Below are positions 1-64,000 of a stretch of DNA of 64,000 nt, one piece after another. The number at the start of each line of letters is the position of its first letter. Positions within the stretch are counted from its first letter, which is position 1. Origin of the DNA: Mesorhizobium opportunistum WSM2075 (GTDB taxonomy: Bacteria; Pseudomonadota; Alphaproteobacteria; Rhizobiales; Rhizobiaceae). The notes beneath the pieces are model-generated. The model was not told the DNA's origin, made no database searches, and saw only the letters and a list, made by a program, of their open reading frames with translations. Location of the stretch: contig NC_015675.1 in NCBI RefSeq assembly GCF_000176035.2, forward strand, positions 2,422,001 through 2,486,000, written 5' to 3'. The translations under genes and the position numbers were made by a program.

Positions 1-194
1 GCTAATTTGTGCGGGTGGCTGTTCGGCCGGTCATGCCACGATGGCGGGCGCTCGTTGCGTGGCGTCGGGAAGGCCTTGGGCACCGTCAAAAACTGTTGCC
101 CGCCTGCCACAAATTCTTGGCCCGGACGGCTGTCTCGCGACGGCCATTGACTCGTTTTGGGAGCCGGTGCACTCCGTTCAAGTGCTTGGTTTGG

Positions 195-210
195 AGTGGC
201 AAAGGCCACT
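195..210 (+). other. Small hairpin just upstream of the PCMT-like gene RBS
   Basis: AGTGGC-AAAG-GCCACT forms a 6-bp stem with a 4-nt loop directly before the GGAGG of the next gene. It could modulate translation, or it may be chance. The rest of bases 1-224 shows no convincing gene. Confidence 0.25.
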
Positions 211-224
211 TTGGAGGCTTTTCC

Positions 225-1118
225 ATGAAGCGTCGGGACTTCTTGGCGCTGTCGGCGGGTGCTGCGGCGTTTTCCATTCTTCCGGCCACCGTCAGGGCCA
301 ATGTACCGGTGCCCTACGACCGCAACGTACCGGTGCCCTACGACCGCAACGCCGAAGTGCCGTTCAAGGACAAAAAGTCGTTCATCGACTGGATGGTGGC
401 CAATCGCGGCGAGGATCCGAAGTTCCTGGCCGAGCGGTTCGATCGCTTCCAGATCATGGTCTACAACAAGGACGTGCTGGACGACCGCAACAAGCGCGCC
501 TTCCTCCTGACGCCTCGCGAAGAATTCGTGCTGCCCCAGAATCTGGGCCGCGCCTACGACCATGCCTTCCTCGACATCGGCTATGGCGTGACCATTTCGG
601 GTCCGCACCTGGTCGGGCGCATGACGACATCCATAGACGTGCAGTTCGGCGAAGCCGTGCTCGAGGTCGGCACCGGCTCGGGCTACCAGTCGGCGTATCT
701 CGCCAACCTCACCGACAAGGTGCACACGATAGAGATCATCAACCCGCTGGCGCAGCGCACCCGCCGCACCTACGACGCGCTGATCGAGCGCGGCTACAGC
801 GAGTTCGGCTCGGTCACCAGCCGCAACGCCGACGGTTATTATGGCTGGGAAAGCGTCGGCCCGTTCGACAAGATCATCGTCACCTGCGGCATCGACCACA
901 TCCCGCCATCGCTGCTGCAGCAGCTCAAGCCGAATGGCGTGATGGTCATTCCGGTCGGTCCGCCGGGCGCCCAGCACGTGCTCAAGGTGATCAAGCAGCA
1001 GCTTGCCGACGGCACCTTCAACATCGTCCGCTCGGACATCTACAATGGCAAGGTGGTACCGTTCGTGCCGTTCACGAAGCTCGAAGGCGACCAGATCGTC
1101 GGCACGCACAACGCCTGA
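225..1118 (+). CDS. PCMT-family methyltransferase-like protein with Tat signal
   Basis: The 297-residue product matches the protein-L-isoaspartate O-methyltransferase fold. It has a TISGPH segment before the SAM-binding motif VLEVGTGSGYQ (about residue 150), followed by IIVTCG and LKPNGVMVIPVG blocks. Cytosolic PCMT is about 210 residues; this protein has an extra N-terminus that begins KRRDFLALSAG, a twin-arginine signal. The ATG at 225 follows GGAGG by 8 nt, so I prefer it to the longer open frame upstream. A 24-bp tandem duplication encodes VPVPYDRN twice just after the predicted cleavage site. The usual TAAP-type motif reads TCGID, so isoaspartyl repair is uncertain. The next gene, on the same strand 24 nt downstream, also carries a SAM-type domain. 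Confidence 0.8.
   Translation: MKRRDFLALSAGAAAFSILPATVRANVPVPYDRNVPVPYDRNAEVPFKDKKSFIDWMVANRGEDPKFLAERFDRFQIMVYNKDVLDDRNKRAFLLTPREEFVLPQNLGRAYDHAFLDIGYGVTISGPHLVGRMTTSIDVQFGEAVLEVGTGSGYQSAYLANLTDKVHTIEIINPLAQRTRRTYDALIERGYSEFGSVTSRNADGYYGWESVGPFDKIIVTCGIDHIPPSLLQQLKPNGVMVIPVGPPGAQHVLKVIKQQLADGTFNIVRSDIYNGKVVPFVPFTKLEGDQIVGTHNA
300..347 (+). repeat. 24-bp tandem duplication inside the PCMT-like gene
   Basis: Two adjacent 24-bp copies (300-323 and 324-347) differ at a single base. They encode NVPVPYDR twice in frame, just downstream of the Tat signal. This looks like a recent in-frame slippage duplication. Confidence 0.9.
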
Positions 1119-1142
1119 GCATTGCCGCATCAAGGGACCTGA

Positions 1143-3866
1143 ATGGCAGCCGTCATATCGAATTCCCGCCCGGCTCTTCCTTCCCTGAAGGCCGTTCCTC
1201 CGCTCGAGGCGCCTCGGCTCGCGCACTATCTCGCGGTCGGGCTGATCGCCGGAGCCATCATCGCATTGCAGATAGCGGTGATGCGGGTGTTCGCCGTCGG
1301 CAGCTGGTCGCATTTCGGCTCGCTGGTGGTCAGCCTCGCCATGCTCGGCTTCTCGCTGTCCAGCGTCGTCATCTTCGCCGGCAAGGGCTGGTTCGACCGC
1401 CACTGGCAAGGTGCGGCCACCGCCGCCTTGCTGCTGATCGGCCCGCTTGCCGTCGGCTCCAACCTCGTCGCCCAGACGGTGCCGTTCAACGCCATCTTCC
1501 TGGTCTCCGACCCCGAACAGAAATGGCGGCTGCTGGCCAATTTCCTGCTCTATCTCCTGCCCTTCCTGGCCGGTGCGTTCTTTCTCGGCATCGTCTTCCT
1601 GAAGAGCCGCACCGCCTTCGGCCGCGTCTATTTCGCCGATCTCACCGGTTCGGGTCTCGCCGGCCTCGTCGTGCTGGTGTCGATGTATCTGTTTTCGCCG
1701 GAAATCATCATCGTCGTGCCGCTGCTGTTGTGGGCCGCCGGTTCGCTGCTGTGGTTCGCCGCTTTCGGCGCCTGGAAGAGCGTCGTTGCCGGCGTGGTCG
1801 TGGCAGTGCTGTCGATATCGGGCTACCTGATGCTGCCCGGCCTGCTCGGCATACAAGACATCGCGGTGTCGCAATACAAGGGCGTCGCCTACGCCCGCAA
1901 CTTCCCGGACGGCAAGCGCATCTACCGCAGCGTCTCGCCGTTCGGCGACCTGCAGGTCTATGCCAGCTCCTACATGCATTTCGCGCCGGGCCTGAGCGAC
2001 AACGCAGCCTTCGGCATGCCCGAGGTGCCGGCCAACACCTATGTCGGCATGTATCGCGACGGCGACGGGCCGGAAGGCATCATGCGCAACCTGGCGCCGG
2101 CGGAGCAGGTTTATTTCCGCTACCTGCCGATGCACTATCCCTATGTCATCAAGGACAAGCCGAAAACCTTCGTCGTGCAGTTCGGCGGCGGCATCTCCAC
2201 GCAGGCCGCGCTCAATGCCGGATCGACCTCGGTGACCGTCGCCGAGAGCAACCCGATGACGTTGCGGGCGTTCCGCGATCCGGTGCTCAGGGATGTCACC
2301 GGCGATATCCTGGCCGAGCCGCGGCTCAAGGTGATCGACTATGACGGCCGCCTGTTCCTCGCCAACACCGCCGAGCGCTACGACGTCATCGACCTCAGCC
2401 TCGCCGACAGTGTCGGCCTGTCCAATCCAGGCGGTTTCGCCATCTCGGAGAAGTACGCCTACACGCACGAGGCGATGCTGAGCTACATGCACGCGCTGGC
2501 CGATGGCGGCGTGCTGTCGGTGACCTTGTGGAACAAGGAAGAGCCGCCGAAATCGGTGCTGAAGCTCTATGCGACCATCGCCGAAGCGGCCAGGACATTC
2601 GATCCGCAGGGCGCGGCCAATGACGTCTTCGCGGTGTCGAGCTATCTCTCGACGACGACGGTGCTGTTCAAGCGCGGCGGCTTCACCGAGACCGAAATCA
2701 AGACGCTGCGCGACTACACCAAGTCGATGTCCTGGGAGGAAGTCTATTATCCGGGCATGGTCTATGATGGGGCCGGTGCGCAAAAGGTGCTCGATGATTA
2801 CCGCGCCTCGATCTTCGGCAGCGGACAGGACGCGACGCTGACGCAGCCCGCCGCCGATGCGACCGCACCCGCCGACCCAACCGCACCGGCAAACCCGGAT
2901 TGCGACCCGACGGCGCCTGCCGATCCGACGCTCGACGCCTGTGCGGGCGCCGGCGGCGATGCCGGTCCGCAGGTGCTGCCGGCGACGGAACTGCAGCGCA
3001 TGACATGGCATGCGCTTTTGACCGGCGGCTGGGAAAAGCTCGCCGGCGATTATGTCTTCGACGCGCGTGCGCTCAGCAACGACCAGCCATATTTCGCCGC
3101 CTATGTGAAGGTCGCCGACCTGCCGCGCACGCTGGACCGGCTCGACCTGTTCCAGGACGATTGGGGTTATCTCTTGATCTGGGCGACGCTCGGCATCGCC
3201 TGCCTCACGGCGGCGTCGCTGGTGCTTTTGCCGGTCATCTTCGGCTGGCGCATCGTGTTCTCGCGCTCGCGCGGCAAGCTCGGCACTATCCTCTATTTCG
3301 CTTGCCTCGGCCTCGGCTATATCATGGTCGAGGTCGGGCTGATCAGCCGCTTCACCGTCGCGCTCGCCAATCCGACGGTGTCGGCTTCGGTGCTGATCTC
3401 GTCGATGCTGGTGTTTTCCGGCCTGGGCAGCTTGTTTGCGGAGCGCATCTTCGACCGCGCCAGGACGCTGCTGCCGGTGGTGCTGCTGGCCGTCTGCGTG
3501 CTGCTGCTCGCTTACGGTTTCTATTTGTCACCGGTGCTCGACCGGATCGGCGCCTATCCCTATGCGGCGCGGCTGCTGCTCTGCTTCCTTTTGGTGTCGC
3601 CGCCGGCCTTCCTGATGGGCATGCCGATGGCCACCGCCATGACCTGGCTGGCGCGGCTCGGCAAGGAGCATCTGTTCGTGTGGGCGTGGGGCATCAATGG
3701 CTGCTTCTCGGTGATCGGCTCGGCCGCGGTGCCGATCGTCGCCACCAGTTTCGGTCTCAGCGCCGTGCTGCAATGGGCCGCGATCGCATATCTCGTCGCC
3801 ATCCCGGCGTTCTTTGCCGTGCTGTTGCCCTCGAAGGCGCCGGCTGTCCGGTTGGTGACGGCCTGA
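1143..3866 (+). CDS. Polytopic membrane protein with spermidine-synthase-like domain
   Basis: The protein has 907 residues. Roughly residues 25-240 hold about six membrane helices. A central soluble part (about 245-670) contains VVQFGGGISTQ and VTVAESNP, which resemble the nucleotide-binding motif of spermidine synthases. The C-terminal part (about 675-900) holds further helices. A low-complexity Pro/Ala/Asp/Thr stretch rich in APADPT units (about residues 570-610) interrupts the soluble domain. Fused SpeE-like membrane proteins are widespread but their substrate is generally unknown. The ATG lies 24 nt after the PCMT-like stop, and the stop overlaps the next ATG (TGATG), so the three genes are probably one operon. 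Confidence 0.75.
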   Translation: MAAVISNSRPALPSLKAVPPLEAPRLAHYLAVGLIAGAIIALQIAVMRVFAVGSWSHFGSLVVSLAMLGFSLSSVVIFAGKGWFDRHWQGAATAALLLIGPLAVGSNLVAQTVPFNAIFLVSDPEQKWRLLANFLLYLLPFLAGAFFLGIVFLKSRTAFGRVYFADLTGSGLAGLVVLVSMYLFSPEIIIVVPLLLWAAGSLLWFAAFGAWKSVVAGVVVAVLSISGYLMLPGLLGIQDIAVSQYKGVAYARNFPDGKRIYRSVSPFGDLQVYASSYMHFAPGLSDNAAFGMPEVPANTYVGMYRDGDGPEGIMRNLAPAEQVYFRYLPMHYPYVIKDKPKTFVVQFGGGISTQAALNAGSTSVTVAESNPMTLRAFRDPVLRDVTGDILAEPRLKVIDYDGRLFLANTAERYDVIDLSLADSVGLSNPGGFAISEKYAYTHEAMLSYMHALADGGVLSVTLWNKEEPPKSVLKLYATIAEAARTFDPQGAANDVFAVSSYLSTTTVLFKRGGFTETEIKTLRDYTKSMSWEEVYYPGMVYDGAGAQKVLDDYRASIFGSGQDATLTQPAADATAPADPTAPANPDCDPTAPADPTLDACAGAGGDAGPQVLPATELQRMTWHALLTGGWEKLAGDYVFDARALSNDQPYFAAYVKVADLPRTLDRLDLFQDDWGYLLIWATLGIACLTAASLVLLPVIFGWRIVFSRSRGKLGTILYFACLGLGYIMVEVGLISRFTVALANPTVSASVLISSMLVFSGLGSLFAERIFDRARTLLPVVLLAVCVLLLAYGFYLSPVLDRIGAYPYAARLLLCFLLVSPPAFLMGMPMATAMTWLARLGKEHLFVWAWGINGCFSVIGSAAVPIVATSFGLSAVLQWAAIAYLVAIPAFFAVLLPSKAPAVRLVTA

Positions 3867-4798
3867 TGGTCGGCCGGCGCGCCGTCGTCGCCGCATTGCT
3901 GGCCACGGCAGCGTTTCCGATGGCAAGCCAGGGCGCGCGCTTGCACAAGGCGATATCCACCATCGTGCCGTTCAAGGCGTCACCCTTTCCCTATCGCGGA
4001 AAATTGCCCGACGGCTCGGGGCCGTTTCTGGACGTGACCGCCAACGGCCGGCATGGCCACACCTCGCCGCGCGGCGGCATCTATTGGGAAGACGAGACCT
4101 ATTCCGACCGCTCGACGCTGCTGGCGATACCGCGGAGGTTCGACCCGGCTAGGCCGGCGGTGATCGTGGTGTTCTTCCACGGCAATGGCGCCACCTTGCA
4201 GCGCGACGTGGTCGGCCGCCAGCGGGTCGTCGCACAGGTTGAGGCGTCCGGCCTCAACGCCGTGCTGGTGGCGCCGCAGTTCGCCAGCAATGCGCTGGAT
4301 TCCAGCGCCGGCAATTTCTGGACGCCGGGCTATTTTGCTGGGTTCATGGCCGAGGCGGCGCAGGAGCTGGCCAAGCTGACCGGCGCCAAGGCGACGACAT
4401 TCGAGGCCATGCCGGTGGTGCTGGTCGCCTATAGCGGCGGCTACAACCCGGCCGCCTTCGTGCTTGGGAATGGTGACATCGGCGGTCGCTTGCTCGGCGT
4501 CATCCTGCTCGACGCGGTGTTCGACGAGGCCGACATTTTCGCCAACTGGATCACGCATCACCGCAAGAGTTTTTTCGTCAGCGCCTATGGCCGGTCCTCG
4601 GCCGCCGGCAATGCGGAGATCCGGCAGTTGCTGGCCAGCCAGGGCATCAACGCCAGTTCCGATCCGCCGCGCCGGCTCGAAGCTGGCGCCATCGCCTTCC
4701 TCGCCTCGGATGCCGCCCACGATACGTTCGTCACCCGCGCCTTCGTCAACAACCCGCTGCAGTGGCTCCTTGCCAGGCTGCACGGATTTCCACGTTAG
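3866..4798 (+). CDS. Alpha/beta-hydrolase-like exported protein
   Basis: The 310-residue product begins with a hydrophobic leader (AVVAALLATAAFPMASQGA), so it is probably exported. An HGNGATLQ segment near residue 98 fits the oxyanion region, and VAYSGGY near residue 188 is a plausible nucleophile elbow (A-x-S-x-G rather than G-x-S-x-G). DAVFDEAD and a late SDAAHDTF histidine could complete a triad. Its ATG overlaps the upstream TGA, implying translational coupling to the membrane SpeE-like gene. Its stop overlaps the stop of the convergent gene by 4 bp. Substrate unknown. Confidence 0.65.
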   Translation: MVGRRAVVAALLATAAFPMASQGARLHKAISTIVPFKASPFPYRGKLPDGSGPFLDVTANGRHGHTSPRGGIYWEDETYSDRSTLLAIPRRFDPARPAVIVVFFHGNGATLQRDVVGRQRVVAQVEASGLNAVLVAPQFASNALDSSAGNFWTPGYFAGFMAEAAQELAKLTGAKATTFEAMPVVLVAYSGGYNPAAFVLGNGDIGGRLLGVILLDAVFDEADIFANWITHHRKSFFVSAYGRSSAAGNAEIRQLLASQGINASSDPPRRLEAGAIAFLASDAAHDTFVTRAFVNNPLQWLLARLHGFPR

Positions 4799-6066
4799 TT
4801 GAACCACAGCGCGAACGTCAAAAACCCGCCGCCGCCGAACTCGCGCTGGATCTGGTCGAAATCCTCGCTGGTCAGGATCTTGCCGCTTTCGAGATAGGGC
4901 GCGATGCCCGGGCCGGTGATCGACAGCACGAGGTCGAAGGGCTTCGGCTCGTCGAAGAAGCGCTTCATGTTGATGCCTTTGCCGGCGATGCGGAAATGCG
5001 GCAGCAGCGCCCGGCCTTCGAGCAGGTCCTCGGCCATGGTCAAGGTGGCGAGCCATGCCTGCACCTGCTCCTCGCCGACTTCGAGACCGGTGAGCGGGTT
5101 CTCGCCCTTCTGCTGCGGGCCGGGCAGCCATTCGCGGTCATTGTCTTTCTCGGCGCGGATCGCCCTCCAGTCCTCGCGCGACAGGCGGATCATTTCGAGC
5201 AGCTCTTGGCGTGCGGCCTTGCGGCGCTCCGGCTCGACCACTGGCCAGTTGATCATATGCACCATCGAGATGAAATCGGCGATGCGCCATTCCGAGGAGA
5301 AGATGCTCGAGCCCATCTCGCTGGGCGGGGGCACGAGAATATCCTGCAGCGGCAGCTTGGCGCGCGGGAACAGCATGTGGAAGGAGCCGTCGAAGGTGCC
5401 CTTGAAATCATGCGCCAGCCAGAAATCGGCCTGCGCCATCAGGAACTCGGCATAGCCCTGGAGCCAGTAACCGTCGGCGCGGTCGAAGCGGAAGGTCAGC
5501 GTGGGTGCGGCGTCGCCCTGTGAAACGCCGCCGTGCGACAGCGCGGCCATGATGGCCGCCATGCTTTCATCAGGCGCGATCGTGCCGTCCTCGTTGAGGT
5601 CGATGCCGACATGGGTAAGGTCGATGACCATGCCGATATCGGCCTCGGCGGGGACCGAGCCCAATGTAGCGGCGGATTTTGCCAGGCGGTCGCGGAAGGC
5701 GAGCAGGATGGCGCGGAATTGTTCGTAGGTCAGCGGCTCGGGATTGGGATTGGTCGGCACCGGCAGCTGCATCAGCGGCAGCATGAAGGATTGCGGGCTC
5801 TCGAAGCCATGGCGGTGCAGACCGGCGGCGAGCAACTCAAGTGCTGTGAAGAATTCGCCGGCGCCGGCGGCATAGGCCGATGCCGGGTCTTTCGGAGCGG
5901 CGGCCTCCAGCGTCGACAGGGCGCTGTCGCGCGCGGCCACGGTCTTGGCCTCGAACAGCGCGGTTGCCGCTTCGGGCACGGCGGCGCTGGCGGAAGACAA
6001 GCTGGCGAAGGATAAGGGGAGAAGCACCATGAAGGCGGATGCCAGCAGGCCTGCTGTTCGTGTCAT
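4795..6066 (-). CDS. Secreted protein of unknown function with EF-hand-like loop
   Basis: The 423-residue product has a clear signal peptide (about residues 1-28, ending SASA). A calcium-loop-like DLNEDGTIAPDE lies near residue 155, matching the DxNxDGxIxxxE pattern of an EF-hand. The rest is helical with no catalytic motif that I recognise. The gene converges on the hydrolase gene with a 4-bp stop overlap and is divergent from the CapA-like gene, with only about 40 bp between the starts. I assign no function. Confidence 0.65.
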   Translation of the reverse strand: MTRTAGLLASAFMVLLPLSFASLSSASAAVPEAATALFEAKTVAARDSALSTLEAAAPKDPASAYAAGAGEFFTALELLAAGLHRHGFESPQSFMLPLMQLPVPTNPNPEPLTYEQFRAILLAFRDRLAKSAATLGSVPAEADIGMVIDLTHVGIDLNEDGTIAPDESMAAIMAALSHGGVSQGDAAPTLTFRFDRADGYWLQGYAEFLMAQADFWLAHDFKGTFDGSFHMLFPRAKLPLQDILVPPPSEMGSSIFSSEWRIADFISMVHMINWPVVEPERRKAARQELLEMIRLSREDWRAIRAEKDNDREWLPGPQQKGENPLTGLEVGEEQVQAWLATLTMAEDLLEGRALLPHFRIAGKGINMKRFFDEPKPFDLVLSITGPGIAPYLESGKILTSEDFDQIQREFGGGGFLTFALWFN

Positions 6067-6106
6067 TCTTTCCCTCCCAGGTAGCGTTGCGGGCGACCAT
6101 ACACGA

Positions 6107-7240
6107 ATGTCGGCCTCCGCGCTTCAACCTGTCCGGCGGACGGTCTACACAGGGCAAACGATTGGGCTTTGCGTGTCGAACTATCCGCTCTCCTACAAGC
6201 TGTCCTGGCTGCCGCGTTTCCTGAAGCCGTCGCTCGGCGGCGATGCAAACGGGTTTGCGCCTGCGGCTGCAACGTTGATGGACCCCCCGCCGAAGCGGAC
6301 GGTGCGGCTCGCCTTCATCGGCGACATCTCGGCGGTGGCCAATCGCAGCGCGCCGGACTGCGACCCCGCGATCAAGGCGCTGCTAGGTGCCGCCGATCTG
6401 GTGATCGGCAATTGCGAAAGCCCTGTCGTGGACAGGCCAAGTGCCGTTCTGGGCACCAAGCTCGGCACGCATCATGCGATGAGCGAGCGATTTCTGGCCG
6501 AGGCGCTGTCTTCGGTCGGGATCGCGCGCGAAAAACTGGTGCTGTCGCTGGCCAACAATCATGTGCTCGACCAGGGCGTCGCCGGCTTCGACGATACGGT
6601 GGCGGCGCTGAAGCGGCTCGGTATCCGCACCATCGGCCTGGCGGCCAATGGCCCGGTGCAGTCCGTCAAAGCCGGATCGCTGACCGTCGGCCTTGCCGCC
6701 TTCACGCTGTGGCGCAATGCGGGCGAAGACCTGTCCGCCGGCCGCGTGTCAATGGGCAGCGACCCGACAGGCTGGCCGCGTGACGGCTGCGATCTCCTCT
6801 GCGCCGTGCCGCATTGGGACTGGGAGTTCCGCCACTTTCCACGCGCCGAAACGCGAGCGCTTGCCATGCGCCTGACCGGGCAGGGCGTCGGCCTGATCGC
6901 CGGTCATCACGCCCATGTCGTGCAGCCGGTGGAGCGGATCGGTGAGACGGTCGTCGCCTATGGACTTGGCGATTTCCTCGGCACCGCCCTTGCCCACCAG
7001 CCATGGCCGGGGCGCATTGGCGGGATTTTCGTCGTCGATGTCAGCGCCGATGCCGGGACGCGTGGGATGGTTGCATCGTATAGGCTGCATCCCTTTGCGC
7101 GGCTGCGGAGCGGAGATCATGAGCGGCTGGTGCCGGTGGAGGGGTTGGAGGGGGCGATGAGGGAAAGGGTCGAACGGCGGCTGGGCGTGATCTTCCCTTC
7201 TCCCCTTGTGGGAGAAGGTGGCCGCGAAGCGGCCGGATGA
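6107..7240 (+). CDS. CapA-family (PGA_cap) metallophosphatase-like protein
   Basis: This 377-residue product shows the motif series of the PGA_cap/calcineurin-like family: FIGDIS, GNCESP, LANNHVLDQG, PHWDWEF and GHHAHVVQ. Members act in poly-gamma-glutamate capsule or polysaccharide processes, often without a defined reaction. There is no signal peptide. The ATG at 6107 and a GTG at 6173 (VSNYPLSYKL) are both possible starts. The last 14 or so codons, including SPLVGEGGREAAG, lie inside the palindromic repeat at 7197-7340, so the original C-terminus was probably replaced by repeat sequence. Confidence 0.75.
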   Translation: MSASALQPVRRTVYTGQTIGLCVSNYPLSYKLSWLPRFLKPSLGGDANGFAPAAATLMDPPPKRTVRLAFIGDISAVANRSAPDCDPAIKALLGAADLVIGNCESPVVDRPSAVLGTKLGTHHAMSERFLAEALSSVGIAREKLVLSLANNHVLDQGVAGFDDTVAALKRLGIRTIGLAANGPVQSVKAGSLTVGLAAFTLWRNAGEDLSAGRVSMGSDPTGWPRDGCDLLCAVPHWDWEFRHFPRAETRALAMRLTGQGVGLIAGHHAHVVQPVERIGETVVAYGLGDFLGTALAHQPWPGRIGGIFVVDVSADAGTRGMVASYRLHPFARLRSGDHERLVPVEGLEGAMRERVERRLGVIFPSPLVGEGGREAAG

Positions 7241-7340
7241 GGGGTGCTCCAGGGAACACCAACGTCTCACTCCGCTGGAACACCCCTTCATCCGTCTCGG
7301 CGCTGACGCGCCGATCCACCTTCTCCCACAAGGGGAGAAG
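7197..7340. repeat. Palindromic intergenic repeat with 25-bp perfect arms
   Basis: The outer arms 7197-7221 and 7316-7340 are perfect 25-bp inverted repeats. The interior contains further related inverted segments (GGATGAGGGGTG against CACCCCTTCATCC). This is a typical rhizobial intergenic mosaic repeat. Its left arm overlaps the end of the CapA-like gene. Confidence 0.85.
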
Positions 7341-7412
7341 GAGAAGTGCCATCCGTCTGGCGTCGCTCCAACAAAACCAGCTATCATGCCAGCATAGCTT
7401 GCGGGGTTGGCG

Positions 7413-8381
7413 ATGGAAACAGCGGATTTCATGCCTGGTGAGGCGGCCACCGCCGCCATCCGGAAAGACATCGAGAGCTATGAGGCGGCGCGGGCCTCGG
7501 TGGCGCGGCAGGTGCGCTGGCGGGTGCCGATGTTCGTCGGCCTGGTGGTGGTCGCCGTGGTGGTGCTCACCTGGCTGTTCAACAAGGTCGCCGACCCAAA
7601 CGAGCAGTGGTTCTCGCCGCCGCATGTGTTCCTCTATGCCGTCGGCTTGGCGGCTTCGATCCTGCTCTACTTCCAGGCCATGAAGCCCGCCGCCCGGCTG
7701 CAGCAATCGTTCCGCCAAACGCTGCTGCCCATCATCTTCGGCTTCATCCGCGATGTGCGCTACCAGCATGGCGGCAGGCCGAATTCCTTCGACCGGCTGC
7801 CGCGCGAGGCGGTCGGGCCGTTCAACCGGCAAGCGTTCGACGATGTCGTTTCGGGCCGCTACGAGGAGTTTCCGTTCGAGCTCTACGAAGCGGAATTGCG
7901 GGAAGGGACGGGCAAGGGCTCATCGACGGCCTTCAAAGGCGTCATCGTCGCCTTCGAGGCCATCGAGCCGTTCCCGGGAATCCTGGTGGCGACGCGGCGC
8001 ACCAACGCGGTCATCGGCTTTTTCCGCGGCATGTTCACGGCCAGGATGCAGGAGCTGTCGTCGGGTGAGCCCCTGCTCGACGCGGCTTACGAATTCCGCA
8101 CCGACAATGTCGAGGCGGCGCGGCCGCTGGTGACCGGCCGGCTGGCGCAGGCGCTGAAATGGCTCGGCGAAACCTGGCCGGACGATCCGGCCCGCGTCGC
8201 GCTCAATGGCGGCGACGGTTTCCTGCTGTTGCCGCAAGCGAAGAACTTCTTCGAGCTGCCGGACATTTCGGTGCCGCTCGATTACACCAGGCACGTCGCG
8301 CCGATGATATCGGATATGGGCGCCATGCTGGCCACGGCAGCGCTGGTGCGCAAGATCGGCGCAAAGGACGCGGCGGGTTAG
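7413..8381 (+). CDS. DUF3137-type membrane protein
   Basis: The 322-residue protein has two membrane helices near residues 38-58 and 72-90. A long soluble region follows, including FELYEAELREGTG, IVATRRTNAVIGFFRG and GLLLLPQAK-like blocks, characteristic of the DUF3137 group. Its function is unknown; members often sit near other envelope proteins. I start at the ATG at 7413; a TTG two codons upstream (7407) is also possible. It follows the intergenic repeat and stands alone on this strand. Confidence 0.7.
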   Translation: METADFMPGEAATAAIRKDIESYEAARASVARQVRWRVPMFVGLVVVAVVVLTWLFNKVADPNEQWFSPPHVFLYAVGLAASILLYFQAMKPAARLQQSFRQTLLPIIFGFIRDVRYQHGGRPNSFDRLPREAVGPFNRQAFDDVVSGRYEEFPFELYEAELREGTGKGSSTAFKGVIVAFEAIEPFPGILVATRRTNAVIGFFRGMFTARMQELSSGEPLLDAAYEFRTDNVEAARPLVTGRLAQALKWLGETWPDDPARVALNGGDGFLLLPQAKNFFELPDISVPLDYTRHVAPMISDMGAMLATAALVRKIGAKDAAG

Positions 8382-8394
8382 CCGAGCTTGGCCG

Positions 8395-8889
8395 TCAGCA
8401 ATCGAAGCCGTGTTTGTCGCGCATGGTGTCCACCTCTTCCTTCGACATTTTCTTGAACATCACGCAGACGGTGAAGCTGCCGACCTGCCGTCCATCGCGG
8501 GTATAGCCCCAATCTGAAATATCGTCCCGGGTGAATTCGATGTTCTGGCCGAGGACGACGTTGCGCACTTGTTCCGGCTGGTTCGCCAATATGCCGACAA
8601 AGCCGGTTTCGGTGCGCCGGAACGGGATGACCCAGAAGTGCTCGGTGACGTTGCCGTCGCGCACCTTGACCTTCAATTTGAACCTCTCCGTGCCGGAGGG
8701 AGGAGCCTCGGCCAAGGCCAGGAATTCATCGAGGCTGGTGAGCGCCTGCGCGGTCGCGGCGGCCATTTCGGGGTCGTCCTTGGTAAAGATAATCGTCTTG
8801 TCGTCACCCCGGTCCACGTCCTGCGCACAGGCGGATCCAGGCCCAAGCGCCAGCATCAGCGATATTATGGTCCGGAATACAAACTTCAT
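8395..8889 (-). CDS. DUF2314 (YegJ-like) exported protein
   Basis: The 164-residue protein carries a signal peptide (about 1-22, ending ACA). It then has the DUF2314 features: a tract EHFWVIPF, a GILANQP segment and IEFTRDDISDWGY near the C-terminus. These proteins resemble E. coli YegJ and have no known activity. It is convergent with the DUF3137 gene, with 13 bp between stops. Confidence 0.75.
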   Translation of the reverse strand: MKFVFRTIISLMLALGPGSACAQDVDRGDDKTIIFTKDDPEMAAATAQALTSLDEFLALAEAPPSGTERFKLKVKVRDGNVTEHFWVIPFRRTETGFVGILANQPEQVRNVVLGQNIEFTRDDISDWGYTRDGRQVGSFTVCVMFKKMSKEEVDTMRDKHGFDC

Positions 8890-9025
8890 GGAATGACGTC
8901 CCCCTCTGGCTGCCTATACTCTCCTGCATTCGTTTCGAATTTGCAACCATAGCGCGTATCCCCGGTGTCGCCGCTATGGTTTTTGCCGAACAGCCGCGCT
9001 ATCCCTTGGCCAACGGGGGATATTC

Positions 9026-10648
9026 ATGGCCGAGCACCAAAAAGGGTTTCGCCTGTCGCGGCGACTGCTGCTGGGTGCGGCGGTGCTCGGCGGCGCGGTG
9101 CTGTGGGGCGGAACCACCATGGCGCGGCTTGCGCGCGGGCCCTCCGGGCCGAAGAATGCCGGCCGCATCGCAGATGTCGACGGCATTGCCCTGCCGCTGA
9201 AGCCGCTCGGGAACGCACCGGTCTTCGATCCCGCGCTGCCCTGGTCGGCCAAGGGCGGCGACATCAACGATGCCAGCGGCCTGTCGAGGACGCCCGTTTA
9301 TGGCGTGGTCGAGGTCGGCGAGGAGGATCATATCGCAAGGGCGTTGGCCTTCGCCCGCGCCAACGGCCTGAAAGTCTCGCTAGCCGCAATCCGTCACTCG
9401 ATGGGCGGTCACGCCTTCGACGACAACGCGCTGGTGCTCGACCTCAGTAAATTCAACAAGGTGACCGTCGACGCGGCGGCCAAGACCATGACGGTGCAGC
9501 CGGGCGCGCGCTGGCACGATATCCAGAACATGCTGCATCCGCGCTTCGCGGTGAAGTCTATGCAGTCGACCGACATCTTCTCCGTCGGCGGTTCGCTGTC
9601 CGTCAACGCGCATGGCATGGACCACCAGGCGGGCTCGGTTGCCGGTTCGATCCGCTCGATGCGGGTGATGCTGGCCGACGGGTCGGTGACCACCTGCTCT
9701 CCGAGCGAGAACAGCGAGCTGTTCCGCCATGTCGTCGGCGGCTACGGCCTGTTCGGCGTGGTGCTGGAGGCGACGCTCGATATCGTCGACAACGCCGTCT
9801 ACCGGACCTCGCGCGAAATCATCAAATCCGACGACTTTCCGAAATTCTTTGCCGAGGTGCTGGAGCCGAACAGGGGGATCGGCCTGTTTTACGGCCATCT
9901 GTCGACGGCGCCGGGCAATTTCCTCGAGGACATGATCGTCTATCGCTACGACAAGGTGGCCGAGCAGCCGCCGGCCGATCAGCCCGAGATCGGCGAGCCG
10001 GAGGGTGTCGGGCTGAAGCGGGTGATCATGAACCTGGCCAAGAAGGGCAGCCTGTTCCAGGAGCTGAAATGGTTCACGGAAAAGACGCTGGAGCCGAAAT
10101 TCGAGAGCTGCACGGTGGCGCGCACGGCTGCAATGGCGCAGGGCGAGGCCTGCCTCGTCACCCGCAACAACCCGATGCACGATTCGGTGCCCTATCTCTT
10201 CAACGATTTGATGGATGAGACCGACATCCTGCACGAATATTTCATTCCGCGCGCGGCGTATAATCCATTCATCACCGAGACCCGCGAGATCCTGCGCAAC
10301 CAGGACCTGCCGGTGCTCAACGCCTCGGTGCGCATCGTCCACAAGGAGGATTTGGCGCTGACCTATGCGCCGGGGCCGGCCTATTCGCTGGTGCTCTACA
10401 TCAACCAGCCGACCGATGCGGACGGCAACGCGAGAATGCGGGCGCTGACGCGGGCGCTTATCGACGTGACGATCCGGCATGGCGGGCGGTTCTTCCTGCC
10501 CTACCAGCTGCACTACACGGCCAGGGAGTTGCTGGCGTCCTACCCCGAGCTGCCGGCCTTCCTGGCGGCAAAGCGGCAATATGACCCGGCGGAACTGTTT
10601 TCCTCGACCTTCTACCGCGCCATCAAGGCGCTGAGCGGGGTGGCGTAG
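9026..10648 (+). CDS. FAD-binding (type 4) oxidoreductase with Tat-like leader
   Basis: The 540-residue protein begins RLSRRLLLGAAVLGGAVLW, a twin-arginine or membrane-anchor leader. The FAD_binding_4 domain follows (about residues 90-260), with SLAAIRHSMGGH, VQPGARWHDIQ, SVGGSLSVNAHGMDHQ and GGYGLFGVVLEATL. A BBE-like or cap region fills the rest, ending with YDPAELFSSTFYR. This is a VAO-type flavoenzyme probably acting outside the cytoplasm on an alcohol, sugar or lactone. The ATG at 9026 follows a GGGGGA stretch. It is monocistronic, with a hypothetical gene convergent downstream. Confidence 0.85.
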   Translation: MAEHQKGFRLSRRLLLGAAVLGGAVLWGGTTMARLARGPSGPKNAGRIADVDGIALPLKPLGNAPVFDPALPWSAKGGDINDASGLSRTPVYGVVEVGEEDHIARALAFARANGLKVSLAAIRHSMGGHAFDDNALVLDLSKFNKVTVDAAAKTMTVQPGARWHDIQNMLHPRFAVKSMQSTDIFSVGGSLSVNAHGMDHQAGSVAGSIRSMRVMLADGSVTTCSPSENSELFRHVVGGYGLFGVVLEATLDIVDNAVYRTSREIIKSDDFPKFFAEVLEPNRGIGLFYGHLSTAPGNFLEDMIVYRYDKVAEQPPADQPEIGEPEGVGLKRVIMNLAKKGSLFQELKWFTEKTLEPKFESCTVARTAAMAQGEACLVTRNNPMHDSVPYLFNDLMDETDILHEYFIPRAAYNPFITETREILRNQDLPVLNASVRIVHKEDLALTYAPGPAYSLVLYINQPTDADGNARMRALTRALIDVTIRHGGRFFLPYQLHYTARELLASYPELPAFLAAKRQYDPAELFSSTFYRAIKALSGVA

Positions 10649-10685
10649 GCCAGGTAGAAGGCGCCGTAGAGCGCGGCGTTCGAGC

Positions 10686-11207
10686 CTACAACCCCGTCGG
10701 CATCAGGCCGGTCAGCCAGTTCACCGAGCGTTTGGCCGCGTCCGCGGTCACTGATGCGGCGCGGCCGAGATCGGTCTTGACCACGGCGTAGCCGTTCTTG
10801 GTGCGGTAGAGCACGCCGGTGCCGCCATCGACCACCTGCTCATAGGCGACAGGCCGGGCGGCGGCCGCTTCCAGGGCCGTGGTCGGCGAGCCGACCGGAA
10901 CGCTCGGCCGATGGCTGAGCTCGGGCGGCAGCGGGCTTTGGGTTTTGACGATCCTGCTGGCGGGCTTCAGTTCCGGGCGGGAGGCGGTGGCCGCCAGTTG
11001 CGAGGAGGACGACGAACCCTTCGTGCGGCAGATGCCGGAGACGAGCGGATAGTTGAAATTGCGCTCATGCAGGATCTGGCTCTTCATCGCGGATTCGCAC
11101 TCGGCGATGGTCGACCACTTGGCCGGCGTCTCGCCGATATATTCGCACAGCTTGGCGTCGCAGTCGCAGCCGACGATGGTCATGGCGACAAGGGCGGTCT
11201 TGATCAC
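10686..11207 (-). CDS. Hypothetical small exported protein
   Basis: The 173-residue product starts at a GTG preceded by AAGGGA. A short hydrophobic leader is followed by a cysteine-containing domain (CDCDAKLCEYIGE, IAECESAMK, SGICRTKG). The middle is low in complexity (Ser/Pro/Ala), and the tail contains LYRTKNGYAVVKTDLG. The four to six cysteines fit a periplasmic disulfide-bonded domain. I do not recognise the family. Confidence 0.6.
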   Translation of the reverse strand: MIKTALVAMTIVGCDCDAKLCEYIGETPAKWSTIAECESAMKSQILHERNFNYPLVSGICRTKGSSSSSQLAATASRPELKPASRIVKTQSPLPPELSHRPSVPVGSPTTALEAAAARPVAYEQVVDGGTGVLYRTKNGYAVVKTDLGRAASVTADAAKRSVNWLTGLMPTGL

Positions 11208-11429
11208 GGTCTTGTCCCTTCGAGATGCCCCCCGGCAGCCGGTTCAGGTGCATGTCACGGTCCCAAACCGGTTTCCGCTTTGGGCAACATGGAAGCGTTC
11301 CATCGCGCGCGAACAAGGCGGGATTTGGCCGCGATTGTGGATTGAGCGTGGCGTGGTGTCCGAAAGATCAACCGGGTGTCGATTCTGCAACATCGATGCG
11401 GTTCCCGTCGCCCCGGCCGCCGTCCCCTG

Positions 11430-12560
11430 TCAGTAGTCGTAGACGTGTTCGAGTTTCGCGCCGGCCTTGATCAGTGACGGCAGCACAAGGTGCAGCTTGC
11501 GCACGGCGACGACCATGCCGGTGCGGCGCGTCGAGGGATCGGCCGGCAGCGGGTAGCTGAACAGGATGCGCATGCCTTCGGGAACGGCGATCGCATCCGT
11601 CGACAGCGTGGTGACCATGATCTCGTCATTGCCGCCGATCTCGACGAAGGAGACGCCCTTGTCGATCAGGCGCGGGATCATATCGGTGAACACCTGATAG
11701 CGCTTGGTGACGAAGACGGTGCCGTCAATGCCGTAGTCACGTTCCAGCAAGGTGTCTGGCTCATTGCGTGTCGCTTCGCCGACCGGCCCCTTGGCCCAGA
11801 CGTGGATGTCGAGCAAGGCCGGATCGGAGGTCGCGGCAAGCGCCTTGGTGATCAGGTCGGCATAGCCCTGCTTGATGGTGTCGGCGAGACCGAAGGCGAG
11901 CTTGCGTTCGCTGGTGCGGATAGAACTGTCGCCCGGTGCCGGCTGCACGGCAAACAGGCCGGCGCGCTTCTGCGCATAGGGGAACCGGTACCACGGCACC
12001 TGGTCGAGGAAAGCGGCGTACTCGGCCGCCACCTTGGCCTGGTAGATGTCGGCGGCGGTGCGCTTGGCCGTCGTCGCCTCTGTGATGCGGCCGACCGTGT
12101 TCTCATAGGCCCATTGCAAAATGTGCTCGATCGAGTGGCTGGTGCCGATGATGACCAGCATCTGGTGGTTGGCATAGTTGAACTTGTAGGCAGAACCGGC
12201 GCGGATCACCATGGCGTAGTCCTGCCAGAAGCGGCCGACATAAGACCAGTAGGGGAAGCCGCTCGGCTGGTCCTTGGCGACGAAGCCGGCATATTCGCGC
12301 GCGGCATAGACGATCGCCCATTCCGGGTAGGTGAGGAAGGTCGATTCCTCCGGCCGCTGGTAGCCTGGGATCTCAGTGCGGACCTTGTCGGCCAGCGCCT
12401 TGGGCGGTGCACCGTCGGCGATACCGGGCAATGGCGTCTTGTCGAGTGATGGCGTCGTCAGGAAGCCATAGGCCAGCCCGACGATCGGGATCAGGATGAC
12501 GATGACGACCAGCCAGAGGATCGTCTTGACGATGCGCTTCAGCCAGCGGAACAGGAACAT
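11430..12560 (-). CDS. Membrane-anchored protein of unknown function
   Basis: The 376-residue product has one N-terminal membrane segment (about residues 10-32, KTILWLVVIVILIPIVG). A large, probably periplasmic domain follows, rich in aromatic residues (TYPEWAIVYAAREYAGF, YWSYVGRFWQDYAMV). No catalytic motif is obvious. It begins 6 bp after the stop of the upstream four-helix membrane protein, so the two are cotranscribed. The function is unknown. Confidence 0.65.
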   Translation of the reverse strand: MFLFRWLKRIVKTILWLVVIVILIPIVGLAYGFLTTPSLDKTPLPGIADGAPPKALADKVRTEIPGYQRPEESTFLTYPEWAIVYAAREYAGFVAKDQPSGFPYWSYVGRFWQDYAMVIRAGSAYKFNYANHQMLVIIGTSHSIEHILQWAYENTVGRITEATTAKRTAADIYQAKVAAEYAAFLDQVPWYRFPYAQKRAGLFAVQPAPGDSSIRTSERKLAFGLADTIKQGYADLITKALAATSDPALLDIHVWAKGPVGEATRNEPDTLLERDYGIDGTVFVTKRYQVFTDMIPRLIDKGVSFVEIGGNDEIMVTTLSTDAIAVPEGMRILFSYPLPADPSTRRTGMVVAVRKLHLVLPSLIKAGAKLEHVYDY

Positions 12561-12566
12561 GGCTGG

Positions 12567-13001
12567 TCAGGCCGTGGCGAAGTGGTCGTAAATGCGCTTC
12601 GACAGCCAGAAGCCGACATAGACGGCGAAGCCGCCAATGACGAGGTGTGGCAGGTTGGCGAAGAAGCGGGCGGGGAATTCGATGTCGTTGAGGGAGCGGA
12701 AACCGTTGATGAAGATGCCGGCATCGAGGCAGCCGGAGCCGGTGATCAGCCCGAGCACACCGTCGAACAGATAGACCGAGCCGAACAGCCTGAAATAGAA
12801 CACCGCCTGGCGGTGCGAGATGAAGGCGGCGGCCAGCGCCCAGACGCCGGAGAAGGCGTGCAGCAGGTCGTCGTACCATTGCAGCGAGAACAGGCCGAAC
12901 AGATTGCCGTTTGCATCGTTGAAGGCCGGTATGTAGCCGATGGCGACGACGCCGAAGAACAGGAAAGCATAGGCAACGGCAAGCTTCTGGATCAGCGTCA
13001 T
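12567..13001 (-). CDS. Small four-helix membrane protein
   Basis: The 144-residue product has about four hydrophobic helices (AYAFLFFGVVAIGYI, FSGVWALAAAFI, LFGSVYLFDGVLGLI, HLVIGGFAVYVGFWL). I chose the ATG at 13001 because GGGGA lies about 6 nt upstream; an in-frame ATG nine codons earlier (13028) is the alternative. It is followed after 6 bp by the membrane-anchored protein gene. Family not identified. Confidence 0.65.
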   Translation of the reverse strand: MTLIQKLAVAYAFLFFGVVAIGYIPAFNDANGNLFGLFSLQWYDDLLHAFSGVWALAAAFISHRQAVFYFRLFGSVYLFDGVLGLITGSGCLDAGIFINGFRSLNDIEFPARFFANLPHLVIGGFAVYVGFWLSKRIYDHFATA

Positions 13002-13134
13002 GAAGTATCCCCACTTCTGCGAGTCCATTTTGCAGATGGACTCCGACGCTGGGATACTAACCGATTTTAGCGCGCGGTGAAGCGGCGCCCGCAAGATCAT
13101 CGGCAAAGGATGTCGAAGAGGCGAAAAGACAGTC

Positions 13135-13158
13135 GGCGCCGGGATTTCTCCCAGCGCC
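13135..13158 (-). terminator. Hairpin with 10-bp stem, terminator-like on the minus strand
   Basis: On the minus strand GGCGCTGGGA-GAAA-TCCCGGCGCC forms a 10-bp stem with one G-U pair and a GAAA tetraloop. A TTTT lies a few bases downstream. It sits 7 bp beyond the end of the short minus-strand frame 13165-13317. Confidence 0.5.
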
Positions 13159-13164
13159 TCCCTG

Positions 13165-13317
13165 TCAGATCAGAACACGGTCGCGGCAGCAACTTCCGTA
13201 AAGTCGTCGCGCCATGCCGGCCTTGATTTTGACGGTCCTGCCAGAAGCCACCCAGAGGCAGCATCCGTTCCAGACCACGCCGGTCTCCACCCTTGCGAGC
13301 TTTGCCCTGCGTGCCAT
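13165..13317 (-). CDS. Possible 50-residue ORF in a gene-poor gap (weak)
   Basis: The gap 13002-13741 has no convincing gene. A minus-strand frame from the ATG at 13317 (MARRAKLARVETGVVWNGCC...) ends just before the hairpin at 13135-13158, the position expected of a small gene or RNA. The RBS is weak and the composition (Arg/Cys-rich) is not clearly protein-like, so a small RNA or no gene at all is equally possible. Confidence 0.2.
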   Translation of the reverse strand: MARRAKLARVETGVVWNGCCLWVASGRTVKIKAGMARRLYGSCCRDRVLI

Positions 13318-13741
13318 CGAAGGTTTTTGCCGTCCTTCATGGCAGCATCGGTCCGCCGTCGGCGTTGGCACGCTTTCCGCGGCCCCGTAGGTCTCGGCTT
13401 CCGTCCCTCGCACAGGCAAGCCTGTTCTCGGTCCGGGCCGTACGGGCCTCAGGAAATCCGCCTTTCACTTTCGCCTTTCGGCTTGATGATCGGTAGCCGC
13501 CTGAGATGGGTTAAACTTACGCCGGGTAAGGGTTTTGGGGAATGGCCATGGACCTGTGGATAGCGGGATTATCGGGGACCGACGCCAAAAGCCCAGGAGT
13601 TTCAAGCTCCAACGCCTTAGACAGCCTGCCCCGCGCTTTTCGGAAGCCGTAGCCGAGCGCCCCTTGCTCTGCCGGCGCGCGCGGGCTTCAATGTCGGCAA
13701 AGGATCGGGGACACAGGCCCGGCGACGGGGAGGGCGAGTAT

Positions 13742-14680
13742 TTGAAAGTCGGGGTGGTGCTCAATCCGATTGCCGGCGGCGGCCGGCTGAAACGGCATTG
13801 GCCTCAAGTCGCCGCCTCGCTGAAGAAGCACTTCGGCGATTTCGAACTGCGCGAGACGCAGGCCGAGGGCGACGCCGAACGCTTGGCAATCGACCTTGCC
13901 GCCAGCGGTTTCGACCTGGTGATCGCAGCCGGTGGCGACGGTACGGCGAGCGAGGTGGCCGATGGCCTGCTGCAGGCGGCCGAGGAAGGCGGCCGCACAA
14001 CCGAGCTTGGTCTGCTGCCATGCGGCACCGGCATCGATTTCGCGCGCGGGCTCGGCCTGCCGAAGCAAGTGGATGCGGCGCTGAAGCGGATCGCCGAAGT
14101 GAAGGGGCGCAAGGTCGATGCAGGGCGTATCGGCTATGTCGACGACCATGGCGCGCTGGCCAGCCGCCATTTCATCAACATCGCCAGTCTTGGCCTGTCC
14201 GGCGTCACCGATCGCGCCGTCAATGCCGACAAGCGCAAGGGCAAGATGTCGGCCAAGGCGCTGTTCCTGTGGCGCACCGTGGTCGAGTTCATCCGCTACC
14301 GCTTCCAGGATGTCAGGATCACCGTCGACGACGCCGCGCCGGTCGAGGCGCACATGGCGCTGGTGGCGGTGGCCAACGGCAGATTCTTCGGCGGCGGCAT
14401 GATGATCGCGCCGGATGCCGAACTGACCGATGGCCAGTTCGACATCGTCATCCTGCGCGCGGCGGGCAAGCTAAAGCTGATCTGGGACATCCGCCTGCTC
14501 TATGGCGGCAGGCACCGCAACCATCCGGCCATCACCATCCTGCGCGGCAAGAAAGTGGTTGTCGAACCGCTCGGCGATGGGACAGAAAACAACGCGCTGG
14601 TCGACATAGACGGCGAGTCGCCCGGGCGCATACCGGCGACTTTCGAGATGCTGCCGGGCGCGCTGACGCTCAGATATTGA
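13742..14680 (+). CDS. Diacylglycerol kinase-family lipid kinase
   Basis: The 312-residue product begins KVGVVLNPIAGGG, the nucleotide-binding start of DAGK-catalytic proteins. It has the signature AAGGDGTASEVADGL (about residue 60) and LPCGTGIDFARGLGLP (about 90), then a C-terminal beta-sandwich with DGESPGRIPATFEMLPGAL. Such enzymes phosphorylate diacylglycerol or sphingoid lipids at the inner membrane. I use the TTG at 13742, which follows GGGGAGGG by about 8 nt; an in-frame ATG at 13691 would add 17 residues that do not belong to the family. It converges on the catabolic operon. Confidence 0.85.
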   Translation: MKVGVVLNPIAGGGRLKRHWPQVAASLKKHFGDFELRETQAEGDAERLAIDLAASGFDLVIAAGGDGTASEVADGLLQAAEEGGRTTELGLLPCGTGIDFARGLGLPKQVDAALKRIAEVKGRKVDAGRIGYVDDHGALASRHFINIASLGLSGVTDRAVNADKRKGKMSAKALFLWRTVVEFIRYRFQDVRITVDDAAPVEAHMALVAVANGRFFGGGMMIAPDAELTDGQFDIVILRAAGKLKLIWDIRLLYGGRHRNHPAITILRGKKVVVEPLGDGTENNALVDIDGESPGRIPATFEMLPGALTLRY

Positions 14681-14773
14681 ATCAAGGCGCTGCGGGTTTG
14701 ATTCAACTCCTTTCGAGAATGAATCCGGCGATCAACTCAAGCTCATGAAATTGCTTTGGTTTTGGCCTCCAGG

Positions 14774-15691
14774 TCAAAGCTCCAGTCTGGCCGGAAAACC
14801 GGGCGCGCGCAGGTCGGTGCCGACGGCATCCTCGAGCAGTTTGACGATCTGGGTCGACCAGGCGCCGCCGCCATAGGCGCCCTTACCTTGCTCAAAAATC
14901 GCGTTGACGCGCGTGGCGAGGTCGAGCGGGACGCCGAAATCCCTGCCCATGCCCAGCGCGAAGCCGAGATCCTTCAGCGCCAGGTCCATGGTGAAGCCGA
15001 TGTCGTAGGAGCCGTTCAGGATGAGCTGGCTTTCGGTCTCATGGACGAAGCTGTTGCCGGAGGATGCAACGATGGCATGGTAGCTCTGGGCGAGGTCGAG
15101 GCCGCCTTGTTTGGCCAGCATCAGTGCCTCGCCGGCGGCGACGAGATGGATGAACGCCAGCATGTTGGTGATCACCTTGATTACCGCCGCCGAGCCGATC
15201 GGCCCCATCAGGAACGATTTCGCGCACATTGCCTCGATCGCCGGTCGATGGCGCTCATAGAGTGCGGCGTCGCCACCGACCAGCGCGGTGATCTTGCCGG
15301 CCGCCGCCAGATGAACGCCGCCGGTGACCGGGCACTCCAATGTCTCGATGCCCTTGGCCGAGGCGAGGGCGGCAAGGCGCAGAATCTCGTCGCGGCCATT
15401 GGTCGACATCTCGATCCAGGTGCCACCCCTGGGCAGACCTTCCAATAACCCACCGGGCCCGGCCAGCACCGCTTCGCTGACCTTGGGCGAGGGCAGGCAG
15501 GTTATGGCATTGCCGGCCCGTGCCGCTGCTTCGGCCGGGCTGCTGGCGGCGGTGGCACCGAGCGCGACAAGACGCTCGACGGCGACGGGATCGCGGTCGA
15601 ACACGATGACGGCAAAACCGTTGCGGATCAGGCTGGCAGCAAGATTGCCACCGAGATGACCGAGGCCGATGAAGGCGTAGCGTTCGCTCAC
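14774..15691 (-). CDS. HIBADH-family NAD(P)-dependent dehydrogenase
   Basis: The 305-residue product starts YAFIGLGHLGGNLAASL, a Rossmann GxGxxG of the 3-hydroxyisobutyrate/tartronate semialdehyde dehydrogenase family. It continues with WIEMSTNGRDE, CPVTGGVHLAAAG and KVITNMLAFIHLVAAGEAL, where the lysine of KVITN is the usual catalytic residue. It probably oxidises a hydroxy acid made by its neighbours. The GTG start (15691) overlaps the TGA of the enolase-superfamily gene (GTGA), so it is the last gene of a coupled three-gene operon. Confidence 0.85.
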   Translation of the reverse strand: MSERYAFIGLGHLGGNLAASLIRNGFAVIVFDRDPVAVERLVALGATAASSPAEAAARAGNAITCLPSPKVSEAVLAGPGGLLEGLPRGGTWIEMSTNGRDEILRLAALASAKGIETLECPVTGGVHLAAAGKITALVGGDAALYERHRPAIEAMCAKSFLMGPIGSAAVIKVITNMLAFIHLVAAGEALMLAKQGGLDLAQSYHAIVASSGNSFVHETESQLILNGSYDIGFTMDLALKDLGFALGMGRDFGVPLDLATRVNAIFEQGKGAYGGGAWSTQIVKLLEDAVGTDLRAPGFPARLEL

Positions 15692-16902
15692 GGCATCAGC
15701 GGCGTCTGCATCATCTGCAGATGCAGGTCCTTGCCGGTGTAGGGGTGCGCGTCGCAGACCGCCTCGTCGAGCTCGACGCCGAGGCCGGGCTCCTTCGAGG
15801 GGATGACATTGCCGTCCTGCCACTCGATCTTCTTCTTGAGCAGCGTGGCATGAAAACCGTCCCATTGCTTCAGCGATTCCAGGATCAGGAAGTTGGGCAG
15901 CGTCACGGCCAGCTGGATGTTGGCGGCACCGACGATCGGGCCGCAATAGCAATGCGGCGCGATCTGGATGTGATAGGCCTCGGCCATGGCGGCGATCTTC
16001 TTTGTCTCCAAAATACCGCCGGAGCGGCCGAGGTCCGGCTGCAGGATGGTCGCGGCGCGGTTTTCGATAACACGGGCGAACTCGAACTTGGTCGTCAGCC
16101 GTTCGCCGGTGGCGATCGGGATCGAGGTCGCGCGGGCCACCTGCGCCATCACCTCGGGCATGTCGGGCGGCACCGGCTCCTCGAACCATAGGGGATCATA
16201 GGGTTCGATGGCGCGGGCCATGCGCAGCGCACCGGAGGCGGTGAACTGGCCATGCGTGCCGAACAAGATGTCGGCGCGGTTGCCGACCGCCTCGCGGATC
16301 GCCTTGATCATGCGGGTGGAGACATCGATGTCGATGAGGCGCGGCTGGTGGCCGTCGAAGGCGGTGTAGGGGCCGGCCGGGTCAAGCTTGACCGCATTGA
16401 AGCCCTGCTCGACATATTCGAGCGCGCAGGCCGCGGCCAGGTCGGGGTCGTTATAGACGTTCTTGCCGTCCGGCGCGTCCTCGGAATGGACACTGCCGGT
16501 GTGCGGGTAGAGATAGGTGTAGGAGCGCAGCGTCTCGTGCACCTGGCCGCCGAGCAATTTGTAGACCGGCTTGTTGGCCTCCTTGCCGATAATGTCCCAG
16601 CAGGCCATTTCCAGCGCCGAGAAGCAGCCCATGCCGGACACGTCGGGGCGCTGGGTGAAGCCGGAGGAATAGGCGCGGCGGAAGAAATTCTCGATATCAT
16701 GCGGATCGCGGCCAACGAGGTAGCGTTCGGCCATGTCTTCGACCATCCTCGCCGTGACATGGGCGGAGAAGGTGGCGTTGTAGGCCTCGCCATAACCGAC
16801 CACGCCGCCATCGGTGGTGAGCTTGACGAAGATGAAGTACTTGCCGCCGATGCCGGGCGGCGGATTGCCGACAACCCAGGTCTTGACGTCGGTGATCTTC
16901 AT
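15688..16902 (-). CDS. Mandelate racemase/muconate lactonizing-type enzyme
   Basis: This 404-residue enolase-superfamily protein has the N-terminal capping domain (YGEAYNATFSAH, FSALEMACWDIIGK). Its barrel motifs are AVKLDPAGPY, FGTHGQFTASGA, LWFEEPVPPD, ATGERLTTKFEF, LQPDLGRSGGI and IAPHCYCGP. These supply the metal-binding acids and a His, which points to a sugar-acid dehydratase, but I cannot name the substrate. The ATG at 16902 overlaps the upstream TGA (ATGA). Between a GMC oxidoreductase and a HIBADH-like enzyme it fits an oxidise, dehydrate, oxidise pathway. Confidence 0.85.
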   Translation of the reverse strand: MKITDVKTWVVGNPPPGIGGKYFIFVKLTTDGGVVGYGEAYNATFSAHVTARMVEDMAERYLVGRDPHDIENFFRRAYSSGFTQRPDVSGMGCFSALEMACWDIIGKEANKPVYKLLGGQVHETLRSYTYLYPHTGSVHSEDAPDGKNVYNDPDLAAACALEYVEQGFNAVKLDPAGPYTAFDGHQPRLIDIDVSTRMIKAIREAVGNRADILFGTHGQFTASGALRMARAIEPYDPLWFEEPVPPDMPEVMAQVARATSIPIATGERLTTKFEFARVIENRAATILQPDLGRSGGILETKKIAAMAEAYHIQIAPHCYCGPIVGAANIQLAVTLPNFLILESLKQWDGFHATLLKKKIEWQDGNVIPSKEPGLGVELDEAVCDAHPYTGKDLHLQMMQTPLMP

Positions 16903-18515
16903 TTGTGGTCCTCCAGAACCAGTTCTGCGCCCTTCCATCCGGTCACGATGGAGGCTGCATTGGTGTTGCCGGTGATGTTATCGGGAAAGATCGAGGCGTC
17001 GATGACGCGCAAGCCTTCGATGCCGTGCACCCTCAGGCGCGGATCGACGACGGCGCGCGCGGGATCGGACCCCATGCGGCAGGTCGAAACCGGGTGATAG
17101 ACGGTGCCCGAACGCTTCCTGAAATCCGTGATCAGGTCGGCGTCCGACTGGATCGACGGGCCTGGCAGAACCTCCTCGGCGATGATCTCGGCCATGGCCG
17201 GCATCGCGGCGATCTTGCGCACGAACTTCACCGCCGCCAGCGTTTCGTCGACGTCGGCGTTGGTCGAATAGGCGTTGGCGACGATCTTTGGATAATCCAG
17301 CGGGTTGCTGGACCGGATCATGATCTCGCCCCGGCTCGACGGGCGGCAGTTGGACAGGCCGATGGAGAAGCCCGGCCAGGGATCGGGCGTCAGGATCGGA
17401 CGCTCGCCGCCTTTCGGGATGACGGTCGAGAAAGCCTGGAAATAGAGCTGCATGTTGGGGCGCGAAAACACCGGGTCGGTGCGGAAGAAACCGCCGGCAT
17501 GGTTCATCGACAGCGACAGCGGGCCCGACCGCGTCAGGATATATTGCATGCCGACCAGGAGCTTGCCCCACCAGGGGCGCAGGATCTGGTTGAGCGTCGG
17601 CACCTTGCCCTTGAACGTGTAGTTGATGCCGACATGGTCCTGCAGATGCGCACCGACATTCTCGTTGGCGCGGACGAGCGGGATGCCCAACCCCTTGAGC
17701 AGCGCCGATGGACCGATACCGGAGAGCTGCAGGAGTTGCGGCGAATTGATCGAGCCCGCGGACAGGATCACCTCGCGACCGGCACGGGCGGTATTCGTGC
17801 GGCCGTTCTGGAGATACTCGACGCCGACCGCGCGCTTGCCTTCGAACAGGATGCGGCTTGCCAGCGCGTTGGTCTCGACGCGGACATTTGCGCGTTTCAT
17901 CGCCGGGCGCAGGAAAGCGCGCGCCGCAGACATGCGGCGGCCGTTCCTGGTCGAGATCTGGTAGATGCCGACGCCTTCCTGGGCAGCGCCGTTGAAATCG
18001 GGATTGAGCGGCAGGCCGGCCTGCTGGCCGGCCGCGAGATAGCGCTTGGTCAGCGGATGGACGGTGTTTGAACAGTCGGTGATATGCAGCGGCCCGCCGG
18101 CGCCACGCCATTTGTCGGCGCCGGCCTCATTGTCCTCGAGCGCCTTGAAGGCCGGCAGCAGATCGTCGTAGCCCCAGCCGGGATTGCCGGCGGCGCGCCA
18201 GTCGTCGAAATCCTCGCGCGCGCCCCGGATCCAGACCATGGCATTGATCGAGCTCGACCCGCCAAGCAGCTTGCCGCGCGGCCAGTGGTCGGCATTGCCG
18301 GCGAGGCCGGGATCCGGCTCTGCCTTGTAGTTCCAGTTGACCGCCGGATCGAAGAAGGTCTTGCCGTAGCCGAGCGGCATCTGCACGTAGAAGCGGCGGT
18401 CGGTGCCGCCCGCTTCGAGCACCAGCACCGAGAAGCGGCCCGAAGCCGACAGTTTGTCGGCAAGCACCGAGCCGGCCGAGCCGGAGCCGACGATGATGAA
18501 ATCATAGGTCTGCAT
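16899..18515 (-). CDS. GMC-family FAD oxidoreductase (choline dehydrogenase-like)
   Basis: The 538-residue product begins YDFIIVGSGSAGSVLADKL (FAD-binding GxGxxG). It carries the GMC signatures GKLLGGSSSINAMVWIRG (about residue 82) and GSINSPQLLQLSGIG (about 255), and a C-terminal HPVSTCRMG and NTNAASIVTGWKGAE active-site region with His and Asn. It probably oxidises a primary alcohol or polyol. The ATG at 18515 is the first gene of the operon. About 200 bp separate it from divergent purC, so that interval should hold its promoter. Confidence 0.88.
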   Translation of the reverse strand: MQTYDFIIVGSGSAGSVLADKLSASGRFSVLVLEAGGTDRRFYVQMPLGYGKTFFDPAVNWNYKAEPDPGLAGNADHWPRGKLLGGSSSINAMVWIRGAREDFDDWRAAGNPGWGYDDLLPAFKALEDNEAGADKWRGAGGPLHITDCSNTVHPLTKRYLAAGQQAGLPLNPDFNGAAQEGVGIYQISTRNGRRMSAARAFLRPAMKRANVRVETNALASRILFEGKRAVGVEYLQNGRTNTARAGREVILSAGSINSPQLLQLSGIGPSALLKGLGIPLVRANENVGAHLQDHVGINYTFKGKVPTLNQILRPWWGKLLVGMQYILTRSGPLSLSMNHAGGFFRTDPVFSRPNMQLYFQAFSTVIPKGGERPILTPDPWPGFSIGLSNCRPSSRGEIMIRSSNPLDYPKIVANAYSTNADVDETLAAVKFVRKIAAMPAMAEIIAEEVLPGPSIQSDADLITDFRKRSGTVYHPVSTCRMGSDPARAVVDPRLRVHGIEGLRVIDASIFPDNITGNTNAASIVTGWKGAELVLEDHK

Positions 18516-18719
18516 GATGGGTGGGGCGGCTCCTGAAAACTGGCGCAGCCTAGACGGACCGGCTTCGCCGCGTCGCAGCGCCTTCCGGCATGCGTTGTGA
18601 AAAAAGCGACTGGAATGCCGGGTCGGAGTTGCGGGGAATACCGACAATCGCGCTTGATATGCATGGGGTCGGCAGCTTATGCGAGGGCATCAGCCAATCC
18701 GAGGAAGTCGGGAAATCAT

Positions 18720-19661
18720 ATGCGTATTCTATCGGATGCCTTCATTCCCGAACTGCCTGGTCACTACAAGGGCAAGGTGCGCGAGAATTACGACCTCGCC
18801 GACGGGCGGCGCATCATCATCGCCACCGACCGTCTCAGTGCCTTCGACATCATCCTGACCTCGATCCCGTTCAAGGGCGAGATCCTGACGCAGACGGCCC
18901 GCTACTGGTTCGAGGAAACCGCCGACATCTGTCCGAACCATGTGCTTGAATATCCCGATCCCAACGTCGTCGTGGGCACAAGGCTCGACATCCTGCCGGT
19001 CGAGATCGTCGTGCGCGGCTATCTGGCGGGGACCACCAGCACCTCGATCCTGACCCGCTACAAGCGTGGCGAACGGGACATGTACGGCATGCGGCTGCCG
19101 GACGGCCTGCGCGACAATGAGAAGCTGGCCGAGCCGGTCATCACGCCGACCAGCAAGGCGGCGGATGGCGGCCATGACGAGCCGCTGTCGAAGACCGAGA
19201 TCCTCGACCATGGCCTTCTCACCGAGCCGCAGTGGGACACCGTTTCGGGCTACGCCTTGAAGCTGTTTGCCCGCGGCCAGGCGCGCGCTGCCGAACGTGG
19301 CCTCATCCTCGCCGACACCAAATACGAATTCGGCACCGACAAGGACGGGACGATCATCCTGGCCGACGAAATCCATACGCCCGACAGCAGCCGGTATTGG
19401 ATCGCCAGGAGTTACGAACAGGCCCTGGCCAATGGCACGCGGCCGGAGAGTTTCGACAAGGATTTCATCCGCTCATGGGTGGCGGCGCGCTGCGATCCCT
19501 ACAAGGATACTGTTCCCAAAATACCGGACGAGATCGTCGAGCAGGCCTCCAAGGTCTATGCGCAGGCTTACCAGGCGATCACCGGCAAGGAGTTCTTGCC
19601 CGATGTGTCCGGGGAAACGGTGCTTGATCGTATCCGCTCGAACCTGGCACGTTATTTTTAA
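18720..19661 (+). CDS. purC: SAICAR synthetase
   Basis: This 313-residue phosphoribosylaminoimidazole-succinocarboxamide synthase joins CAIR and aspartate in purine synthesis. It has [48 protein letters not shown] and [12 protein letters not shown], all typical of the longer (about 300-residue) type. The ATG at 18720 gives [20 protein letters not shown]. It is a single gene, divergent from the catabolic operon. A second, shorter purC is common in rhizobia but is not in this window. Confidence 0.95.
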
Positions 19662-19682
19662 GAGGCGCCTCTCAGCTAGCGA

Positions 19683-20005
19683 ATGGTCTTACGCAGCGCA
19701 GTCGACCCCCACTCCGTCGAGCTTCGCTCGCCACCTCTCCCGATCGACGGGGTAGAGGAAGGCGCGAGCTTGGCCGGGCTGGTGCCTTCCTCTCCCTCCG
19801 GAGGGCTACGCTATGCACACATCTTCTGTAATTGGCGTGACTGATCGGGCCGAGGCTTGATTGCCATGTGGTTCCCCCAATCCGTCGCTGCTTCGCAGCG
19901 CCACCTTTCCCCCCTCCGGAGGGAAGGAAGGGAGCTTCGCTGGACGAGCGTTGACAGCAAAAAGCTTGGCGCCCTTCCTCTCCCCCGTCGATCGGGGGAG
20001 AGCGA
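19683..20005. repeat. Mosaic intergenic repeats left of the IS110 element
   Basis: This interval has no gene. It contains repeated modules such as CCACTCCGTCGAGCTTCGCTC (19710s), CCAATCCGTCGCTGCTTCG (19880s), CTCCGGAGG (twice) and paired GATCGACGGGG/CCCCCGTCGATC segments. Related modules in opposite orientation recur at 21150-21330 on the other side of the transposase. Confidence 0.7.
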
Positions 20006-21010
20006 CTGTCTGGGGTGTCAAGTTGCATTTGCGAACTCGGCTCGCGCATCGCGTGCTTTTGCATTGAGGATGACGAGGAGTTTTCGGGCGAGTGCGATGC
20101 GGATGAGCATTTTGGACTTTCCGGCCTGTTGCAACCGCTGAGCGAACGCTTTGAGATGGGGATCGAACTTGGCCACGATGGCCGCGACGATGAAGAGGAT
20201 GCCTCGCGGCCCGGCGCGTCCGCCGCGCACATGCCTGTTGCCGGCCCGCCTGCCGCTGTCATCTGCGATGGGGGCGAGGCCTGCCAGCTTAGCGATGGCT
20301 TTGTTGGAGATGAGGCCGATCTCAGGCAGTTCGGCCATCAGGCGGGCGACGGTGCGCCCGGCCACCCCCTTGAGCGAACGGAAGGCCCGCTCCAGCCTGG
20401 CCCACAGCGGATCGTCGTCGATCATCGAGGCAATCTCGCCTTCCAGCCGTCGTTGCTCGCGCTTGAGGAAGGCCAGCATGGCCTCGATGCTGGCGCATGT
20501 CTCGGCGTCGCGTGCGGCACTTCTGCGCTGCTTGTTGATGGTCGCATCGCCGACAACCTGGCAAAGCCGCGCAACCAGTGCGGCGAGCCGCTGCTGGGCA
20601 GCGCTCGGCGGTGGCGTGGGGACCGTCTTCTTGACTTCGCTGTAATGGGCGATGACAGCAGCGTCGATCCGGTCGGTCTTTTCCAGATAACCCATCGCCT
20701 CGGCGAAGCGACGCACGCTCTTGGCATTGACCACGCCGCACGGCATGCCATGCGCCCACAAAAGCATGAACCCCAGCCTCTCATAGCCGCCCGACGCCTC
20801 CATCACCGCCATTGCTGCGCCGTGGCCACGGCAGAACAGCCAAAGAGCTGCGATGCCCGTCGCGTCATTGGCGAAACGCTCTGCCGCACCGCCTGGCCAG
20901 ACATGCGCGTCCAGCCAATCCTTCGAAACATCAACTCCACAAATGATCTTGTTCACGGTAACCTGCCTTGTGCGTACGGTTGGAACCAAGCGACTGTTCG
21001 GTCGTGCGTG
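20005..21010 (-). mobile_element. IS110-family insertion sequence (ends approximate)
   Basis: The element is defined by an intact IS110-type transposase. IS110 elements generally lack long terminal inverted repeats and target duplications, so the ends given are only a bracket around the gene. The non-coding end, which in this family encodes the bridge RNA, should lie upstream of the transposase start and may extend beyond 21010. Related host repeats on both sides suggest insertion into a repeat-rich intergenic region. Confidence 0.6.
20018..20956 (-). CDS. IS110-family transposase
   Basis: The 312-residue product has the N-terminal RuvC-like DEDD domain: IICGVDVSKDW, an acidic MEASGGYE, and KTDRIDAAVIA with two aspartates. 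A coiled-coil middle follows, and then the C-terminal Transposase_20 domain (LKGVAGRTVARLMAELPEI, LAGLAPIADDSGRRAG), including the expected serine. It appears complete. I use GTG 20956 (VNKIICGVD), preceded by AGG; a longer frame reaches 20989. These enzymes carry out RNA-guided recombination with a bridge RNA from the element. Confidence 0.88.
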   Translation of the reverse strand: MNKIICGVDVSKDWLDAHVWPGGAAERFANDATGIAALWLFCRGHGAAMAVMEASGGYERLGFMLLWAHGMPCGVVNAKSVRRFAEAMGYLEKTDRIDAAVIAHYSEVKKTVPTPPPSAAQQRLAALVARLCQVVGDATINKQRRSAARDAETCASIEAMLAFLKREQRRLEGEIASMIDDDPLWARLERAFRSLKGVAGRTVARLMAELPEIGLISNKAIAKLAGLAPIADDSGRRAGNRHVRGGRAGPRGILFIVAAIVAKFDPHLKAFAQRLQQAGKSKMLIRIALARKLLVILNAKARDARAEFANAT

Positions 21011-21075
21011 ACGAAGGCGAAGATCCCAAGCTCTCCCGCGGCTGTAACCTCAGGTGGTACGGGCGACTTCGCCAA

Positions 21076-21107
21076 GCCAAGGTCCGGGCGGCCGCCCGGA
21101 CCTTGGC
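21076..21107. repeat. Perfect 32-bp palindrome
   Basis: GCCAAGGTCCGGGCGG (21076-21091) is followed immediately by its exact reverse complement. It lies about 120 bp upstream of the transposase start, in the 500-bp gap 20957-21488 that has no gene. It might belong to the IS110 non-coding end, a terminator, or a host repeat. Confidence 0.85.
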
Positions 21108-21149
21108 TCAATCGCTTCAATCCCACGAAATCGCTCTCGTGTAGATACA

Positions 21150-21330
21150 AGGTGGCTCGGCGAAGCCGAGACGGAGTGGGGGTCGACCAGCGCAGGATTA
21201 AACAAAGCATGGCCAAGCTGCCATGCACGCTATGGTCAAAGACCAGCCGCCTGGAAATGCGTGCATGCCGTAGCCTCCGGAGGGGCGAGAGATGGCTCGG
21301 CGAAGCAGCGACGGAGTGGGGGAAGCCCGC
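21150..21330. repeat. Mosaic intergenic repeats right of the IS110 element
   Basis: GGCTCGGCGAAGCCGAGACGG (21153 on) and GGCTCGGCGAAGCAGCGACGG (21294 on), each followed by AGTGGGGG, are two copies of one module. Their reverse complements match modules at 19700-19720 and 19870-19900 on the far side of the transposase. No gene is evident here. Confidence 0.7.
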
Positions 21331-21488
21331 TCCAAAACCCGAAGCCGCTGAAAATCAGGCACAACCGCGCGAATGCCGGGGCTAGCCTATGGCCCCATGA
21401 AGGCGAGGGAACAGCAGCTGCGGCGCGTTGACCTGGTCCTGCAGCGGCGATACGGATCGATGGCCATCACCTCACAAGGATTCTGCCC

Positions 21489-21884
21489 ATGGTGCAGTAC
21501 GCGGACGGACGGCCGATCGGAGACCTGACGCTGCGCACGCTGGCCATGCCTTCGGACGCCAATGCCGCCGGCGATATTTTTGGCGGCTGGGTGATGGCGC
21601 AGATGGACCTTGCCTGCGGCATCCGCGCCGCCGAGCGCGCCAGGGGCCGCGTGGTGACGGCGGCGGTCAAGGAGATGTCCTTCGCCAAGCCGATGAAGAT
21701 CGGCGACACGCTGTGCATCTACACCCATGTCGAGCGCGTCGGCCGCACCTCGATGACGCTCAAGGTCGAGGCCTGGGCACAGCGCTATCTCTCTGACCTG
21801 ATGGAGAAGGTGACGCACGCCGATTTCGTGATGGTGGCGCTGGACGGCGAGGGCAAGCCGAAGGCCGTTCCGGCCGAGAGCTGA
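21489..21884 (+). CDS. Hotdog-fold acyl-CoA thioesterase (YciA-like)
   Basis: The 131-residue product has the acyl-CoA hydrolase pattern MPSDANAAGDIFGGWVMAQM, with the Asn-Asp pair of YciA-type enzymes. VVTAAVKEMSFAKPMKIGD and a C-terminal ADFVMVALDGEGKP follow. It cleaves acyl-CoA thioesters in the cytosol, usually as a hexamer. The length is normal. The ATG at 21489 follows AAGGATT. Confidence 0.9.
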   Translation: MVQYADGRPIGDLTLRTLAMPSDANAAGDIFGGWVMAQMDLACGIRAAERARGRVVTAAVKEMSFAKPMKIGDTLCIYTHVERVGRTSMTLKVEAWAQRYLSDLMEKVTHADFVMVALDGEGKPKAVPAES

Positions 21885-21999
21885 CGAAAACCCGTTTGCC
21901 CACTCCGGGCAATTGTAACATCGCTCGTGCAGGCGATGCGCCGCGCGACATCCGATGGTTGCCTTCACGCCCGATACTGCAGGCGTTGGAGGAGAGACA

Positions 22000-22203
22000 A
22001 TGCGTCAACACATGCTGAACGGCTGGCTCGCGGCAGCCCTTCTCGCGCTGACCTGCCTGCTCGGCGCAACGGCCTATGCCGAAGTCAAGCAAGCCCCTCC
22101 GCGCATCGCCTGCCTGCAAGGCAATGTCGACGTCAGGGCGTCGGCCACGACATGCGCGATCTGCGGGCCGGCGCATTGCGAAGGCATGGCGCCAAGATCC
22201 TGA
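22000..22203 (+). CDS. Small exported Cys-containing protein
   Basis: The 67-residue product starts at an ATG with GGAGGAGAG just upstream. It has a signal peptide (WLAAALLALTCLLGATAYA) and a mature part of about 40 residues with IACLQGNVDVRASATTCAIC and CEG. Four mature cysteines suggest a disulfide-rich or metal-binding peptide. The family is unknown. It follows the thioesterase by about 115 bp. Confidence 0.55.
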   Translation: MRQHMLNGWLAAALLALTCLLGATAYAEVKQAPPRIACLQGNVDVRASATTCAICGPAHCEGMAPRS

Positions 22204-22371
22204 ATGATTACTTTGTCATTGCGGTTGCCGTCGGCAAGGCCGCGCCAGCTTGGGTGGTCTGAGGCGCCATAAGCCAAAGTTGCGAGACCTGGTTTAAGGA
22301 AGCGCCAGTTCGCTTGTCGTCAGGCGAGGGCGCTTACGACGAAACTCCGCACTCCTTGCCATGCAAGGGTC

Positions 22372-22740
22372 TCAGCCATCCATACCGTCGAATTTTTCGC
22401 GCGCGGCCCTGACGCGCTGCGTGTTCCTGCGTGCCCATTCGCCAAGCGCGCTGACCGGGATCAACAATTCGTGACCGAGTTCGGTCAGTTCGTAATCGAC
22501 CCGCGGTGGAATGGTCGGGAACACGGTGCGGGTGACGAAGCCGTCGCGTTCCAGGCCGCGCAAGGTGGTGGTCAGCATCTTCTGCGAGATGCCGCCGACG
22601 GCGGCGCGCAACTCGTTGAAACGCAGCGGTCCGCCGCCAAGCTTGCCGACCACGAGCACCGTCCATTTGTCGCCGACGCGTTGCAGGATTTCCGAAACGG
22701 CGCGGCAGTCCTCGGTGTTGTGTGGGTGCCTTAGTAACAA
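22372..22740 (-). CDS. HxlR-family transcriptional regulator
   Basis: The protein (122 residues from this start) is a winged-helix HxlR repressor: LQRVGDKWTVLVVGKLGGG, LRFNELRAAVGGISQKMLT, LRGLERDGFVTRTVFPT and PPRVDYELTELG. The TTG at 22740 has GGAGG 7 nt upstream and gives LLRHPHNTEDC. An ATG at 22779 would add 13 residues but has no RBS. It is divergent from an FMN reductase gene, the usual layout for redox or electrophile-sensing HxlR proteins that repress their neighbour; a dyad lies between the two genes. Confidence 0.85.
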   Translation of the reverse strand: MLLRHPHNTEDCRAVSEILQRVGDKWTVLVVGKLGGGPLRFNELRAAVGGISQKMLTTTLRGLERDGFVTRTVFPTIPPRVDYELTELGHELLIPVSALGEWARRNTQRVRAAREKFDGMDG

Positions 22741-22787
22741 AACGGTGCCTCCTTGCGTCACCAGCTGACAGTATCTCATATAGCGCC

Positions 22788-22804
22788 GGTATCTAAATGA
22801 TACC
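22788..22804. promoter_or_regulatory. Candidate HxlR operator
   Basis: GGTATC-TAAAT-GATACC is a perfect 6-bp inverted repeat with a 5-bp spacer. It lies between the divergent HxlR and FMN-reductase genes, 27 bp before the reductase ATG. A further GTATCT half-site occurs at 22771. The assignment rests on position and symmetry. Confidence 0.55.
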
Positions 22805-22830
22805 AGCTTTACTGGAATGGAGAGCCCCTC

Positions 22831-23436
22831 ATGTCAAAGCCGAAAATCGCCATCGTCATCGGTTCGACGCGCGCCGCGCGCTTCGCCGATGTGCCCACTC
22901 AATGGATCGCCAAGATCGCCAAATCGCATGCCGACATCGATGTCGAAATCGTCGACCTGCGCGACTTCCCGCTGCCCTTCTTCGACGAGGTCGCTTCGTC
23001 CGCCTGGGTGCCGTCGACCAACGAGGTGGCGCAGCGCTGGCAGAAGAAGGTCGCCGAATATGACGGCTTCATCTTCACCGCGGCCGAATACAATCACGGC
23101 CCGACGGCCGTGCTGAAGAACGCCATCGACTACGCTGCCAACGAATGGAACAAGAAGCCGGCTGGCTTCGTCGGCTACGGTGGCGTTGGCGGCGCCCGCG
23201 CCGTCGAGCAGCTGCGCATGCACGCCGTCGAATTGCAGATGGCGCCGGTCAAGTCCGCCGTCCACATCGTCTGGGCCGATTTCCTCGCCGTTCGCCAGGG
23301 CGAGAAGAAGCTCGAGGAGCTTGAGCACCTGAACCAAGCGGCCACCGCCCTGGTCAATGATGTCGCCTGGTGGGCGAAGGCGCTGAAGAAGGCACGCGAT
23401 GCCGACGTGGTCGACGAGGAAATCAAGGCGGCCTGA
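22831..23436 (+). CDS. NADPH-dependent FMN reductase family protein
   Basis: This 201-residue flavodoxin-like protein begins KIAIVIGSTRAARFADVP (FMN phosphate loop). It has FIFTAAEYNHGPTAVLKNAIDY and KPAGFVGYGGVGGARAVEQL, both typical of the family. It reduces FMN, quinones or related electrophiles with NADPH in the cytosol. The ATG follows GGAGAG. It is probably controlled by the divergent HxlR gene, and a strong terminator follows. Confidence 0.9.
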   Translation: MSKPKIAIVIGSTRAARFADVPTQWIAKIAKSHADIDVEIVDLRDFPLPFFDEVASSAWVPSTNEVAQRWQKKVAEYDGFIFTAAEYNHGPTAVLKNAIDYAANEWNKKPAGFVGYGGVGGARAVEQLRMHAVELQMAPVKSAVHIVWADFLAVRQGEKKLEELEHLNQAATALVNDVAWWAKALKKARDADVVDEEIKAA

Positions 23437-23467
23437 TCGCCGGTCGAATTATCCTCCCAGGGATACG

Positions 23468-23491
23468 GGGCGGCGCTTGCGCCGCCCTTTT
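23468..23491 (+). terminator. Rho-independent terminator after FMN reductase
   Basis: GGGCGGC-GCTTGC-GCCGCCC is followed by TTTT, 32 bp past the reductase stop. Confidence 0.8.
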
Positions 23492-23494
23492 CAA

Positions 23495-24304
23495 TTATAG
23501 CGGCTCAAATCGAAAGCTGCCGCCAGATCGGGTGACACGGCCTATGCCGGGCGAGTCCAGATGCGCGCCCGCAACGAAACAATGATCGTCCGCCGCAAGC
23601 GCCAGCAGCCGCAACCGGCTCTCGCGCGCCTGGTCCTGATCGTCGTCGAACTCCCACGTCACCTCAGGCCGACCGAACTGAAGCGATGGGACGTGAACGG
23701 TATCGCCCCAGATCAAAATGCGCTCGCCGCCGCTCGAAACGCGAAAGCAGCTGTGACCGAGCTCGTGGCCATGCGCGCCGATAATTTCAACATGGGTATC
23801 GAGGCGGTCTCCGGCTTCGAATGGTTCCGCCATGCCATGAAACCGTTCGAGCCTCGCTTCGGCGCGAAACAGGCCGAGTTCCTGCCTCGGAACGAGCAGG
23901 CGCGCCAAGTGTGGGAAAGCATCCCGGCCGTCCGCAAGCACAAGGCCATGGATGTGGTCGAGATGCGTGTGGGTGAAGCAGACGGCGCGGATTCGTCCGA
24001 CATCGATGCCGGCCTCGTCCAGCGCCTGGGGAAGCCGGCCCATGGTGGGGTACCATGCGTTCGAAGCGCCAGTGTCGATCAACATGATCTCATGTCCATC
24101 GTCGATCGCGAAGGCATTGACGGAAAGCCTGAGTTGACCACCGACCAGCGTGACTTGTTCCGGCAATTCGTCGCCAAATGGCTCGTCGCCGTTTTGCCGA
24201 AGCCGCCTGATCGGCATGTCGACATAGCCATCGCGCAGGGCGGTGATGCGCAGGTCACCCAGAGTGTAGGTCGAATGAAGTTCGCCCGAAGCCATGCGGT
24301 GCAT
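23495..24304 (-). CDS. MBL-fold metallo-hydrolase
   Basis: The 269-residue metallo-beta-lactamase-fold protein has FTHTHLDHIHG (HxHxDH) near residue 112. A later IIGAHGHELGHS supplies another metal His, WGDTVH an Asp, and VAGAHLDS the last His. It resembles lactonase-like or quorum-quenching-type hydrolases, but the substrate is unknown. I chose the ATG at 24304; a TTG at 24364 would give 20 extra residues unlike the family. It lies 79 bp downstream of the second HxlR gene on the same strand and may be cotranscribed. Confidence 0.85.
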   Translation of the reverse strand: MHRMASGELHSTYTLGDLRITALRDGYVDMPIRRLRQNGDEPFGDELPEQVTLVGGQLRLSVNAFAIDDGHEIMLIDTGASNAWYPTMGRLPQALDEAGIDVGRIRAVCFTHTHLDHIHGLVLADGRDAFPHLARLLVPRQELGLFRAEARLERFHGMAEPFEAGDRLDTHVEIIGAHGHELGHSCFRVSSGGERILIWGDTVHVPSLQFGRPEVTWEFDDDQDQARESRLRLLALAADDHCFVAGAHLDSPGIGRVTRSGGSFRFEPL

Positions 24305-24383
24305 TTTTTGCCGATCCGTTCTGAAGATGTCAGTCAGTCTGCGATGGGCAGCCAGCGTCGGCAACCCGCCCTGTCGATTCGAT

Positions 24384-24791
24384 CTATGCCATGTATGCGT
24401 GCCGCGCCTGCCGTGGCCGGATGATGCAGTCGGCGAGGCGGTGCGTTTCGTTCAGCTCGTCGGCGTGATGCTGGCCCCATTGGCAGAGCGCCAGCAGGAT
24501 GGGTTCGAGGCTGAGGCCGAGGCTGGTCGCCGAATATTCGACGCGTGCGGGGACCTCGGCGAAGATCTCGCGGCTGACGAGGCCGTGCTCCTCCATTTCG
24601 CGCAGCTGCTGGATCAACACTTTCTGGGTGATGCCGGGCATCATTGCCTTCAGCGCGGTGAGTCGTCGTGGCCCATCGAACAGGTGATAGAGGATGACCG
24701 CCTTCCAGCGCCCGGCGATCACCTTGAGCGCCCGCTCCGCCGGCAGTATCGGGAGTCTCTTGATTGGCATTTTCCTGGCTGGGCTGGCCAT
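24384..24791 (-). CDS. HxlR-family transcriptional regulator
   Basis: The 135-residue winged-helix protein has ALKVIAGRWKAVILYHLFDG, LTALKAMMPGITQKVLIQQL and REMEEHGLVSREIFAEVP, the HxlR pattern. The ATG at 24791 is set by a perfect GGAGGTGACC just before it, so the longer open frame is not used. It is divergent from a quinone-oxidoreductase-type gene 97 bp away and probably controls it. Confidence 0.88.
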   Translation of the reverse strand: MASPARKMPIKRLPILPAERALKVIAGRWKAVILYHLFDGPRRLTALKAMMPGITQKVLIQQLREMEEHGLVSREIFAEVPARVEYSATSLGLSLEPILLALCQWGQHHADELNETHRLADCIIRPRQARHAYMA

Positions 24792-24888
24792 GGTCACCTC
24801 CTGGTCAGCAGGGGACAAAAGAGTGTGTAGTCGCGGCCCCGCAGATAGTGGCAAACCGCAGCCGATGCCAGTGCGATCGGAGGTTGCC

Positions 24889-25869
24889 ATGAAAGCCATT
24901 CAACTCAGCCGTTTCGGTGGTCCCGACGTGCTGGAACTGGTCGACTTGCCGGCGCCTGTGCCGCAGGCAGGCGAGGTGCTGGTTCGGGTTCGGGCGGCGG
25001 GAATAAACTTCTTCGAGGTGCTGATGCGCGCCGACCGATACGCGGTGACGCCGCAACTGCCGATGTTTCCCGGCGTGGAAGTGGCGGGTGTGGTGGAGGC
25101 CATTGGCCAAGGGGTGGATCCGGCGCTGCTCAGGACGCGCGTGGCGGCGCCGCTATTTGCCTCGCAACGTCCTTATGGCGGCTATGCGGAGCTGGTGACG
25201 ATCGACGCGGGTCTCGTCGTTCCGCTGCCGGATGCAATTTCGTTCGACGAGGCGACAGCCCTTATGGTGCAAGGGCTGACGGCGCTTCACCTGCCGCGGC
25301 AAAGCCCGCCCGAAGGCAAGTCCGTGCTGGTGCCTGCGGCGTCGGGCGGTGTGGGATCGTTGCTGGTCCAGCTTGCCAGGCTGAAGGGTGCTCGCCAGGT
25401 GATCGCCGCCGGCGGCGGCAAGGCCAAGCTCGATTTCGCTTTATCGCTCGGCGCCGATGTCGCCGTGGATTACACCAATCCGGATTGGCCCGTGCGCATC
25501 CGCGACGTCACCGACGGGGAGGGCGCCGACATCATCTATGATATTGTCGGCGGTGCGCTGACGACAGCTTCCCTGCTGGCCCTGGCGCTCAACGGTGAAC
25601 TGGTGTTCGCGGCGCTCGGCCGGTTCGCGCTTGGCGCTTCGGAGGTCGAGGCGATGATCGGCCGTAACCAGTCGCTCAGAGGGTTCGCGCTGCTGCCGTT
25701 GCTGTCTCCGGACGTGCTGAGAGCCGGCCTGTCCGAGCTGTTCCAGTTGGCGGCGAGCGGTCGGCTACGGGTCGCGATCGGCGGCCGTTTCCCGCTCGAT
25801 CAGGCCGGCGAGGCGCACCGGCTGCTGGACGAGCGGCGCTCGACGGGCAAGGTGGTGCTGGTGCCCTAG
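24889..25869 (+). CDS. Zinc-type alcohol dehydrogenase-like / quinone oxidoreductase
   Basis: This 326-residue MDR-superfamily protein has an N-terminal GroES-like domain (GPDVLELVDLPAPVPQAGEV, PGVEVAGVVEAIG). Its Rossmann domain has LVPAASGGVGSLLVQLARLKG near residue 150. The catalytic zinc cysteine and histidine are absent, so it belongs to the zinc-free quinone oxidoreductase (QOR) group, which reduces quinones or enones with NADPH. The ATG at 24889 follows GGAGG by 5 nt. It is divergent from an HxlR gene, a common redox-responsive arrangement. Confidence 0.9.
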   Translation: MKAIQLSRFGGPDVLELVDLPAPVPQAGEVLVRVRAAGINFFEVLMRADRYAVTPQLPMFPGVEVAGVVEAIGQGVDPALLRTRVAAPLFASQRPYGGYAELVTIDAGLVVPLPDAISFDEATALMVQGLTALHLPRQSPPEGKSVLVPAASGGVGSLLVQLARLKGARQVIAAGGGKAKLDFALSLGADVAVDYTNPDWPVRIRDVTDGEGADIIYDIVGGALTTASLLALALNGELVFAALGRFALGASEVEAMIGRNQSLRGFALLPLLSPDVLRAGLSELFQLAASGRLRVAIGGRFPLDQAGEAHRLLDERRSTGKVVLVP

Positions 25870-25909
25870 CGGCGTTGCCACCCAACGGCGTGAGAGACGA
25901 AAGAAGCGC

Positions 25910-26608
25910 TCATTTTCTCCGGGAGAGGCCATCGAGCAGGAAGTCGAGGCCTTTGCGGAAAGCGCCATCCCAATCATTGTCCAACAGCAGGCGAGAGCGT
26001 TCGATTGCCGGGTAGCGTTCGCCGAGATGTGTAAGGCGCTGCTGTGCCGCGGCCCTGTCGTTGTCCGAGAAGTCGAAGCTCGCCCGTGTAATGGTGGCGC
26101 CCATCACATAGTTCCAAAGCGACCATATCGCGGCATTCACATTGGCATCCGTGACACCGGCTCCAGACAAGGTTCTGCTCAGCAGTTCCAGGCGGCCGAG
26201 GATGTTCGGGCCAAGCGCCCGGCGCGGCAACAGCGATGCCGACCAGGGATGGCGCAGCATGCCGATGCGCCAGTCCTCGAGCATATGAACGACTTCTGCG
26301 CGCCAGTCTTGAGACACAATCGTTGCCAGCGGTCCGTGATATTCGAGCACCGAGTCGAGCGCCAGATCGAAGACGTCGTCTTTGTTGTCCACATGCCAAT
26401 ACAGGCTCATCACGCCCGAGCCGAGGCGATCGGCCAGCCGACGCATCGTCAATCCGTCGAGCCCTTGAGCGTCCAACAATTCTACTGCGGTCGCCACGAT
26501 GCGCTCCCGCGAGAGCGGCGGCTCACTGCTCGGCTCCTGCACGGGCTGAAGCGGCTCCCGTGCCCGTTGAGATCGTTTGCTCCGCGCGCCGCTACGCTTG
26601 GCTGCCAT
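25910..26608 (-). CDS. TetR-family transcriptional regulator
   Basis: The 232-residue protein has a basic N-terminal tail and then the TetR helix-turn-helix (RERIVATAVELLDAQGLDGL, MRRLADRLGSGVMSLYWHVD, residues 33-80). The C-terminal ligand domain resembles TetR_C_1. The ATG at 26608 follows GAGGAAG. It is divergent from the exported RidA-like gene, and the interval holds a GTACA/TGTAC dyad, which is probably its operator. Confidence 0.9.
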   Translation of the reverse strand: MAAKRSGARSKRSQRAREPLQPVQEPSSEPPLSRERIVATAVELLDAQGLDGLTMRRLADRLGSGVMSLYWHVDNKDDVFDLALDSVLEYHGPLATIVSQDWRAEVVHMLEDWRIGMLRHPWSASLLPRRALGPNILGRLELLSRTLSGAGVTDANVNAAIWSLWNYVMGATITRASFDFSDNDRAAAQQRLTHLGERYPAIERSRLLLDNDWDGAFRKGLDFLLDGLSRRK

Positions 26609-26705
26609 CCGTCTTCCTCACTGGTCGGAACCTCGATTTTGGCAGGCAACGTCAGGAATGTCGATGTCGAGCGATTGACTCGTGCCGCGTACTATACGAT
26701 GCCTC

Positions 26706-26728
26706 GTACACAATATGGTACATTGTAC
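26706..26728. promoter_or_regulatory. Candidate TetR operator
   Basis: GTACA-13 nt-TGTAC spans 23 bp. Its right half contains a perfect 11-bp palindrome, GTACATTGTAC (26718-26728). It lies in the TetR/RidA intergenic region, the expected position for TetR autoregulation. Confidence 0.5.
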
Positions 26729-26801
26729 TAGAGCTATCAGCGAGTTCATTTATTCCGGCCGCGAGGACATTGATCGCGGTCCGTGGAGCCGAGAGAAAAT
26801 C

Positions 26802-27278
26802 ATGTCACGTGCAATCAAGCATCTGCTTATCGGAGGGCTAATCATCATGACCACAGCGGCAACAGCGAATGAGAGCGATCTCAAGCCGACCATCGTCAAT
26901 CCGCAGACCCTCTACGACCCGTCGCCAAACGGCTACAGTACGGCGGTGATCACGCCCCGCGGGGCCCGGTTGGCCTACATCTCCGGCCAGGGCGGCCAGG
27001 ACAGCATGGGCGCCCTGTCGCCCGATTTCGCTGTCCAGGTGAAGCAGGCCTATGCGAACCTTCGCAGCGCGCTCGAGGGGATCGGAGCCAGGCCGGATCA
27101 CGTCGCCAAGCTCACGATCTTCGTGGTCGATCATCATATGTCCAAGCTCGAGGTGCTGACGAAGAACGTCAAGGCCATGTTCGGCGAGGCGCTGCCGGCG
27201 CAGACCCTCGTGCCTGTTCCCAAGCTTGCCATCGACCCCATGCTGTTCGAGGTGGAGGCCGTGGTCGTGCTTGATTAG
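26802..27278 (+). CDS. RidA-family protein with signal peptide
   Basis: The 158-residue protein has a hydrophobic N-terminal leader (about residues 1-26, LLIGGLIIMTTAATANE), then a RidA/YjgF domain: YSTAVITPRGARLAYISGQG, VKQAYANLRSALEGIGARP, VAKLTIFVVDHH and PAQTLVPVPKLAIDPMLFEV. Cytosolic RidA deaminates reactive enamines and imines. This version seems exported, and the arginine of the usual C-terminal CxxR-like site is not obvious. The ATG at 26802 has GAGAG upstream. TetR probably regulates it. Confidence 0.8.
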   Translation: MSRAIKHLLIGGLIIMTTAATANESDLKPTIVNPQTLYDPSPNGYSTAVITPRGARLAYISGQGGQDSMGALSPDFAVQVKQAYANLRSALEGIGARPDHVAKLTIFVVDHHMSKLEVLTKNVKAMFGEALPAQTLVPVPKLAIDPMLFEVEAVVVLD

Positions 27279-27328
27279 CGCGGCGCCTGGCGGGTTCTGC
27301 GATGGAAGGCTGCTTGCGGCTGAATCCA

Positions 27329-27358
27329 ATGCAGGCCGGCATTGGTGCCGGCCTGCAT
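27329..27358 (+). terminator. Strong hairpin after the RidA-like gene
   Basis: ATGCAGGCCGGCA-TTGG-TGCCGGCCTGCAT is a perfect 13-bp stem with a 4-nt loop, 50 bp after the RidA stop. There is no long T tract, so it may be a weak terminator or an mRNA-stabilising hairpin. Confidence 0.5.
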
Positions 27359-27422
27359 CATTCATTGGGCCGCTGCCGCGACCTTTCGCGATTGAACGAG
27401 CGTGCCAAAACCGAGGTCTTCG

Positions 27423-27578
27423 ATGAGCTGGACCTGGGCGCTCGCCTATCGCGAGGCCTCCACCACGGCCTACGCCGATGCGTTCCTGGTGATCATGGTC
27501 GCGTTCGTCATCGCGACCACGCTGGGTCCGTTCCTGCGCAACGTCGCGCCAAAGCCGCCGCCCCCGGACGCACACTGA
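27423..27578 (+). pseudogene. Remnant of the C-terminus of a DHA2-type MFS transporter
   Basis: The 51-residue frame reads REASTTAYADAFLVIMVAFV and ends in a proline-rich tail. This is the typical last helix and C-terminus of DHA2-family drug exporters. No matching upstream helices are found in any frame before it, so the transporter gene appears lost. GAGG precedes the ATG, so a one-helix peptide could still be made. It was perhaps once a target of the adjacent TetR gene. Confidence 0.5.
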
Positions 27579-27675
27579 GGGATACATCATCGATTGCGGG
27601 TTGGACCCTCACATCAGCGGGGCTGCCATCTGGTCCCGCCTTTGCGCCCTGATATGTCAGGTTGCGATCCATCAC

Positions 27676-28602
27676 ATGAGCAACCCAGTGAAGTCATCCA
27701 GCCTGGCAGGCGTCGTTTCCCCCATGATCCCGGTGCTCGTCTGCGCGCTCGGTATCTTCCTCCTGTCGGCGATGGATGCGGCGATGAAGGTCCTGGTCAT
27801 CGCCGTGGGCGTCTACAACACGGTGCTGTGGCGCAGCATGCTGGCGACGGTGGTCGCCGGCGCGGCATGGTCGGCAGGGACGCGCTCGTGGCCCACGCTT
27901 TCCGTGCTGAGGCTGCATGCGCTGCGCGCCGTGGTCGTCGGCATCGTCTTGTTGTCCTTCTTCTGGGGTCTGGCCAGGCTGCCGCTGGCCGAAGCGATCG
28001 GGCTCAGCTTCGTCGCGCCCCTGTTTGCGCTCCTGCTGGCGGCGCTGCTTTTGGGCGAACGCATACAGCGCCAGGCGATCTGGGCTTCGCTGGCAGGTAT
28101 CGCCGGAGTCATAATCATCATGGCCGGGCAGTTCGGGCAGGCGAGCTACCCCAAGGATGCGCTGCTCGGCACGGCGGCGGTGCTCGCATCGACGGTGTTC
28201 TACGCCTACAATCTGATCCTTGCGCGACGGCAGGCCCAGGTGGCCAAGCCGATCGAGATCATGCTGTTCCAGAACCTTTGCGTCGCGATCACGCTTGGCT
28301 TTGCCGCGCCCTGGCTCGCCGTCGCCCTGCCGGGCAATCTCTGGCTTCCGCTGGCCGGGGTGACGGCGCTGTCGCTCGCCGGCCAGTTCCTGATGAGCTG
28401 GGCCTATGCGCGCGCCGAAGCGCAATATCTGATCCCGACGGAATATTCAGCCTTCATCTGGGCGGTCGCGATCGGCTGGTTCTTCTTCAACGAGGCGGCG
28501 ACCTGGACCACGCTGACGGGAGCCGGCCTTATCGTGGCCAGCTGCCTGATCGCCTCTCGCTCCAATCCCAGACTTGCCGAGCCGATCGAAGCCGCGGTTT
28601 GA
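27676..28602 (+). CDS. EamA-family (DMT) transporter
   Basis: The 308-residue inner-membrane protein has about ten helices in two EamA repeats (about residues 15-145 and 160-295). It begins VLVCALGIFLLSAMDAAMKVL and has the mid-protein PLFALLLAALLLGERI typical of DMT exporters. It probably exports a metabolite; the substrate is unknown. The ATG at 27676 (MSNPVKSS) is preferred over a TTG at 27601. Confidence 0.87.
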   Translation: MSNPVKSSSLAGVVSPMIPVLVCALGIFLLSAMDAAMKVLVIAVGVYNTVLWRSMLATVVAGAAWSAGTRSWPTLSVLRLHALRAVVVGIVLLSFFWGLARLPLAEAIGLSFVAPLFALLLAALLLGERIQRQAIWASLAGIAGVIIIMAGQFGQASYPKDALLGTAAVLASTVFYAYNLILARRQAQVAKPIEIMLFQNLCVAITLGFAAPWLAVALPGNLWLPLAGVTALSLAGQFLMSWAYARAEAQYLIPTEYSAFIWAVAIGWFFFNEAATWTTLTGAGLIVASCLIASRSNPRLAEPIEAAV

Positions 28603-28929
28603 GGATCTCCCTCGGCTTCGGGCGCTGTTGCTCTTGTCGCCCATGCGGGCGGGCAGCGGGACCCGTCACAGCGATCGGTTCGACCTGCAAAAGTATTAGA
28701 TATTTCTAATATTGCATTTGGATGCAGCAATGTCGCTTCAACCAAAAAGTGAACATGGCTGCGCAGCGAATTTTTAAATTGACAAGAGTGTATCCGCTGT
28801 GATGACAGTCATTGCAAGGTTGAGAATTTCCAAATCTCTTGGTTCAACTTCTGGATCAAGTTTCGCAAGGCGCTGCACTTGGCGTCCGTGGTCGCGATAC
28901 TGAAGCGATGATACCTTGGAGGGCATTGC
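28603..28929. other. AT-richer intergenic segment without a recognised gene
   Basis: No convincing ORF lies here. The segment is AT-richer than its neighbours. It includes TATTAGA-TATT-TCTAATA (28694-28711), a perfect 7-bp inverted repeat that could be an operator, and TGCAT-TTGG-ATGCA soon after. Confidence 0.4.
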
Positions 28930-29040
28930 GTGAACCTGATCCTCGCAGTCATCATGATCACCCTTCACCCCGTCCCGTACTGGGTCTGCGGTCCGTCCGG
29001 CGCCGGGCATATGCCGGTCTGCCAGGGCATGATCTTGTAA
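28930..29040 (+). CDS. Possible 36-residue exported peptide
   Basis: A GTG frame with GGAGGGC about 6 nt upstream encodes a hydrophobic start (NLILAVIMITLHPVPYWVC), then CGPSGAGHMPVCQGMIL. It has two cysteines and ends 18 bp before a GC-rich hairpin. RBS, frame and terminator agree, but the peptide is very short and conservation is untested. Confidence 0.4.
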   Translation: MNLILAVIMITLHPVPYWVCGPSGAGHMPVCQGMIL

Positions 29041-29058
29041 CTCTTACGGCAAAAGAAC

Positions 29059-29083
29059 GCCGGCGTTGCCGCCGGCGCTCTTT
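29059..29083. terminator. Bidirectional terminator between convergent small genes
   Basis: GCCGGCG-TTGC-CGCCGGC lies between a plus-strand frame ending at 29040 and a minus-strand gene ending at 29123. CTCTTT follows on plus and GTTCTTTT on minus, so it can serve both strands. Confidence 0.7.
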
Positions 29084-29122
29084 ATCAAACCCTTAGCAGG
29101 GCTTGAACCTCGATAGGGGGTA

Positions 29123-29395
29123 TCAGGATCCGGCAAGCGCGTTCACGTCGGCACAGAACTCGGCATGCGGCTTGCTCATTGCTGCGTCCTGACAGAGCCT
29201 GTGCACTTCTTCCTGCTTTTCCTTCGGCATTGCCATGAACACCTTCTTGAACTCGGGCATCGGCTTCAACTGTTTCAGGGCCGAATCCGCGTAGAAGGGT
29301 GCCATGTTGGACGGCTCGTCGAGTGCGCCCGCGACGGCGCCGCCGCCGATGGCGAAAACGGCGATTGCCGCAAGGCAGGTATCTCTGAAGTTCAT
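29123..29395 (-). CDS. Small exported protein of unknown function
   Basis: The 90-residue product has a signal peptide (CLAAIAVFAIGGGAVAGA). A helical mature region follows with MAPFYADSALKQLKPMPEF and two cysteines in RLCQDAAM and EFCADVNAL, probably disulfide-bonded. The ATG at 29395 follows GAGGAG. Family not identified. It lies just downstream of the alpha/beta hydrolase gene on the same strand. Confidence 0.65.
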   Translation of the reverse strand: MNFRDTCLAAIAVFAIGGGAVAGALDEPSNMAPFYADSALKQLKPMPEFKKVFMAMPKEKQEEVHRLCQDAAMSKPHAEFCADVNALAGS

Positions 29396-29493
29396 CGTAT
29401 GCTCCTCTCTCTTGTGTTGAGCGGTCATGCCAATTCATGACCGCCTTGGTAATGGGATGACGGGCAGCAGCCGGATCGGGCCGCTGGAGCCGA

Positions 29494-30273
29494 TCAGTTT
29501 GCGGCCGGTGCCGTCTCAGCGGCCGTTTCGATCAACTCCGCGACCGGACCGGGCTTGGACACGTAGATCGCGTGGCTGCCTGGAACCTCGACGACCGTGG
29601 AGCCGGCGCGCTTCGACATGAAGCGCTGGGCATCGGGCGGGATCATCTTGTCTTCGGTCGCAATCAGGTACCAGCTGGGCTTGACCTTCCAGGCGGGTGC
29701 GGTGACCTTGCCATCCAAGGCCGCGAGCGCCCACGGAACCTGCGAATCCGCCATGAACGAGGCAAGATCGGGCCGCACGTCGGCGGCGAACGAGGCCGGA
29801 AATTTCGCCTTGTCGAGGAACAGGAAGCCATCGACCGGCGGTAGGATCGGCGGCACCGGAGCTCCCGGCGGCGGGTTGGCGATCAGGCTTGAAACGGACT
29901 CACCCGCATCGAGGGCGAAGGCCGTGATGTAGACCACGCCCGCCACCTTCGGATCGGTGCCGGCCTCCGACACCACGGCGCCGCCGTAGGAGTGGCCGAC
30001 CAGGATGACCGGGTTGGGAGCGGCGGCGATGGCGCGCCTGGTGACCGCGACATCATCGGCAAGCGAGATGGTCGGGTTCTGGACGATCGTCACATCGTAG
30101 CCGTCCTTCTTGAGGATCTCGTAGACACCCTCCCAGCCGGACCCGTCGACGAAGCCGCCATGCACGAGAACGATGGACTTCGTCGGCTTGGTATTCGCGG
30201 CAAAGGCCGCGGTCGCGTTGACGCCCAGGGTGAGCCCCACGGCGGCGGCAATCAATGTCAGTGCGGTCGACAT
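29494..30273 (-). CDS. Exported alpha/beta hydrolase
   Basis: The 259-residue protein has a signal peptide ending near AFAANT. SIVLVHGGFVDGSGWEGVY (oxyanion region) and the nucleophile elbow LVGHSYGGAVV (Ser near residue 95) follow, then an acid in IATEDKMIPPDA and a late GSHAIYVSKPG with the catalytic His. It belongs to the group of esterase-like proteins often found beside AraC or LysR genes. The ATG at 30273 follows GAGGAG. A degraded second copy of its 3' end lies upstream at 30503-30630, and a 20-bp motif shared with the araC promoter lies at 30403. Confidence 0.87.
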   Translation of the reverse strand: MSTALTLIAAAVGLTLGVNATAAFAANTKPTKSIVLVHGGFVDGSGWEGVYEILKKDGYDVTIVQNPTISLADDVAVTRRAIAAAPNPVILVGHSYGGAVVSEAGTDPKVAGVVYITAFALDAGESVSSLIANPPPGAPVPPILPPVDGFLFLDKAKFPASFAADVRPDLASFMADSQVPWALAALDGKVTAPAWKVKPSWYLIATEDKMIPPDAQRFMSKRAGSTVVEVPGSHAIYVSKPGPVAELIETAAETAPAAN

Positions 30274-30402
30274 TCGAAGACTCCTCTTTCAGGAAAAATT
30301 GCTTGTTTCAGGAAAATTGGTCGGCTGGTCGCGGGAGGGACACACGGCTGTGCAACTGCCCGGACCATCCGAAAACCAGGCTAGCGACTGGATCAGCTGT
30401 CT

Positions 30403-30422
30403 GATTGAACGATCCTGCGGTG
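30403..30422. promoter_or_regulatory. Motif shared with the AraC-gene upstream region (copy 1)
   Basis: GATTGAACGATCCTGCGGTG lies 130 bp upstream of the hydrolase start. It matches 18 of 20 bases at 31701-31720, upstream of the AraC gene. Both copies have the same orientation relative to the minus-strand genes they precede. Confidence 0.45.
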
Positions 30423-30502
30423 GCGCAGCGCGGGTGGATCGGCCTTCGTCAGGGTCCACCGGGATCTGATGATCGGCGTCGTCGAAGTCGGCTGATTTAC
30501 GA

Positions 30503-30630
30503 TCACTTCGCCGTCTGGGCGGCTTCCTCGACGAGTTCGGCGACCGCGCCGGGCTCCGACGCCTGGATCGCATGGCTGGCCGGACCTCGACGACGGTGGA
30601 ATCCCTTCGACAGGTTCGACGAAGACCTCG
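30503..30630 (-). pseudogene. Remnant of a second alpha/beta hydrolase (3' end)
   Basis: The minus strand reads SHAIQASEPGAVAELVEEAA and then TAK-stop. This parallels SHAIYVSKPGPVAELIETAA in the intact hydrolase at 29494-30273. Just upstream the DNA for TVVEVPG is recognisable, but one base is missing, so the frame shifts. The rest of the gene is gone, which indicates a decayed tandem duplicate. Confidence 0.65.
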
Positions 30631-30642
30631 AGGTCTCGAGCT

Positions 30643-31545
30643 TTATTGAAGGCAGGCCCGCAATTTGCCCGGCGTCAGCCCCATATGCCGGGAGAAGACG
30701 CGGGTCAGATGGCTCTGGTCGGCAAAGCCGCTCATAAGCGCGACGTCGGCAAGGGAGGCCGTTCCGGCAAGCATCTCCCTGGCGCGCTCGACGCGGCGCT
30801 TCACCAACCACTGATACGGCGCCATGCCGGTCGATTTCCTGAAGGCGTGCGCGAACTGGCTGGTTCCGAGCCCGCACAATCCAGCGAGTTCGGCAAGGCC
30901 GATGCCGCCCACCAGGCTGGTCTCGATCACCTCCTTGGCGAGCCGCTCCTGCCACGTGTTCAAGCCGCCGGTGATGCGTCGCCGTATTCCGAGATCGCCG
31001 TAATGCGCGCAGACATAGATGCCGAGGCTCCACATGAAATGATCGGCCAGCAACGGATCGAGCGTTTCGGGCGCGGCGAAGAAAGGTTGGGTTCGCAGGG
31101 TCAGATGCCGCAGCACCGGATCGGCCGTTACGTGGAAGGCGCTTCGCCCGAGATAGGTGACATGCGGTACTTCCAGGTCATCGGCGATCTCGCGCATGAA
31201 ACTTCGCGGCAGCAGGGTCTCGATCGTGTGGCGCGGGGTGCTGAAATCGATGTGCTCGACCCCCGACAAATACAGCACATGAGTTTCGCCGTTCCGTCGC
31301 GGATGCGCGTAGTTGCGGCCGTCGACATGGATGTCGCTGGTCTCGTCCTTGAGCCGCACGCCGATGCTGAAGGCGTCGTCCCAACTGGGGAATTGCGGCT
31401 GGTGGCTTGTCGGCGTCAGGCCATAGCGGATGTCGGCCGCGATCAGCCGTGAGCACGCGACGGCCTTGACCGCCAGCTTGCCGGCATTGGGGGGCAGGCC
31501 GATCGGTACGGTCGCGATATCGACGCGCGGAACGTTGAGGACCAT
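30643..31545 (-). CDS. AraC-family transcriptional regulator
   Basis: The 300-residue protein has an N-terminal sensing region and a C-terminal AraC double helix-turn-helix (about residues 200-298): LAELAGLCGLGTSQFAHAFR, APYQWLVKRRVERAREMLA and LADVALMSGFADQSHLTRVF. I chose the ATG at 31545 because AAGGAGG sits 5 nt upstream; an ATG seven codons earlier lacks this. It probably controls the adjacent hydrolase and itself through the shared motif at 30403 and 31701. Confidence 0.9.
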   Translation of the reverse strand: MVLNVPRVDIATVPIGLPPNAGKLAVKAVACSRLIAADIRYGLTPTSHQPQFPSWDDAFSIGVRLKDETSDIHVDGRNYAHPRRNGETHVLYLSGVEHIDFSTPRHTIETLLPRSFMREIADDLEVPHVTYLGRSAFHVTADPVLRHLTLRTQPFFAAPETLDPLLADHFMWSLGIYVCAHYGDLGIRRRITGGLNTWQERLAKEVIETSLVGGIGLAELAGLCGLGTSQFAHAFRKSTGMAPYQWLVKRRVERAREMLAGTASLADVALMSGFADQSHLTRVFSRHMGLTPGKLRACLQ

Positions 31546-31700
31546 CGAAACCTCCTTGCTGCCCATGCACGTTCACGGCGGTCTTCATAGAAGATCATAC
31601 AGAAGGTGATCCAGGCTGGACACCGCCAAAAATTGGCGGGCCGGGTTGTGACGTCCGCTCGAATTTTCACCTCCATCGGTAGAAGGCTTGATCATCGAAC

Positions 31701-31720
31701 GATTGAACGATCTTGCAGTG
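31701..31720. promoter_or_regulatory. Motif shared with the hydrolase upstream region (copy 2)
   Basis: GATTGAACGATCTTGCAGTG lies about 155 bp upstream of the AraC-gene start and matches 30403-30422 at 18 of 20 positions. The rest of the gap 31546-32005 shows no gene. Confidence 0.45.
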
Positions 31721-32005
31721 CAGGAGGTGCGAGCCTGCGCAGGACTGGGACACAGGCCATCCCTAGCCTGTCGTCGCCGCAAATTTTATTAAATATTTCG
31801 CCGGACGAATTACTGTCCGTAGACCATTTCCCGGATCGTTGTGCTTTCAGTCCAGAAAACCTCACTGAATGCTCGATGTAATGTTGATCTATGTGGCAAG
31901 TTCCCGGAACGATATCGTGCGTGGCAACGTTGGTCCGGATGCACCCGCCTCGAACCCGTGTCGAGCGGTTCAAGCAGGCCTGGCATCACGAGGAGGATTT
32001 GTCCG

Positions 32006-33481
32006 ATGAGCTTCTTCGTCAACGCGTTGGGCGTTCCTCTTCCCTACAGCGGCGCTTCCAACCACTGGTTCTCGGCGGCAGGGTCCGGACCGGACTTGTA
32101 CGGCAGCTCCGGAAATGACTCCATCTACGGAGCATCCGGTGTCAACGTCACCATGCACGGCGGCACGGGCGACGACATCTATTACCTCTATGCGGCGGGC
32201 AACAAGGTGGCCGAGGGCGCTGGGGCCGGCATCGACACGATCAGCACATGGATGAGCTACAAGCTCCCCGATAATGTCGAGAACCTCATCGTCACACACG
32301 CCAATAACTATGCTTTCGGGAATGGGCTGGACAACATCATCACCGCCACGGCCGGACACCAGACGCTGGACGGCGGCGCGGGAAACGATGTGCTGATCGA
32401 CGGCGGCGGCGGTTACGACACTTTCATCATCTCGAAAGGCAATGGAAGCGACCTGATAGCGAATTTTGCCGCCACCGACACCGTGCGCCTCAACGGCTAC
32501 GGGTTCACGTCGTTCGACGCCATCCACTCGAGCATGATCCAGGCGGGATCGAACGTGCTGTTGAACCTCGGATCCGGCGAGATCCTCGAGTTCAAGGACA
32601 CGACCATCGACAAGCTGCAGCCCAGCCAGTTCGAATTGCCGATCGACAAGTCCGGAATGAGCCTGTCCTTCAGCGATGATTTCAACACGCTGAACCTTCA
32701 CAATAGCCAGGGCGGCACCTGGGACACCAACTTCTCGTGGGGAGCGCCGAACGGCAGCACCTTGAGCGGCAATGGCGAACTGCAGTGGTATATCGACGCC
32801 AATTACGCACCGACGAGTTCCGTCCACCCGTTCAGCGTGGAAAACGGCGTGCTTACCATCACCGCGGCGCAGGCGCCGGCGGATATCAAGCCGCTGATCA
32901 ACAATTACGAATACACCTCCGGCATCCTGACGACCCACGACACCTTCTCGCAGACCTATGGCTATTTCGAAATGCGGGCCGACCTGCCCGAGCACGCCGG
33001 CGCCTGGCCGGCCTTCTGGCTGCTGCCGGAAGACGGTTCGTGGCCGCCGGAACTCGATGTCGTGGAGACTGCCGGCCAAGCCCCGAACTCGTTGATCATG
33101 ACGGCGCACACGAATGAAACCGGTACGCACGTCAAGGTCTCCTCGACGGTGAGTGTCTCGGATACCGCCGGCTTCCACACCTATGGCCTGCTGTGGACGC
33201 CGGACAAGCTCGTCTGGACCTATGACGGTGTGCAGGTCGCCGAAGCCGCGACACCGTCCGACATGAACAAGCCGATGTACATGCTGGCCGATCTCGCGGT
33301 CGGCGGCTTTGCCGGCACCCCTCCGGATCACCTGGCCACGCCGGCCGAGATGAAGATCGACTACATCCGCGCCTATACGCTGGACAATGCGCCGGCGAAC
33401 GCCCTGAACAGCAGCACCGCCACGCACAGCATCGCCAGCAGCACACTGCATGGCGGTTCCGAGTTTGGAGGCCACGCCTGA
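32006..33481 (+). CDS. Secreted RTX/GH16 beta-glycanase (ExsH/PlyA-like)
   Basis: The 491-residue protein has an N-terminal calcium-binding RTX-type region (about residues 25-190: YGSSGNDSIYG, MHGGTGDDIYY, LDGGAGNDVLIDGGGG). A C-terminal GH16 domain follows (about 215-465), with the signature ELDVVE near residue 349 that supplies nucleophile and acid/base Glu, plus AWPAFWLLPEDG. Such enzymes cleave beta-1,3/1,4-glycans, for example rhizobial exopolysaccharide. There is no N-terminal signal peptide, which agrees with type I secretion by the next two genes. The ATG at 32006 follows AGGAGGA. Confidence 0.88.
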   Translation: MSFFVNALGVPLPYSGASNHWFSAAGSGPDLYGSSGNDSIYGASGVNVTMHGGTGDDIYYLYAAGNKVAEGAGAGIDTISTWMSYKLPDNVENLIVTHANNYAFGNGLDNIITATAGHQTLDGGAGNDVLIDGGGGYDTFIISKGNGSDLIANFAATDTVRLNGYGFTSFDAIHSSMIQAGSNVLLNLGSGEILEFKDTTIDKLQPSQFELPIDKSGMSLSFSDDFNTLNLHNSQGGTWDTNFSWGAPNGSTLSGNGELQWYIDANYAPTSSVHPFSVENGVLTITAAQAPADIKPLINNYEYTSGILTTHDTFSQTYGYFEMRADLPEHAGAWPAFWLLPEDGSWPPELDVVETAGQAPNSLIMTAHTNETGTHVKVSSTVSVSDTAGFHTYGLLWTPDKLVWTYDGVQVAEAATPSDMNKPMYMLADLAVGGFAGTPPDHLATPAEMKIDYIRAYTLDNAPANALNSSTATHSIASSTLHGGSEFGGHA

Positions 33482-33516
33482 GGTCTCGGGATCATGCAGC
33501 CGCGGGGAATGCCGAA

Positions 33517-35271
33517 ATGACTCGACCGTCCGGCCTGCGTCCGGTTTTCATGCGCGCCATCGCCGATGTCGGCGTCTTCTCTTTGTTGATCAACATCCTG
33601 CTGTTGGTGATCCCGCTCTACCTGCTGCAGGTCTATGACCGCGTGCTGCCATCCTCCAGCGTCGAGACGCTTGTCTATCTCTCGGCCATTGCGGTTCTTG
33701 CGCTCGCTTTCCTCGGGCTGCTGGACGCGATCCGTGCCGTTTACACGCAGCGCGTCTCGGCGACCGTCGACCGGAAGCTGGGCGCTGGCACATTCGCGGT
33801 TTCGCTTGGCGCAAGATATGCCGGCGGCCTGTCGCCGCTGCGCGACCTTGCCTCGGTCTGCGCCTTCATCAGGTCGCGCGGCGTGGCGGTGGTGTTCGAC
33901 CTGCCCTTCGCTCCTGTCTTCTTCGCACTGCTCTATCTCATCCATCCGGTGCTGTTCTGGGTGACGGTCGCCGGCGCGGCGCTTCTGCTTTTCCTGGTCG
34001 TGGCCAATCAGCTTGCCATCGGCAGGAACGATGCTTTCTCGGCCGAGCGTTCGGCTTTGGCCAGCCAGGCGGAACAGGCTTTTGCCCGCAATGCCGAGAC
34101 GCTGCGCGCCATGGGCATGGTGGAGAACGCCGCGCGGGTCTGGGGAGGGTACGTCGCGGCTGCACTCACCTTCCATGACCGTTCCTCGAGTGCCAATGCA
34201 ATCTTCAGCGGCGCCTCGCGGGCGCTGCGCATGATGCTGCAGCTGGCGATCCTCGGCACCGGCGCATGGCTGGTGCTCAGGGGGCAGATGACGGCAGGCA
34301 TGATCTTCGCGTCCTCGCTGGTATCGTCGCGGGCACTGCAGCCGCTCGACCAGTTGATCGGCGCCTGGCGGCAGATCGCCGATGCCCGGCGAGCGTGGAA
34401 ACGGCTGGAGACGGCGCTTGCGGCGCGTCCGGCTGAAGCGCGCAAGCTGATCCTGCCCAATCCTACCGGCGCGATTTCCGTGCAGGACGTTTTCTTCATG
34501 GCGCCGAATGCCCAGCCTGGCACCGAACCCATCCTCAAGCGCCTGAACTTCCAGATCGGCGCCGGCGAAGCGTTGGCCATCGTCGGCCCGAGCGGCGCCG
34601 GCAAATCGACGCTGGCGCGGTTGCTTGTGGGCGCCGCCCAGCCGACCGGCGGCGCGGTCAGGATCGACGGCGCCGACCTCAGGACCTGGGACGAAAGCCT
34701 GCTCGGAAAGCATCTCGGCTACCTGGCCCAGGAGGTGGAGCTCTTTCCAGGGTCGATCGCGCAAAACGTCGCCCGCTTCGACCCCGATGCGGATGACGCC
34801 TCGATCATCGAGGCAGCAAGGCGGGCCGAGGCGCATGAACTGATCCTGGCGCAGCGGGACGGCTACCAGACATTGATAGGCCCGTCGGACAGGACGCTGT
34901 CGGGTGGCGAGCGCCAGCGGATCGGGCTTGCGCGCGCCTTTTACGGCAAGCCCAAGATCCTCGTGTTGGACGAGCCCAGCGCCCATCTCGACGGCGCGGG
35001 CGAAGCCGCGCTCGAAGCGGTGCTTGCCGCTGTGAAAGCGGCCGGCGTCACGACAATCGTGATCACGCACCGTCCTTCGATCGCCGCGTCCTGCGACCGC
35101 GTGATGCTTTTGCGCGGCGGCGTGATCGAAGCCTTCGGCCCAAGCGGCGAGGTGTTGCGGCAGTCTGGGGCCAGCACGGGCGCCGGCAAGGGCATTCCCC
35201 GGCAGAATCCCGTGGTGACGGGCTCGTTCGCCACGACGGTCCGCATGCATAACACCCGCTTTGGATCATAG
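33517..35271 (+). CDS. prsD: Type I secretion ABC transporter/permease
   Basis: The 584-residue protein has an N-terminal six-helix membrane domain (about residues 15-300) and a C-terminal ATPase with Walker A GPSGAGKST (about 358), signature LSGGERQR (about 461), Walker B ILVLDEPSAHLD (about 483) and H-loop TIVITHR. It matches PrsD/HlyB-type exporters without a peptidase domain. It starts 35 bp after the RTX/GH16 gene, which is its likely substrate. The outer-membrane TolC-type partner is not in the window. Confidence 0.9.
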   Translation: MTRPSGLRPVFMRAIADVGVFSLLINILLLVIPLYLLQVYDRVLPSSSVETLVYLSAIAVLALAFLGLLDAIRAVYTQRVSATVDRKLGAGTFAVSLGARYAGGLSPLRDLASVCAFIRSRGVAVVFDLPFAPVFFALLYLIHPVLFWVTVAGAALLLFLVVANQLAIGRNDAFSAERSALASQAEQAFARNAETLRAMGMVENAARVWGGYVAAALTFHDRSSSANAIFSGASRALRMMLQLAILGTGAWLVLRGQMTAGMIFASSLVSSRALQPLDQLIGAWRQIADARRAWKRLETALAARPAEARKLILPNPTGAISVQDVFFMAPNAQPGTEPILKRLNFQIGAGEALAIVGPSGAGKSTLARLLVGAAQPTGGAVRIDGADLRTWDESLLGKHLGYLAQEVELFPGSIAQNVARFDPDADDASIIEAARRAEAHELILAQRDGYQTLIGPSDRTLSGGERQRIGLARAFYGKPKILVLDEPSAHLDGAGEAALEAVLAAVKAAGVTTIVITHRPSIAASCDRVMLLRGGVIEAFGPSGEVLRQSGASTGAGKGIPRQNPVVTGSFATTVRMHNTRFGS

Positions 35272-35274
35272 ACC

Positions 35275-36594
35275 ATGGCGGTGCAGAGCCTCGCCCGGGA
35301 AGGCAGTCCGCGCACCGACATAAGGCGTGTGGCATCCGCCGGATACGCGGCAATAGCGCTATTGGTGGGTTGCTTTGGCTATTGGGCCGTCACGGCGCCG
35401 TTGTCTGGAGCGGTGATCACGCAAGGAACGATCTCGGCGACAGGCGGAAACATCCTGATCCAGCATCCCGAGGGCGGCATCATCCAGGAATTGCTGGTCC
35501 ATGAAGGCGATCGCGTGCAACAGGCCCAGGATTTGATCGTGCTGGATCCAACAGCCGCGCGGGCCGAGCTCAACCGGTTGACGCGACAGTCGATCGCGCT
35601 CAGGGCGAGCGCGGCGCGGCTGGAGGCGGAACGCGACGGGTTGGACCGGCTGGCGCCAATCACCGAAACGGCGCCAGCACCGTTCCAGCGCGATTTCGAG
35701 ACGCTGGTTGAAGAACAGCAGAAGGAATTCGACGCCAGGCTCGCCCGGTTTCGATCGGAACAATCGATCCTCGTCCAACGGGTGGCCATGCATCGACAGT
35801 CGGTCGTGGGATTGCAGGCCCAGAAACAGGCTATTCAGCAACAGGCCGACGTTGTGAAGAAGGAACTCGGCATCAAGACCGGCCTGCTGGACAGAGGCCT
35901 CACCAATCGTAGCGAATACTCCCAGCTTTTGCGCAGCGAAGCCGACCTTGTCGGGCAAGCCGGGGCGCTGGAGGCCTATCTTGCGACGGCCAACACCCAG
36001 ATCGTCGAGGCCCAGGAACAGACCGAGCACCTCGCCACGCAGCGCGTGGAGGAGGCGCTGACGAAGCTGGACGACGTTCGCTCCAACCTGGCCGACATCG
36101 AGGAACAGATCAGGGCGGCCGAGGCGGTGCTGCGGCGAACGACGATCAAGGCACCGGCGGCGGGCATCGTGGTCTCGTCAACCTACAACTCCAAGGGCAG
36201 CGTGGTTGCCCCCGGCGAAAAGATCATGGAGATTCTGCCCACGGCACCGGGCCTGGTCGTCGATGCAAGGCTGCGGCCCAACGACATCGATCAGGTCCGT
36301 GTCGGCCAGCCGGCGAAGCTGCGATTGTCCGCCTTGAACACGCGGCTTACCCCGGAGGTTTCAGCCACCGTGACACAAATTTCCGCGGACCGGCTCATCG
36401 ATCAGGCTACGCACGAGCCCTATTTCCGCGCCAGGCTGAAGATTGCCGCCGCATTGCCATCCGGCGTGAAGCCCGAGCAGCTTTATCCCGGGACGCCGGT
36501 CGAGGCGTTCATCAACACGGGCGACCGGACATTTTTCCAGTATCTGGCGCGGCCGATGCTCGATTCCTTTGCTCGCGCCTTCGCGGAGCGCTGA
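35275..36594 (+). CDS. prsE: HlyD-family membrane fusion protein
   Basis: The 439-residue adaptor has one N-terminal membrane helix (about residues 22-42), a biotinyl-lipoyl-like half (QHPEGGIIQELLVHEGDRV), a long coiled-coil region (about 85-285) and a C-terminal beta-barrel half (TIKAPAAGIVVSSTYNSKG). It bridges the ABC transporter to an outer-membrane channel. Its ATG is 3 bp after the prsD stop. The gene converges on the CNNM gene, also with a 3-bp gap. Confidence 0.9.
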   Translation: MAVQSLAREGSPRTDIRRVASAGYAAIALLVGCFGYWAVTAPLSGAVITQGTISATGGNILIQHPEGGIIQELLVHEGDRVQQAQDLIVLDPTAARAELNRLTRQSIALRASAARLEAERDGLDRLAPITETAPAPFQRDFETLVEEQQKEFDARLARFRSEQSILVQRVAMHRQSVVGLQAQKQAIQQQADVVKKELGIKTGLLDRGLTNRSEYSQLLRSEADLVGQAGALEAYLATANTQIVEAQEQTEHLATQRVEEALTKLDDVRSNLADIEEQIRAAEAVLRRTTIKAPAAGIVVSSTYNSKGSVVAPGEKIMEILPTAPGLVVDARLRPNDIDQVRVGQPAKLRLSALNTRLTPEVSATVTQISADRLIDQATHEPYFRARLKIAAALPSGVKPEQLYPGTPVEAFINTGDRTFFQYLARPMLDSFARAFAER

Positions 36595-36597
36595 CTG

Positions 36598-37908
36598 TCA
36601 GCGCACCGCTTCGCGGTGGACGCCGGGCAGGCGGGTGGCGATCAGCTTGTCGATGCGGCGGCCGTCGAGGTCGACCACTTCGAAGCGCCACCCCTGAGCG
36701 TCGACGCATTCGCCGGTCGCCGGCAAATGATGCATGTGCGACAGGACATAGCCGGCGACGGTCTCGTAGTCGCGGTTTTCGGGCAGGTCGATGCCGAGAA
36801 CCTCGGCCATCTCGTCGGCCTGCATATAGCCGGCAAGCAGCCATGAGCCGTCCTCGCGCTTGACGGCGTTTTCCTCGTCGCCGGCATCAAGGTCCGCGCG
36901 GAACACGCCGGTGATGGCCTCCAGGATATCGGCAGGGGTGACGATGCCTTCGAAATGGCCGTATTCGTCATGCACCAGCGCCATCGGCACGTCGGATTCC
37001 TTCAGCTTCTGCAGCACATCAAGCGCATCGGCCTGATCGTAGACGATTGGCGCCGCGCGCACATGCTTGCGCGGGTCGAGCGTGCGGCCGGCCAGGATCG
37101 CGGCGAGCACGTCACGCGTCTGGACGACGCCGACCATGACATCGACGCCGCCGTCGCCCGCCGGCAGGCGCGAATGCTGGGTCTCGACCAACAGCCTGCG
37201 GATGGCCGCCTCATCGGATTGCAGATTGATCCAGTCGACCTCGGTGCGCGGCGTCATCACCGCGCGCACGGCGCGGTCGCCAAGCCGCATGACGCCGGCG
37301 ATCATGCGCCGCTCGTCGGATTCGATGGTGCCGTGGTGCTCGGCCTCGGCGACCAGCATCTTGATCTCCTCGTCGGTGACCTTCTCCTCGCTTTCGCCAC
37401 GCTGGCCGAGCAGCCACAGGATGGCGCGGCCGGAAATGTCGAGCAGGAAGACCAACGGCGCCGAGACGGTGGCAAGGATGGTCATCGCCGGCGCCACCCT
37501 GGCCGCAACCCGCTCGGGGTCGCGCAGCGCGATCTGCTTGGGCACCAGTTCGCCGACGATCAGCGAGAAATAGGTGATGATTGCAACCACGATGCCGACG
37601 CCGAGCGGATCGGCGACGGTCTCCCTCATGCCGGTCGAGGCCAGGAACTGCGCCAGCCGTTCGCCCAGCGTGGCGCCGGAAAACGCGCCCGACAGCACGC
37701 CGACCAAGGTGATGCCGATCTGCACCGAAGACAGGAACTTGCCGGGATTGGAGCCGAGCGCCAGGGCGCGGCCGGCGCCTTTGACCTCACGGTCGATCAT
37801 CGTCTTCAGCCGGGCGGGGCGGGATGAAACGATGGCGAGTTCGGACATCGACAAAAGGCCGTTCACGCAGATGAGGACGACCACGATAGCAATTTCAACG
37901 TATAGCAT
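36598..37908 (-). CDS. CNNM/CorC-type hemolysin-family transporter
   Basis: The 436-residue protein has an N-terminal DUF21/CNNM membrane domain (about residues 1-195, ELAIVSSRPARL, FLSSVQIGITLVGVLSGAFS). Two CBS domains follow (about 215-335, VMTPRTEVDW, MALVHDEYGHFEGIVTPADI), then a C-terminal CorC_HlyC domain (about 350-430). Members move or regulate magnesium or cobalt; the hemolysin name is historical. The length is standard. Confidence 0.9.
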   Translation of the reverse strand: MLYVEIAIVVVLICVNGLLSMSELAIVSSRPARLKTMIDREVKGAGRALALGSNPGKFLSSVQIGITLVGVLSGAFSGATLGERLAQFLASTGMRETVADPLGVGIVVAIITYFSLIVGELVPKQIALRDPERVAARVAPAMTILATVSAPLVFLLDISGRAILWLLGQRGESEEKVTDEEIKMLVAEAEHHGTIESDERRMIAGVMRLGDRAVRAVMTPRTEVDWINLQSDEAAIRRLLVETQHSRLPAGDGGVDVMVGVVQTRDVLAAILAGRTLDPRKHVRAAPIVYDQADALDVLQKLKESDVPMALVHDEYGHFEGIVTPADILEAITGVFRADLDAGDEENAVKREDGSWLLAGYMQADEMAEVLGIDLPENRDYETVAGYVLSHMHHLPATGECVDAQGWRFEVVDLDGRRIDKLIATRLPGVHREAVR

Positions 37909-38068
37909 GAGGGCTCAATAGCATTGCGGCGGGCCGCTCGAAAATAGTCCTTCATGATTTTTGGAAGATGACGGTCGCGGCTCTTGGGCGACATCCGGCG
38001 GCAACATCGAAGAACACGCCGCGATTTTCAATCCGATCCCGGGCCGACCGGTCTACGTGCGCATGATT

Positions 38069-38776
38069 TCACTGCGGCTGCTTCAGCACGCCGACGATCG
38101 CCTTGCCGTCGGTGAAATAGGGGTCGCCGCCGCCATTGCGGCCGGTTTTGGTGGCGCCGATGCCGGCTAGCTCGCTGGTCGAGATCAACTCGCCGGCGGC
38201 GCGCAGGTCGCCGATGAGAAAATCGCGCTCGGCGTCGATGTCGGGGCCGATATGGTGGGTGATGGCGCCGGTGTCGTGGCTCAGCCCCACGCCGCGATCG
38301 AAGCTCGCGGAGCCCAGCCAAAGCGGACGGCCATCGTCGCCGACCGTATCCGTCTGCCAGAAGCGGACATGGTGGCGCCGGTCGGCGCTGTCTCCGACGG
38401 GCTTTTCGAAGGCAAGATCCTGGGCGCGGCCTTCGAACAGCAACCGGCTCATCGGCGCATCGGGATAGGGGCGGGAAAACAGGACACTTTCGCCGATGTC
38501 GATGGCGGTCCTCAAAGTGACGGCATCGGCGGTGTCCCAGCCGGCGACCGCGAAGGCGTGGACCACCTCTTTTTCAGTACCGACGAGACCGATATTGATC
38601 GGGTCGCCGGGAATGCCTTGCGGCGTATGGGTCACCATTTCGAAGCGCTGGTCGCGAAAACCGCGCTCCCGAAATGTCCAGAATTCCGGTGCGGCGACAT
38701 AAGCGAGCGCCAGCCAGGCGGCCAGCAGGGCCGCTACCCAGATAGCAATGCGTCGCTGGAGGCTTCGTTGGCTCAT
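38069..38776 (-). CDS. LssY C-terminal-domain-like membrane-anchored protein
   Basis: The 235-residue product has one N-terminal helix (about residues 10-30, IAIWVAALLAAWLALAYVA). A domain follows with VGTEKEVVHAFAVAGW, RRHHVRFW, WLGSASFDRGVGLSH and ITHHIGPDIDAERD, the pattern of LssY C-terminal domains. Activity unknown. It is divergent from the gamma-glutamylcyclotransferase gene. Confidence 0.8.
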   Translation of the reverse strand: MSQRSLQRRIAIWVAALLAAWLALAYVAAPEFWTFRERGFRDQRFEMVTHTPQGIPGDPINIGLVGTEKEVVHAFAVAGWDTADAVTLRTAIDIGESVLFSRPYPDAPMSRLLFEGRAQDLAFEKPVGDSADRRHHVRFWQTDTVGDDGRPLWLGSASFDRGVGLSHDTGAITHHIGPDIDAERDFLIGDLRAAGELISTSELAGIGATKTGRNGGGDPYFTDGKAIVGVLKQPQ

Positions 38777-38886
38777 GAAGGAGGCTCGATCCGTGGGGGT
38801 ATCTGTTGCCTGACGGTCCTTTGGAAATCAATGGCCACAGATGAGCAGCCGGTCTATCGTCAGCCATCATTTTTCAGGGGGCTGGA

Positions 38887-39597
38887 ATGAAGCTGAAGCC
38901 GACGCGCCGGAGATCGATGGCGTTGACCGCCGATCTTGTCGTCAGGGTCGAGCGCATCGAACCGGATCCCGGCCCTGAGCCTGGAACAACCGAGCACACC
39001 GATGCGGAGTTCGATGAGTTGGTCGAGCGACTGCTTGCCGAATATCGACCCGAAACGCTGTGGGTCTTTGCCTATGGTTCGTTGATCTGGAATCCCGAAT
39101 TCGTTCCTGTCGAGCAGCGCCCGGCGACAGCGCCTGGATGGCACCGCTCGTTCTGCCTGAAGTTAACCCGCTGGCGCGGAACACGCCAATTGCCAGCCCT
39201 GATGTTGGCGCTCGATCGCGGCGGCAGCTGCAATGGCATTGTCTATAGACTGCCCGCGGAAGATCATTTCGGGCAACTCGGCCAGCTTATGCGCCGCGAG
39301 ATCGATGCCAATCCGCCAACCAACGTGCCTTGCTGGATCAAGGTCAAGACCAAGGAGGGTCCGCTGCGTGCTCTGGCTTTCGTCGCCGCCCCGGATGGCA
39401 AGGCCTATGCCGGACGGTTGCCGTTGGAGCAGGTCGCGGACACCCTGGCGCGAGCCGCCGGACATTGGGGCTCGTCGGCGCAGTATCTGTTCCGGACTGT
39501 CAGCAAGCTGGAGGAAAGCGGTATTCGCGACAGGAATCTCTGGCGCATCCAGGATCTGGTGGCACGGCAAATTATCGCATCCACCGGTGACGCTTGA
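38887..39597 (+). CDS. ChaC-like gamma-glutamylcyclotransferase
   Basis: The 236-residue protein has LWVFAYGSLIWNPEF near residue 60, the substrate-binding YGSL loop of the family. GWHRSFCLKLTRWRGTR and a C-terminal YLFRTVSKLEESGIRDRNLW follow. ChaC enzymes release 5-oxoproline from glutathione. The ATG at 38887 has AGGGGG upstream. It converges with the extensin-like gene, 7 bp apart. Confidence 0.9.
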   Translation: MKLKPTRRRSMALTADLVVRVERIEPDPGPEPGTTEHTDAEFDELVERLLAEYRPETLWVFAYGSLIWNPEFVPVEQRPATAPGWHRSFCLKLTRWRGTRQLPALMLALDRGGSCNGIVYRLPAEDHFGQLGQLMRREIDANPPTNVPCWIKVKTKEGPLRALAFVAAPDGKAYAGRLPLEQVADTLARAAGHWGSSAQYLFRTVSKLEESGIRDRNLWRIQDLVARQIIASTGDA

Positions 39598-39604
39598 GCT
39601 TTTC

Positions 39605-40411
39605 CTAGCGGCAGGCGCGATAACCGTTCTTGCGGTTCTTGATGTCGAAATGGAAATGGTTGCGGTGGTCGTAATTGTAGCCGGGGCCGAGCACGGTGGT
39701 GAAATACTGGCAGCCGTCGGCGCGCACGTTGTTGAGGAAGCCGCGGGTGCGGAAGGCGAACAGGCCGGGCTTGCGCACGTCGATGTCGTCGCCATTGTTG
39801 AGCTCGATGCTCATGACGTCGAGCGCGTTGCCCTTGCCGTGCTCGGACAGCACGCCTTCGCCGGCGATGTTGCGGCAGGAATAGCTGGAGCCCTGGTGGA
39901 TGGTCCTGACGCCGGAGAAGTAGCGCCAGCGCGCGGAAGGAACGAGTTCGTTCTTCGTCCAGGCGGCAAAGGTGGCGGCCATGTCGCAGGTCAGCGTTGC
40001 GGCGGGTTTCATCTGGATGCTGCCGATGGCCGTAACCTTGACCGGGTAATCGATGCCGCACTGGCCTTCGTGGATCGGTGCCAGGTCGGTGTAGGCGACA
40101 TCGAGGCGCTTCAGCTCTCGGCGGCAATCGATCTCGCTGGCCGGAACCTGCTCGACCGGCGACATCGGCTCGTCCATGCGCGGATAGGCGGCCTGCGTCA
40201 TGTAGGGATTGGACGGGACAAGCTTCTGCATGCCTGTGTATTGCGGCACGGCCGCCGTCTGCGAGCCGACATCGACGGCCGGCTGCAGCGACAGCACGCT
40301 GCCGGTGTTGCAGGCCGAAACGGCCGCAAGGGTGAGGCCGGTGGCCAGCAGCATCACGGGTTTCGATCGGCGCGCGGTGGCGAAAAACACGGCGCGAAAT
40401 TTGCCGGCCAT
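39605..40411 (-). CDS. Extensin-like C-terminal-domain exported protein
   Basis: The 268-residue protein has a lipoprotein-like leader (LLATGLTLAAVSAC near residue 34). An extensin-like C domain follows with CRRELKRLDVAYTDL, CGIDYPVKVTAIG, LTCDMAATFAAW, YSCRNIAGEG, SEHGKGNALDVMSIEL and DHRNHFHFDI. The His and Asp residues resemble VanY-type peptidases, and the paired cysteines suggest a periplasmic fold. It lies beside a longer paralogue of the same family. Confidence 0.85.
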   Translation of the reverse strand: MAGKFRAVFFATARRSKPVMLLATGLTLAAVSACNTGSVLSLQPAVDVGSQTAAVPQYTGMQKLVPSNPYMTQAAYPRMDEPMSPVEQVPASEIDCRRELKRLDVAYTDLAPIHEGQCGIDYPVKVTAIGSIQMKPAATLTCDMAATFAAWTKNELVPSARWRYFSGVRTIHQGSSYSCRNIAGEGVLSEHGKGNALDVMSIELNNGDDIDVRKPGLFAFRTRGFLNNVRADGCQYFTTVLGPGYNYDHRNHFHFDIKNRKNGYRACR

Positions 40412-40527
40412 TTGCAGGATCCCACTTCTGGATATCCGGCATTTTAACGATCAAGGGTAAAGGAAAACTCAGCGACCGCGTTCACTCATGCGGCCGAATT
40501 GCGGCGGCGATCCTGCAACAGCCGCGT

Positions 40528-41706
40528 TTACTGGCAGAACGTGCCGCCATGGCGGCGCGGTTCGAGATCGAGATGGAAATGCAAGGCGTGGTCGGCATCG
40601 GCGCCAGGTCCGAGCACGGTCTTGAACGGACCGCAGGCGGCCTTGCGCACGGCGTCGAGGAATTTTGCGTCCTTTTCCGGCGGCGCCGGCCCGACCTCGA
40701 TCTTCTTGCCGTCCGATAAGGTGAAGCTGGCGATGTCGAGGGCGTTGCCGAAAGCGTGCTCCGAGAGTTTCCTGGTGCCGTTGCGGGGACGGCAGACAAA
40801 GGCCGACGCCTGGCTGATCGATTTCAGGTCGGCGCCGAATTCGGCCTTTGCAGCCGGCTGCACGACCTCCGCGGCAAACCGGGCGGCTGCCTCGGCCATC
40901 GGGCAGTTGAGCTCGGTGCTGGGGGCAATCGCAATCGACTTGCCCAGGCTCTTCAGCACCAGCGGATAGGGGATCGAGCAGCCGATTTCGGGATTGCTTT
41001 CAGCCTTGTGCTCCTCGAATTCGACGCCGAGCGCCTTCAACCGCTCGCGGCAAGCGACTTCCTCCGCCGGCATTTTCGCGTCGGGCAGATCGGCAGAGCG
41101 CGGGTCGGGGAGCATCTTCTCGTCGCCGGCATCCGCTGGTTTTTCAGGCGGCGTCGGCGCGACATCAGGCGGCTGAGCCCCTGGTTCGGCGGTGTCGGGC
41201 CTTTGTGTCGGGACCGGGACTTCGGCCGGCGGCTCCGGCTCGTTTTCCGTATCGGCGGATGGCTCCGAGGCTGGCGGTCCGGGGTGCGCCTGCTTTTCCT
41301 GACGGGACTTATCTTCATTGAACCGACCGGCCGCCCCGGCGGTCTTTGGCACGTCCGCCTTTTGTTCCTCCGTCGTCGCGGCATCGGTCTTCGGCGCGTC
41401 CGCGGGACGCGGTTCAGGCACTGGAACATCGGCAGGCGAGGCCTGCCGGTCCTGCGTCTTCCGTTGTGCCTTGTCCGGAGTGATATGGTCCGGGGTGATG
41501 TGCCGCTTGCCCCGTGATTTCAGGCGCTGCCTTGCCCGGGGTGCCAGCGGTTGGTCGGCACGCGGTGTCAGCGGCTGCTCCATCCGTGGCGCCGGTCGTC
41601 CGTCATGCCTGTGACGATGCCTGGCGTCGGCCGGGGTCACCAGCAAGGTGGCGGCCATCAACGACAACGCCAGTCTGCGAAACAGGGAAAAGCTCAGCGT
41701 TGCCAT
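40528..41706 (-). CDS. Extensin-like protein with long proline-rich region
   Basis: The 392-residue protein has a signal peptide (ending TPADA). A basic His/Arg/Pro-rich and acidic Pro/Glu-rich disordered stretch fills about residues 30-205. The extensin-like C domain follows (CRERLKALGVEFEEH, IGCSIPYPLVLKSLG, LNCPMAEAAARFA, FVCRPRNG, SEHAFGNALDIASF, DHALHFHLDLEP). The linker could span peptidoglycan. It is paralogous to 39605-40411 in the same orientation, but 117 bp separate the two genes. Confidence 0.85.
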   Translation of the reverse strand: MATLSFSLFRRLALSLMAATLLVTPADARHRHRHDGRPAPRMEQPLTPRADQPLAPRARQRLKSRGKRHITPDHITPDKAQRKTQDRQASPADVPVPEPRPADAPKTDAATTEEQKADVPKTAGAAGRFNEDKSRQEKQAHPGPPASEPSADTENEPEPPAEVPVPTQRPDTAEPGAQPPDVAPTPPEKPADAGDEKMLPDPRSADLPDAKMPAEEVACRERLKALGVEFEEHKAESNPEIGCSIPYPLVLKSLGKSIAIAPSTELNCPMAEAAARFAAEVVQPAAKAEFGADLKSISQASAFVCRPRNGTRKLSEHAFGNALDIASFTLSDGKKIEVGPAPPEKDAKFLDAVRKAACGPFKTVLGPGADADHALHFHLDLEPRRHGGTFCQ

Positions 41707-41781
41707 CGCTTCGAAACGGCGCCGGCATGCCGAAGTTGCCTGGAAGGCGCTTTCCCCCGATCACAATCGGTAACCGCGCCG

Positions 41782-42207
41782 TTACGCGCCAATTGCTTCG
41801 AGGCCTTCCTCCAGCCAATCGGCGAGCAGCGGCATGCCGAGCAGGTATTTCGCCGTGCGCCTGTTGGCGCGTTCGCGCGCCGCCGTCACGGCATCGGACC
41901 ATTCCGCCGCGTCATAGTCGCCGCGGCCGACCCAGGCCAGTGCGATCAGTTCGGCCGCCTCGTCGACATTGAGGTCGTTGATCAGCTCGCGAAATTCCTC
42001 TTCGGTCAGGTTCTCCGAACTTTCCTCGGCGAGGCCATCATGATGATGATTGTCGTGGGTGCCGCCGTCGAACTCGATCTCGTGCTCGGCGCCGTCAGTA
42101 TAATCCTCGTTGACGGCCGCGCTTAGCGCCTTGGCCTTGAGGATGAACAGGCGCACAGTGTCGGGGCCGATCGTAAGGTCCCAGTCCTTTTCAAGCCGCC
42201 GCTGCAC
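41782..42207 (-). CDS. DUF3775 protein
   Basis: The 141-residue cytosolic protein has a GTG start and the helical DUF3775 pattern: TVRLFILKAKALSAAV, an acidic/His-rich middle, LTEEEFRELINDLNVDEAAE, LIALAWVGRGDYDAAEW and TAKYLLGMPLLADWLEEGL. Its role is unknown; it is common in alphaproteobacteria. Confidence 0.8.
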   Translation of the reverse strand: MQRRLEKDWDLTIGPDTVRLFILKAKALSAAVNEDYTDGAEHEIEFDGGTHDNHHHDGLAEESSENLTEEEFRELINDLNVDEAAELIALAWVGRGDYDAAEWSDAVTAARERANRRTAKYLLGMPLLADWLEEGLEAIGA

Positions 42208-42350
42208 GGGCCGTCTCCGTCAGTCGTTTGCCCGGATGATAGCGGATTTGCGGCATCCGTCACCTGATGTTCTCCACGCTGATTTTTTCCGGGATGAAAC
42301 GCGGACCGCCCTGCGTTAGTATTCTATTCTCACCCCTCCAGGAGGCTTCG

Positions 42351-42887
42351 ATGCATAAAAGAGTGCTGATCCAGGCGGCGGGCGCGCTTCTCGCCCTGCA
42401 GTTCATGGTCGTTCCGGTGTTCGCCGCCGGAAGTGGTGGCGGCAGCGACGAAACCGTCACCCAATGCAAGAAGGGCATGGTCTGGGACAAGAAGAAGCAT
42501 AAATGCGTGGCACCCCAGGAAGGCATGCTGGACGACGACAGCATCTATGATGCCGGACATGCGCTGGCGATGGCCGGGCGTTATGACGAGGCGATCGCCG
42601 TGCTCAGCCTCGCCGCCAACAAGCAGGATCCGCGCATCCTCAACTATCTCGGCTATTCGCACCGCCATTCCGGACGCGTCACTGTCGGCCTCGGCTACTA
42701 CGAGGAAGCGCTGCGCATCGACCCGAACTACACACTGGTGCGCGAATATCTCGGCGAGGCACATTTGCAGATTGGCGACCTAGCCGGCGCTCAGCAGCAG
42801 CTGGCGGAGATCGAGAAACGCACCGGCAAGGGCTCGCGCGAATACGGCATGCTGGCCGAGCAGATCGACCATTTCATGCGGAGCTGA
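42351..42887 (+). CDS. Exported tetratricopeptide-repeat protein
   Basis: The 178-residue protein has a signal peptide (ending FAAGS). A short Cys-containing segment follows (TQCKKGMVWDKKKHKC), then about three TPR units (ALAMAGRYDEAIAVLS, LGYYEEALRIDPNY, LGEAHLQIGDLAGA). TPRs bind partner proteins, here in the periplasm. The ATG at 42351 follows GGAGG. A strong terminator ends the gene. Confidence 0.88.
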   Translation: MHKRVLIQAAGALLALQFMVVPVFAAGSGGGSDETVTQCKKGMVWDKKKHKCVAPQEGMLDDDSIYDAGHALAMAGRYDEAIAVLSLAANKQDPRILNYLGYSHRHSGRVTVGLGYYEEALRIDPNYTLVREYLGEAHLQIGDLAGAQQQLAEIEKRTGKGSREYGMLAEQIDHFMRS

Positions 42888-42910
42888 CCACGCTCCAGGC
42901 CATTCCTCGA

Positions 42911-42941
42911 AGCGGCCGCGATCGTTCGCGGCCGCTTTTTT
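42911..42941 (+). terminator. Rho-independent terminator of the TPR gene
   Basis: AGCGGCCGCGA-TCGT-TCGCGGCCGCT forms an 11-bp perfect stem followed by TTTTTT, 24 bp after the stop. Confidence 0.9.
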
Positions 42942-43058
42942 GTTCACCTGTCTCGTTAGAGCAGTTCCTGGAATTGGCTCCGCAGCCTCGGTTGGATGGC
43001 AGCCTCGACGATTTTTGAAAAACCCATTTTTTGGGCGTGAAAAACCCGCTGACATTGC

Positions 43059-43180
43059 TATATTAGGGCAAATTGCGGTGAGACGGTTCCGTTAGCCCGA
43101 GGCTGCCGGACCGTTTTCTTTTTGTACCCAACGACAAGGCTTCCCCCGAAACGCGGGGGTGGCGGCAGGAAAGGTGAGGC
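43059..43180 (+). promoter_or_regulatory. greA leader with internal terminator-like hairpin
   Basis: A TATATT (43059) could be a -10 box. A hairpin follows at 43083-43114: ACGGTTCCG pairs with CGGACCGT apart from one bulged base, topped by AGCC-CGA-GGCT. It ends in TTTTCTTTTT (43114-43123), as in an intrinsic terminator, but lies about 60 bp before the greA ATG. A second hairpin, CCCCC-GAAACGC-GGGGG, sits near 43145-43161, just ahead of the RBS. This layout suggests attenuation or release of a short leader RNA. Confidence 0.55.
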
Positions 43181-43657
43181 ATGATGAACAAGGTCCCGAT
43201 GACAGGCGAGGGGTTCGCGTCATTGAAGGAAGAACTGCGCTGGCGCCAGCAGGAAGAGCGGCCGCGCATCATCGAGGCGATCTCCGAAGCGCGCTCGCAT
43301 GGCGACCTGTCCGAAAATGCCGAATATCATGCCGCAAAAGAGGCACAGAGCCTCAATGAGGGCCGCGTCAACGAGCTCGAGGATTATATCGCGCGGGCCG
43401 AGGTGATCGACGTCACCAAGCTCAGCGGCGAAAAGGTCAAGTTCGGCGCTACCGTCGTGTTGGTCGACGAGGACACCGAGGAAAAGAAGACTTATCAGAT
43501 CGTCGGCGACCAGGAAGCCGACGTGAAGTCCGGCCGCATCTCGATCTCCTCGCCGATCGCGCGCGCGCTGATCGGCAAGGAAGTCGGCGACGCCATCGAG
43601 GTCAATGCCCCCGGTGGTGCAAGGGGTTACGAGATCGTCCAGGTGCAGTTCATCTAG
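43181..43657 (+). CDS. greA: Transcription elongation factor GreA
   Basis: The 158-residue protein has the N-terminal coiled coil ([20 protein letters not shown]) with the tip region [18 protein letters not shown] containing the conserved Asp-Leu-Ser-Glu-Asn. A C-terminal FKBP-like domain follows ([30 protein letters not shown]). It rescues backtracked RNA polymerase by stimulating transcript cleavage. GAGG lies before the ATG pair at 43181/43184. The leader carries a terminator-like hairpin. Confidence 0.95.
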
Positions 43658-43698
43658 CGGATTAGGGGCGCCGCTGACCTATTCAAGTTGAGGTTGCG

Positions 43699-43870
43699 CT
43701 GCCCCTTGCCCTACCGGGCATTTCTCCCCGTATAGGGACGGGGAGAAAAACGCTGTCACGTGTGATTTCGCTAATTTTCGGGTTGTAGAAATAGGCGCCA
43801 GCATTGCGGCCAGCCCCTTCTCCCCGTCCTATACGGGGAGAAGATGCCGGCAGGCAGATGAGGGGCGGCG
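43699..43870. repeat. Imperfect palindromic intergenic repeat
   Basis: Left arm 43699-43747 and right arm 43815-43870 are imperfect reverse complements of each other (GCCCC...CCGGCAT...TTCTCCCCGTATAGG-type). Each arm also folds on itself around CTCCCCGT/ACGGGGAG. This is a mosaic element between greA and waaC. Confidence 0.7.
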
Positions 43871-43902
43871 CCAGCCTTTTCAATTGAATTCATTTGAAAA
43901 AA

Positions 43903-44886
43903 TCAATTCTTACCAGCCAGAGCAGCGCCTCTACGCGCCAGCAGCCTCTCCGCCTCAGCCACCACCTCGCTCGGCGTCAAACGCCCACCTGGCGGCGCCA
44001 ATGGCGTCGACGCATAGGGCCCGCGTGGACCTGTCAGCCCCGGCTCGGTGGCCAAAAAAACCGCGACCGTCGGCAGGCCGAAGGCGCTGGCGAGATGGGT
44101 CAGGCCGGTGTCGGCGCCGATAACCAGCGTCGAGCGGCCGAGGACGGCGGCGATGTCGGCGAGCGGCGATTTCGGCACCACGGCCGTGGAGGGCACCGCC
44201 CTGGCGATCGCTTCGGCCACGGCCTTCTCACGCTCGTTCGACCAGGTGGTGACCGGCGCCATACCCCGCTCGACGAGCAGGCGGGCCGTCCCGATCCAGT
44301 CTTCGGCCGGCCATTTCTTGTCCTCACGGCTGGTGCCGTGCAGCAGGAAGGCGGTGTTTGCGCCGATGTTGGTTGAAGTGACCGGCGGCGGAACGATGCC
44401 GGAGTTGAGTGTCGACAGATCGGGCTGATAGCCGAGCGCCTGCCCGAACAGCCGCCGCGTGCGCTCTATGGCGTGCAGGTTGCGCGGCACGCCGTAGGTC
44501 ACGTCATAGAACAGCGTTGCCGAGGGTTCGCGCGCGCTCGACCGGTCGAAGCCGGCAATCGGTGCTCCCGCCTGCCGTGCCACCAGGGCCGACTTCAACA
44601 GGCCCTGCGCATCGATGACAAGGTCGTAGCGGCAATCGCGCAAGGTGCGGCGCAGCGCGGCCGCCTCGCGCCAGGTGGCGCCACCGAGCAGCGCCTTGCG
44701 CCAGCGCCGGATGCCGACCGTGTGGATCCTGCCGATCGCCGGGTGCAGCGCCACGATGCCGGCGAACGCCTCTTCGACGCACCAGTCGAAGGACACGTCC
44801 GGCCTGGCGAGGCTGGTGTCCTCGACGGCCGGGAAGGTGTGAATGACATCGCCCATCGACGATGTCTTGACGATCAGTACCTTCAT
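43903..44886 (-). CDS. waaC: Heptosyltransferase I
   Basis: This 327-residue GT9 glycosyltransferase adds the first heptose to Kdo in the LPS inner core at the inner membrane. It has [20 protein letters not shown] at the start, YDLVIDAQGLLKSAL, LLHGTSREDKKWP and LVIGADTGLTHLASAFG. The ATG overlaps the waaF stop (ATGA), giving tight coupling in the hldD-waaF-waaC operon. Confidence 0.9.
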   Translation of the reverse strand: MKVLIVKTSSMGDVIHTFPAVEDTSLARPDVSFDWCVEEAFAGIVALHPAIGRIHTVGIRRWRKALLGGATWREAAALRRTLRDCRYDLVIDAQGLLKSALVARQAGAPIAGFDRSSAREPSATLFYDVTYGVPRNLHAIERTRRLFGQALGYQPDLSTLNSGIVPPPVTSTNIGANTAFLLHGTSREDKKWPAEDWIGTARLLVERGMAPVTTWSNEREKAVAEAIARAVPSTAVVPKSPLADIAAVLGRSTLVIGADTGLTHLASAFGLPTVAVFLATEPGLTGPRGPYASTPLAPPGGRLTPSEVVAEAERLLARRGAALAGKN

Positions 44887-45890
44887 GCCGCCGCCGGAAG
44901 TTCCAGCAGGCGTTCCGCCGCTGCCGCGACTTGCCCGACTTCCAATGTCTTCAGGCAGTTGAGATGGCTGAGGGGGCAGATCTTCTGGTGGCAGGGCGAG
45001 CAGGACAGGCCGAGCCAGACCAGTTCGCGGCGCTCCGCCAGCGGCGGTGTATTTTGCGGCGAGGTCGAGCCATAGACTGCGACGATCGGCGTGCCGACCC
45101 CCGCCGCGACATGCATCAGCCCGCTGTCGTTGGACACCGCCAGCCTTGCCGCCGCTATCAGGTCGATGGCGTCTTCCAGCCGCGTCTGGCCGGCGAGGTC
45201 GACGACGCCGGGGGCGAGGCTTGCGATCTCCGCCGTCACGTCGCGGTCGTTCTTCGAGCCGAACAGGGCGACCTTGAGACCCTTGCCCATCAAGTCACGG
45301 GCCAGGCCGGCATAGCTTTCGCTCGGCCAGCGCTTGGCCGGTCCGAACTCGGCACCGGGCATCAGGGCCACGAATTGCTGTGGCGCGAGCCCGAAACGAT
45401 CGAGCAGGGCGGCCTGGTTGTTGGCGTCGACGGTCAGGTGAGGGGCGCGGAAGGTGCCACCCTGGGCGAGGCCGAAATAGGCCTGCGCGGTGCGCCGTTT
45501 CGCGGCCTCGGGCAGCGGCACGATGTCGGTCAAAAGGCCATAGCGCATCTCCCTGAGATGGCCGAACCGGCGCGGGATGCGGGCAAAGAAGGGGATCAGC
45601 GCCGACTTCCAGCTGCCCGGCAGGATATAGGCCATATCATAGCGGCCGCGCAGCAGGCGGCCGAAGCGGCGGCGATGGGTGAATTCGAGCGCGCCGGGCT
45701 TCAGCGGAAAGTCGATCTGCTGGCGGATTTCGGGCATGCGCTTGACCAGCGGGGCGGCCCAGGCCGGCGCCAGCACGTCGATCGCGGCGTTGGGGTGCAG
45801 CTCCTTCAGCGCCGAGAACAGGCACTGCGCCATCACCATATCGCCCACCCAGCGTGGGCCGATCACGAGGATCGTTGGGCTTTCAGCCAT
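44883..45890 (-). CDS. waaF: Heptosyltransferase II
   Basis: The 335-residue GT9 enzyme adds the second heptose. It has [48 protein letters not shown] and [19 protein letters not shown]. Its start overlaps the end of hldD by 28 bp and its stop overlaps waaC. Confidence 0.92.
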
Positions 45891-46813
45891 TCGACATAGT
45901 CTCTGACGCCAGTTTCGACGCTCCGGAACTGGCCATTGTAACCGGCCGCGCGCAAACGGGACATATCAGCTTGCGTGAAGCTCTGGTAGCTGCCCTTGAG
46001 ATGGTCGGGAAATTCGATGAACTCGATCTCGCCTTTGCCGAGCGTGTCGATGACGGTTTCGGCGACGGCGCGGAACGGCTGGGCGCGGCCGGTGCCGCAA
46101 TTGAAGATGCCGCTCGCGCCGCGCTTCCACAGCCACAGATTGACGTCGGCGACATCGCCGACATGGATGAAGTCGCGGCTCTGTTCGCCAGGGCCGAAAC
46201 TATCGTAGGCGCCGAACAGTTTCGGGTTTTCGCCACGCTCGACCTGGTTGAAGAGATGGAAGGCGACCGAGGCCATGGCGCCCTTGTGCGCCTCGCGCGG
46301 CCCGTAGACGTTGAAGTAGCGCAGGCCCGCGACCTGCGAGTGGTCACTGTCAAAGACGCTGCGCCTGACATAGTCGTCGAAGAGTTTCTTGGAATAGGCG
46401 TAGACATTGAGCGGCCGTTCGAGCGTCGGATCCTCGCGGAACTCGGCGCCGCCGCCATATACGGACGCAGAGGAGGCATAGAGGAAGGGCACGCGCAGGG
46501 CCTGGCAGGCATGCAGCAGCCGCTTCGAATAAGCAAAATTCACCTCCATCATGAACTTGCCGTTCCACTCTGTGGTGGTCGAGCAGGCGCCCTGGTGGAA
46601 CACGGCCTCGATACGGCCGAGCGAGCCGGCCTCGATGCGGGGCAGGAAATCGTCCTTGTCGAGATAGTCGGCAATGCCAAGATCGGCGAGGTTGGAGATC
46701 TTGTGGCCGTCGGTGAGGTCGTCGACGACAAGGATGTCGTCATGGCCCTCGGCATTGAGCGCGGCGACGATGTTGGAGCCGATCATGCCGGCGCCGCCCG
46801 TGACGATGATCAT
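45863..46813 (-). CDS. hldD: ADP-glyceromanno-heptose 6-epimerase
   Basis: The 316-residue extended SDR enzyme has [19 protein letters not shown] (NADP binding), [14 protein letters not shown], a SSASVYGGG segment and the YxxxK catalytic [11 protein letters not shown]. It converts ADP-D-glycero- to ADP-L-glycero-manno-heptose. The ATG at 46813 begins the family motif directly, so the longer upstream frame is ignored. It is the first gene of the hldD-waaF-waaC operon. Confidence 0.94.
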
Positions 46814-46984
46814 GAAGGCCTCTGGTTGCTTGCGATTCCGGTCCTTATAAGGGAGGCCAGCCGGGCTGTCGACAAAGCAGGTGCAGGGCGACGGCAGGCG
46901 AGGCGGGTTGACGTCACGGTGGGGCCGCAAAGCTGCCGCTTCTGTTGGTTCGCCTGCCGGACTGGATCACGAAGGAACAAACGA

Positions 46985-47617
46985 ATGCCGTCGACGGAAC
47001 TGCTCATTGCGTTTTTCGCCACCACGGCGATTTTCGCCTACATCCCTGGTCCGGCCATGCTTTATGCCGCGGCGCAGACGATGGCGCGTGGGCGCTGGTC
47101 TGGGCTGACGGCGGCACTCGGCATTCATCTTGGCGGCTATGTGCATGTGTTTGCCGCTGCCGCCGGCCTGTCGGTGCTGTTCCACGCCGTGCCGCCGCTC
47201 TACATGGCGGTCAAGCTTGTCGGCGCGCTCTATCTGATTTGGCTCGGCATTTCGCTGTTCCGCAAGCGCGCGGACGGTGACACGACGCTGCCCGTCATCG
47301 AGCGGAAATCGGCGCGGCGTGCCTTTTTCGAAAGCATCACCGTCGAGGTGCTCAACCCGAAGACCGCGATCTTCTTCATGGCCTTCCTGCCGCAGTTCAT
47401 CGATGCCTCGGCGGCGTTCCCGGTCTGGCTGCAATTCGTCGTGCTCGGCACCATCGTCAATTTGATGTTCTCCTCGGCCGACATCGTCTGCGTCTTCCTG
47501 GCCGGTCTCGTCATCGGCCGGCTGCGGCGTTCGAGCCGTGCACAGCGCCTCATGCAGCGCGCAGGCGGGGCCGTGCTGGTCGGACTGGGCGTCCACGTTG
47601 CCCTGCAGAAGAGCTGA
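46985..47617 (+). CDS. LysE-family translocator
   Basis: The 210-residue membrane protein has about six helices, IPGPAMLYAAAQTMARGRW near residue 20 and VEVLNPKTAIFFMAFLPQF near 120, both typical of LysE/RhtB exporters of amino acids and derivatives. The ATG at 46985 follows AAGGAAC. It sits between the two divergent halves of the heptose cluster but is not an obvious part of that pathway. Confidence 0.9.
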   Translation: MPSTELLIAFFATTAIFAYIPGPAMLYAAAQTMARGRWSGLTAALGIHLGGYVHVFAAAAGLSVLFHAVPPLYMAVKLVGALYLIWLGISLFRKRADGDTTLPVIERKSARRAFFESITVEVLNPKTAIFFMAFLPQFIDASAAFPVWLQFVVLGTIVNLMFSSADIVCVFLAGLVIGRLRRSSRAQRLMQRAGGAVLVGLGVHVALQKS

Positions 47618-47746
47618 CCGCCGGACTATGTCCTGCCGTTGCGCTGCATGGATTTGCGGTATATCGGCAGGCATGAACGATCCGGCCCGTAAATTGACAA
47701 TTTTCAGCACGACAGAGATCGGCCTTTCCCGCGCGTTGCCAGTGAC

Positions 47747-49240
47747 ATGATCAAGCACAACCCGCCTTCTCCCGAACCTTTGCACCGCGCGATCGCGCGT
47801 TTCGGCGACGTGACCGTTCTGGTGGTCGGCGACCTCATCCTCGACCGCTTCGTCAACGGCGTCATCGAGCGGATCTCGCCGGAAGCGCCCATCCCGGTGC
47901 TGCATGGGCGCGGCGAGGCCTCGGCCATGGGCGGCGCCGGCAATGTCGTGGCCAACATAGTCTCGCTTGGCGCGCGGGCCATCCCGGTTTCGGTGATCGG
48001 CACCGATGCGGCCGGCGACAGCCTGGTGCGGATGCTCAGCGAGCTTGGCGCCGAAACAATGGGGCTTTCGCAGCAGCGCGGCCGCATGACCTCGTCGAAG
48101 AGCCGCTTCAGCGCGCTCAACCAGCAGGTGCTGCGTTTCGACGAAGAAGAAATCAAGCCGCTCGACGACGACGAGCGGGCTGGTCTGGTCGGTCATTTCC
48201 GGGATGCACTCAAGCAGGCCGATATCGTTATCCTGTCCGACTACGGCAAGGGCATCCTGCTCGACGGCGTCGCCGGAGAACTGATCGCCATCTGCCGCGA
48301 GGCGGGAAAGCCGGTGCTGGTCGACCCGAAGGGCCGCGACTATGCCCGCTATGCCGGCGCGACCGCCATCACCCCTAACCGCAAGGAGCTTGGCGAGGCC
48401 GTCGGCCATGCGGTGTTCGCCGATGACGAGATCGTCGCGGCCGCACGTGAACTGATTTCCGCGCACGGCTTCGATTTCGTCGTCGCCACCCGCAGCGAAA
48501 AGGGCATGAGCGTGGTCGGCCCCGACGAGGCGCACCACATCGCCACCCAGGCGCGCGAAGTGTTCGACGTCTCGGGCGCCGGCGATACCGTGATCGCGAC
48601 CTTCGCGCTGGCGCTGGCCGCCGGTGCCGATCCGGTCGCGGCGGCCTCGATCGCCAATGCCGCCGGCGGCGTCGTGGTGGGCAAGCGCGGCACCGCGCGG
48701 CTGACGGTCGAGGAACTCGCCGGCGCGCTGTTCCGCTCGCATGGACCGACCGCCCACAAGGACGCCATCCTCGATGCCGCATCGGCGGCGCGCATGGTCG
48801 CGGCCTGGAAGGCGGAGGGACTGAGCGTCGGCTTCACCAATGGCTGCTTCGACATCCTGCATGCCGGCCACGTCAGCCTCTTGCATGCCGCGCGCAGCCA
48901 GTGCGACCGGTTGGTGCTCGGCCTCAACAGCGATGCCTCGGTGCGGCGGCTAAAAGGGCCGGGGCGCCCGGTCAACGACCAGCATGACCGCGCCTGCGTG
49001 CTCGCGGCCCTTGCCTCGGTCGATGCCGTCGTGGTGTTCGAGGAGGACACGCCGCTGGCGCTGATCGAGGCGCTTCTGCCCGACATCCTGGTCAAGGGCG
49101 CGGATTATACGATCGACACCGTGGTCGGCGCCGATGTGGTGCAGAAGGCCGGCGGACGCGTGGTGCTGGTCGATCTCGTCGCCGGCAAGAGCACCACCGG
49201 CACCATCGGCAAGCTGCGTGCTGGCGCCACCACGAACTGA
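47747..49240 (+). CDS. hldE: Bifunctional heptose 7-phosphate kinase / heptose 1-phosphate adenylyltransferase
   Basis: The 497-residue fusion has an N-terminal PfkB kinase domain (about residues 1-325, VLVVGDLILDRFVNG, FDVSGAGDTVIATFALAL near 275). A C-terminal nucleotidyltransferase domain follows (about 360-490, TNGCFDILHAGHVSLL near 364 and PGRPVNDQHDRA). It performs the kinase and adenylylation steps of ADP-heptose synthesis. gmhA begins 7 bp after its stop. Confidence 0.94.
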   Translation: MIKHNPPSPEPLHRAIARFGDVTVLVVGDLILDRFVNGVIERISPEAPIPVLHGRGEASAMGGAGNVVANIVSLGARAIPVSVIGTDAAGDSLVRMLSELGAETMGLSQQRGRMTSSKSRFSALNQQVLRFDEEEIKPLDDDERAGLVGHFRDALKQADIVILSDYGKGILLDGVAGELIAICREAGKPVLVDPKGRDYARYAGATAITPNRKELGEAVGHAVFADDEIVAAARELISAHGFDFVVATRSEKGMSVVGPDEAHHIATQAREVFDVSGAGDTVIATFALALAAGADPVAAASIANAAGGVVVGKRGTARLTVEELAGALFRSHGPTAHKDAILDAASAARMVAAWKAEGLSVGFTNGCFDILHAGHVSLLHAARSQCDRLVLGLNSDASVRRLKGPGRPVNDQHDRACVLAALASVDAVVVFEEDTPLALIEALLPDILVKGADYTIDTVVGADVVQKAGGRVVLVDLVAGKSTTGTIGKLRAGATTN

Positions 49241-49247
49241 GGGTTCC

Positions 49248-49820
49248 ATGTCTGAACTGAACGACTACCTGGTCCGCTCGGCGGCTGCGATCACGGCGAT
49301 GGTCGAGCGCGACCTGACCGGCGAGATGGAGCGCGCGGCGAGCGCCGTGGTGACCGCGCTTTCAGCAGGCAAGGCCTTCCTGATCGCCGGCAATGGCGGC
49401 TCGGCCAGCGATGCCATCCACATCGCCGGCGAACTGGTCGGCCGCTTCCTCAAGGAGCGCAAGGCCTACAATGTCATCGCATTGCCGGCCAACGCCGCGG
49501 TGCTGACCGCCTGGGGCAATGACTACGGTTTCGACACGGTGTTTTCGCGCCAGGTCGAGGCGCATGGCGCGGCGGGCGGCGTGCTGCTCGCGATCTCGAC
49601 CAGCGGCAATTCGCCGAGCATCCTCGCCGCCGCAGAACAGGCGCGGATGATGGACATGACGGTGATCGGCCTGACCGGCGACACCGGCGGCAAGTTGAAG
49701 CCGCTGTGCGACATCCTGCTCAACGTGCCCTCGACCTCGACGCCGATCATCCAGCAGGGACACCTGTGCCTCTACCACCATCTGTGCGAGGTGGTGGAAG
49801 CACGCCTGCACAATGGCTGA
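49248..49820 (+). CDS. gmhA: Sedoheptulose 7-phosphate isomerase
   Basis: The 190-residue SIS-domain protein has FLIAGNGGSASDAIHIAGEL, NDYGFDTVFSRQVEA, LAISTSGNSPSILAA and a C-terminal QQGHLCLYHHLCEVVE, all typical of GmhA. It forms D-glycero-D-manno-heptose 7-phosphate in the first pathway step. The ATG at 49248 follows GGGTT. The gene overlaps gmhB by 8 bp. Confidence 0.93.
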   Translation: MSELNDYLVRSAAAITAMVERDLTGEMERAASAVVTALSAGKAFLIAGNGGSASDAIHIAGELVGRFLKERKAYNVIALPANAAVLTAWGNDYGFDTVFSRQVEAHGAAGGVLLAISTSGNSPSILAAAEQARMMDMTVIGLTGDTGGKLKPLCDILLNVPSTSTPIIQQGHLCLYHHLCEVVEARLHNG

Positions 49821-50460
49821 CGCGGTAGCGTATCCGCTGACCGAACCGGGCTTGTGGGTCGAGCGCATCGGCGACCGGGTTTTCCCGGGACGCCCGCCGG
49901 CGCTGTTCCTGGACCGCGACGGCACCATCAACGTCGATACCGATTACCCCAGCGATCCGGCGGAGATCGTGCTGCGCGACGATATCGTGCCGGCGATCGC
50001 GGCCGCCAACCGCAACGGGATTCCGGTCGTCGTGGTCACCAACCAGTCGGGCATCGCGCGCGGCTATTTCGACTGGAGCGTCTTTGCGGCGGTGAACGGT
50101 CGCGTGCTCGACCTGTTGGGCGAGCGGGGCGTATTCGTCGACATGGTGCTTGCCTGCGCCTACCACGAGGCGGGCGTCGGGCCGCTCGCCGTATCGGATC
50201 ATCCGATGCGCAAGCCCAATCCGGGCATGCTGGCCGAGGCGGGTAAACGTCTCGATCTCGATCTCCAGCGCTCCCTTATCGTCGGCGACAGGCTGGGCGA
50301 CATGCAGGCCGGATGGCGCGCCGGCCTGGCGCAGGGATGGCTGGTGGACGGAGAGGCGGCGGCTTTGCCCGGCTTCGCCATCAGGCGCCTGCATGGCGGC
50401 GATGACCTCGGCGGTCTGCTCGCTGCCATTGAAACGCTCGGCCGGGACAAGGGGTCCTGA
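49813..50460 (+). CDS. gmhB: D-glycero-D-manno-heptose 1,7-bisphosphate 7-phosphatase
   Basis: The 215-residue HAD-IIIA phosphatase has ALFLDRDGTINVDTDY (nucleophile Asp), VVTNQSGIARGYF, MRKPNPGMLAEA and SLIVGDRLGDMQAGWRAG. It removes the 7-phosphate between the two HldE reactions. It has about 25 extra N-terminal residues compared with minimal GmhB. Its start lies inside gmhA, so it is translationally coupled. Confidence 0.92.
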   Translation: MADAVAYPLTEPGLWVERIGDRVFPGRPPALFLDRDGTINVDTDYPSDPAEIVLRDDIVPAIAAANRNGIPVVVVTNQSGIARGYFDWSVFAAVNGRVLDLLGERGVFVDMVLACAYHEAGVGPLAVSDHPMRKPNPGMLAEAGKRLDLDLQRSLIVGDRLGDMQAGWRAGLAQGWLVDGEAAALPGFAIRRLHGGDDLGGLLAAIETLGRDKGS

Positions 50461-50475
50461 TCCAGGCCTGACCGC

Positions 50476-51270
50476 TCACGTCTGATCGTCGCGCTCCGAG
50501 GCTTCGTAAAGCTTGGCCTCGGTGGCGAAGGAATAGATCATCACCGACATCGAGTAGACGAAGCCGTGCCGGCCGCACAGGAAGTAGCGCTTGGCGAGAT
50601 AGAACTTCAGGAAGTTGCCGAACGGCGACAGCACCAGCCGCACCAGGCCGGGCTTCTTGCCCTTCTCGACCAGCGTTTTGGCCTTGAGGCCGGAGTAGCT
50701 GTTGGCCCGGGCAAGATCTTCCTCGACCGAGATCTCGCGGCGATGCAGCAGCACGCCGTTTTCGATGGTGCCGGTTTCGCCGGGCACACGGAAGGATTCA
50801 TGCACTCGCGCGGAGAGGTCCATGGTGGCGCCCTCGCGCCGGAAGAGCCGCAGCAGCCTGTTGTGCAGCACCCAGCGATGCGCATAGCCGTAGCCCTTCA
50901 GCCAATCGCGGCGGCGGATGTACCAGCCGCCGATCTTGGTGTCGGCAGCCTGCGTGGCGGCCACGATCGACTGCCGCAGCCGGTCGTCGACGCGCTCGTC
51001 CGGGTCGATCGAAAGACACCAGGGCTGGTTGGCATGGTCGAGCGCGAATTGCCGCTGTCGGGGAAAGCCCGGCCAGTCATTGTGCAGCAGCGTTATCGGG
51101 TAACCCTTGACGATATAGCTTTCCACGCATTCGACGGTGCCATCGGTCGAGCCGGAATCGACGATGATGATCTCGGCGCAGAAATCGATGCTTTCCAGGC
51201 ACGGGCCGATCATATCGGCCTCGTTCACGCAGATGATAAGCGCCGAGACCGGGCTTGCAAATCGAGTCAT
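50476..51270 (-). CDS. GT2 glycosyltransferase (LPS core, WaaE-like)
   Basis: The 264-residue protein has SALIICVNEADMIGPCLESI, IIIVDSGSTDGTVECVE (nucleotide-sugar site), WCLSIDPDERVDD (DxD-like) and a C-terminal segment FGNFLKFYLAKRYFLCGRHG. This is the layout of WaaE/KdtX-type transferases that modify the LPS inner core. The ATG at 51270 follows GAAGGGG. It converges on gmhB and probably belongs functionally to the LPS cluster. Confidence 0.85.
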   Translation of the reverse strand: MTRFASPVSALIICVNEADMIGPCLESIDFCAEIIIVDSGSTDGTVECVESYIVKGYPITLLHNDWPGFPRQRQFALDHANQPWCLSIDPDERVDDRLRQSIVAATQAADTKIGGWYIRRRDWLKGYGYAHRWVLHNRLLRLFRREGATMDLSARVHESFRVPGETGTIENGVLLHRREISVEEDLARANSYSGLKAKTLVEKGKKPGLVRLVLSPFGNFLKFYLAKRYFLCGRHGFVYSMSVMIYSFATEAKLYEASERDDQT

Positions 51271-51451
51271 GGTCCCCTTCCCATGGCGGGCCGTCCCCGG
51301 AACAACACTGCTTGCGCTCTGTTCGAGCGTCAGTCGAGCGGCGAAGTCCGGCAAGCCGTCCAGCCTTGTACATCAGCGTCTGTCTGATACCAACGGGGCG
51401 CCGGTGTGGCGAAGGTAAGGAATTTGCCGGCGGACAGGCCTTCGCCCGGCC

Positions 51452-51931
51452 TCAGGGGCGCTCGAACGAGACCAAGCCCTCATCCTTGACCCGGCGGATG
51501 GTGAGGGCGGTGCGCACCGTGTCGACATTCGGCGTCGAGGTCAGTTCCTCGATGACGAAAGTCTGGAAGGCGCCGAGGTCGCTTGCCACGCAATGCAGCA
51601 GGAAGTCGGATTCGCCCGAGACCATCCAGGCGTCGCGCACGATCGGCCAGCCGCGCGTGCGCTCGGCAAAGATGCGCAGTTCAGCATCGGCCTGGTGATG
51701 CAGCCCGACCAGGCAGAAGGCGACCACGTCGAGGCCGAGCGCCGGGGCGTTGAGCAGAGCGCGGTAGCCTCGGATGATGCCGGCTTCCTCCAACCGCTTG
51801 ACCCGGCGCAGGCAAGGCGGCGCCGAAATGCCGACGCGGTTCGACAGTTCGACGTTGGTCATGCGGCCGTCGTCCTGCAATTCGCGCAGGATCTTCCAGT
51901 CGATGGCGTCGAGGTCGGCCTTGAGCGGCAT
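51452..51931 (-). CDS. Lrp/AsnC-family transcriptional regulator
   Basis: The 159-residue protein has an N-terminal HTH (LDAIDWKILRELQDDGRMTN, LSNRVGISAPPCLRRVKRLE). A C-terminal RAM ligand domain follows (VRDAWMVSGESDFLLHCVA). It is an amino-acid-responsive regulator, divergent from trxB across a 265-bp gap. Confidence 0.9.
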   Translation of the reverse strand: MPLKADLDAIDWKILRELQDDGRMTNVELSNRVGISAPPCLRRVKRLEEAGIIRGYRALLNAPALGLDVVAFCLVGLHHQADAELRIFAERTRGWPIVRDAWMVSGESDFLLHCVASDLGAFQTFVIEELTSTPNVDTVRTALTIRRVKDEGLVSFERP

Positions 51932-52196
51932 TGGAGGTCTCGATGATCAGAGTGGCGCAAGAATCTTTCGCGATTTTGTAATTAAACGACTTTTGTGTCG
52001 ACGCCAGCCCTCATCAACGCGATTTTGGAACGGCAACGAAAAGCGGTCATCGCGCGAATATCCACATAGGCCGAAGCTTTCCGGGGACGACGGCCCGTTC
52101 GCCTTGCTGGCGTGGTTGGCAACCCTTACATTAAGCGCGACATTCCACGTCTTTTTCCAAGGCAACACTCCATTGTCTGCCCCGCAGAGGCTTCAA

Positions 52197-53171
52197 ATGA
52201 CCACCAAGCATGCGCCCGTTCTCATCATCGGTTCCGGCCCGGCCGGCTATACGGCGGCGGTCTATGCCGCACGCGCCATGCTGAAGCCGATGCTTGTCGC
52301 CGGCCTGCAGCAGGGCGGCCAGCTGATGATCACCACCGATGTCGAGAATTATCCGGGCTTCGCCGACCCTATCCAGGGGCCGTGGCTGATGGAGCAGATG
52401 CTCAAGCAGGCCGAGCATGTCGGCACCGACATCATCAACGATATCATCACCGAGGTCGACCTCAACGTGCGGCCGTTCCGCGCCAAGGGCGATTCCGGCA
52501 CGACCTACACGGCCGACGCGCTGATCATCGCCACCGGTGCGCAAGCCAAGTGGCTGGGCATTCCGAGCGAGCAGGATTTCATGGGCTTCGGCGTCTCGGC
52601 CTGTGCCACCTGCGACGGCTTCTTCTATCGCGGCAAGGATGTCGCCGTGGTCGGCGGCGGCAATTCGGCGGTGGAGGAGGCGCTCTATCTGTCGAACCTC
52701 GCCAAGAGCGTGACGGTCATCCACAGGCGCAGCGACTTCCGCGCCGAGCGCATCCTGCGCGAGCGGCTGCTGAAGAAGGACAATGTCCGCGTCATCTGGG
52801 ACACGATCGTCGACGAGGTCACCGGCCGCCCGGGCAAGACGCCGCTGCCGCCGTCGGTCGAAGGGCTGAAGCTCAAGCATGCGGTGACCGGTGCCGAAAC
52901 GCACCTCAAGGTCGATGGCGTGTTCGTGGCGATCGGCCACGCACCGGCGGTCGAACTGTTCGCCGGCAAGCTGAAGCAGAAGCCGAACGGTTATCTGTGG
53001 ACCGCGCCGGATTCGACCCGCACCGACGTGCCCGGCGTGTTCGCGGCCGGCGACGTGACCGACGATATCTATCGCCAGGCGGTGACGGCGGCGGGCCTCG
53101 GCTGCATGGCGGCGCTCGAGGCGGAAAAGTATCTGGCCGGTATCGAGGTGCATCGCGAAGCAGCGGAATAG
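52197..53171 (+). CDS. trxB: Thioredoxin reductase
   Basis: The 324-residue flavoenzyme has an FAD GxGxxG (VLIIGSGPAGYTAAVYAARA), the redox-active CATCDG at about residues 136-139, an NADPH GGGNSAVEEA and the C-terminal GVFAAGDVTDDIYRQAVTAAG. It reduces thioredoxin with NADPH in the cytosol. The ATG at 52197 gives the standard length. An LsrB-type gene follows after 91 bp. Confidence 0.96.
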   Translation: MTTKHAPVLIIGSGPAGYTAAVYAARAMLKPMLVAGLQQGGQLMITTDVENYPGFADPIQGPWLMEQMLKQAEHVGTDIINDIITEVDLNVRPFRAKGDSGTTYTADALIIATGAQAKWLGIPSEQDFMGFGVSACATCDGFFYRGKDVAVVGGGNSAVEEALYLSNLAKSVTVIHRRSDFRAERILRERLLKKDNVRVIWDTIVDEVTGRPGKTPLPPSVEGLKLKHAVTGAETHLKVDGVFVAIGHAPAVELFAGKLKQKPNGYLWTAPDSTRTDVPGVFAAGDVTDDIYRQAVTAAGLGCMAALEAEKYLAGIEVHREAAE

Positions 53172-53262
53172 GGGTCGCTGTAAAACTGTTAAAAAAGCGG
53201 CTTGGAAACGCCGTGCAAAAGCCTGATTTTTCATTCAGACGCCAAACAGAACGAGGGGTATC

Positions 53263-54159
53263 ATGGCGTTGGACTGGGACAAGCTACGCGTGTTTCACGC
53301 AGCGGCGGAAGCGGGGTCGTTTACGCACGCGGCCGAGACATTGCACCTGTCGCAATCGGCGATCTCGCGGCAGGTCAGCGCGCTCGAGCATGATGTCGGC
53401 GTGCCGCTGTTCAACCGCCATGCACGCGGCCTGGTGCTGACCGAGCAAGGCGAGATGCTGTTCCGCACGGCGCATGACGTGCTGATGAAGCTCGAGACCA
53501 TCAAGTCGCGGCTGACCGAGACCAAGGACCGTCCTTCCGGCGTGCTCAGGGTGACAACGACCGTTGGCCTCGGCGCCGGCTGGCTGACCGAGCGGGTGCA
53601 GGAATTCATCGAGCTCTATCCCGAAATCAGCCTGCAGCTGATCCTCGCCAACGAGGAGCTCGATCTCACCATGCGCCAGGCCGACTGCGCCATCCGGCTG
53701 CGTCAGCCGCAGCAGCCGGATCTGATCCAGCGCCGCCTGTTCACCGTGCATTTCCACCTCTACGCCGCCCCTTCCTATGTCGCCAAGCATGGCAAGCCAG
53801 CCTCGGTCGCGGAGCTCAGGACCCATCGCATCGTCACCTTCGGCCTGCCGGTGCCTTCGCATCTGTCGGAGCTGAACTGGCTGGAGACGGTGGGCGATTT
53901 CGAGGGCGGCCAGCGTGTACCCTCGCTGCAGATCAACGACATCCTGTCGATCAAGCGGGCCGTGCAGGGCGGTGCTGGCATCGCCATGCTGCCGGACTAT
54001 GTGATCAGCAAGGACTCCGGCTTGGTGCAATTGCTGCCGGAGACCGAGGTGCCGTCCTTCGACACCTATTTCGCCTATCCAGACGCGATGAAGAACCAGG
54101 CCAAGCTGCACGTGTTCCGGGATTTCATCATCGCCAAGGCCAGAAGCTGGTCTTTTTAG
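53263..54159 (+). CDS. lsrB: LysR-family regulator of the LsrB/VtlR type
   Basis: The 298-residue LysR protein has an N-terminal HTH (LRVFHAAAEAGSFTHAAETL, SQSAISRQVSALEHDVGVPL). The substrate domain has GLGAGWLTERVQEF. Placement directly after trxB matches LsrB of Sinorhizobium. In related bacteria LsrB/VtlR controls redox, surface polysaccharide and small-RNA genes. The sRNA candidates at 55.0-55.5 kb may be its targets; this last point is inference. Confidence 0.82.
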   Translation: MALDWDKLRVFHAAAEAGSFTHAAETLHLSQSAISRQVSALEHDVGVPLFNRHARGLVLTEQGEMLFRTAHDVLMKLETIKSRLTETKDRPSGVLRVTTTVGLGAGWLTERVQEFIELYPEISLQLILANEELDLTMRQADCAIRLRQPQQPDLIQRRLFTVHFHLYAAPSYVAKHGKPASVAELRTHRIVTFGLPVPSHLSELNWLETVGDFEGGQRVPSLQINDILSIKRAVQGGAGIAMLPDYVISKDSGLVQLLPETEVPSFDTYFAYPDAMKNQAKLHVFRDFIIAKARSWSF

Positions 54160-54301
54160 GATATGCCGATATTCAGGTGAGGCCGGCCTGCGAACGAGAG
54201 CTTCCTGCGCTTCCGGTACTCACGGACGGAAAGTCCGCTCCGTTCCGGTTCTCGGAAGCTGCCGTTCTCGGCTCGGCCTGACCTGAATCTCGACATATCC
54301 T
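54157..54301. repeat. 145-bp interrupted palindrome after lsrB
   Basis: AGGATATGCCGATATTCAGG at the left pairs imperfectly with CCTGAATCTCGACATATCCT at the right. Homology continues inward through GGCCG...GAGCTTCC, and the centre contains GGACGGAAAGTCCG. It starts at the lsrB stop codon and may serve as its terminator, or it may be a mosaic repeat. Confidence 0.75.
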
Positions 54302-54327
54302 CTGCGGCGCTGCGTCCGCAAGCCGGC

Positions 54328-54788
54328 TCACCCCCGCCAGGGTGTGAGGCGCGGCAGCCAGCCGGGCACGTTGCGGCGGTAGGTCTCGTATTCTGCGCCA
54401 TAACGACGGCTGAGCGTCGGCTCCTCGTAGAGCCTGACGAAGGCGCCCATGATGACCGCGCCGACGGCGGCATAGGCGACAAGCGTCCAGCTCGAGAACA
54501 GCAGCGCCTGGCCGAGGATGATCGACAGCACCGCGACATACATCGGGTTGCGGACGTGGCGGTAGATGCCGCCGATCACCAGCTTTTCGGTCGGCGCGAC
54601 CGGTGCTGGTGTCCCCAGCCTCCAGCGCGGCGAGGATCAGGACCCCAGCCGGCAAGCACAAAGCCCGGCATCGCTGACCAAGGCAGGCCCCAGCGATCGC
54701 TGAGCAGCCACGGGATCAGACCGGCGACCACGCCAGGTGCCGCAATCAGGAAAATAGCGCTGCCGGCAATCGCCGTGAACGTACGCAT
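54328..54788 (-). pseudogene. Decayed isoprenylcysteine methyltransferase-like membrane gene
   Basis: The frame from the ATG at 54788 (RTFTAIAGSAIFLIAAPGVV, good GGAGGAG RBS) shifts after FVLAG. A short second frame reads GVLILAALEA, and a third gives GTPAPVAPTEKLVIGG and then YRHVRNPMYVAVLSIILGQA with a C-terminal YGAEYETYRRNVPGWLPRL. These are the parts of an ICMT-like methyltransferase. At the junction one or two frameshifts and the loss of roughly 14 codons of the expected middle helix leave no single open frame. Confidence 0.7.
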
Positions 54789-55044
54789 TGGCTGGCTCCT
54801 CCCGATTGCCTTAGAAATGAACGCCTGCTGCTCACTTCCACGTCATTGCGCGGTTTTGGCATTTCGCGGCGAAAACCGATCGCTATTCGCGATTCCGGTG
54901 TGACAATGGCCCGATCGCGCGCTGCAATTCGACGATTCCACTGGTCCTATTGGCGTCGGGAGCGGGTTAGACCACAGCCTGCGTCTTTTTGCATGCGTGT
55001 GTTGCAAAATAGATGCTTGTTTCTTGGGCATGATGAGCACATAT

Positions 55045-55165
55045 ATAGATCATCTCCTGGGCGCGTTCTCCTCCCATTAGCGCCCTCGAGTGTTCCCCTC
55101 TGGAGGTTAGCCTTAACAGGCACTTCCATCAAACTCAGCCGGATCTTCATTGATCCGGCTTTTTT
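55045..55165 (+). ncRNA. Candidate AbcR-type sRNA, copy A
   Basis: A TATATA at 55042 could be a -10 box. The first structure, GGGCGC-15 nt-GCGCCC (55059-55085), displays CTCCTCCCA (55068-55076) in its loop, a perfect anti-Shine-Dalgarno. A second CU-rich stretch, TTCCCCTCTGG, follows. The unit ends with the terminator AGCCGGATC-TTCATT-GATCCGGCT and TTTTTT (55137-55165). At about 115-120 nt this matches the layout of AbcR sRNAs, which repress ABC-transporter mRNAs with Hfq. Confidence 0.6.
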
Positions 55166-55222
55166 GTTGCCCAGATGCCCCCCAGGGCGGCTGAGAATTT
55201 CACCTGAATTGCCGCGTAACAG

Positions 55223-55249
55223 TGTCATGTAACCTCTGGTAACATGACA
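55223..55249. promoter_or_regulatory. 27-bp dyad upstream of the middle sRNA-like unit
   Basis: TGTCATGT-A-ACC-TCT-GGT-A-ACATGACA is symmetric over 11 of 12 arm positions. It overlaps a possible -35 box (ATGACA, 55244-55249) that is 18 bp from TATGTA (55268-55273). This fits a regulator site at a promoter. Confidence 0.5.
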
Positions 55250-55279
55250 AGGGCATCCTCCATCTGCTATGTAGACCAT

Positions 55280-55362
55280 AGGACGCGGTGTGGTTCGGAC
55301 GGGAGATGGGGGCATCACTCGAACGACCCGGGCTCAGGCGGCTACCGCGTCCGAACCTTTTT
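55280..55362 (+). ncRNA. Candidate small RNA with alternative stems (middle unit)
   Basis: ACCGCGTCCGAACC (55344-55357) can pair in two exclusive ways. GGACGCGGT (55281-55289) pairs with ACCGCGTCC, or GGTTCGGAC (55292-55300) pairs with GTCCGAACC. The second stem ends in TTTTT and so looks like a terminator. The unit sits between the two AbcR-like candidates and lacks an obvious anti-SD. It could be a separate small RNA or a leader of the next unit. Confidence 0.4.
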
Positions 55363-55384
55363 GCCGAAGCTCGGCGACTGCATA

Positions 55385-55466
55385 TGCGGCGGACCTGCCG
55401 TTTCTCCTCCCAAGAAAACGGTCCGCAAAACAAAACGGCGTCCGGCTCCCCGGGCGTCGTTTTTTA
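55385..55466 (+). ncRNA. Candidate AbcR-type sRNA, copy B
   Basis: A hairpin at 55389-55426 (outer GCGGA/TCCGC, inner CCGTTT/AAACGG) again exposes CTCCTCCCA (55404-55412) in the loop. A terminator with an 11-bp stem, ACGGCGTCCGG-CTCC-CCGGGCGTCGT, and TTTTTT follows at 55435-55466. GCATAT near 55379 could be a -10 box. The design repeats copy A, supporting a tandem pair. Confidence 0.5.
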
Positions 55467-55470
55467 TTTC

Positions 55471-55495
55471 CGCCCCCTCGAATTTCGAGGGGGCG
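55471..55495. terminator. 25-bp palindrome between sRNA region and EF-G-like gene
   Basis: CGCCCCCTCGAA-T-TTCGAGGGGGCG has perfect 12-bp arms and lies 18 bp past the stop of the minus-strand EF-G-like gene. It lacks a clear T tract on the minus strand but probably separates the two transcription units. Confidence 0.6.
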
Positions 55496-55512
55496 TTATA
55501 TCAGGATGGAAA

Positions 55513-57564
55513 TCACGCGGCCTTGCCGTTGGCATTCATCGCCTCGTCCGCGAGGCGGCCGGTGAGGTCGGCCATGTGGTCGAAGACGGCGCGATAGCTG
55601 GCAACGCCCGCGGTTGCCGAGCGCAACTCGATGATCAGGTCGCCGATCTCGGCCTGCGGCATGGTCGCCTCGACGACATCCCATCCCGGCCAGTCGGGCC
55701 GCGCGTCATAACCGAGGATCTGGCCGCGGCGTTGCGGGATCAGCGCGATGATCTTCGACGTCGCGTCGGACGGGGTGACGATCTCGACCTTCATCACCGG
55801 TTCCAGAAGCACCGGCGAGCAGGCGGCCATGCCTTCCTTCATCGCCAGCTTCGCCGCCATCTGGAAGGCCATGTCGGAGGAATCGACCGCATGGTAGGAG
55901 CCGTCAGAGAGGTTGACGGCGACATCGACGACGGGGAAGCCAAGCGGGCCGGACTTCAGGTAGTCGCGCACACCGGTCTCCACCGACTGGATGTAGGTCT
56001 TCGGCACCACGCCGCCAGTGATGGTGTCAGTGAACTGGAAGCCCGAGCCGCGCGGCAGCGGCTTGATCTCGATCACCACATCGCCGAATTGGCCATGGCC
56101 GCCCGACTGCTTCTTGTGGCGGCCGCGCTGCTGCACCGATTTGCGGATCGTCTCGCGGTAGGGCACCGCCGGCGCATGGCCTTCGACCGGAATCTGGTTC
56201 TTGCCCTCGAGCCGCTCGCGCACGACGCGCAGATGCATCTCGCCATGGCCGGACAGTACGGTCTCGGCCGAGTCCTGGTTGTGGCGCAGGTTGAGCGAGG
56301 GATCCTCCTCGGCCAGGCGCTGGATGGCCGCCGACATCTTCACCTCGTCCTTGCGCTCTTTGGGGCGCAGCGCGAAGGCGAAGACCGGTTGCGGCGGTTC
56401 GACATTGAACAGCTGCTTGATGCCGCCCTTGGCCGAGGTCAGCGTCTGGCCGGTCTTGACCTCGTCCAGCTTGCCGAGCGCGACCGTGTCGCCGGCCCTG
56501 GCGGCGGTGAGCTTGAACTGATCCTTGCCGAGCATCCGATAGATGCCGGAGACCTTGGCGGTGCCGCCGCCGGGGAGCCAGAGTTCGGAGCCGTCGGCAA
56601 CCTGGCCTGACAGGATGCGCGACACCGACAGCTTGCCGCCATGCGGCGTGTGAATGGTCTTCATCACCTGGGCCACGGTGGCGCTGCCATCCGGTGCGCC
56701 GAGCCGCTTGCGGGTCGCCTCGATGTCGGGCGCGTCGTGGCGGATCGTCTTCAGCAGGCGCAGCACGCCATTGCCCTTCTCGGCGGTACCGATCAGCACC
56801 GGCGTCACCGCGCCGTCGCGCAGATCGGCCGAGAGGTCGTCGAAGATCGCGTCCTTCGGCGGCTCGATCTCCTCGAGCAGCTGTTCCATCAACTGGTCGT
56901 CATGGTCGGCGAGCGTCTCCAGCATGGAGAAGCGCGCTTCCAGCTCGCGCGCCTTGTCGTCACCCGGTATCTCGGCCACCTCGCTCTCGGCATATTCGCG
57001 GTAGATGTAGGCGCGCTCCAGCGCCAGGTCGATCGAGCCGATGACGACGCCGTCCTTGCGCAGCGGAATCTGGCGCAGCAGGAGCGGTACCGAACTGGCC
57101 GGCTGCAACATCTTCAGCGTGTCGCGCACGCCCGATATCGCCTTGTCGACCTTGTTGAGGAACAGGAGGCGCGGCACGCCGAGATCGTCGAGCTTGCGCA
57201 TGATCAATTGCAGGGCGGGGATCTTCTTTTCATCGGCCTCGGCCACGACCACGGCGAGGTCGCAGGCGGCCAGCACCGGTTCGGCCTCGAAGGAGAATTC
57301 GATCGAGCCGGGGCAGTCGACAAAGGTGATCTGCTCGCCCATGAATTCGGTGGTGGCGATCGTCGCCTCGACGCTCATGGCGTGGGCACGCGCCTCCGGC
57401 GAATGGTCGGAAACGGTGTTGCCGGAAGAAACGGGATTTTGTCGGGGAATGGCGCCCGTACGGGCCAATATGGCTTCGAGAAGTGTCGTCTTACCGCTTG
57501 CGAAGGGACCGACTATGGCAATGCATTTCGGTCCCGTGCGTCGTCCTCCGGCGCGAGTACCCAT
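55513..57564 (-). CDS. Elongation factor G-like GTPase
   Basis: The 683-residue EF-G paralogue has a P-loop GPFASGKTT (residues 19-27), DCPG near 83 and NKVD near 136. EF-G-like domains II-V follow, with [40 protein letters not shown] and a C-terminal IIALIPQRRGQILGYDARP. The G domain is shorter than in the housekeeping FusA and lacks the usual GIDAAKTTTTERIL switch I. It is probably an accessory translation or ribosome factor found in Rhizobiales. The ATG at 57564 is supported by length; it is transcribed alone. Confidence 0.88.
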   Translation of the reverse strand: MGTRAGGRRTGPKCIAIVGPFASGKTTLLEAILARTGAIPRQNPVSSGNTVSDHSPEARAHAMSVEATIATTEFMGEQITFVDCPGSIEFSFEAEPVLAACDLAVVVAEADEKKIPALQLIMRKLDDLGVPRLLFLNKVDKAISGVRDTLKMLQPASSVPLLLRQIPLRKDGVVIGSIDLALERAYIYREYAESEVAEIPGDDKARELEARFSMLETLADHDDQLMEQLLEEIEPPKDAIFDDLSADLRDGAVTPVLIGTAEKGNGVLRLLKTIRHDAPDIEATRKRLGAPDGSATVAQVMKTIHTPHGGKLSVSRILSGQVADGSELWLPGGGTAKVSGIYRMLGKDQFKLTAARAGDTVALGKLDEVKTGQTLTSAKGGIKQLFNVEPPQPVFAFALRPKERKDEVKMSAAIQRLAEEDPSLNLRHNQDSAETVLSGHGEMHLRVVRERLEGKNQIPVEGHAPAVPYRETIRKSVQQRGRHKKQSGGHGQFGDVVIEIKPLPRGSGFQFTDTITGGVVPKTYIQSVETGVRDYLKSGPLGFPVVDVAVNLSDGSYHAVDSSDMAFQMAAKLAMKEGMAACSPVLLEPVMKVEIVTPSDATSKIIALIPQRRGQILGYDARPDWPGWDVVEATMPQAEIGDLIIELRSATAGVASYRAVFDHMADLTGRLADEAMNANGKAA

Positions 57565-57887
57565 GACTGACCTCCACTCAGGCGTTTCCCGTAGGACCGA
57601 CTGGCATGCATGGTTCAGGCGTGGTCAATCGGTCCTGAGCGGCGGCCGGCCTGTTCGACCGTCGCGGGCGGGGTTCTTTTGGTTTCACCACCTGCCCGAA
57701 AGCATCGTCCCACTTGTTTGCCGGCAGGGCAAGAAAAATAGGAATCAGCCGCTGCGTCAGGTGCTCTTGCGCCGGCGCGGCAAACGGCCGGTTGCGCCTC
57801 GGAAGATATCGGCCGAGAATGCACCCGCCTCGAATGAGAGACGGCGTTTGCCGTCGGTCGCTTCACCACCGGTCCTGGGATTAGACG
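57565..57887. other. Intergenic region without a recognised gene
   Basis: The interval lies between the divergent EF-G-like and cupin genes and should hold both promoters. I see only a short hairpin, GACGGC-GTTT-GCCGTC (57840-57855), before the cupin gene. Confidence 0.4.
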
Positions 57888-58283
57888 ATGAAGATCATTG
57901 CTTGCGGCAGCGTACCCACCATCATTGCACCCGAAAAGTACTTCACCGGCCGGGTTCTGCAGACGCCGATCATCGAGAAGGAGGAACCGGCGCGGCTGAG
58001 GGCGACACTGGTCAGTTTCGAGCCGGGTGCTCGCACATACTGGCACACACATCCGCTCGGCCAGACGCTCTACGTCACCTCGGGTGCCGGCCTTGCCCAG
58101 ACTTGGGGCGGACCGGTCCAGGAGTTCAGGGCAGGCGACGTCATCTCGTTCGCGCCCGGCGAGAAGCACTGGCATGGCGCGGCGCCGAAATCGGCAATGA
58201 CGCATATCGCCATGCAGGAAGCGCTCGATGGCGTCCACGCCGACTGGCTGGAAGCGGTGACCGCCGAGCAGTATGGCGGCTGA
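57888..58283 (+). CDS. Cupin-domain protein
   Basis: The 131-residue small beta-barrel has cupin motif 1 (GARTYWHTHPLGQTLYVTSG, metal His and Glu-equivalent positions) and motif 2 (GDVISFAPGEKHWHGAAP). It resembles carboxymuconolactone-linked or quercetinase-like small cupins; the substrate is unknown. The ATG at 57888 gives MKIIACGSVP. It converges on aatA. Confidence 0.87.
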   Translation: MKIIACGSVPTIIAPEKYFTGRVLQTPIIEKEEPARLRATLVSFEPGARTYWHTHPLGQTLYVTSGAGLAQTWGGPVQEFRAGDVISFAPGEKHWHGAAPKSAMTHIAMQEALDGVHADWLEAVTAEQYGG

Positions 58284-58301
58284 GTGCCGAGCCGGGCTCA
58301 C

Positions 58302-58327
58302 AAAAAACCCGGCGTGGAGCCGGGTTT
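58302..58327 (-). terminator. Rho-independent terminator of aatA
   Basis: On the minus strand AAACCCGGC-TCCAC-GCCGGGTTT is followed by further Ts (TTTTTT in total), 25 bp past the aatA stop. It lies between the convergent cupin gene and aatA. Confidence 0.85.
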
Positions 58328-58352
58328 CCGTTGGCTGCGACGATGCGCCTGA

Positions 58353-60677
<2,325 letters not shown>

Positions 60678-60681
<4 letters not shown>

Positions 60682-61547
60682 GGCCCGAACGGCGCCGCAA
60701 TGTCGGCGATGCGATCTTCGTCGACGAGGTCGGCATCGAATTCGGCGTTTATGGCGACTTTCGTCTGCGCAGCGCCTATCAGCCGATTTTCGCCCCGCGC
60801 GGCGACACCCTGCACCCGGTGGCGGTCGAAGGCCTGATCGAGCCGCACCGCGCCGGCCGGCCAGGGTCGCCACGGGTGTTCTTTGAAGGCGTTGCCGCAC
60901 CGGACCGGCTGTTTGTCGAGACCATGTGCCGGGTGCTGCATCTTCGGAATTTTCACAATATCGGCGTCGACCGGCTCGATCTGTTCTTCAACTACAATCC
61001 GCTGGTCAACGATCATGCCGGGCGGGCGCTGGCCGAGATCCGGCTGATGAGCAGGCATCTGGGCGAACTCGGCCTCGCTCCTCGCATGCTGGTCTGCGAA
61101 ATCACCGAACAGGCGGCGGACGATGCGCTGCTTGCCCGGCTGGCGCGCGAGATGCGGCGCGACGGCATTCGCATCGCCATCGACGATTTCGGCACCGGCC
61201 ACTCGACCGAGGGGCGGGTGAGTCTGCTCAAGCCCGACATCGTCAAGATCGACGGCGGTTGGTTCGCGCAGTTCTGCCGCCATGCCGCAGCCGAACGCTT
61301 CTTCCGCCCGCTGGTATCCAGCCTGCACGACCGCGGCGCCAAGGTCCTGGTCGAAGGCATCGAGCAATCCATCCATCTGCGCGTCGCGCTCGAAGCCGGC
61401 GTCGATCTGCTGCAGGGCTTTCTTCTGGCCCGGCCGGCGCTGGCCGGCACCGTCTTCGAGGAAGCGCCGCTCGTGATCGACGCGCTGCTGGGCCTCGACA
61501 ACAAGATCGTGCCGCTCTTTGCCAGGACGTTGCATCAGCGGCGCTGA
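60678..61547 (+). CDS. EAL-domain protein (second of a coupled pair)
   Basis: The 289-residue protein has VEGLIEP, FNYNPL, VCEITEQ, IDDFGTGHST, IVKIDGGW, LVEGIEQ and LQGFLLARP. The complete catalytic set, including a near-canonical loop 6, is therefore present. It shares the upstream protein's layout (VYGDFRLRSAYQPIFAPRG against IYTLQSAFQPIFAFKEG), so the two are tandem paralogues. The ATG overlaps the previous TGA. Confidence 0.87.
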
Positions 61548-61629
61548 TGGTCGCGCCAAAACAAATCATTGGTTGAGGACGCCGCCGCTGCGATAATCGC
61601 CTCTGCAAGGCAGCGCTCGGGGAACGGCA

Positions 61630-62238
61630 ATGATACTTTACAGCATGATCGACAGCGGCAACTGCTACAAGCCGCGCCTGCTGATGGCCAAGCTCGGCCT
61701 CGGCTTCACCACGGTCGAGGTGAGTTCGCATACGGGCGACACGCGAAAAGCCGATTTCGTCGCCAAGAATCCGAACGCCATGGTGCCGCTGCTCGAACTC
61801 GACGATGGCCGGCGGCTGGCCGAGTCCAACGCCATCCTGCTCTACCTCGCCGAAGGCACGCGCTTCCTTCCGGCGGACAAGTATGAGCGCGGGCTCGCCT
61901 ATCAGTGGCTGTTCTTCGAGCAATACAGCCACGAGCCCTACATCGCCGTGCGCAAGGCGCTGTTGACCTTTCCCGAAAGGGCCGCGGATGCTACGCCCGA
62001 ACGGCTGGCGGTGACATTGGAGCGCGGCAACAAGGCGCTTGGCGTGATGAACAGATATCTGGAAAACAACGCCTTCTTCGCCGGCAGCGCCTTCAGCGTC
62101 GCCGACATCGCGCTCTATGCCTACACGCACACGGCGGAGCAGGGCGGCTTCCAGCTCGACGTCTATCCGGCGGTGGCGGCCTGGCTGAGGCGGGTGGAAG
62201 CAGATCCGGGGCATGTGCCGGTCGGGTGGGTGGGGTAG
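61630..62238 (+). CDS. Glutathione S-transferase
   Basis: The 202-residue protein has an N-terminal thioredoxin-like domain (LYSMIDSGNCYKPRLLMAKL, NPNAMVPLLELDDGRRLAES with the cis-Pro and the Glu-Ser that binds glutathione). The C-terminal helical domain has FFAGSAFSVADIALYAYTH (N-capping box Ser-x-x-Asp). It is a soluble conjugation or redox enzyme. The ATG at 61630 follows GGGGAA. Confidence 0.92.
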   Translation: MILYSMIDSGNCYKPRLLMAKLGLGFTTVEVSSHTGDTRKADFVAKNPNAMVPLLELDDGRRLAESNAILLYLAEGTRFLPADKYERGLAYQWLFFEQYSHEPYIAVRKALLTFPERAADATPERLAVTLERGNKALGVMNRYLENNAFFAGSAFSVADIALYAYTHTAEQGGFQLDVYPAVAAWLRRVEADPGHVPVGWVG

Positions 62239-62260
62239 CCTTCTCCTCTTGAAGGAGGGG

Positions 62261-62515
62261 CTATTTCAACAGATGGTCGTAATCGGCGTGGGTGCCGATC
62301 CAGAACCAGATCACATCTTCATTGTTGCGTATGGCAACAGCCCGGTAGTTTTCGTCAACTCGCGCCGACCAATAGCGACCGACCTGTTTGAAATGCAGTG
62401 AGGGATGAAAAGGATCGCAACGCAGTCGGGCAAAACGCCTGTCCGCCTTTGCTCTGATTGACGATGGCAGTTTTTCATAAGCCTCCCAGAACGATGGAGA
62501 GGCGACGTGGTTCAC
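62261..62515 (-). CDS. RelE/ParE-family toxin
   Basis: The 84-residue protein has SFWEAYEKLPSSIRAKADRR, PFHPSLHFKQVGRYWSARVD and YRAVAIRNNEDVIWFWIGTH, ending ADYDHLLK. This is the RelE/ParE fold, with the basic and aromatic C-terminal residues of mRNA-cleaving or gyrase-acting toxins. Its ATG overlaps the antitoxin stop (ATGA), so it is the second gene of a TA operon. Confidence 0.85.
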   Translation of the reverse strand: MNHVASPSFWEAYEKLPSSIRAKADRRFARLRCDPFHPSLHFKQVGRYWSARVDENYRAVAIRNNEDVIWFWIGTHADYDHLLK

Positions 62516-62712
62516 AGAGGCCGCGTCCGACCAGCGCGATGGTCAGCCAGCGCCTGTTCGGCAAGCCTGTCCAAACGGCCCGCCTTCGCGTCGGCTTCCA
62601 TCTGCCGGTCCCACATATCCGCCTGGAGCGCCTCGAACCAGGCGGCAAACGCCTTCAGTTCCTCGGGGCTCAGTTCGGCGACGGATTTTTCGATCTGCTC
62701 AAGTTTGGTCAT
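62512..62712 (-). CDS. Antitoxin of the RelE/ParE-type pair
   Basis: The 66-residue helical protein (KLEQIEKSVAELSPEELKAF, WFEALQADMWDRQMEADAKAG) is highly charged. It overlaps the toxin gene by 4 bp, and twin palindromes lie immediately upstream. Such small antitoxins neutralise the toxin and autorepress. No classical ribbon-helix-helix is obvious, so the DNA-binding mode is unclear. Confidence 0.75.
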   Translation of the reverse strand: MTKLEQIEKSVAELSPEELKAFAAWFEALQADMWDRQMEADAKAGRLDRLAEQALADHRAGRTRPL

Positions 62713-62722
62713 GGCCGAATGA

Positions 62723-62755
62723 TACCACTAGTGGGCCAAAAGTACCACCGGTGGG
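62723..62755. promoter_or_regulatory. Twin palindromic operators of the toxin-antitoxin genes
   Basis: CCACTAGTGG (62725-62734) and CCACCGGTGG (62745-62754) are perfect 10-bp palindromes, each within TACCACYRGTGGG. Their centres are exactly 20 bp apart, about two helical turns. They lie 10-45 bp before the antitoxin ATG. Confidence 0.7.
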
Positions 62756-62792
62756 ACTATTGCGCCGGCTGCGGCACCCAACCCCAGACAGC

Positions 62793-62817
62793 AAAAAGGC
62801 GGGATAAATCCCGCCTT
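62793..62817 (-). terminator. Rho-independent terminator downstream of the cold-shock gene
   Basis: On the minus strand AAGGCGGGA-TTTA-TCCCGCCTT runs into TTTTTG. It lies 165 bp after the cold-shock gene stop and ahead of the TA operon promoter. Confidence 0.8.
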
Positions 62818-62982
62818 CCGTGCTTGGTAGCCTGATTGGGAGCGTCCAGTCCGGGCTGGCAGCTATCTGCTGATCCAGTCTGTCGGGTCTTTCCGCTCCG
62901 GCGCGCTTCTCGCGCGACCGTCAGTACATCCGTGACTTGCCGCGCGCCCCGAGCTCTCGCCCGGCGCGCGCCATTCGCAAAA

Positions 62983-63195
62983 TCAGGCTGCCTTGCTCAG
63001 AGATCCAGCGGACGACTTGCCAGTGCGGCGGTCCTGCTCGATCTCGAAGTTGATCTTCTGGCCTTCGACCAGGGTCGACAGGCCAGCACGCTCGACTGCG
63101 GAGATGTGGACGAAAACGTCCGCGCCGCCCGCGTCAGGCTGGATGAAGCCGAAGCCCTTGGTGGCGTTGAACCACTTGACCGTTCCAGTTGCCAT
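62983..63195 (-). CDS. cspA: Cold-shock protein (CspA family)
   Basis: The 70-residue OB-fold protein has [19 protein letters not shown] (RNP1) and [13 protein letters not shown] (RNP2), the nucleic-acid-binding motifs of CspA. It acts as an RNA chaperone. The length is standard. The long region upstream (63196-63469) has no other minus-strand gene and may include a regulated leader. The exact paralogue (cspA, B and so on) cannot be told. Confidence 0.93.
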
Positions 63196-63469
63196 AAAAA
63201 TAGTCCTTGCATTTGCTTTGGTTTGACCAGACCGAGGTCCAGCCGGTGTGCATCGAGATTTTGGAGATAGACGTCAGCAAACGCGAAGATCGCGAGGCCC
63301 GGATCGATCGGCCGAAATATCAATGGGCCTGATATAGGCTGCTTTCCGACGAAAAACAAGACTGCGTGAAAAAGCCGTGATCGAGGGGCCGCCCAACGGC
63401 CGCCCCAATCTGGTGAAACCGTTGCGGCAGATCGCGCTGTCGGAGGATGGCGGATCGGGGGAGAGGACC

Positions 63470-63799
63470 ATGAAAACCATTCTGCTTGCCGCCTGCCTGA
63501 CGCTGGTGGCCGCCGAGGCGCAGGCGATCTCGCGCTACGACCCGACGCATATGAGCTGCGGCAAGGTCCAGTCGACGATCGCGCGGCAGGGCGCCGTCAT
63601 CCTGCGCTATCAGTCGGCACGCGTGCCGGGGCTGCCGCTCTACGACCGCTATGTGCAAAGCCAGCAGTTCTGCACCATGGGCGAGGTGAGGACGCGTGCC
63701 TATGTGCCGAGCGCCGACACCAAGTCCTGTCCGGTCTACAACTGCAAGCGGCCGGACAATGAAAGGCGTTTCCGGCGGCGATTCTTCCACAACGACTAG
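63470..63799 (+). CDS. Small exported protein of unknown function
   Basis: The 109-residue protein has a signal peptide (KTILLAACLTLVAAEAQA). The mature part has SRYDPTHMSCGKVQSTIARQ, RYQSARVPGLPLYDRYV, QQFCTMGE and SCPVYNCK, with four cysteines, and ends in a strongly basic RRFRRRFF. GAGAGGACC precedes the ATG at 63470. It is probably a disulfide-bonded periplasmic protein; no function is assigned. Confidence 0.65.
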   Translation: MKTILLAACLTLVAAEAQAISRYDPTHMSCGKVQSTIARQGAVILRYQSARVPGLPLYDRYVQSQQFCTMGEVRTRAYVPSADTKSCPVYNCKRPDNERRFRRRFFHND

Positions 63800-63866
63800 G
63801 CCGCTCATCGACTGCAGCGGAGGCTTTCTCAGTTGTTCAACCTGCGCCGCTCGGCGGCATGCGCTT

Positions 63867-64000
63867 TCATTCGCGAATCTGTTCCATGAGCATGGACACG
63901 AACCGCGTCACCTTTTGCGGGCGAAAGCGTGCGGCCGGGTAGACCACGTGAATGCCGCCGGAGGGCAGCGCCCAGTCAGACAGCATATGGACGAGACGAC
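63867..64000 (-). CDS. 3' end of a LysR-family regulator gene (partial)
   Basis: The last 44 or so codons on the minus strand read LSDWALPSGGIHVVYPAARF and then RPQKVTRFVSMLMEQIRE-stop. This is the usual C-terminal end of a LysR substrate-binding domain. The gene continues beyond the window edge. Confidence 0.8.
   Translation of the reverse strand, partial: RLVHMLSDWALPSGGIHVVYPAARFRPQKVTRFVSMLMEQIRE

Follow-up and report, generated by a model that had tools for sequence, protein, structure and literature searches.

The gap between an lsrB-type regulator gene and a convergent elongation factor G-like gene appears to hold two transcription units, a reading to which we give a probability of roughly 0.6. 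The first would be an AbcR sRNA driven by LsrB, and the second a separate two-domain sRNA of ~185 nt that is not AbcR2. The second position is probably occupied by one sRNA running from 55280 to about 55466 as a single transcript. Coordinates refer to the window, the whole stretch of 64,000 nucleotides that was analysed, which is part of a 6.88-Mb single-contig genome. Comparison of related sequences demonstrates the features on which we build the second RNA, namely the spacing of an operator, covariation in the closing stem P1 and in the terminator, an invariant loop, linkage to a 3' hairpin and absence from Rfam. The initial annotation of this DNA had described two AbcR-like units here, which we call unit 1 and unit 2. 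The locus contains the following features.

53263-54159, + strand: lsrB/vtlR-type LysR regulator gene, 298 aa, with LysR HTH and substrate domains
54160-54302: dispersed 143-bp repeat directly after the lsrB-type gene, a long near-perfect inverted repeat (fold z -8.4)
54991-55003, + strand: LsrB/VtlR box match GCAT-N3-TG-N3-T, exact to the published consensus
55000-55470, + strand: RNA interval between the lsrB-type gene and the EF-G-like gene
55016-55044, + strand: predicted AbcR promoter, CTTGTT (55016-55021), 17 nt, ACATAT (55039-55044)
55052-55165, + strand: AbcR-family (alphar15) sRNA, from the RF02345 match, fold and motifs M1 and M2
55068-55075, + strand: aSD1 CUCCUCCC of unit 1, in loop 1
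55093-55100, + strand: aSD2 UUCCCCUC of unit 1, between stems 1 and 2
55137-55165, + strand: unit 1 terminator
55216-55243, + strand: three-fold GTAAC operator (GTAAC at 55216, 55229 and 55239), near-fixed in spacing in 80 same-genus loci
55267-55272, + strand: -10-like element CTATGT of the second transcription unit, predicted start near 55280
55280-55357, + strand: 5' structured domain (the block), with P1 (55281-55289 with 55344-55352) and the hairpin CGGG-A-GATG-GGGG-CATC-A-CTCG (55300-55321), supported by covariation on alignment A3
55305-55316, + strand: invariant GATG-GGGG-CATC hairpin (the G-loop), in 43/43 rows of A3
55386-55465, + strand: 3' domain, the earlier unit 2, with invariant GCGGCGGACC, anti-SD loop 55404-55412 and terminator 55432-55463, from the match to model R2 and blastn
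55513-57564, - strand: elongation factor G-like gene

Two hairpin units share a loop motif

The window contains exactly two copies of the shared motif CTCCTCCCA, at 55068-55076 and at 55404-55412, each on the + strand. Both copies lie inside the loop of a 5' hairpin, as the initial annotation had claimed; in the minimum-energy fold of unit 2, the first two letters of CTCCTCCCA are pulled into a weak inner stem. Terminator-like sites also close both units as described (55137-55160 and 55432-55463), and a 1.46-kb stretch contains four such sites on its two strands against 1.3 expected. Each unit folds better than 200 of 200 shuffles, with z scores of -6.0 for unit 1 and -4.5 for unit 2. CTCCTCCCA appears on average 0.57 times in shuffled windows, and since 9 of 100 shuffles reach two or more copies, the count itself is not the evidence. 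It is the setting of the two copies, with their hairpins, terminators and conservation, that exceeds chance. The expected conservation in relatives was found: ar15 is present in 37/37 same-genus genomes searched and unit 2, by blastn, in 143/146. Both units are present, but the two-unit description was incomplete, as a conserved operator and a structured block lie between them (55216-55357).

For alignment we used 80 same-genus loci, made up of the locus in the window itself, the 19 blastn matches ranking next and 60 picked from the remainder of the 143; because they were picked from unit-2 blastn matches, unit 2 is present in all 80 by construction.

The LysR-type gene ends at 54159 and the predicted AbcR start follows ~0.9 kb beyond, in agreement with the distance given earlier for an lsrB-type gene. 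The top solved-structure match of the protein is 9hh1 chain A, a LysR-family regulator, with 480.9 bits over the full length. Our naming of the gene as lsrB rests on this match, on the downstream box and on synteny. Blastn detected the tail of this gene in 74 of the 80 same-genus stretches. The protein has only one cysteine, residue 142. Since S. meliloti LsrB reportedly depends on the oxidation of two cysteines, the sensing mechanism of the protein encoded here may differ.

The repeat directly behind the gene (54160-54302) has 29 matches genome-wide including its own, 15 of them of at least 120 bases at 77% identity or more, and is a dispersed element, MITE- or REP-like. Farther into the gap, on the - strand at 54330-54788, a reading frame with what looks by eye like the start of a membrane protein reaches a stop after 70 codons and may be a broken gene; Pfam gave no match for two overlapping ORFs that occupy other frames of this segment. 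At the opposite end of the locus, a second inverted repeat, CCCCCTCGAATTTCGAGGGGG at 55474-55496, lies between the unit-2 terminator and the convergent EF-G-like gene and is probably the terminator of that gene.

An AbcR sRNA in unit 1, very probably under LsrB control

A cmscan search of the whole window against Rfam 15 returned one match above any cut-off, RF02345 (ar15) at 55052-55165 (45.7 bits against a cut-off of 40, E 4e-06, model positions 1-112 of 112). Brucella AbcR pairs through the motifs M1 CUCCCA and M2 GUUCCC (PMC5461406) and the S. meliloti motifs are given as aSD1 CUCCUCCC and aSD2 UUCCCCUC (PMC8844928); all four can be read in unit 1, and M1 and M2 are found in unit 1 of 80/80 same-genus loci, the window's own included. 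Unit 1 resembles AbcR1/AbcR2 in its full-length match, its two anti-SD motifs, its lsrB neighbour and its LsrB box. Judged by its sequence, it is an AbcR sRNA, a member of a known family, which upholds the earlier assignment of this unit.

The published LsrB consensus GCAT-N3-TG-N3-T lies at -61 to -49 (PMC8844928). Placing the box at 54991-55003 in that position sets the AbcR start at 55052, which is also the first base of the ar15 match. The end proposed earlier for unit 1, 55165, is kept, and its start is most likely 55052 instead of 55045. Of the 80 same-genus loci (own included), 74 carry the box without a mismatch and 6 differ from it at a single letter, and its position is constant to +/-1 nt. 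We read the AbcR promoter against the reference pattern CTTGAC-N17-CTATAT (PMC8844928), and its -35 block is nearly invariant across the 80 loci; a strict sigma-70 scan of the 1.46-kb stretch yielded zero sites and did not pick it up. From motif and position, activation of unit 1 by the adjacent LsrB/VtlR regulator through the 54991-55003 box is very probable.

Whereas S. meliloti has two AbcR RNAs in tandem (PMC8844928), we find one at lsrB and a second ar15 copy 312 kb away (genome positions 2789625-2789723; L013, 1026-1124). This distant copy has M1 and M2, stands apart from lsrB, shows no LsrB box by eye and is flanked by oxygenase-like and dehydrogenase-like reading frames (names assigned by eye). 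Elsewhere in the genus, the host genomes named in a figure legend, apparently for AbcR homologues, include Mesorhizobium loti MAFF303099 (PMC3712013), and the text of a M. huakuii sRNA survey reports that AbcR1/2 were not discovered in strain 7653R (PMC5596092).

Unit 2 is not a second AbcR copy

The reading of the two units as tandem AbcR RNAs did not hold. The AbcR covariance model that identifies unit 1 leaves unit 2 unmatched: in a sensitive Rfam search of 1.4 kb, ar15 gave no match to 55385-55466 at E<=5. The second AbcR motif (M2/aSD2) is also absent from unit 2 of the window, and GUUCCC occurs in unit 2 of 2/80 same-genus loci. Lacking both the ar15 match and M2, unit 2 is not an AbcR; it shares with AbcR1/AbcR2 only an aSD1-type loop in its 5' hairpin.

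It is very unlikely that unit 2 descends from the AbcR2 of an AbcR1/AbcR2 tandem and has degenerated by loss of the middle hairpin. Its place does resemble that of S. meliloti AbcR2, in tandem beside lsrB, and its 5' hairpin carries the same aSD1-type motif, CTCCCA, in 67/80 loci. However, besides the missing ar15 score and aSD2, the conserved signals upstream of the second RNA are GTAAC repeats and not the published LsrB box, and in one locus (L108 of G233, 495-1686) three ar15 matches in a row are followed by block and unit 2, so the second RNA coexists with extra AbcRs.

Other anti-SD RNAs resemble unit 2 in part. In the sensitive search it had sub-threshold matches to anti-hemB and ar14, and one weaker match. 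Like anti-hemB RNA (RF02837, Burkholderia), it combines an anti-SD hairpin with a terminator, but that match reaches 27.0 bits against a cut-off of 49.5 and takes the next downstream inverted repeat as its terminator. With alphar14/NfeR1 ('cuckoo') and CcsR anti-SD sRNAs it shares a hairpin with a CCUCCUCCC-like anti-SD loop; those RNAs are described with two to four such hairpins (PMC10746234, PMC3927594), whereas unit 2 has one, next to a G-loop domain. With this single CCUCCUCCC-type hairpin it scores 22.6 bits against the alphar14 cut-off of 58.8 and falls outside the family, and the CcsR1 model reached 29 against 65.3 in one relative.

A GTAAC operator and a G-loop block precede unit 2

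The alignment of the 80 same-genus loci revealed two conserved islands between the units, the GTAAC operator and a block beginning AGGACGCG. The GTAAC sites lie at -65, -52 and -42 from the start of the P1 stem; 61/80 loci have exactly this spacing, and the remaining 19 deviate from it by at most 3 nt. Spacing is similar in 28 further parsed loci, three of which (L110, L158 and L260) have only two sites. We found TGTAACN5GTAACNT, the two-copy pattern, once in the window's own genome and once or twice in 6/8 other same-genus genomes searched, which makes it nearly private to this locus. In the -10-like element downstream, T at -13 and A at -12 are each kept in 75/80 loci. With GTAAC at a near-fixed distance from this element and no good -35, the sequence suggests a promoter that depends on an activator.

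The spacing of 10 between the last two GTAAC sites resembles the direct repeats of OmpR-family regulators. We rejected ChvI as the regulator, as its published motifs, N-GCC-N8-GCC and TTGC-N3-GCAA (PMC9731502), differ from GTAAC. CenR is a lead only. Its S. meliloti half-sites, in the consensus AgTCAC--C--cGTgAct, are related to GTAAC, and one listed site is at SMc01226 (PMC9561847), an AbcR neighbour (PMC8844928); the R. sphaeroides CenR motif is given as TGA-N8-TGA (PMC9275681).

The block folds into the closing stem P1, the GATG-GGGG-CATC hairpin and a small third stem, and contains a well conserved CUCAGGC; GATGGGGGCATC is found in the block of 80/80 same-genus loci. We examined its pairing on A3, an alignment of 43 sequences (39 distinct) chosen for diversity, whose members were selected by model or motif. 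On A3, 98.1% of the block's pair cells are standard, while structures slid along the alignment pair at 21-47%. Twelve pair cells have changed on both sides, and neither this number nor the covariation score was reached in any of 500 shuffles. These changes cover 4/19 pairs, as many as in 3/500 shuffles; the structures slid by +2 and +3 also reach four such pairs, but with 4 and 8 cells against 12 and with less than half the covariation score. As the four pairs adjoining the G-loop never vary on A3, the stem of this hairpin rests on constancy. In one family genome (G228) it differs in sequence yet still pairs, with GGGG kept (by eye). By folding energy the block is unremarkable (z -1.05, with 24/200 shuffles as good). 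Its pair cells include 63 G-U against 3 A-C, which makes the + strand the likely RNA.

No Rfam 15 family gave a match confined to 55280-55357, at gathering score or at E<=5; the match of ar14 to unit 2 (22.6 bits) starts at 55356. The block of 19 related loci likewise matched no Rfam family at E<=0.05. Coding in the block is unlikely by its sequence. A small protein starting at the internal ATG of the G-loop hairpin was considered and rejected because its frame is not kept: the P1 3' strand falls 64/13/3 into the three frames relative to this ATG over the 80 loci, and the block alignment contains many indels of one or two bases. The frame from the internal ATG is open for 80 codons in 48/80 loci.

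CCTCCC is found in unit 2 of 76/80 same-genus loci, and CCTCC is missing from it in 7/28 further parsed loci (mostly of other genera, with some near-duplicates; three of the 31 sought did not parse) and, by eye, in L276; the G-loop is thus under stronger constraint than the anti-SD. The terminator pairs of unit 2 covary, and the 7-bp upper stem, in which 5/7 pairs never vary, is supported by constancy rather than covariation. The terminator tail is short in many loci (longest T-run 2-4 in 45/80). Here too the pair cells favour the + strand, with 60 G-U against 4 A-C.

Block and unit 2 are linked across several genera

Using a covariance model of the block (R1) and one of unit 2 (R2), we examined the distribution of the second RNA. 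R1 matched 144/146 same-genus genomes, 21/247 genomes of the family (11/109 genera, own genus included), 7/249 genomes of a draw from the order, all of the window's own genus, and 1/240 of a draw from the class, the window's own genome; these searches were run with stricter filters, which can miss diverged copies. R2 matched 30/247 family genomes in 17/109 genera. Ten of these 30 are without an R1 match. In three of the ten (G228, G339 and G266), inspection by eye finds GTAAC sites and a diverged block; the remaining seven have R2 scores of 37.6-42.0 bits. All 21 R1-positive family genomes carry ar15, a co-occurrence expected in part because ar15 is present in 187/247 family genomes. The order along the DNA is also kept: the block is followed by unit 2 in 20/22 loci searched and preceded by ar15 in 17/19, with the same two extra copies in one genome (G030) as the exceptions both times.

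Extra block copies, five in all, occur in 4/146 same-genus genomes. The three-fold operator is kept in 0/5 (one judged by script, the others by eye), and two look decayed. In G030 (contig C73, L239), two G-loop blocks at 5306-5384 and 12793-12871 lie 7.5 kb apart with neither operator nor unit 2. G086, G097 and G105 have one extra copy each; those of G105 and G086 are without unit 2 by eye, and that of G097, downstream of a groEL-like frame, is decayed and has a decayed unit 2.

A pattern scan of contigs returned at least 119 stretches, many of them chance matches in unrelated phyla. R1 was then run on 55 sources, namely 52 of the scan loci, a viral locus and two loci taken by place, a selection that gives no estimate of prevalence; it produced 14 matches, from 12/52 scan loci and 1/2 place-chosen loci. 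Among the matches listed, the 12 named contigs with a scoring block comprise 7 of Mesorhizobium, 2 of Aminobacter, 2 of Aquamicrobium and 1 of Rhizobiaceae. Mobile spread found no support in blastn searches of plasmid records (operator to unit 2) and phage records (whole interval), which gave no match. Carriage by viruses was set aside, the single viral-contig pattern match having failed to score with the RNA model.

Block and unit 2 probably form one transcript

Between P1 and unit 2, the spacer measures 15-107 nt over the 80 loci (15-19 in 19 loci, 28-107 in the rest, 33-47 in 58), and the 80-locus alignment shows no conserved promoter or terminator within it. The absence of a conserved promoter argues for a single RNA, as does the shortest spacer, since with 15 nt a unit-2 promoter would fall inside P1. 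A T-run of 5-7 is found in the spacer of 24/80 loci and may mark the end of the block in some species, or a point of partial termination.

We consider it unlikely that the block (55280-55357) is a separate sRNA terminating after P1 and that unit 2 forms a short anti-SD sRNA by itself, transcribed from its own weak promoter. Such a division would be in keeping with the T-runs, with the five extra block copies that lack unit 2 or have a decayed one, and with the ten R2-positive family genomes without an R1 match. However, the T-runs are not conserved and begin 5 nt behind a long branched stem rather than a compact hairpin; the alignment shows no conserved promoter ahead of unit 2; and three of those ten genomes, G228, G339 and G266, have a diverged block and GTAAC sites as judged by eye.

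Possible roles of the second RNA

In the two-unit reading, LsrB/VtlR bound at 54991-55003 would activate AbcR (55052-55165), which would silence mRNAs by pairing its two CU-rich anti-SD motifs, as is known for AbcR elsewhere. An activator at the three GTAAC sites would direct transcription from near 55280. The resulting RNA would consist of a 5' junction domain with the invariant GGGG-loop hairpin and a 3' anti-SD hairpin ending in the terminator. By analogy with AbcR, the 3' anti-SD loop may silence mRNAs, and the G-loop may pair with CU-rich RNAs, the nearest candidates being the motifs of the adjacent AbcR.

A stronger form of this idea, that the RNA at 55280-55466 is a dedicated AbcR antagonist under a separate activator, in which the invariant UGGGGGCA hairpin mimics an mRNA start and captures AbcR via both motifs, is possible but quite doubtful. 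If G-U pairs are allowed, the core of the G-loop is complementary to M1 as well as M2, which holds for 0.75% of random 12-mers of like composition. In a test of accessibility-weighted pairing between unit 1 and the block, the best contact was CCCCU:GGGGG in the aSD2 linker of AbcR (-4.5 kcal/mol net), and 41/60 shuffled blocks (single-base shuffles) did as well, so pairing energy lends the decoy no support. A precedent in function is the sponge RNA CrfA of Caulobacter crescentus, whose G-rich stem-loop is complementary to, and can capture, sibling sRNAs with CU-rich motifs (PMC12559287). We liken the two by description, not by sequence; CrfA targets alphar8 sRNAs, and here the energy test was negative. 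A contact within the second RNA, between the G-loop and the unit-2 anti-SD loop, was weakened as a candidate because some relatives lose the anti-SD and keep GGGG.

That the block is a riboswitch-like ligand sensor governing exposure or termination of the 3' anti-SD hairpin seems barely plausible. It is a junction domain with an invariant loop and the well conserved CUCAGGC, and in part of the genus GGUUCGGA is a potential alternative partner of the P1 3' strand (over 8 bp in the window). This switching helix is not kept across genera, where the mean longest alternative helix of 4.95 (43 rows), itself raised by two misparsed rows, compares with 4.23 in shuffled sequences. In the extra block copies, unit 2 is missing or decayed.

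Implications

We rate the second RNA, absent from Rfam 15 and unusual in its two-domain build and its genomic pairing with AbcR, as an sRNA of the trans-acting type. Our literature search, mostly at the level of listings and text passages, found no description of it. The AbcR1/2 mRNA interactome of S. meliloti is put at ~6% of protein-coding genes, and its authors name AbcR sponges as plausible and still to be searched for (PMC8844928). The second RNA offers a concrete candidate for such a sponge, being conserved, structured, located beside AbcR in Mesorhizobium and relatives, and equipped with a G-loop that complements the two AbcR motifs. If the decoy reading were true, about a dozen genera would encode an LsrB-driven silencer and its decoy side by side at a single locus. 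The locus also corrects an expectation: here and in the compared same-genus loci, the first AbcR beside lsrB is followed by a different RNA, unlike in the tandem AbcR1/AbcR2 layout of S. meliloti.
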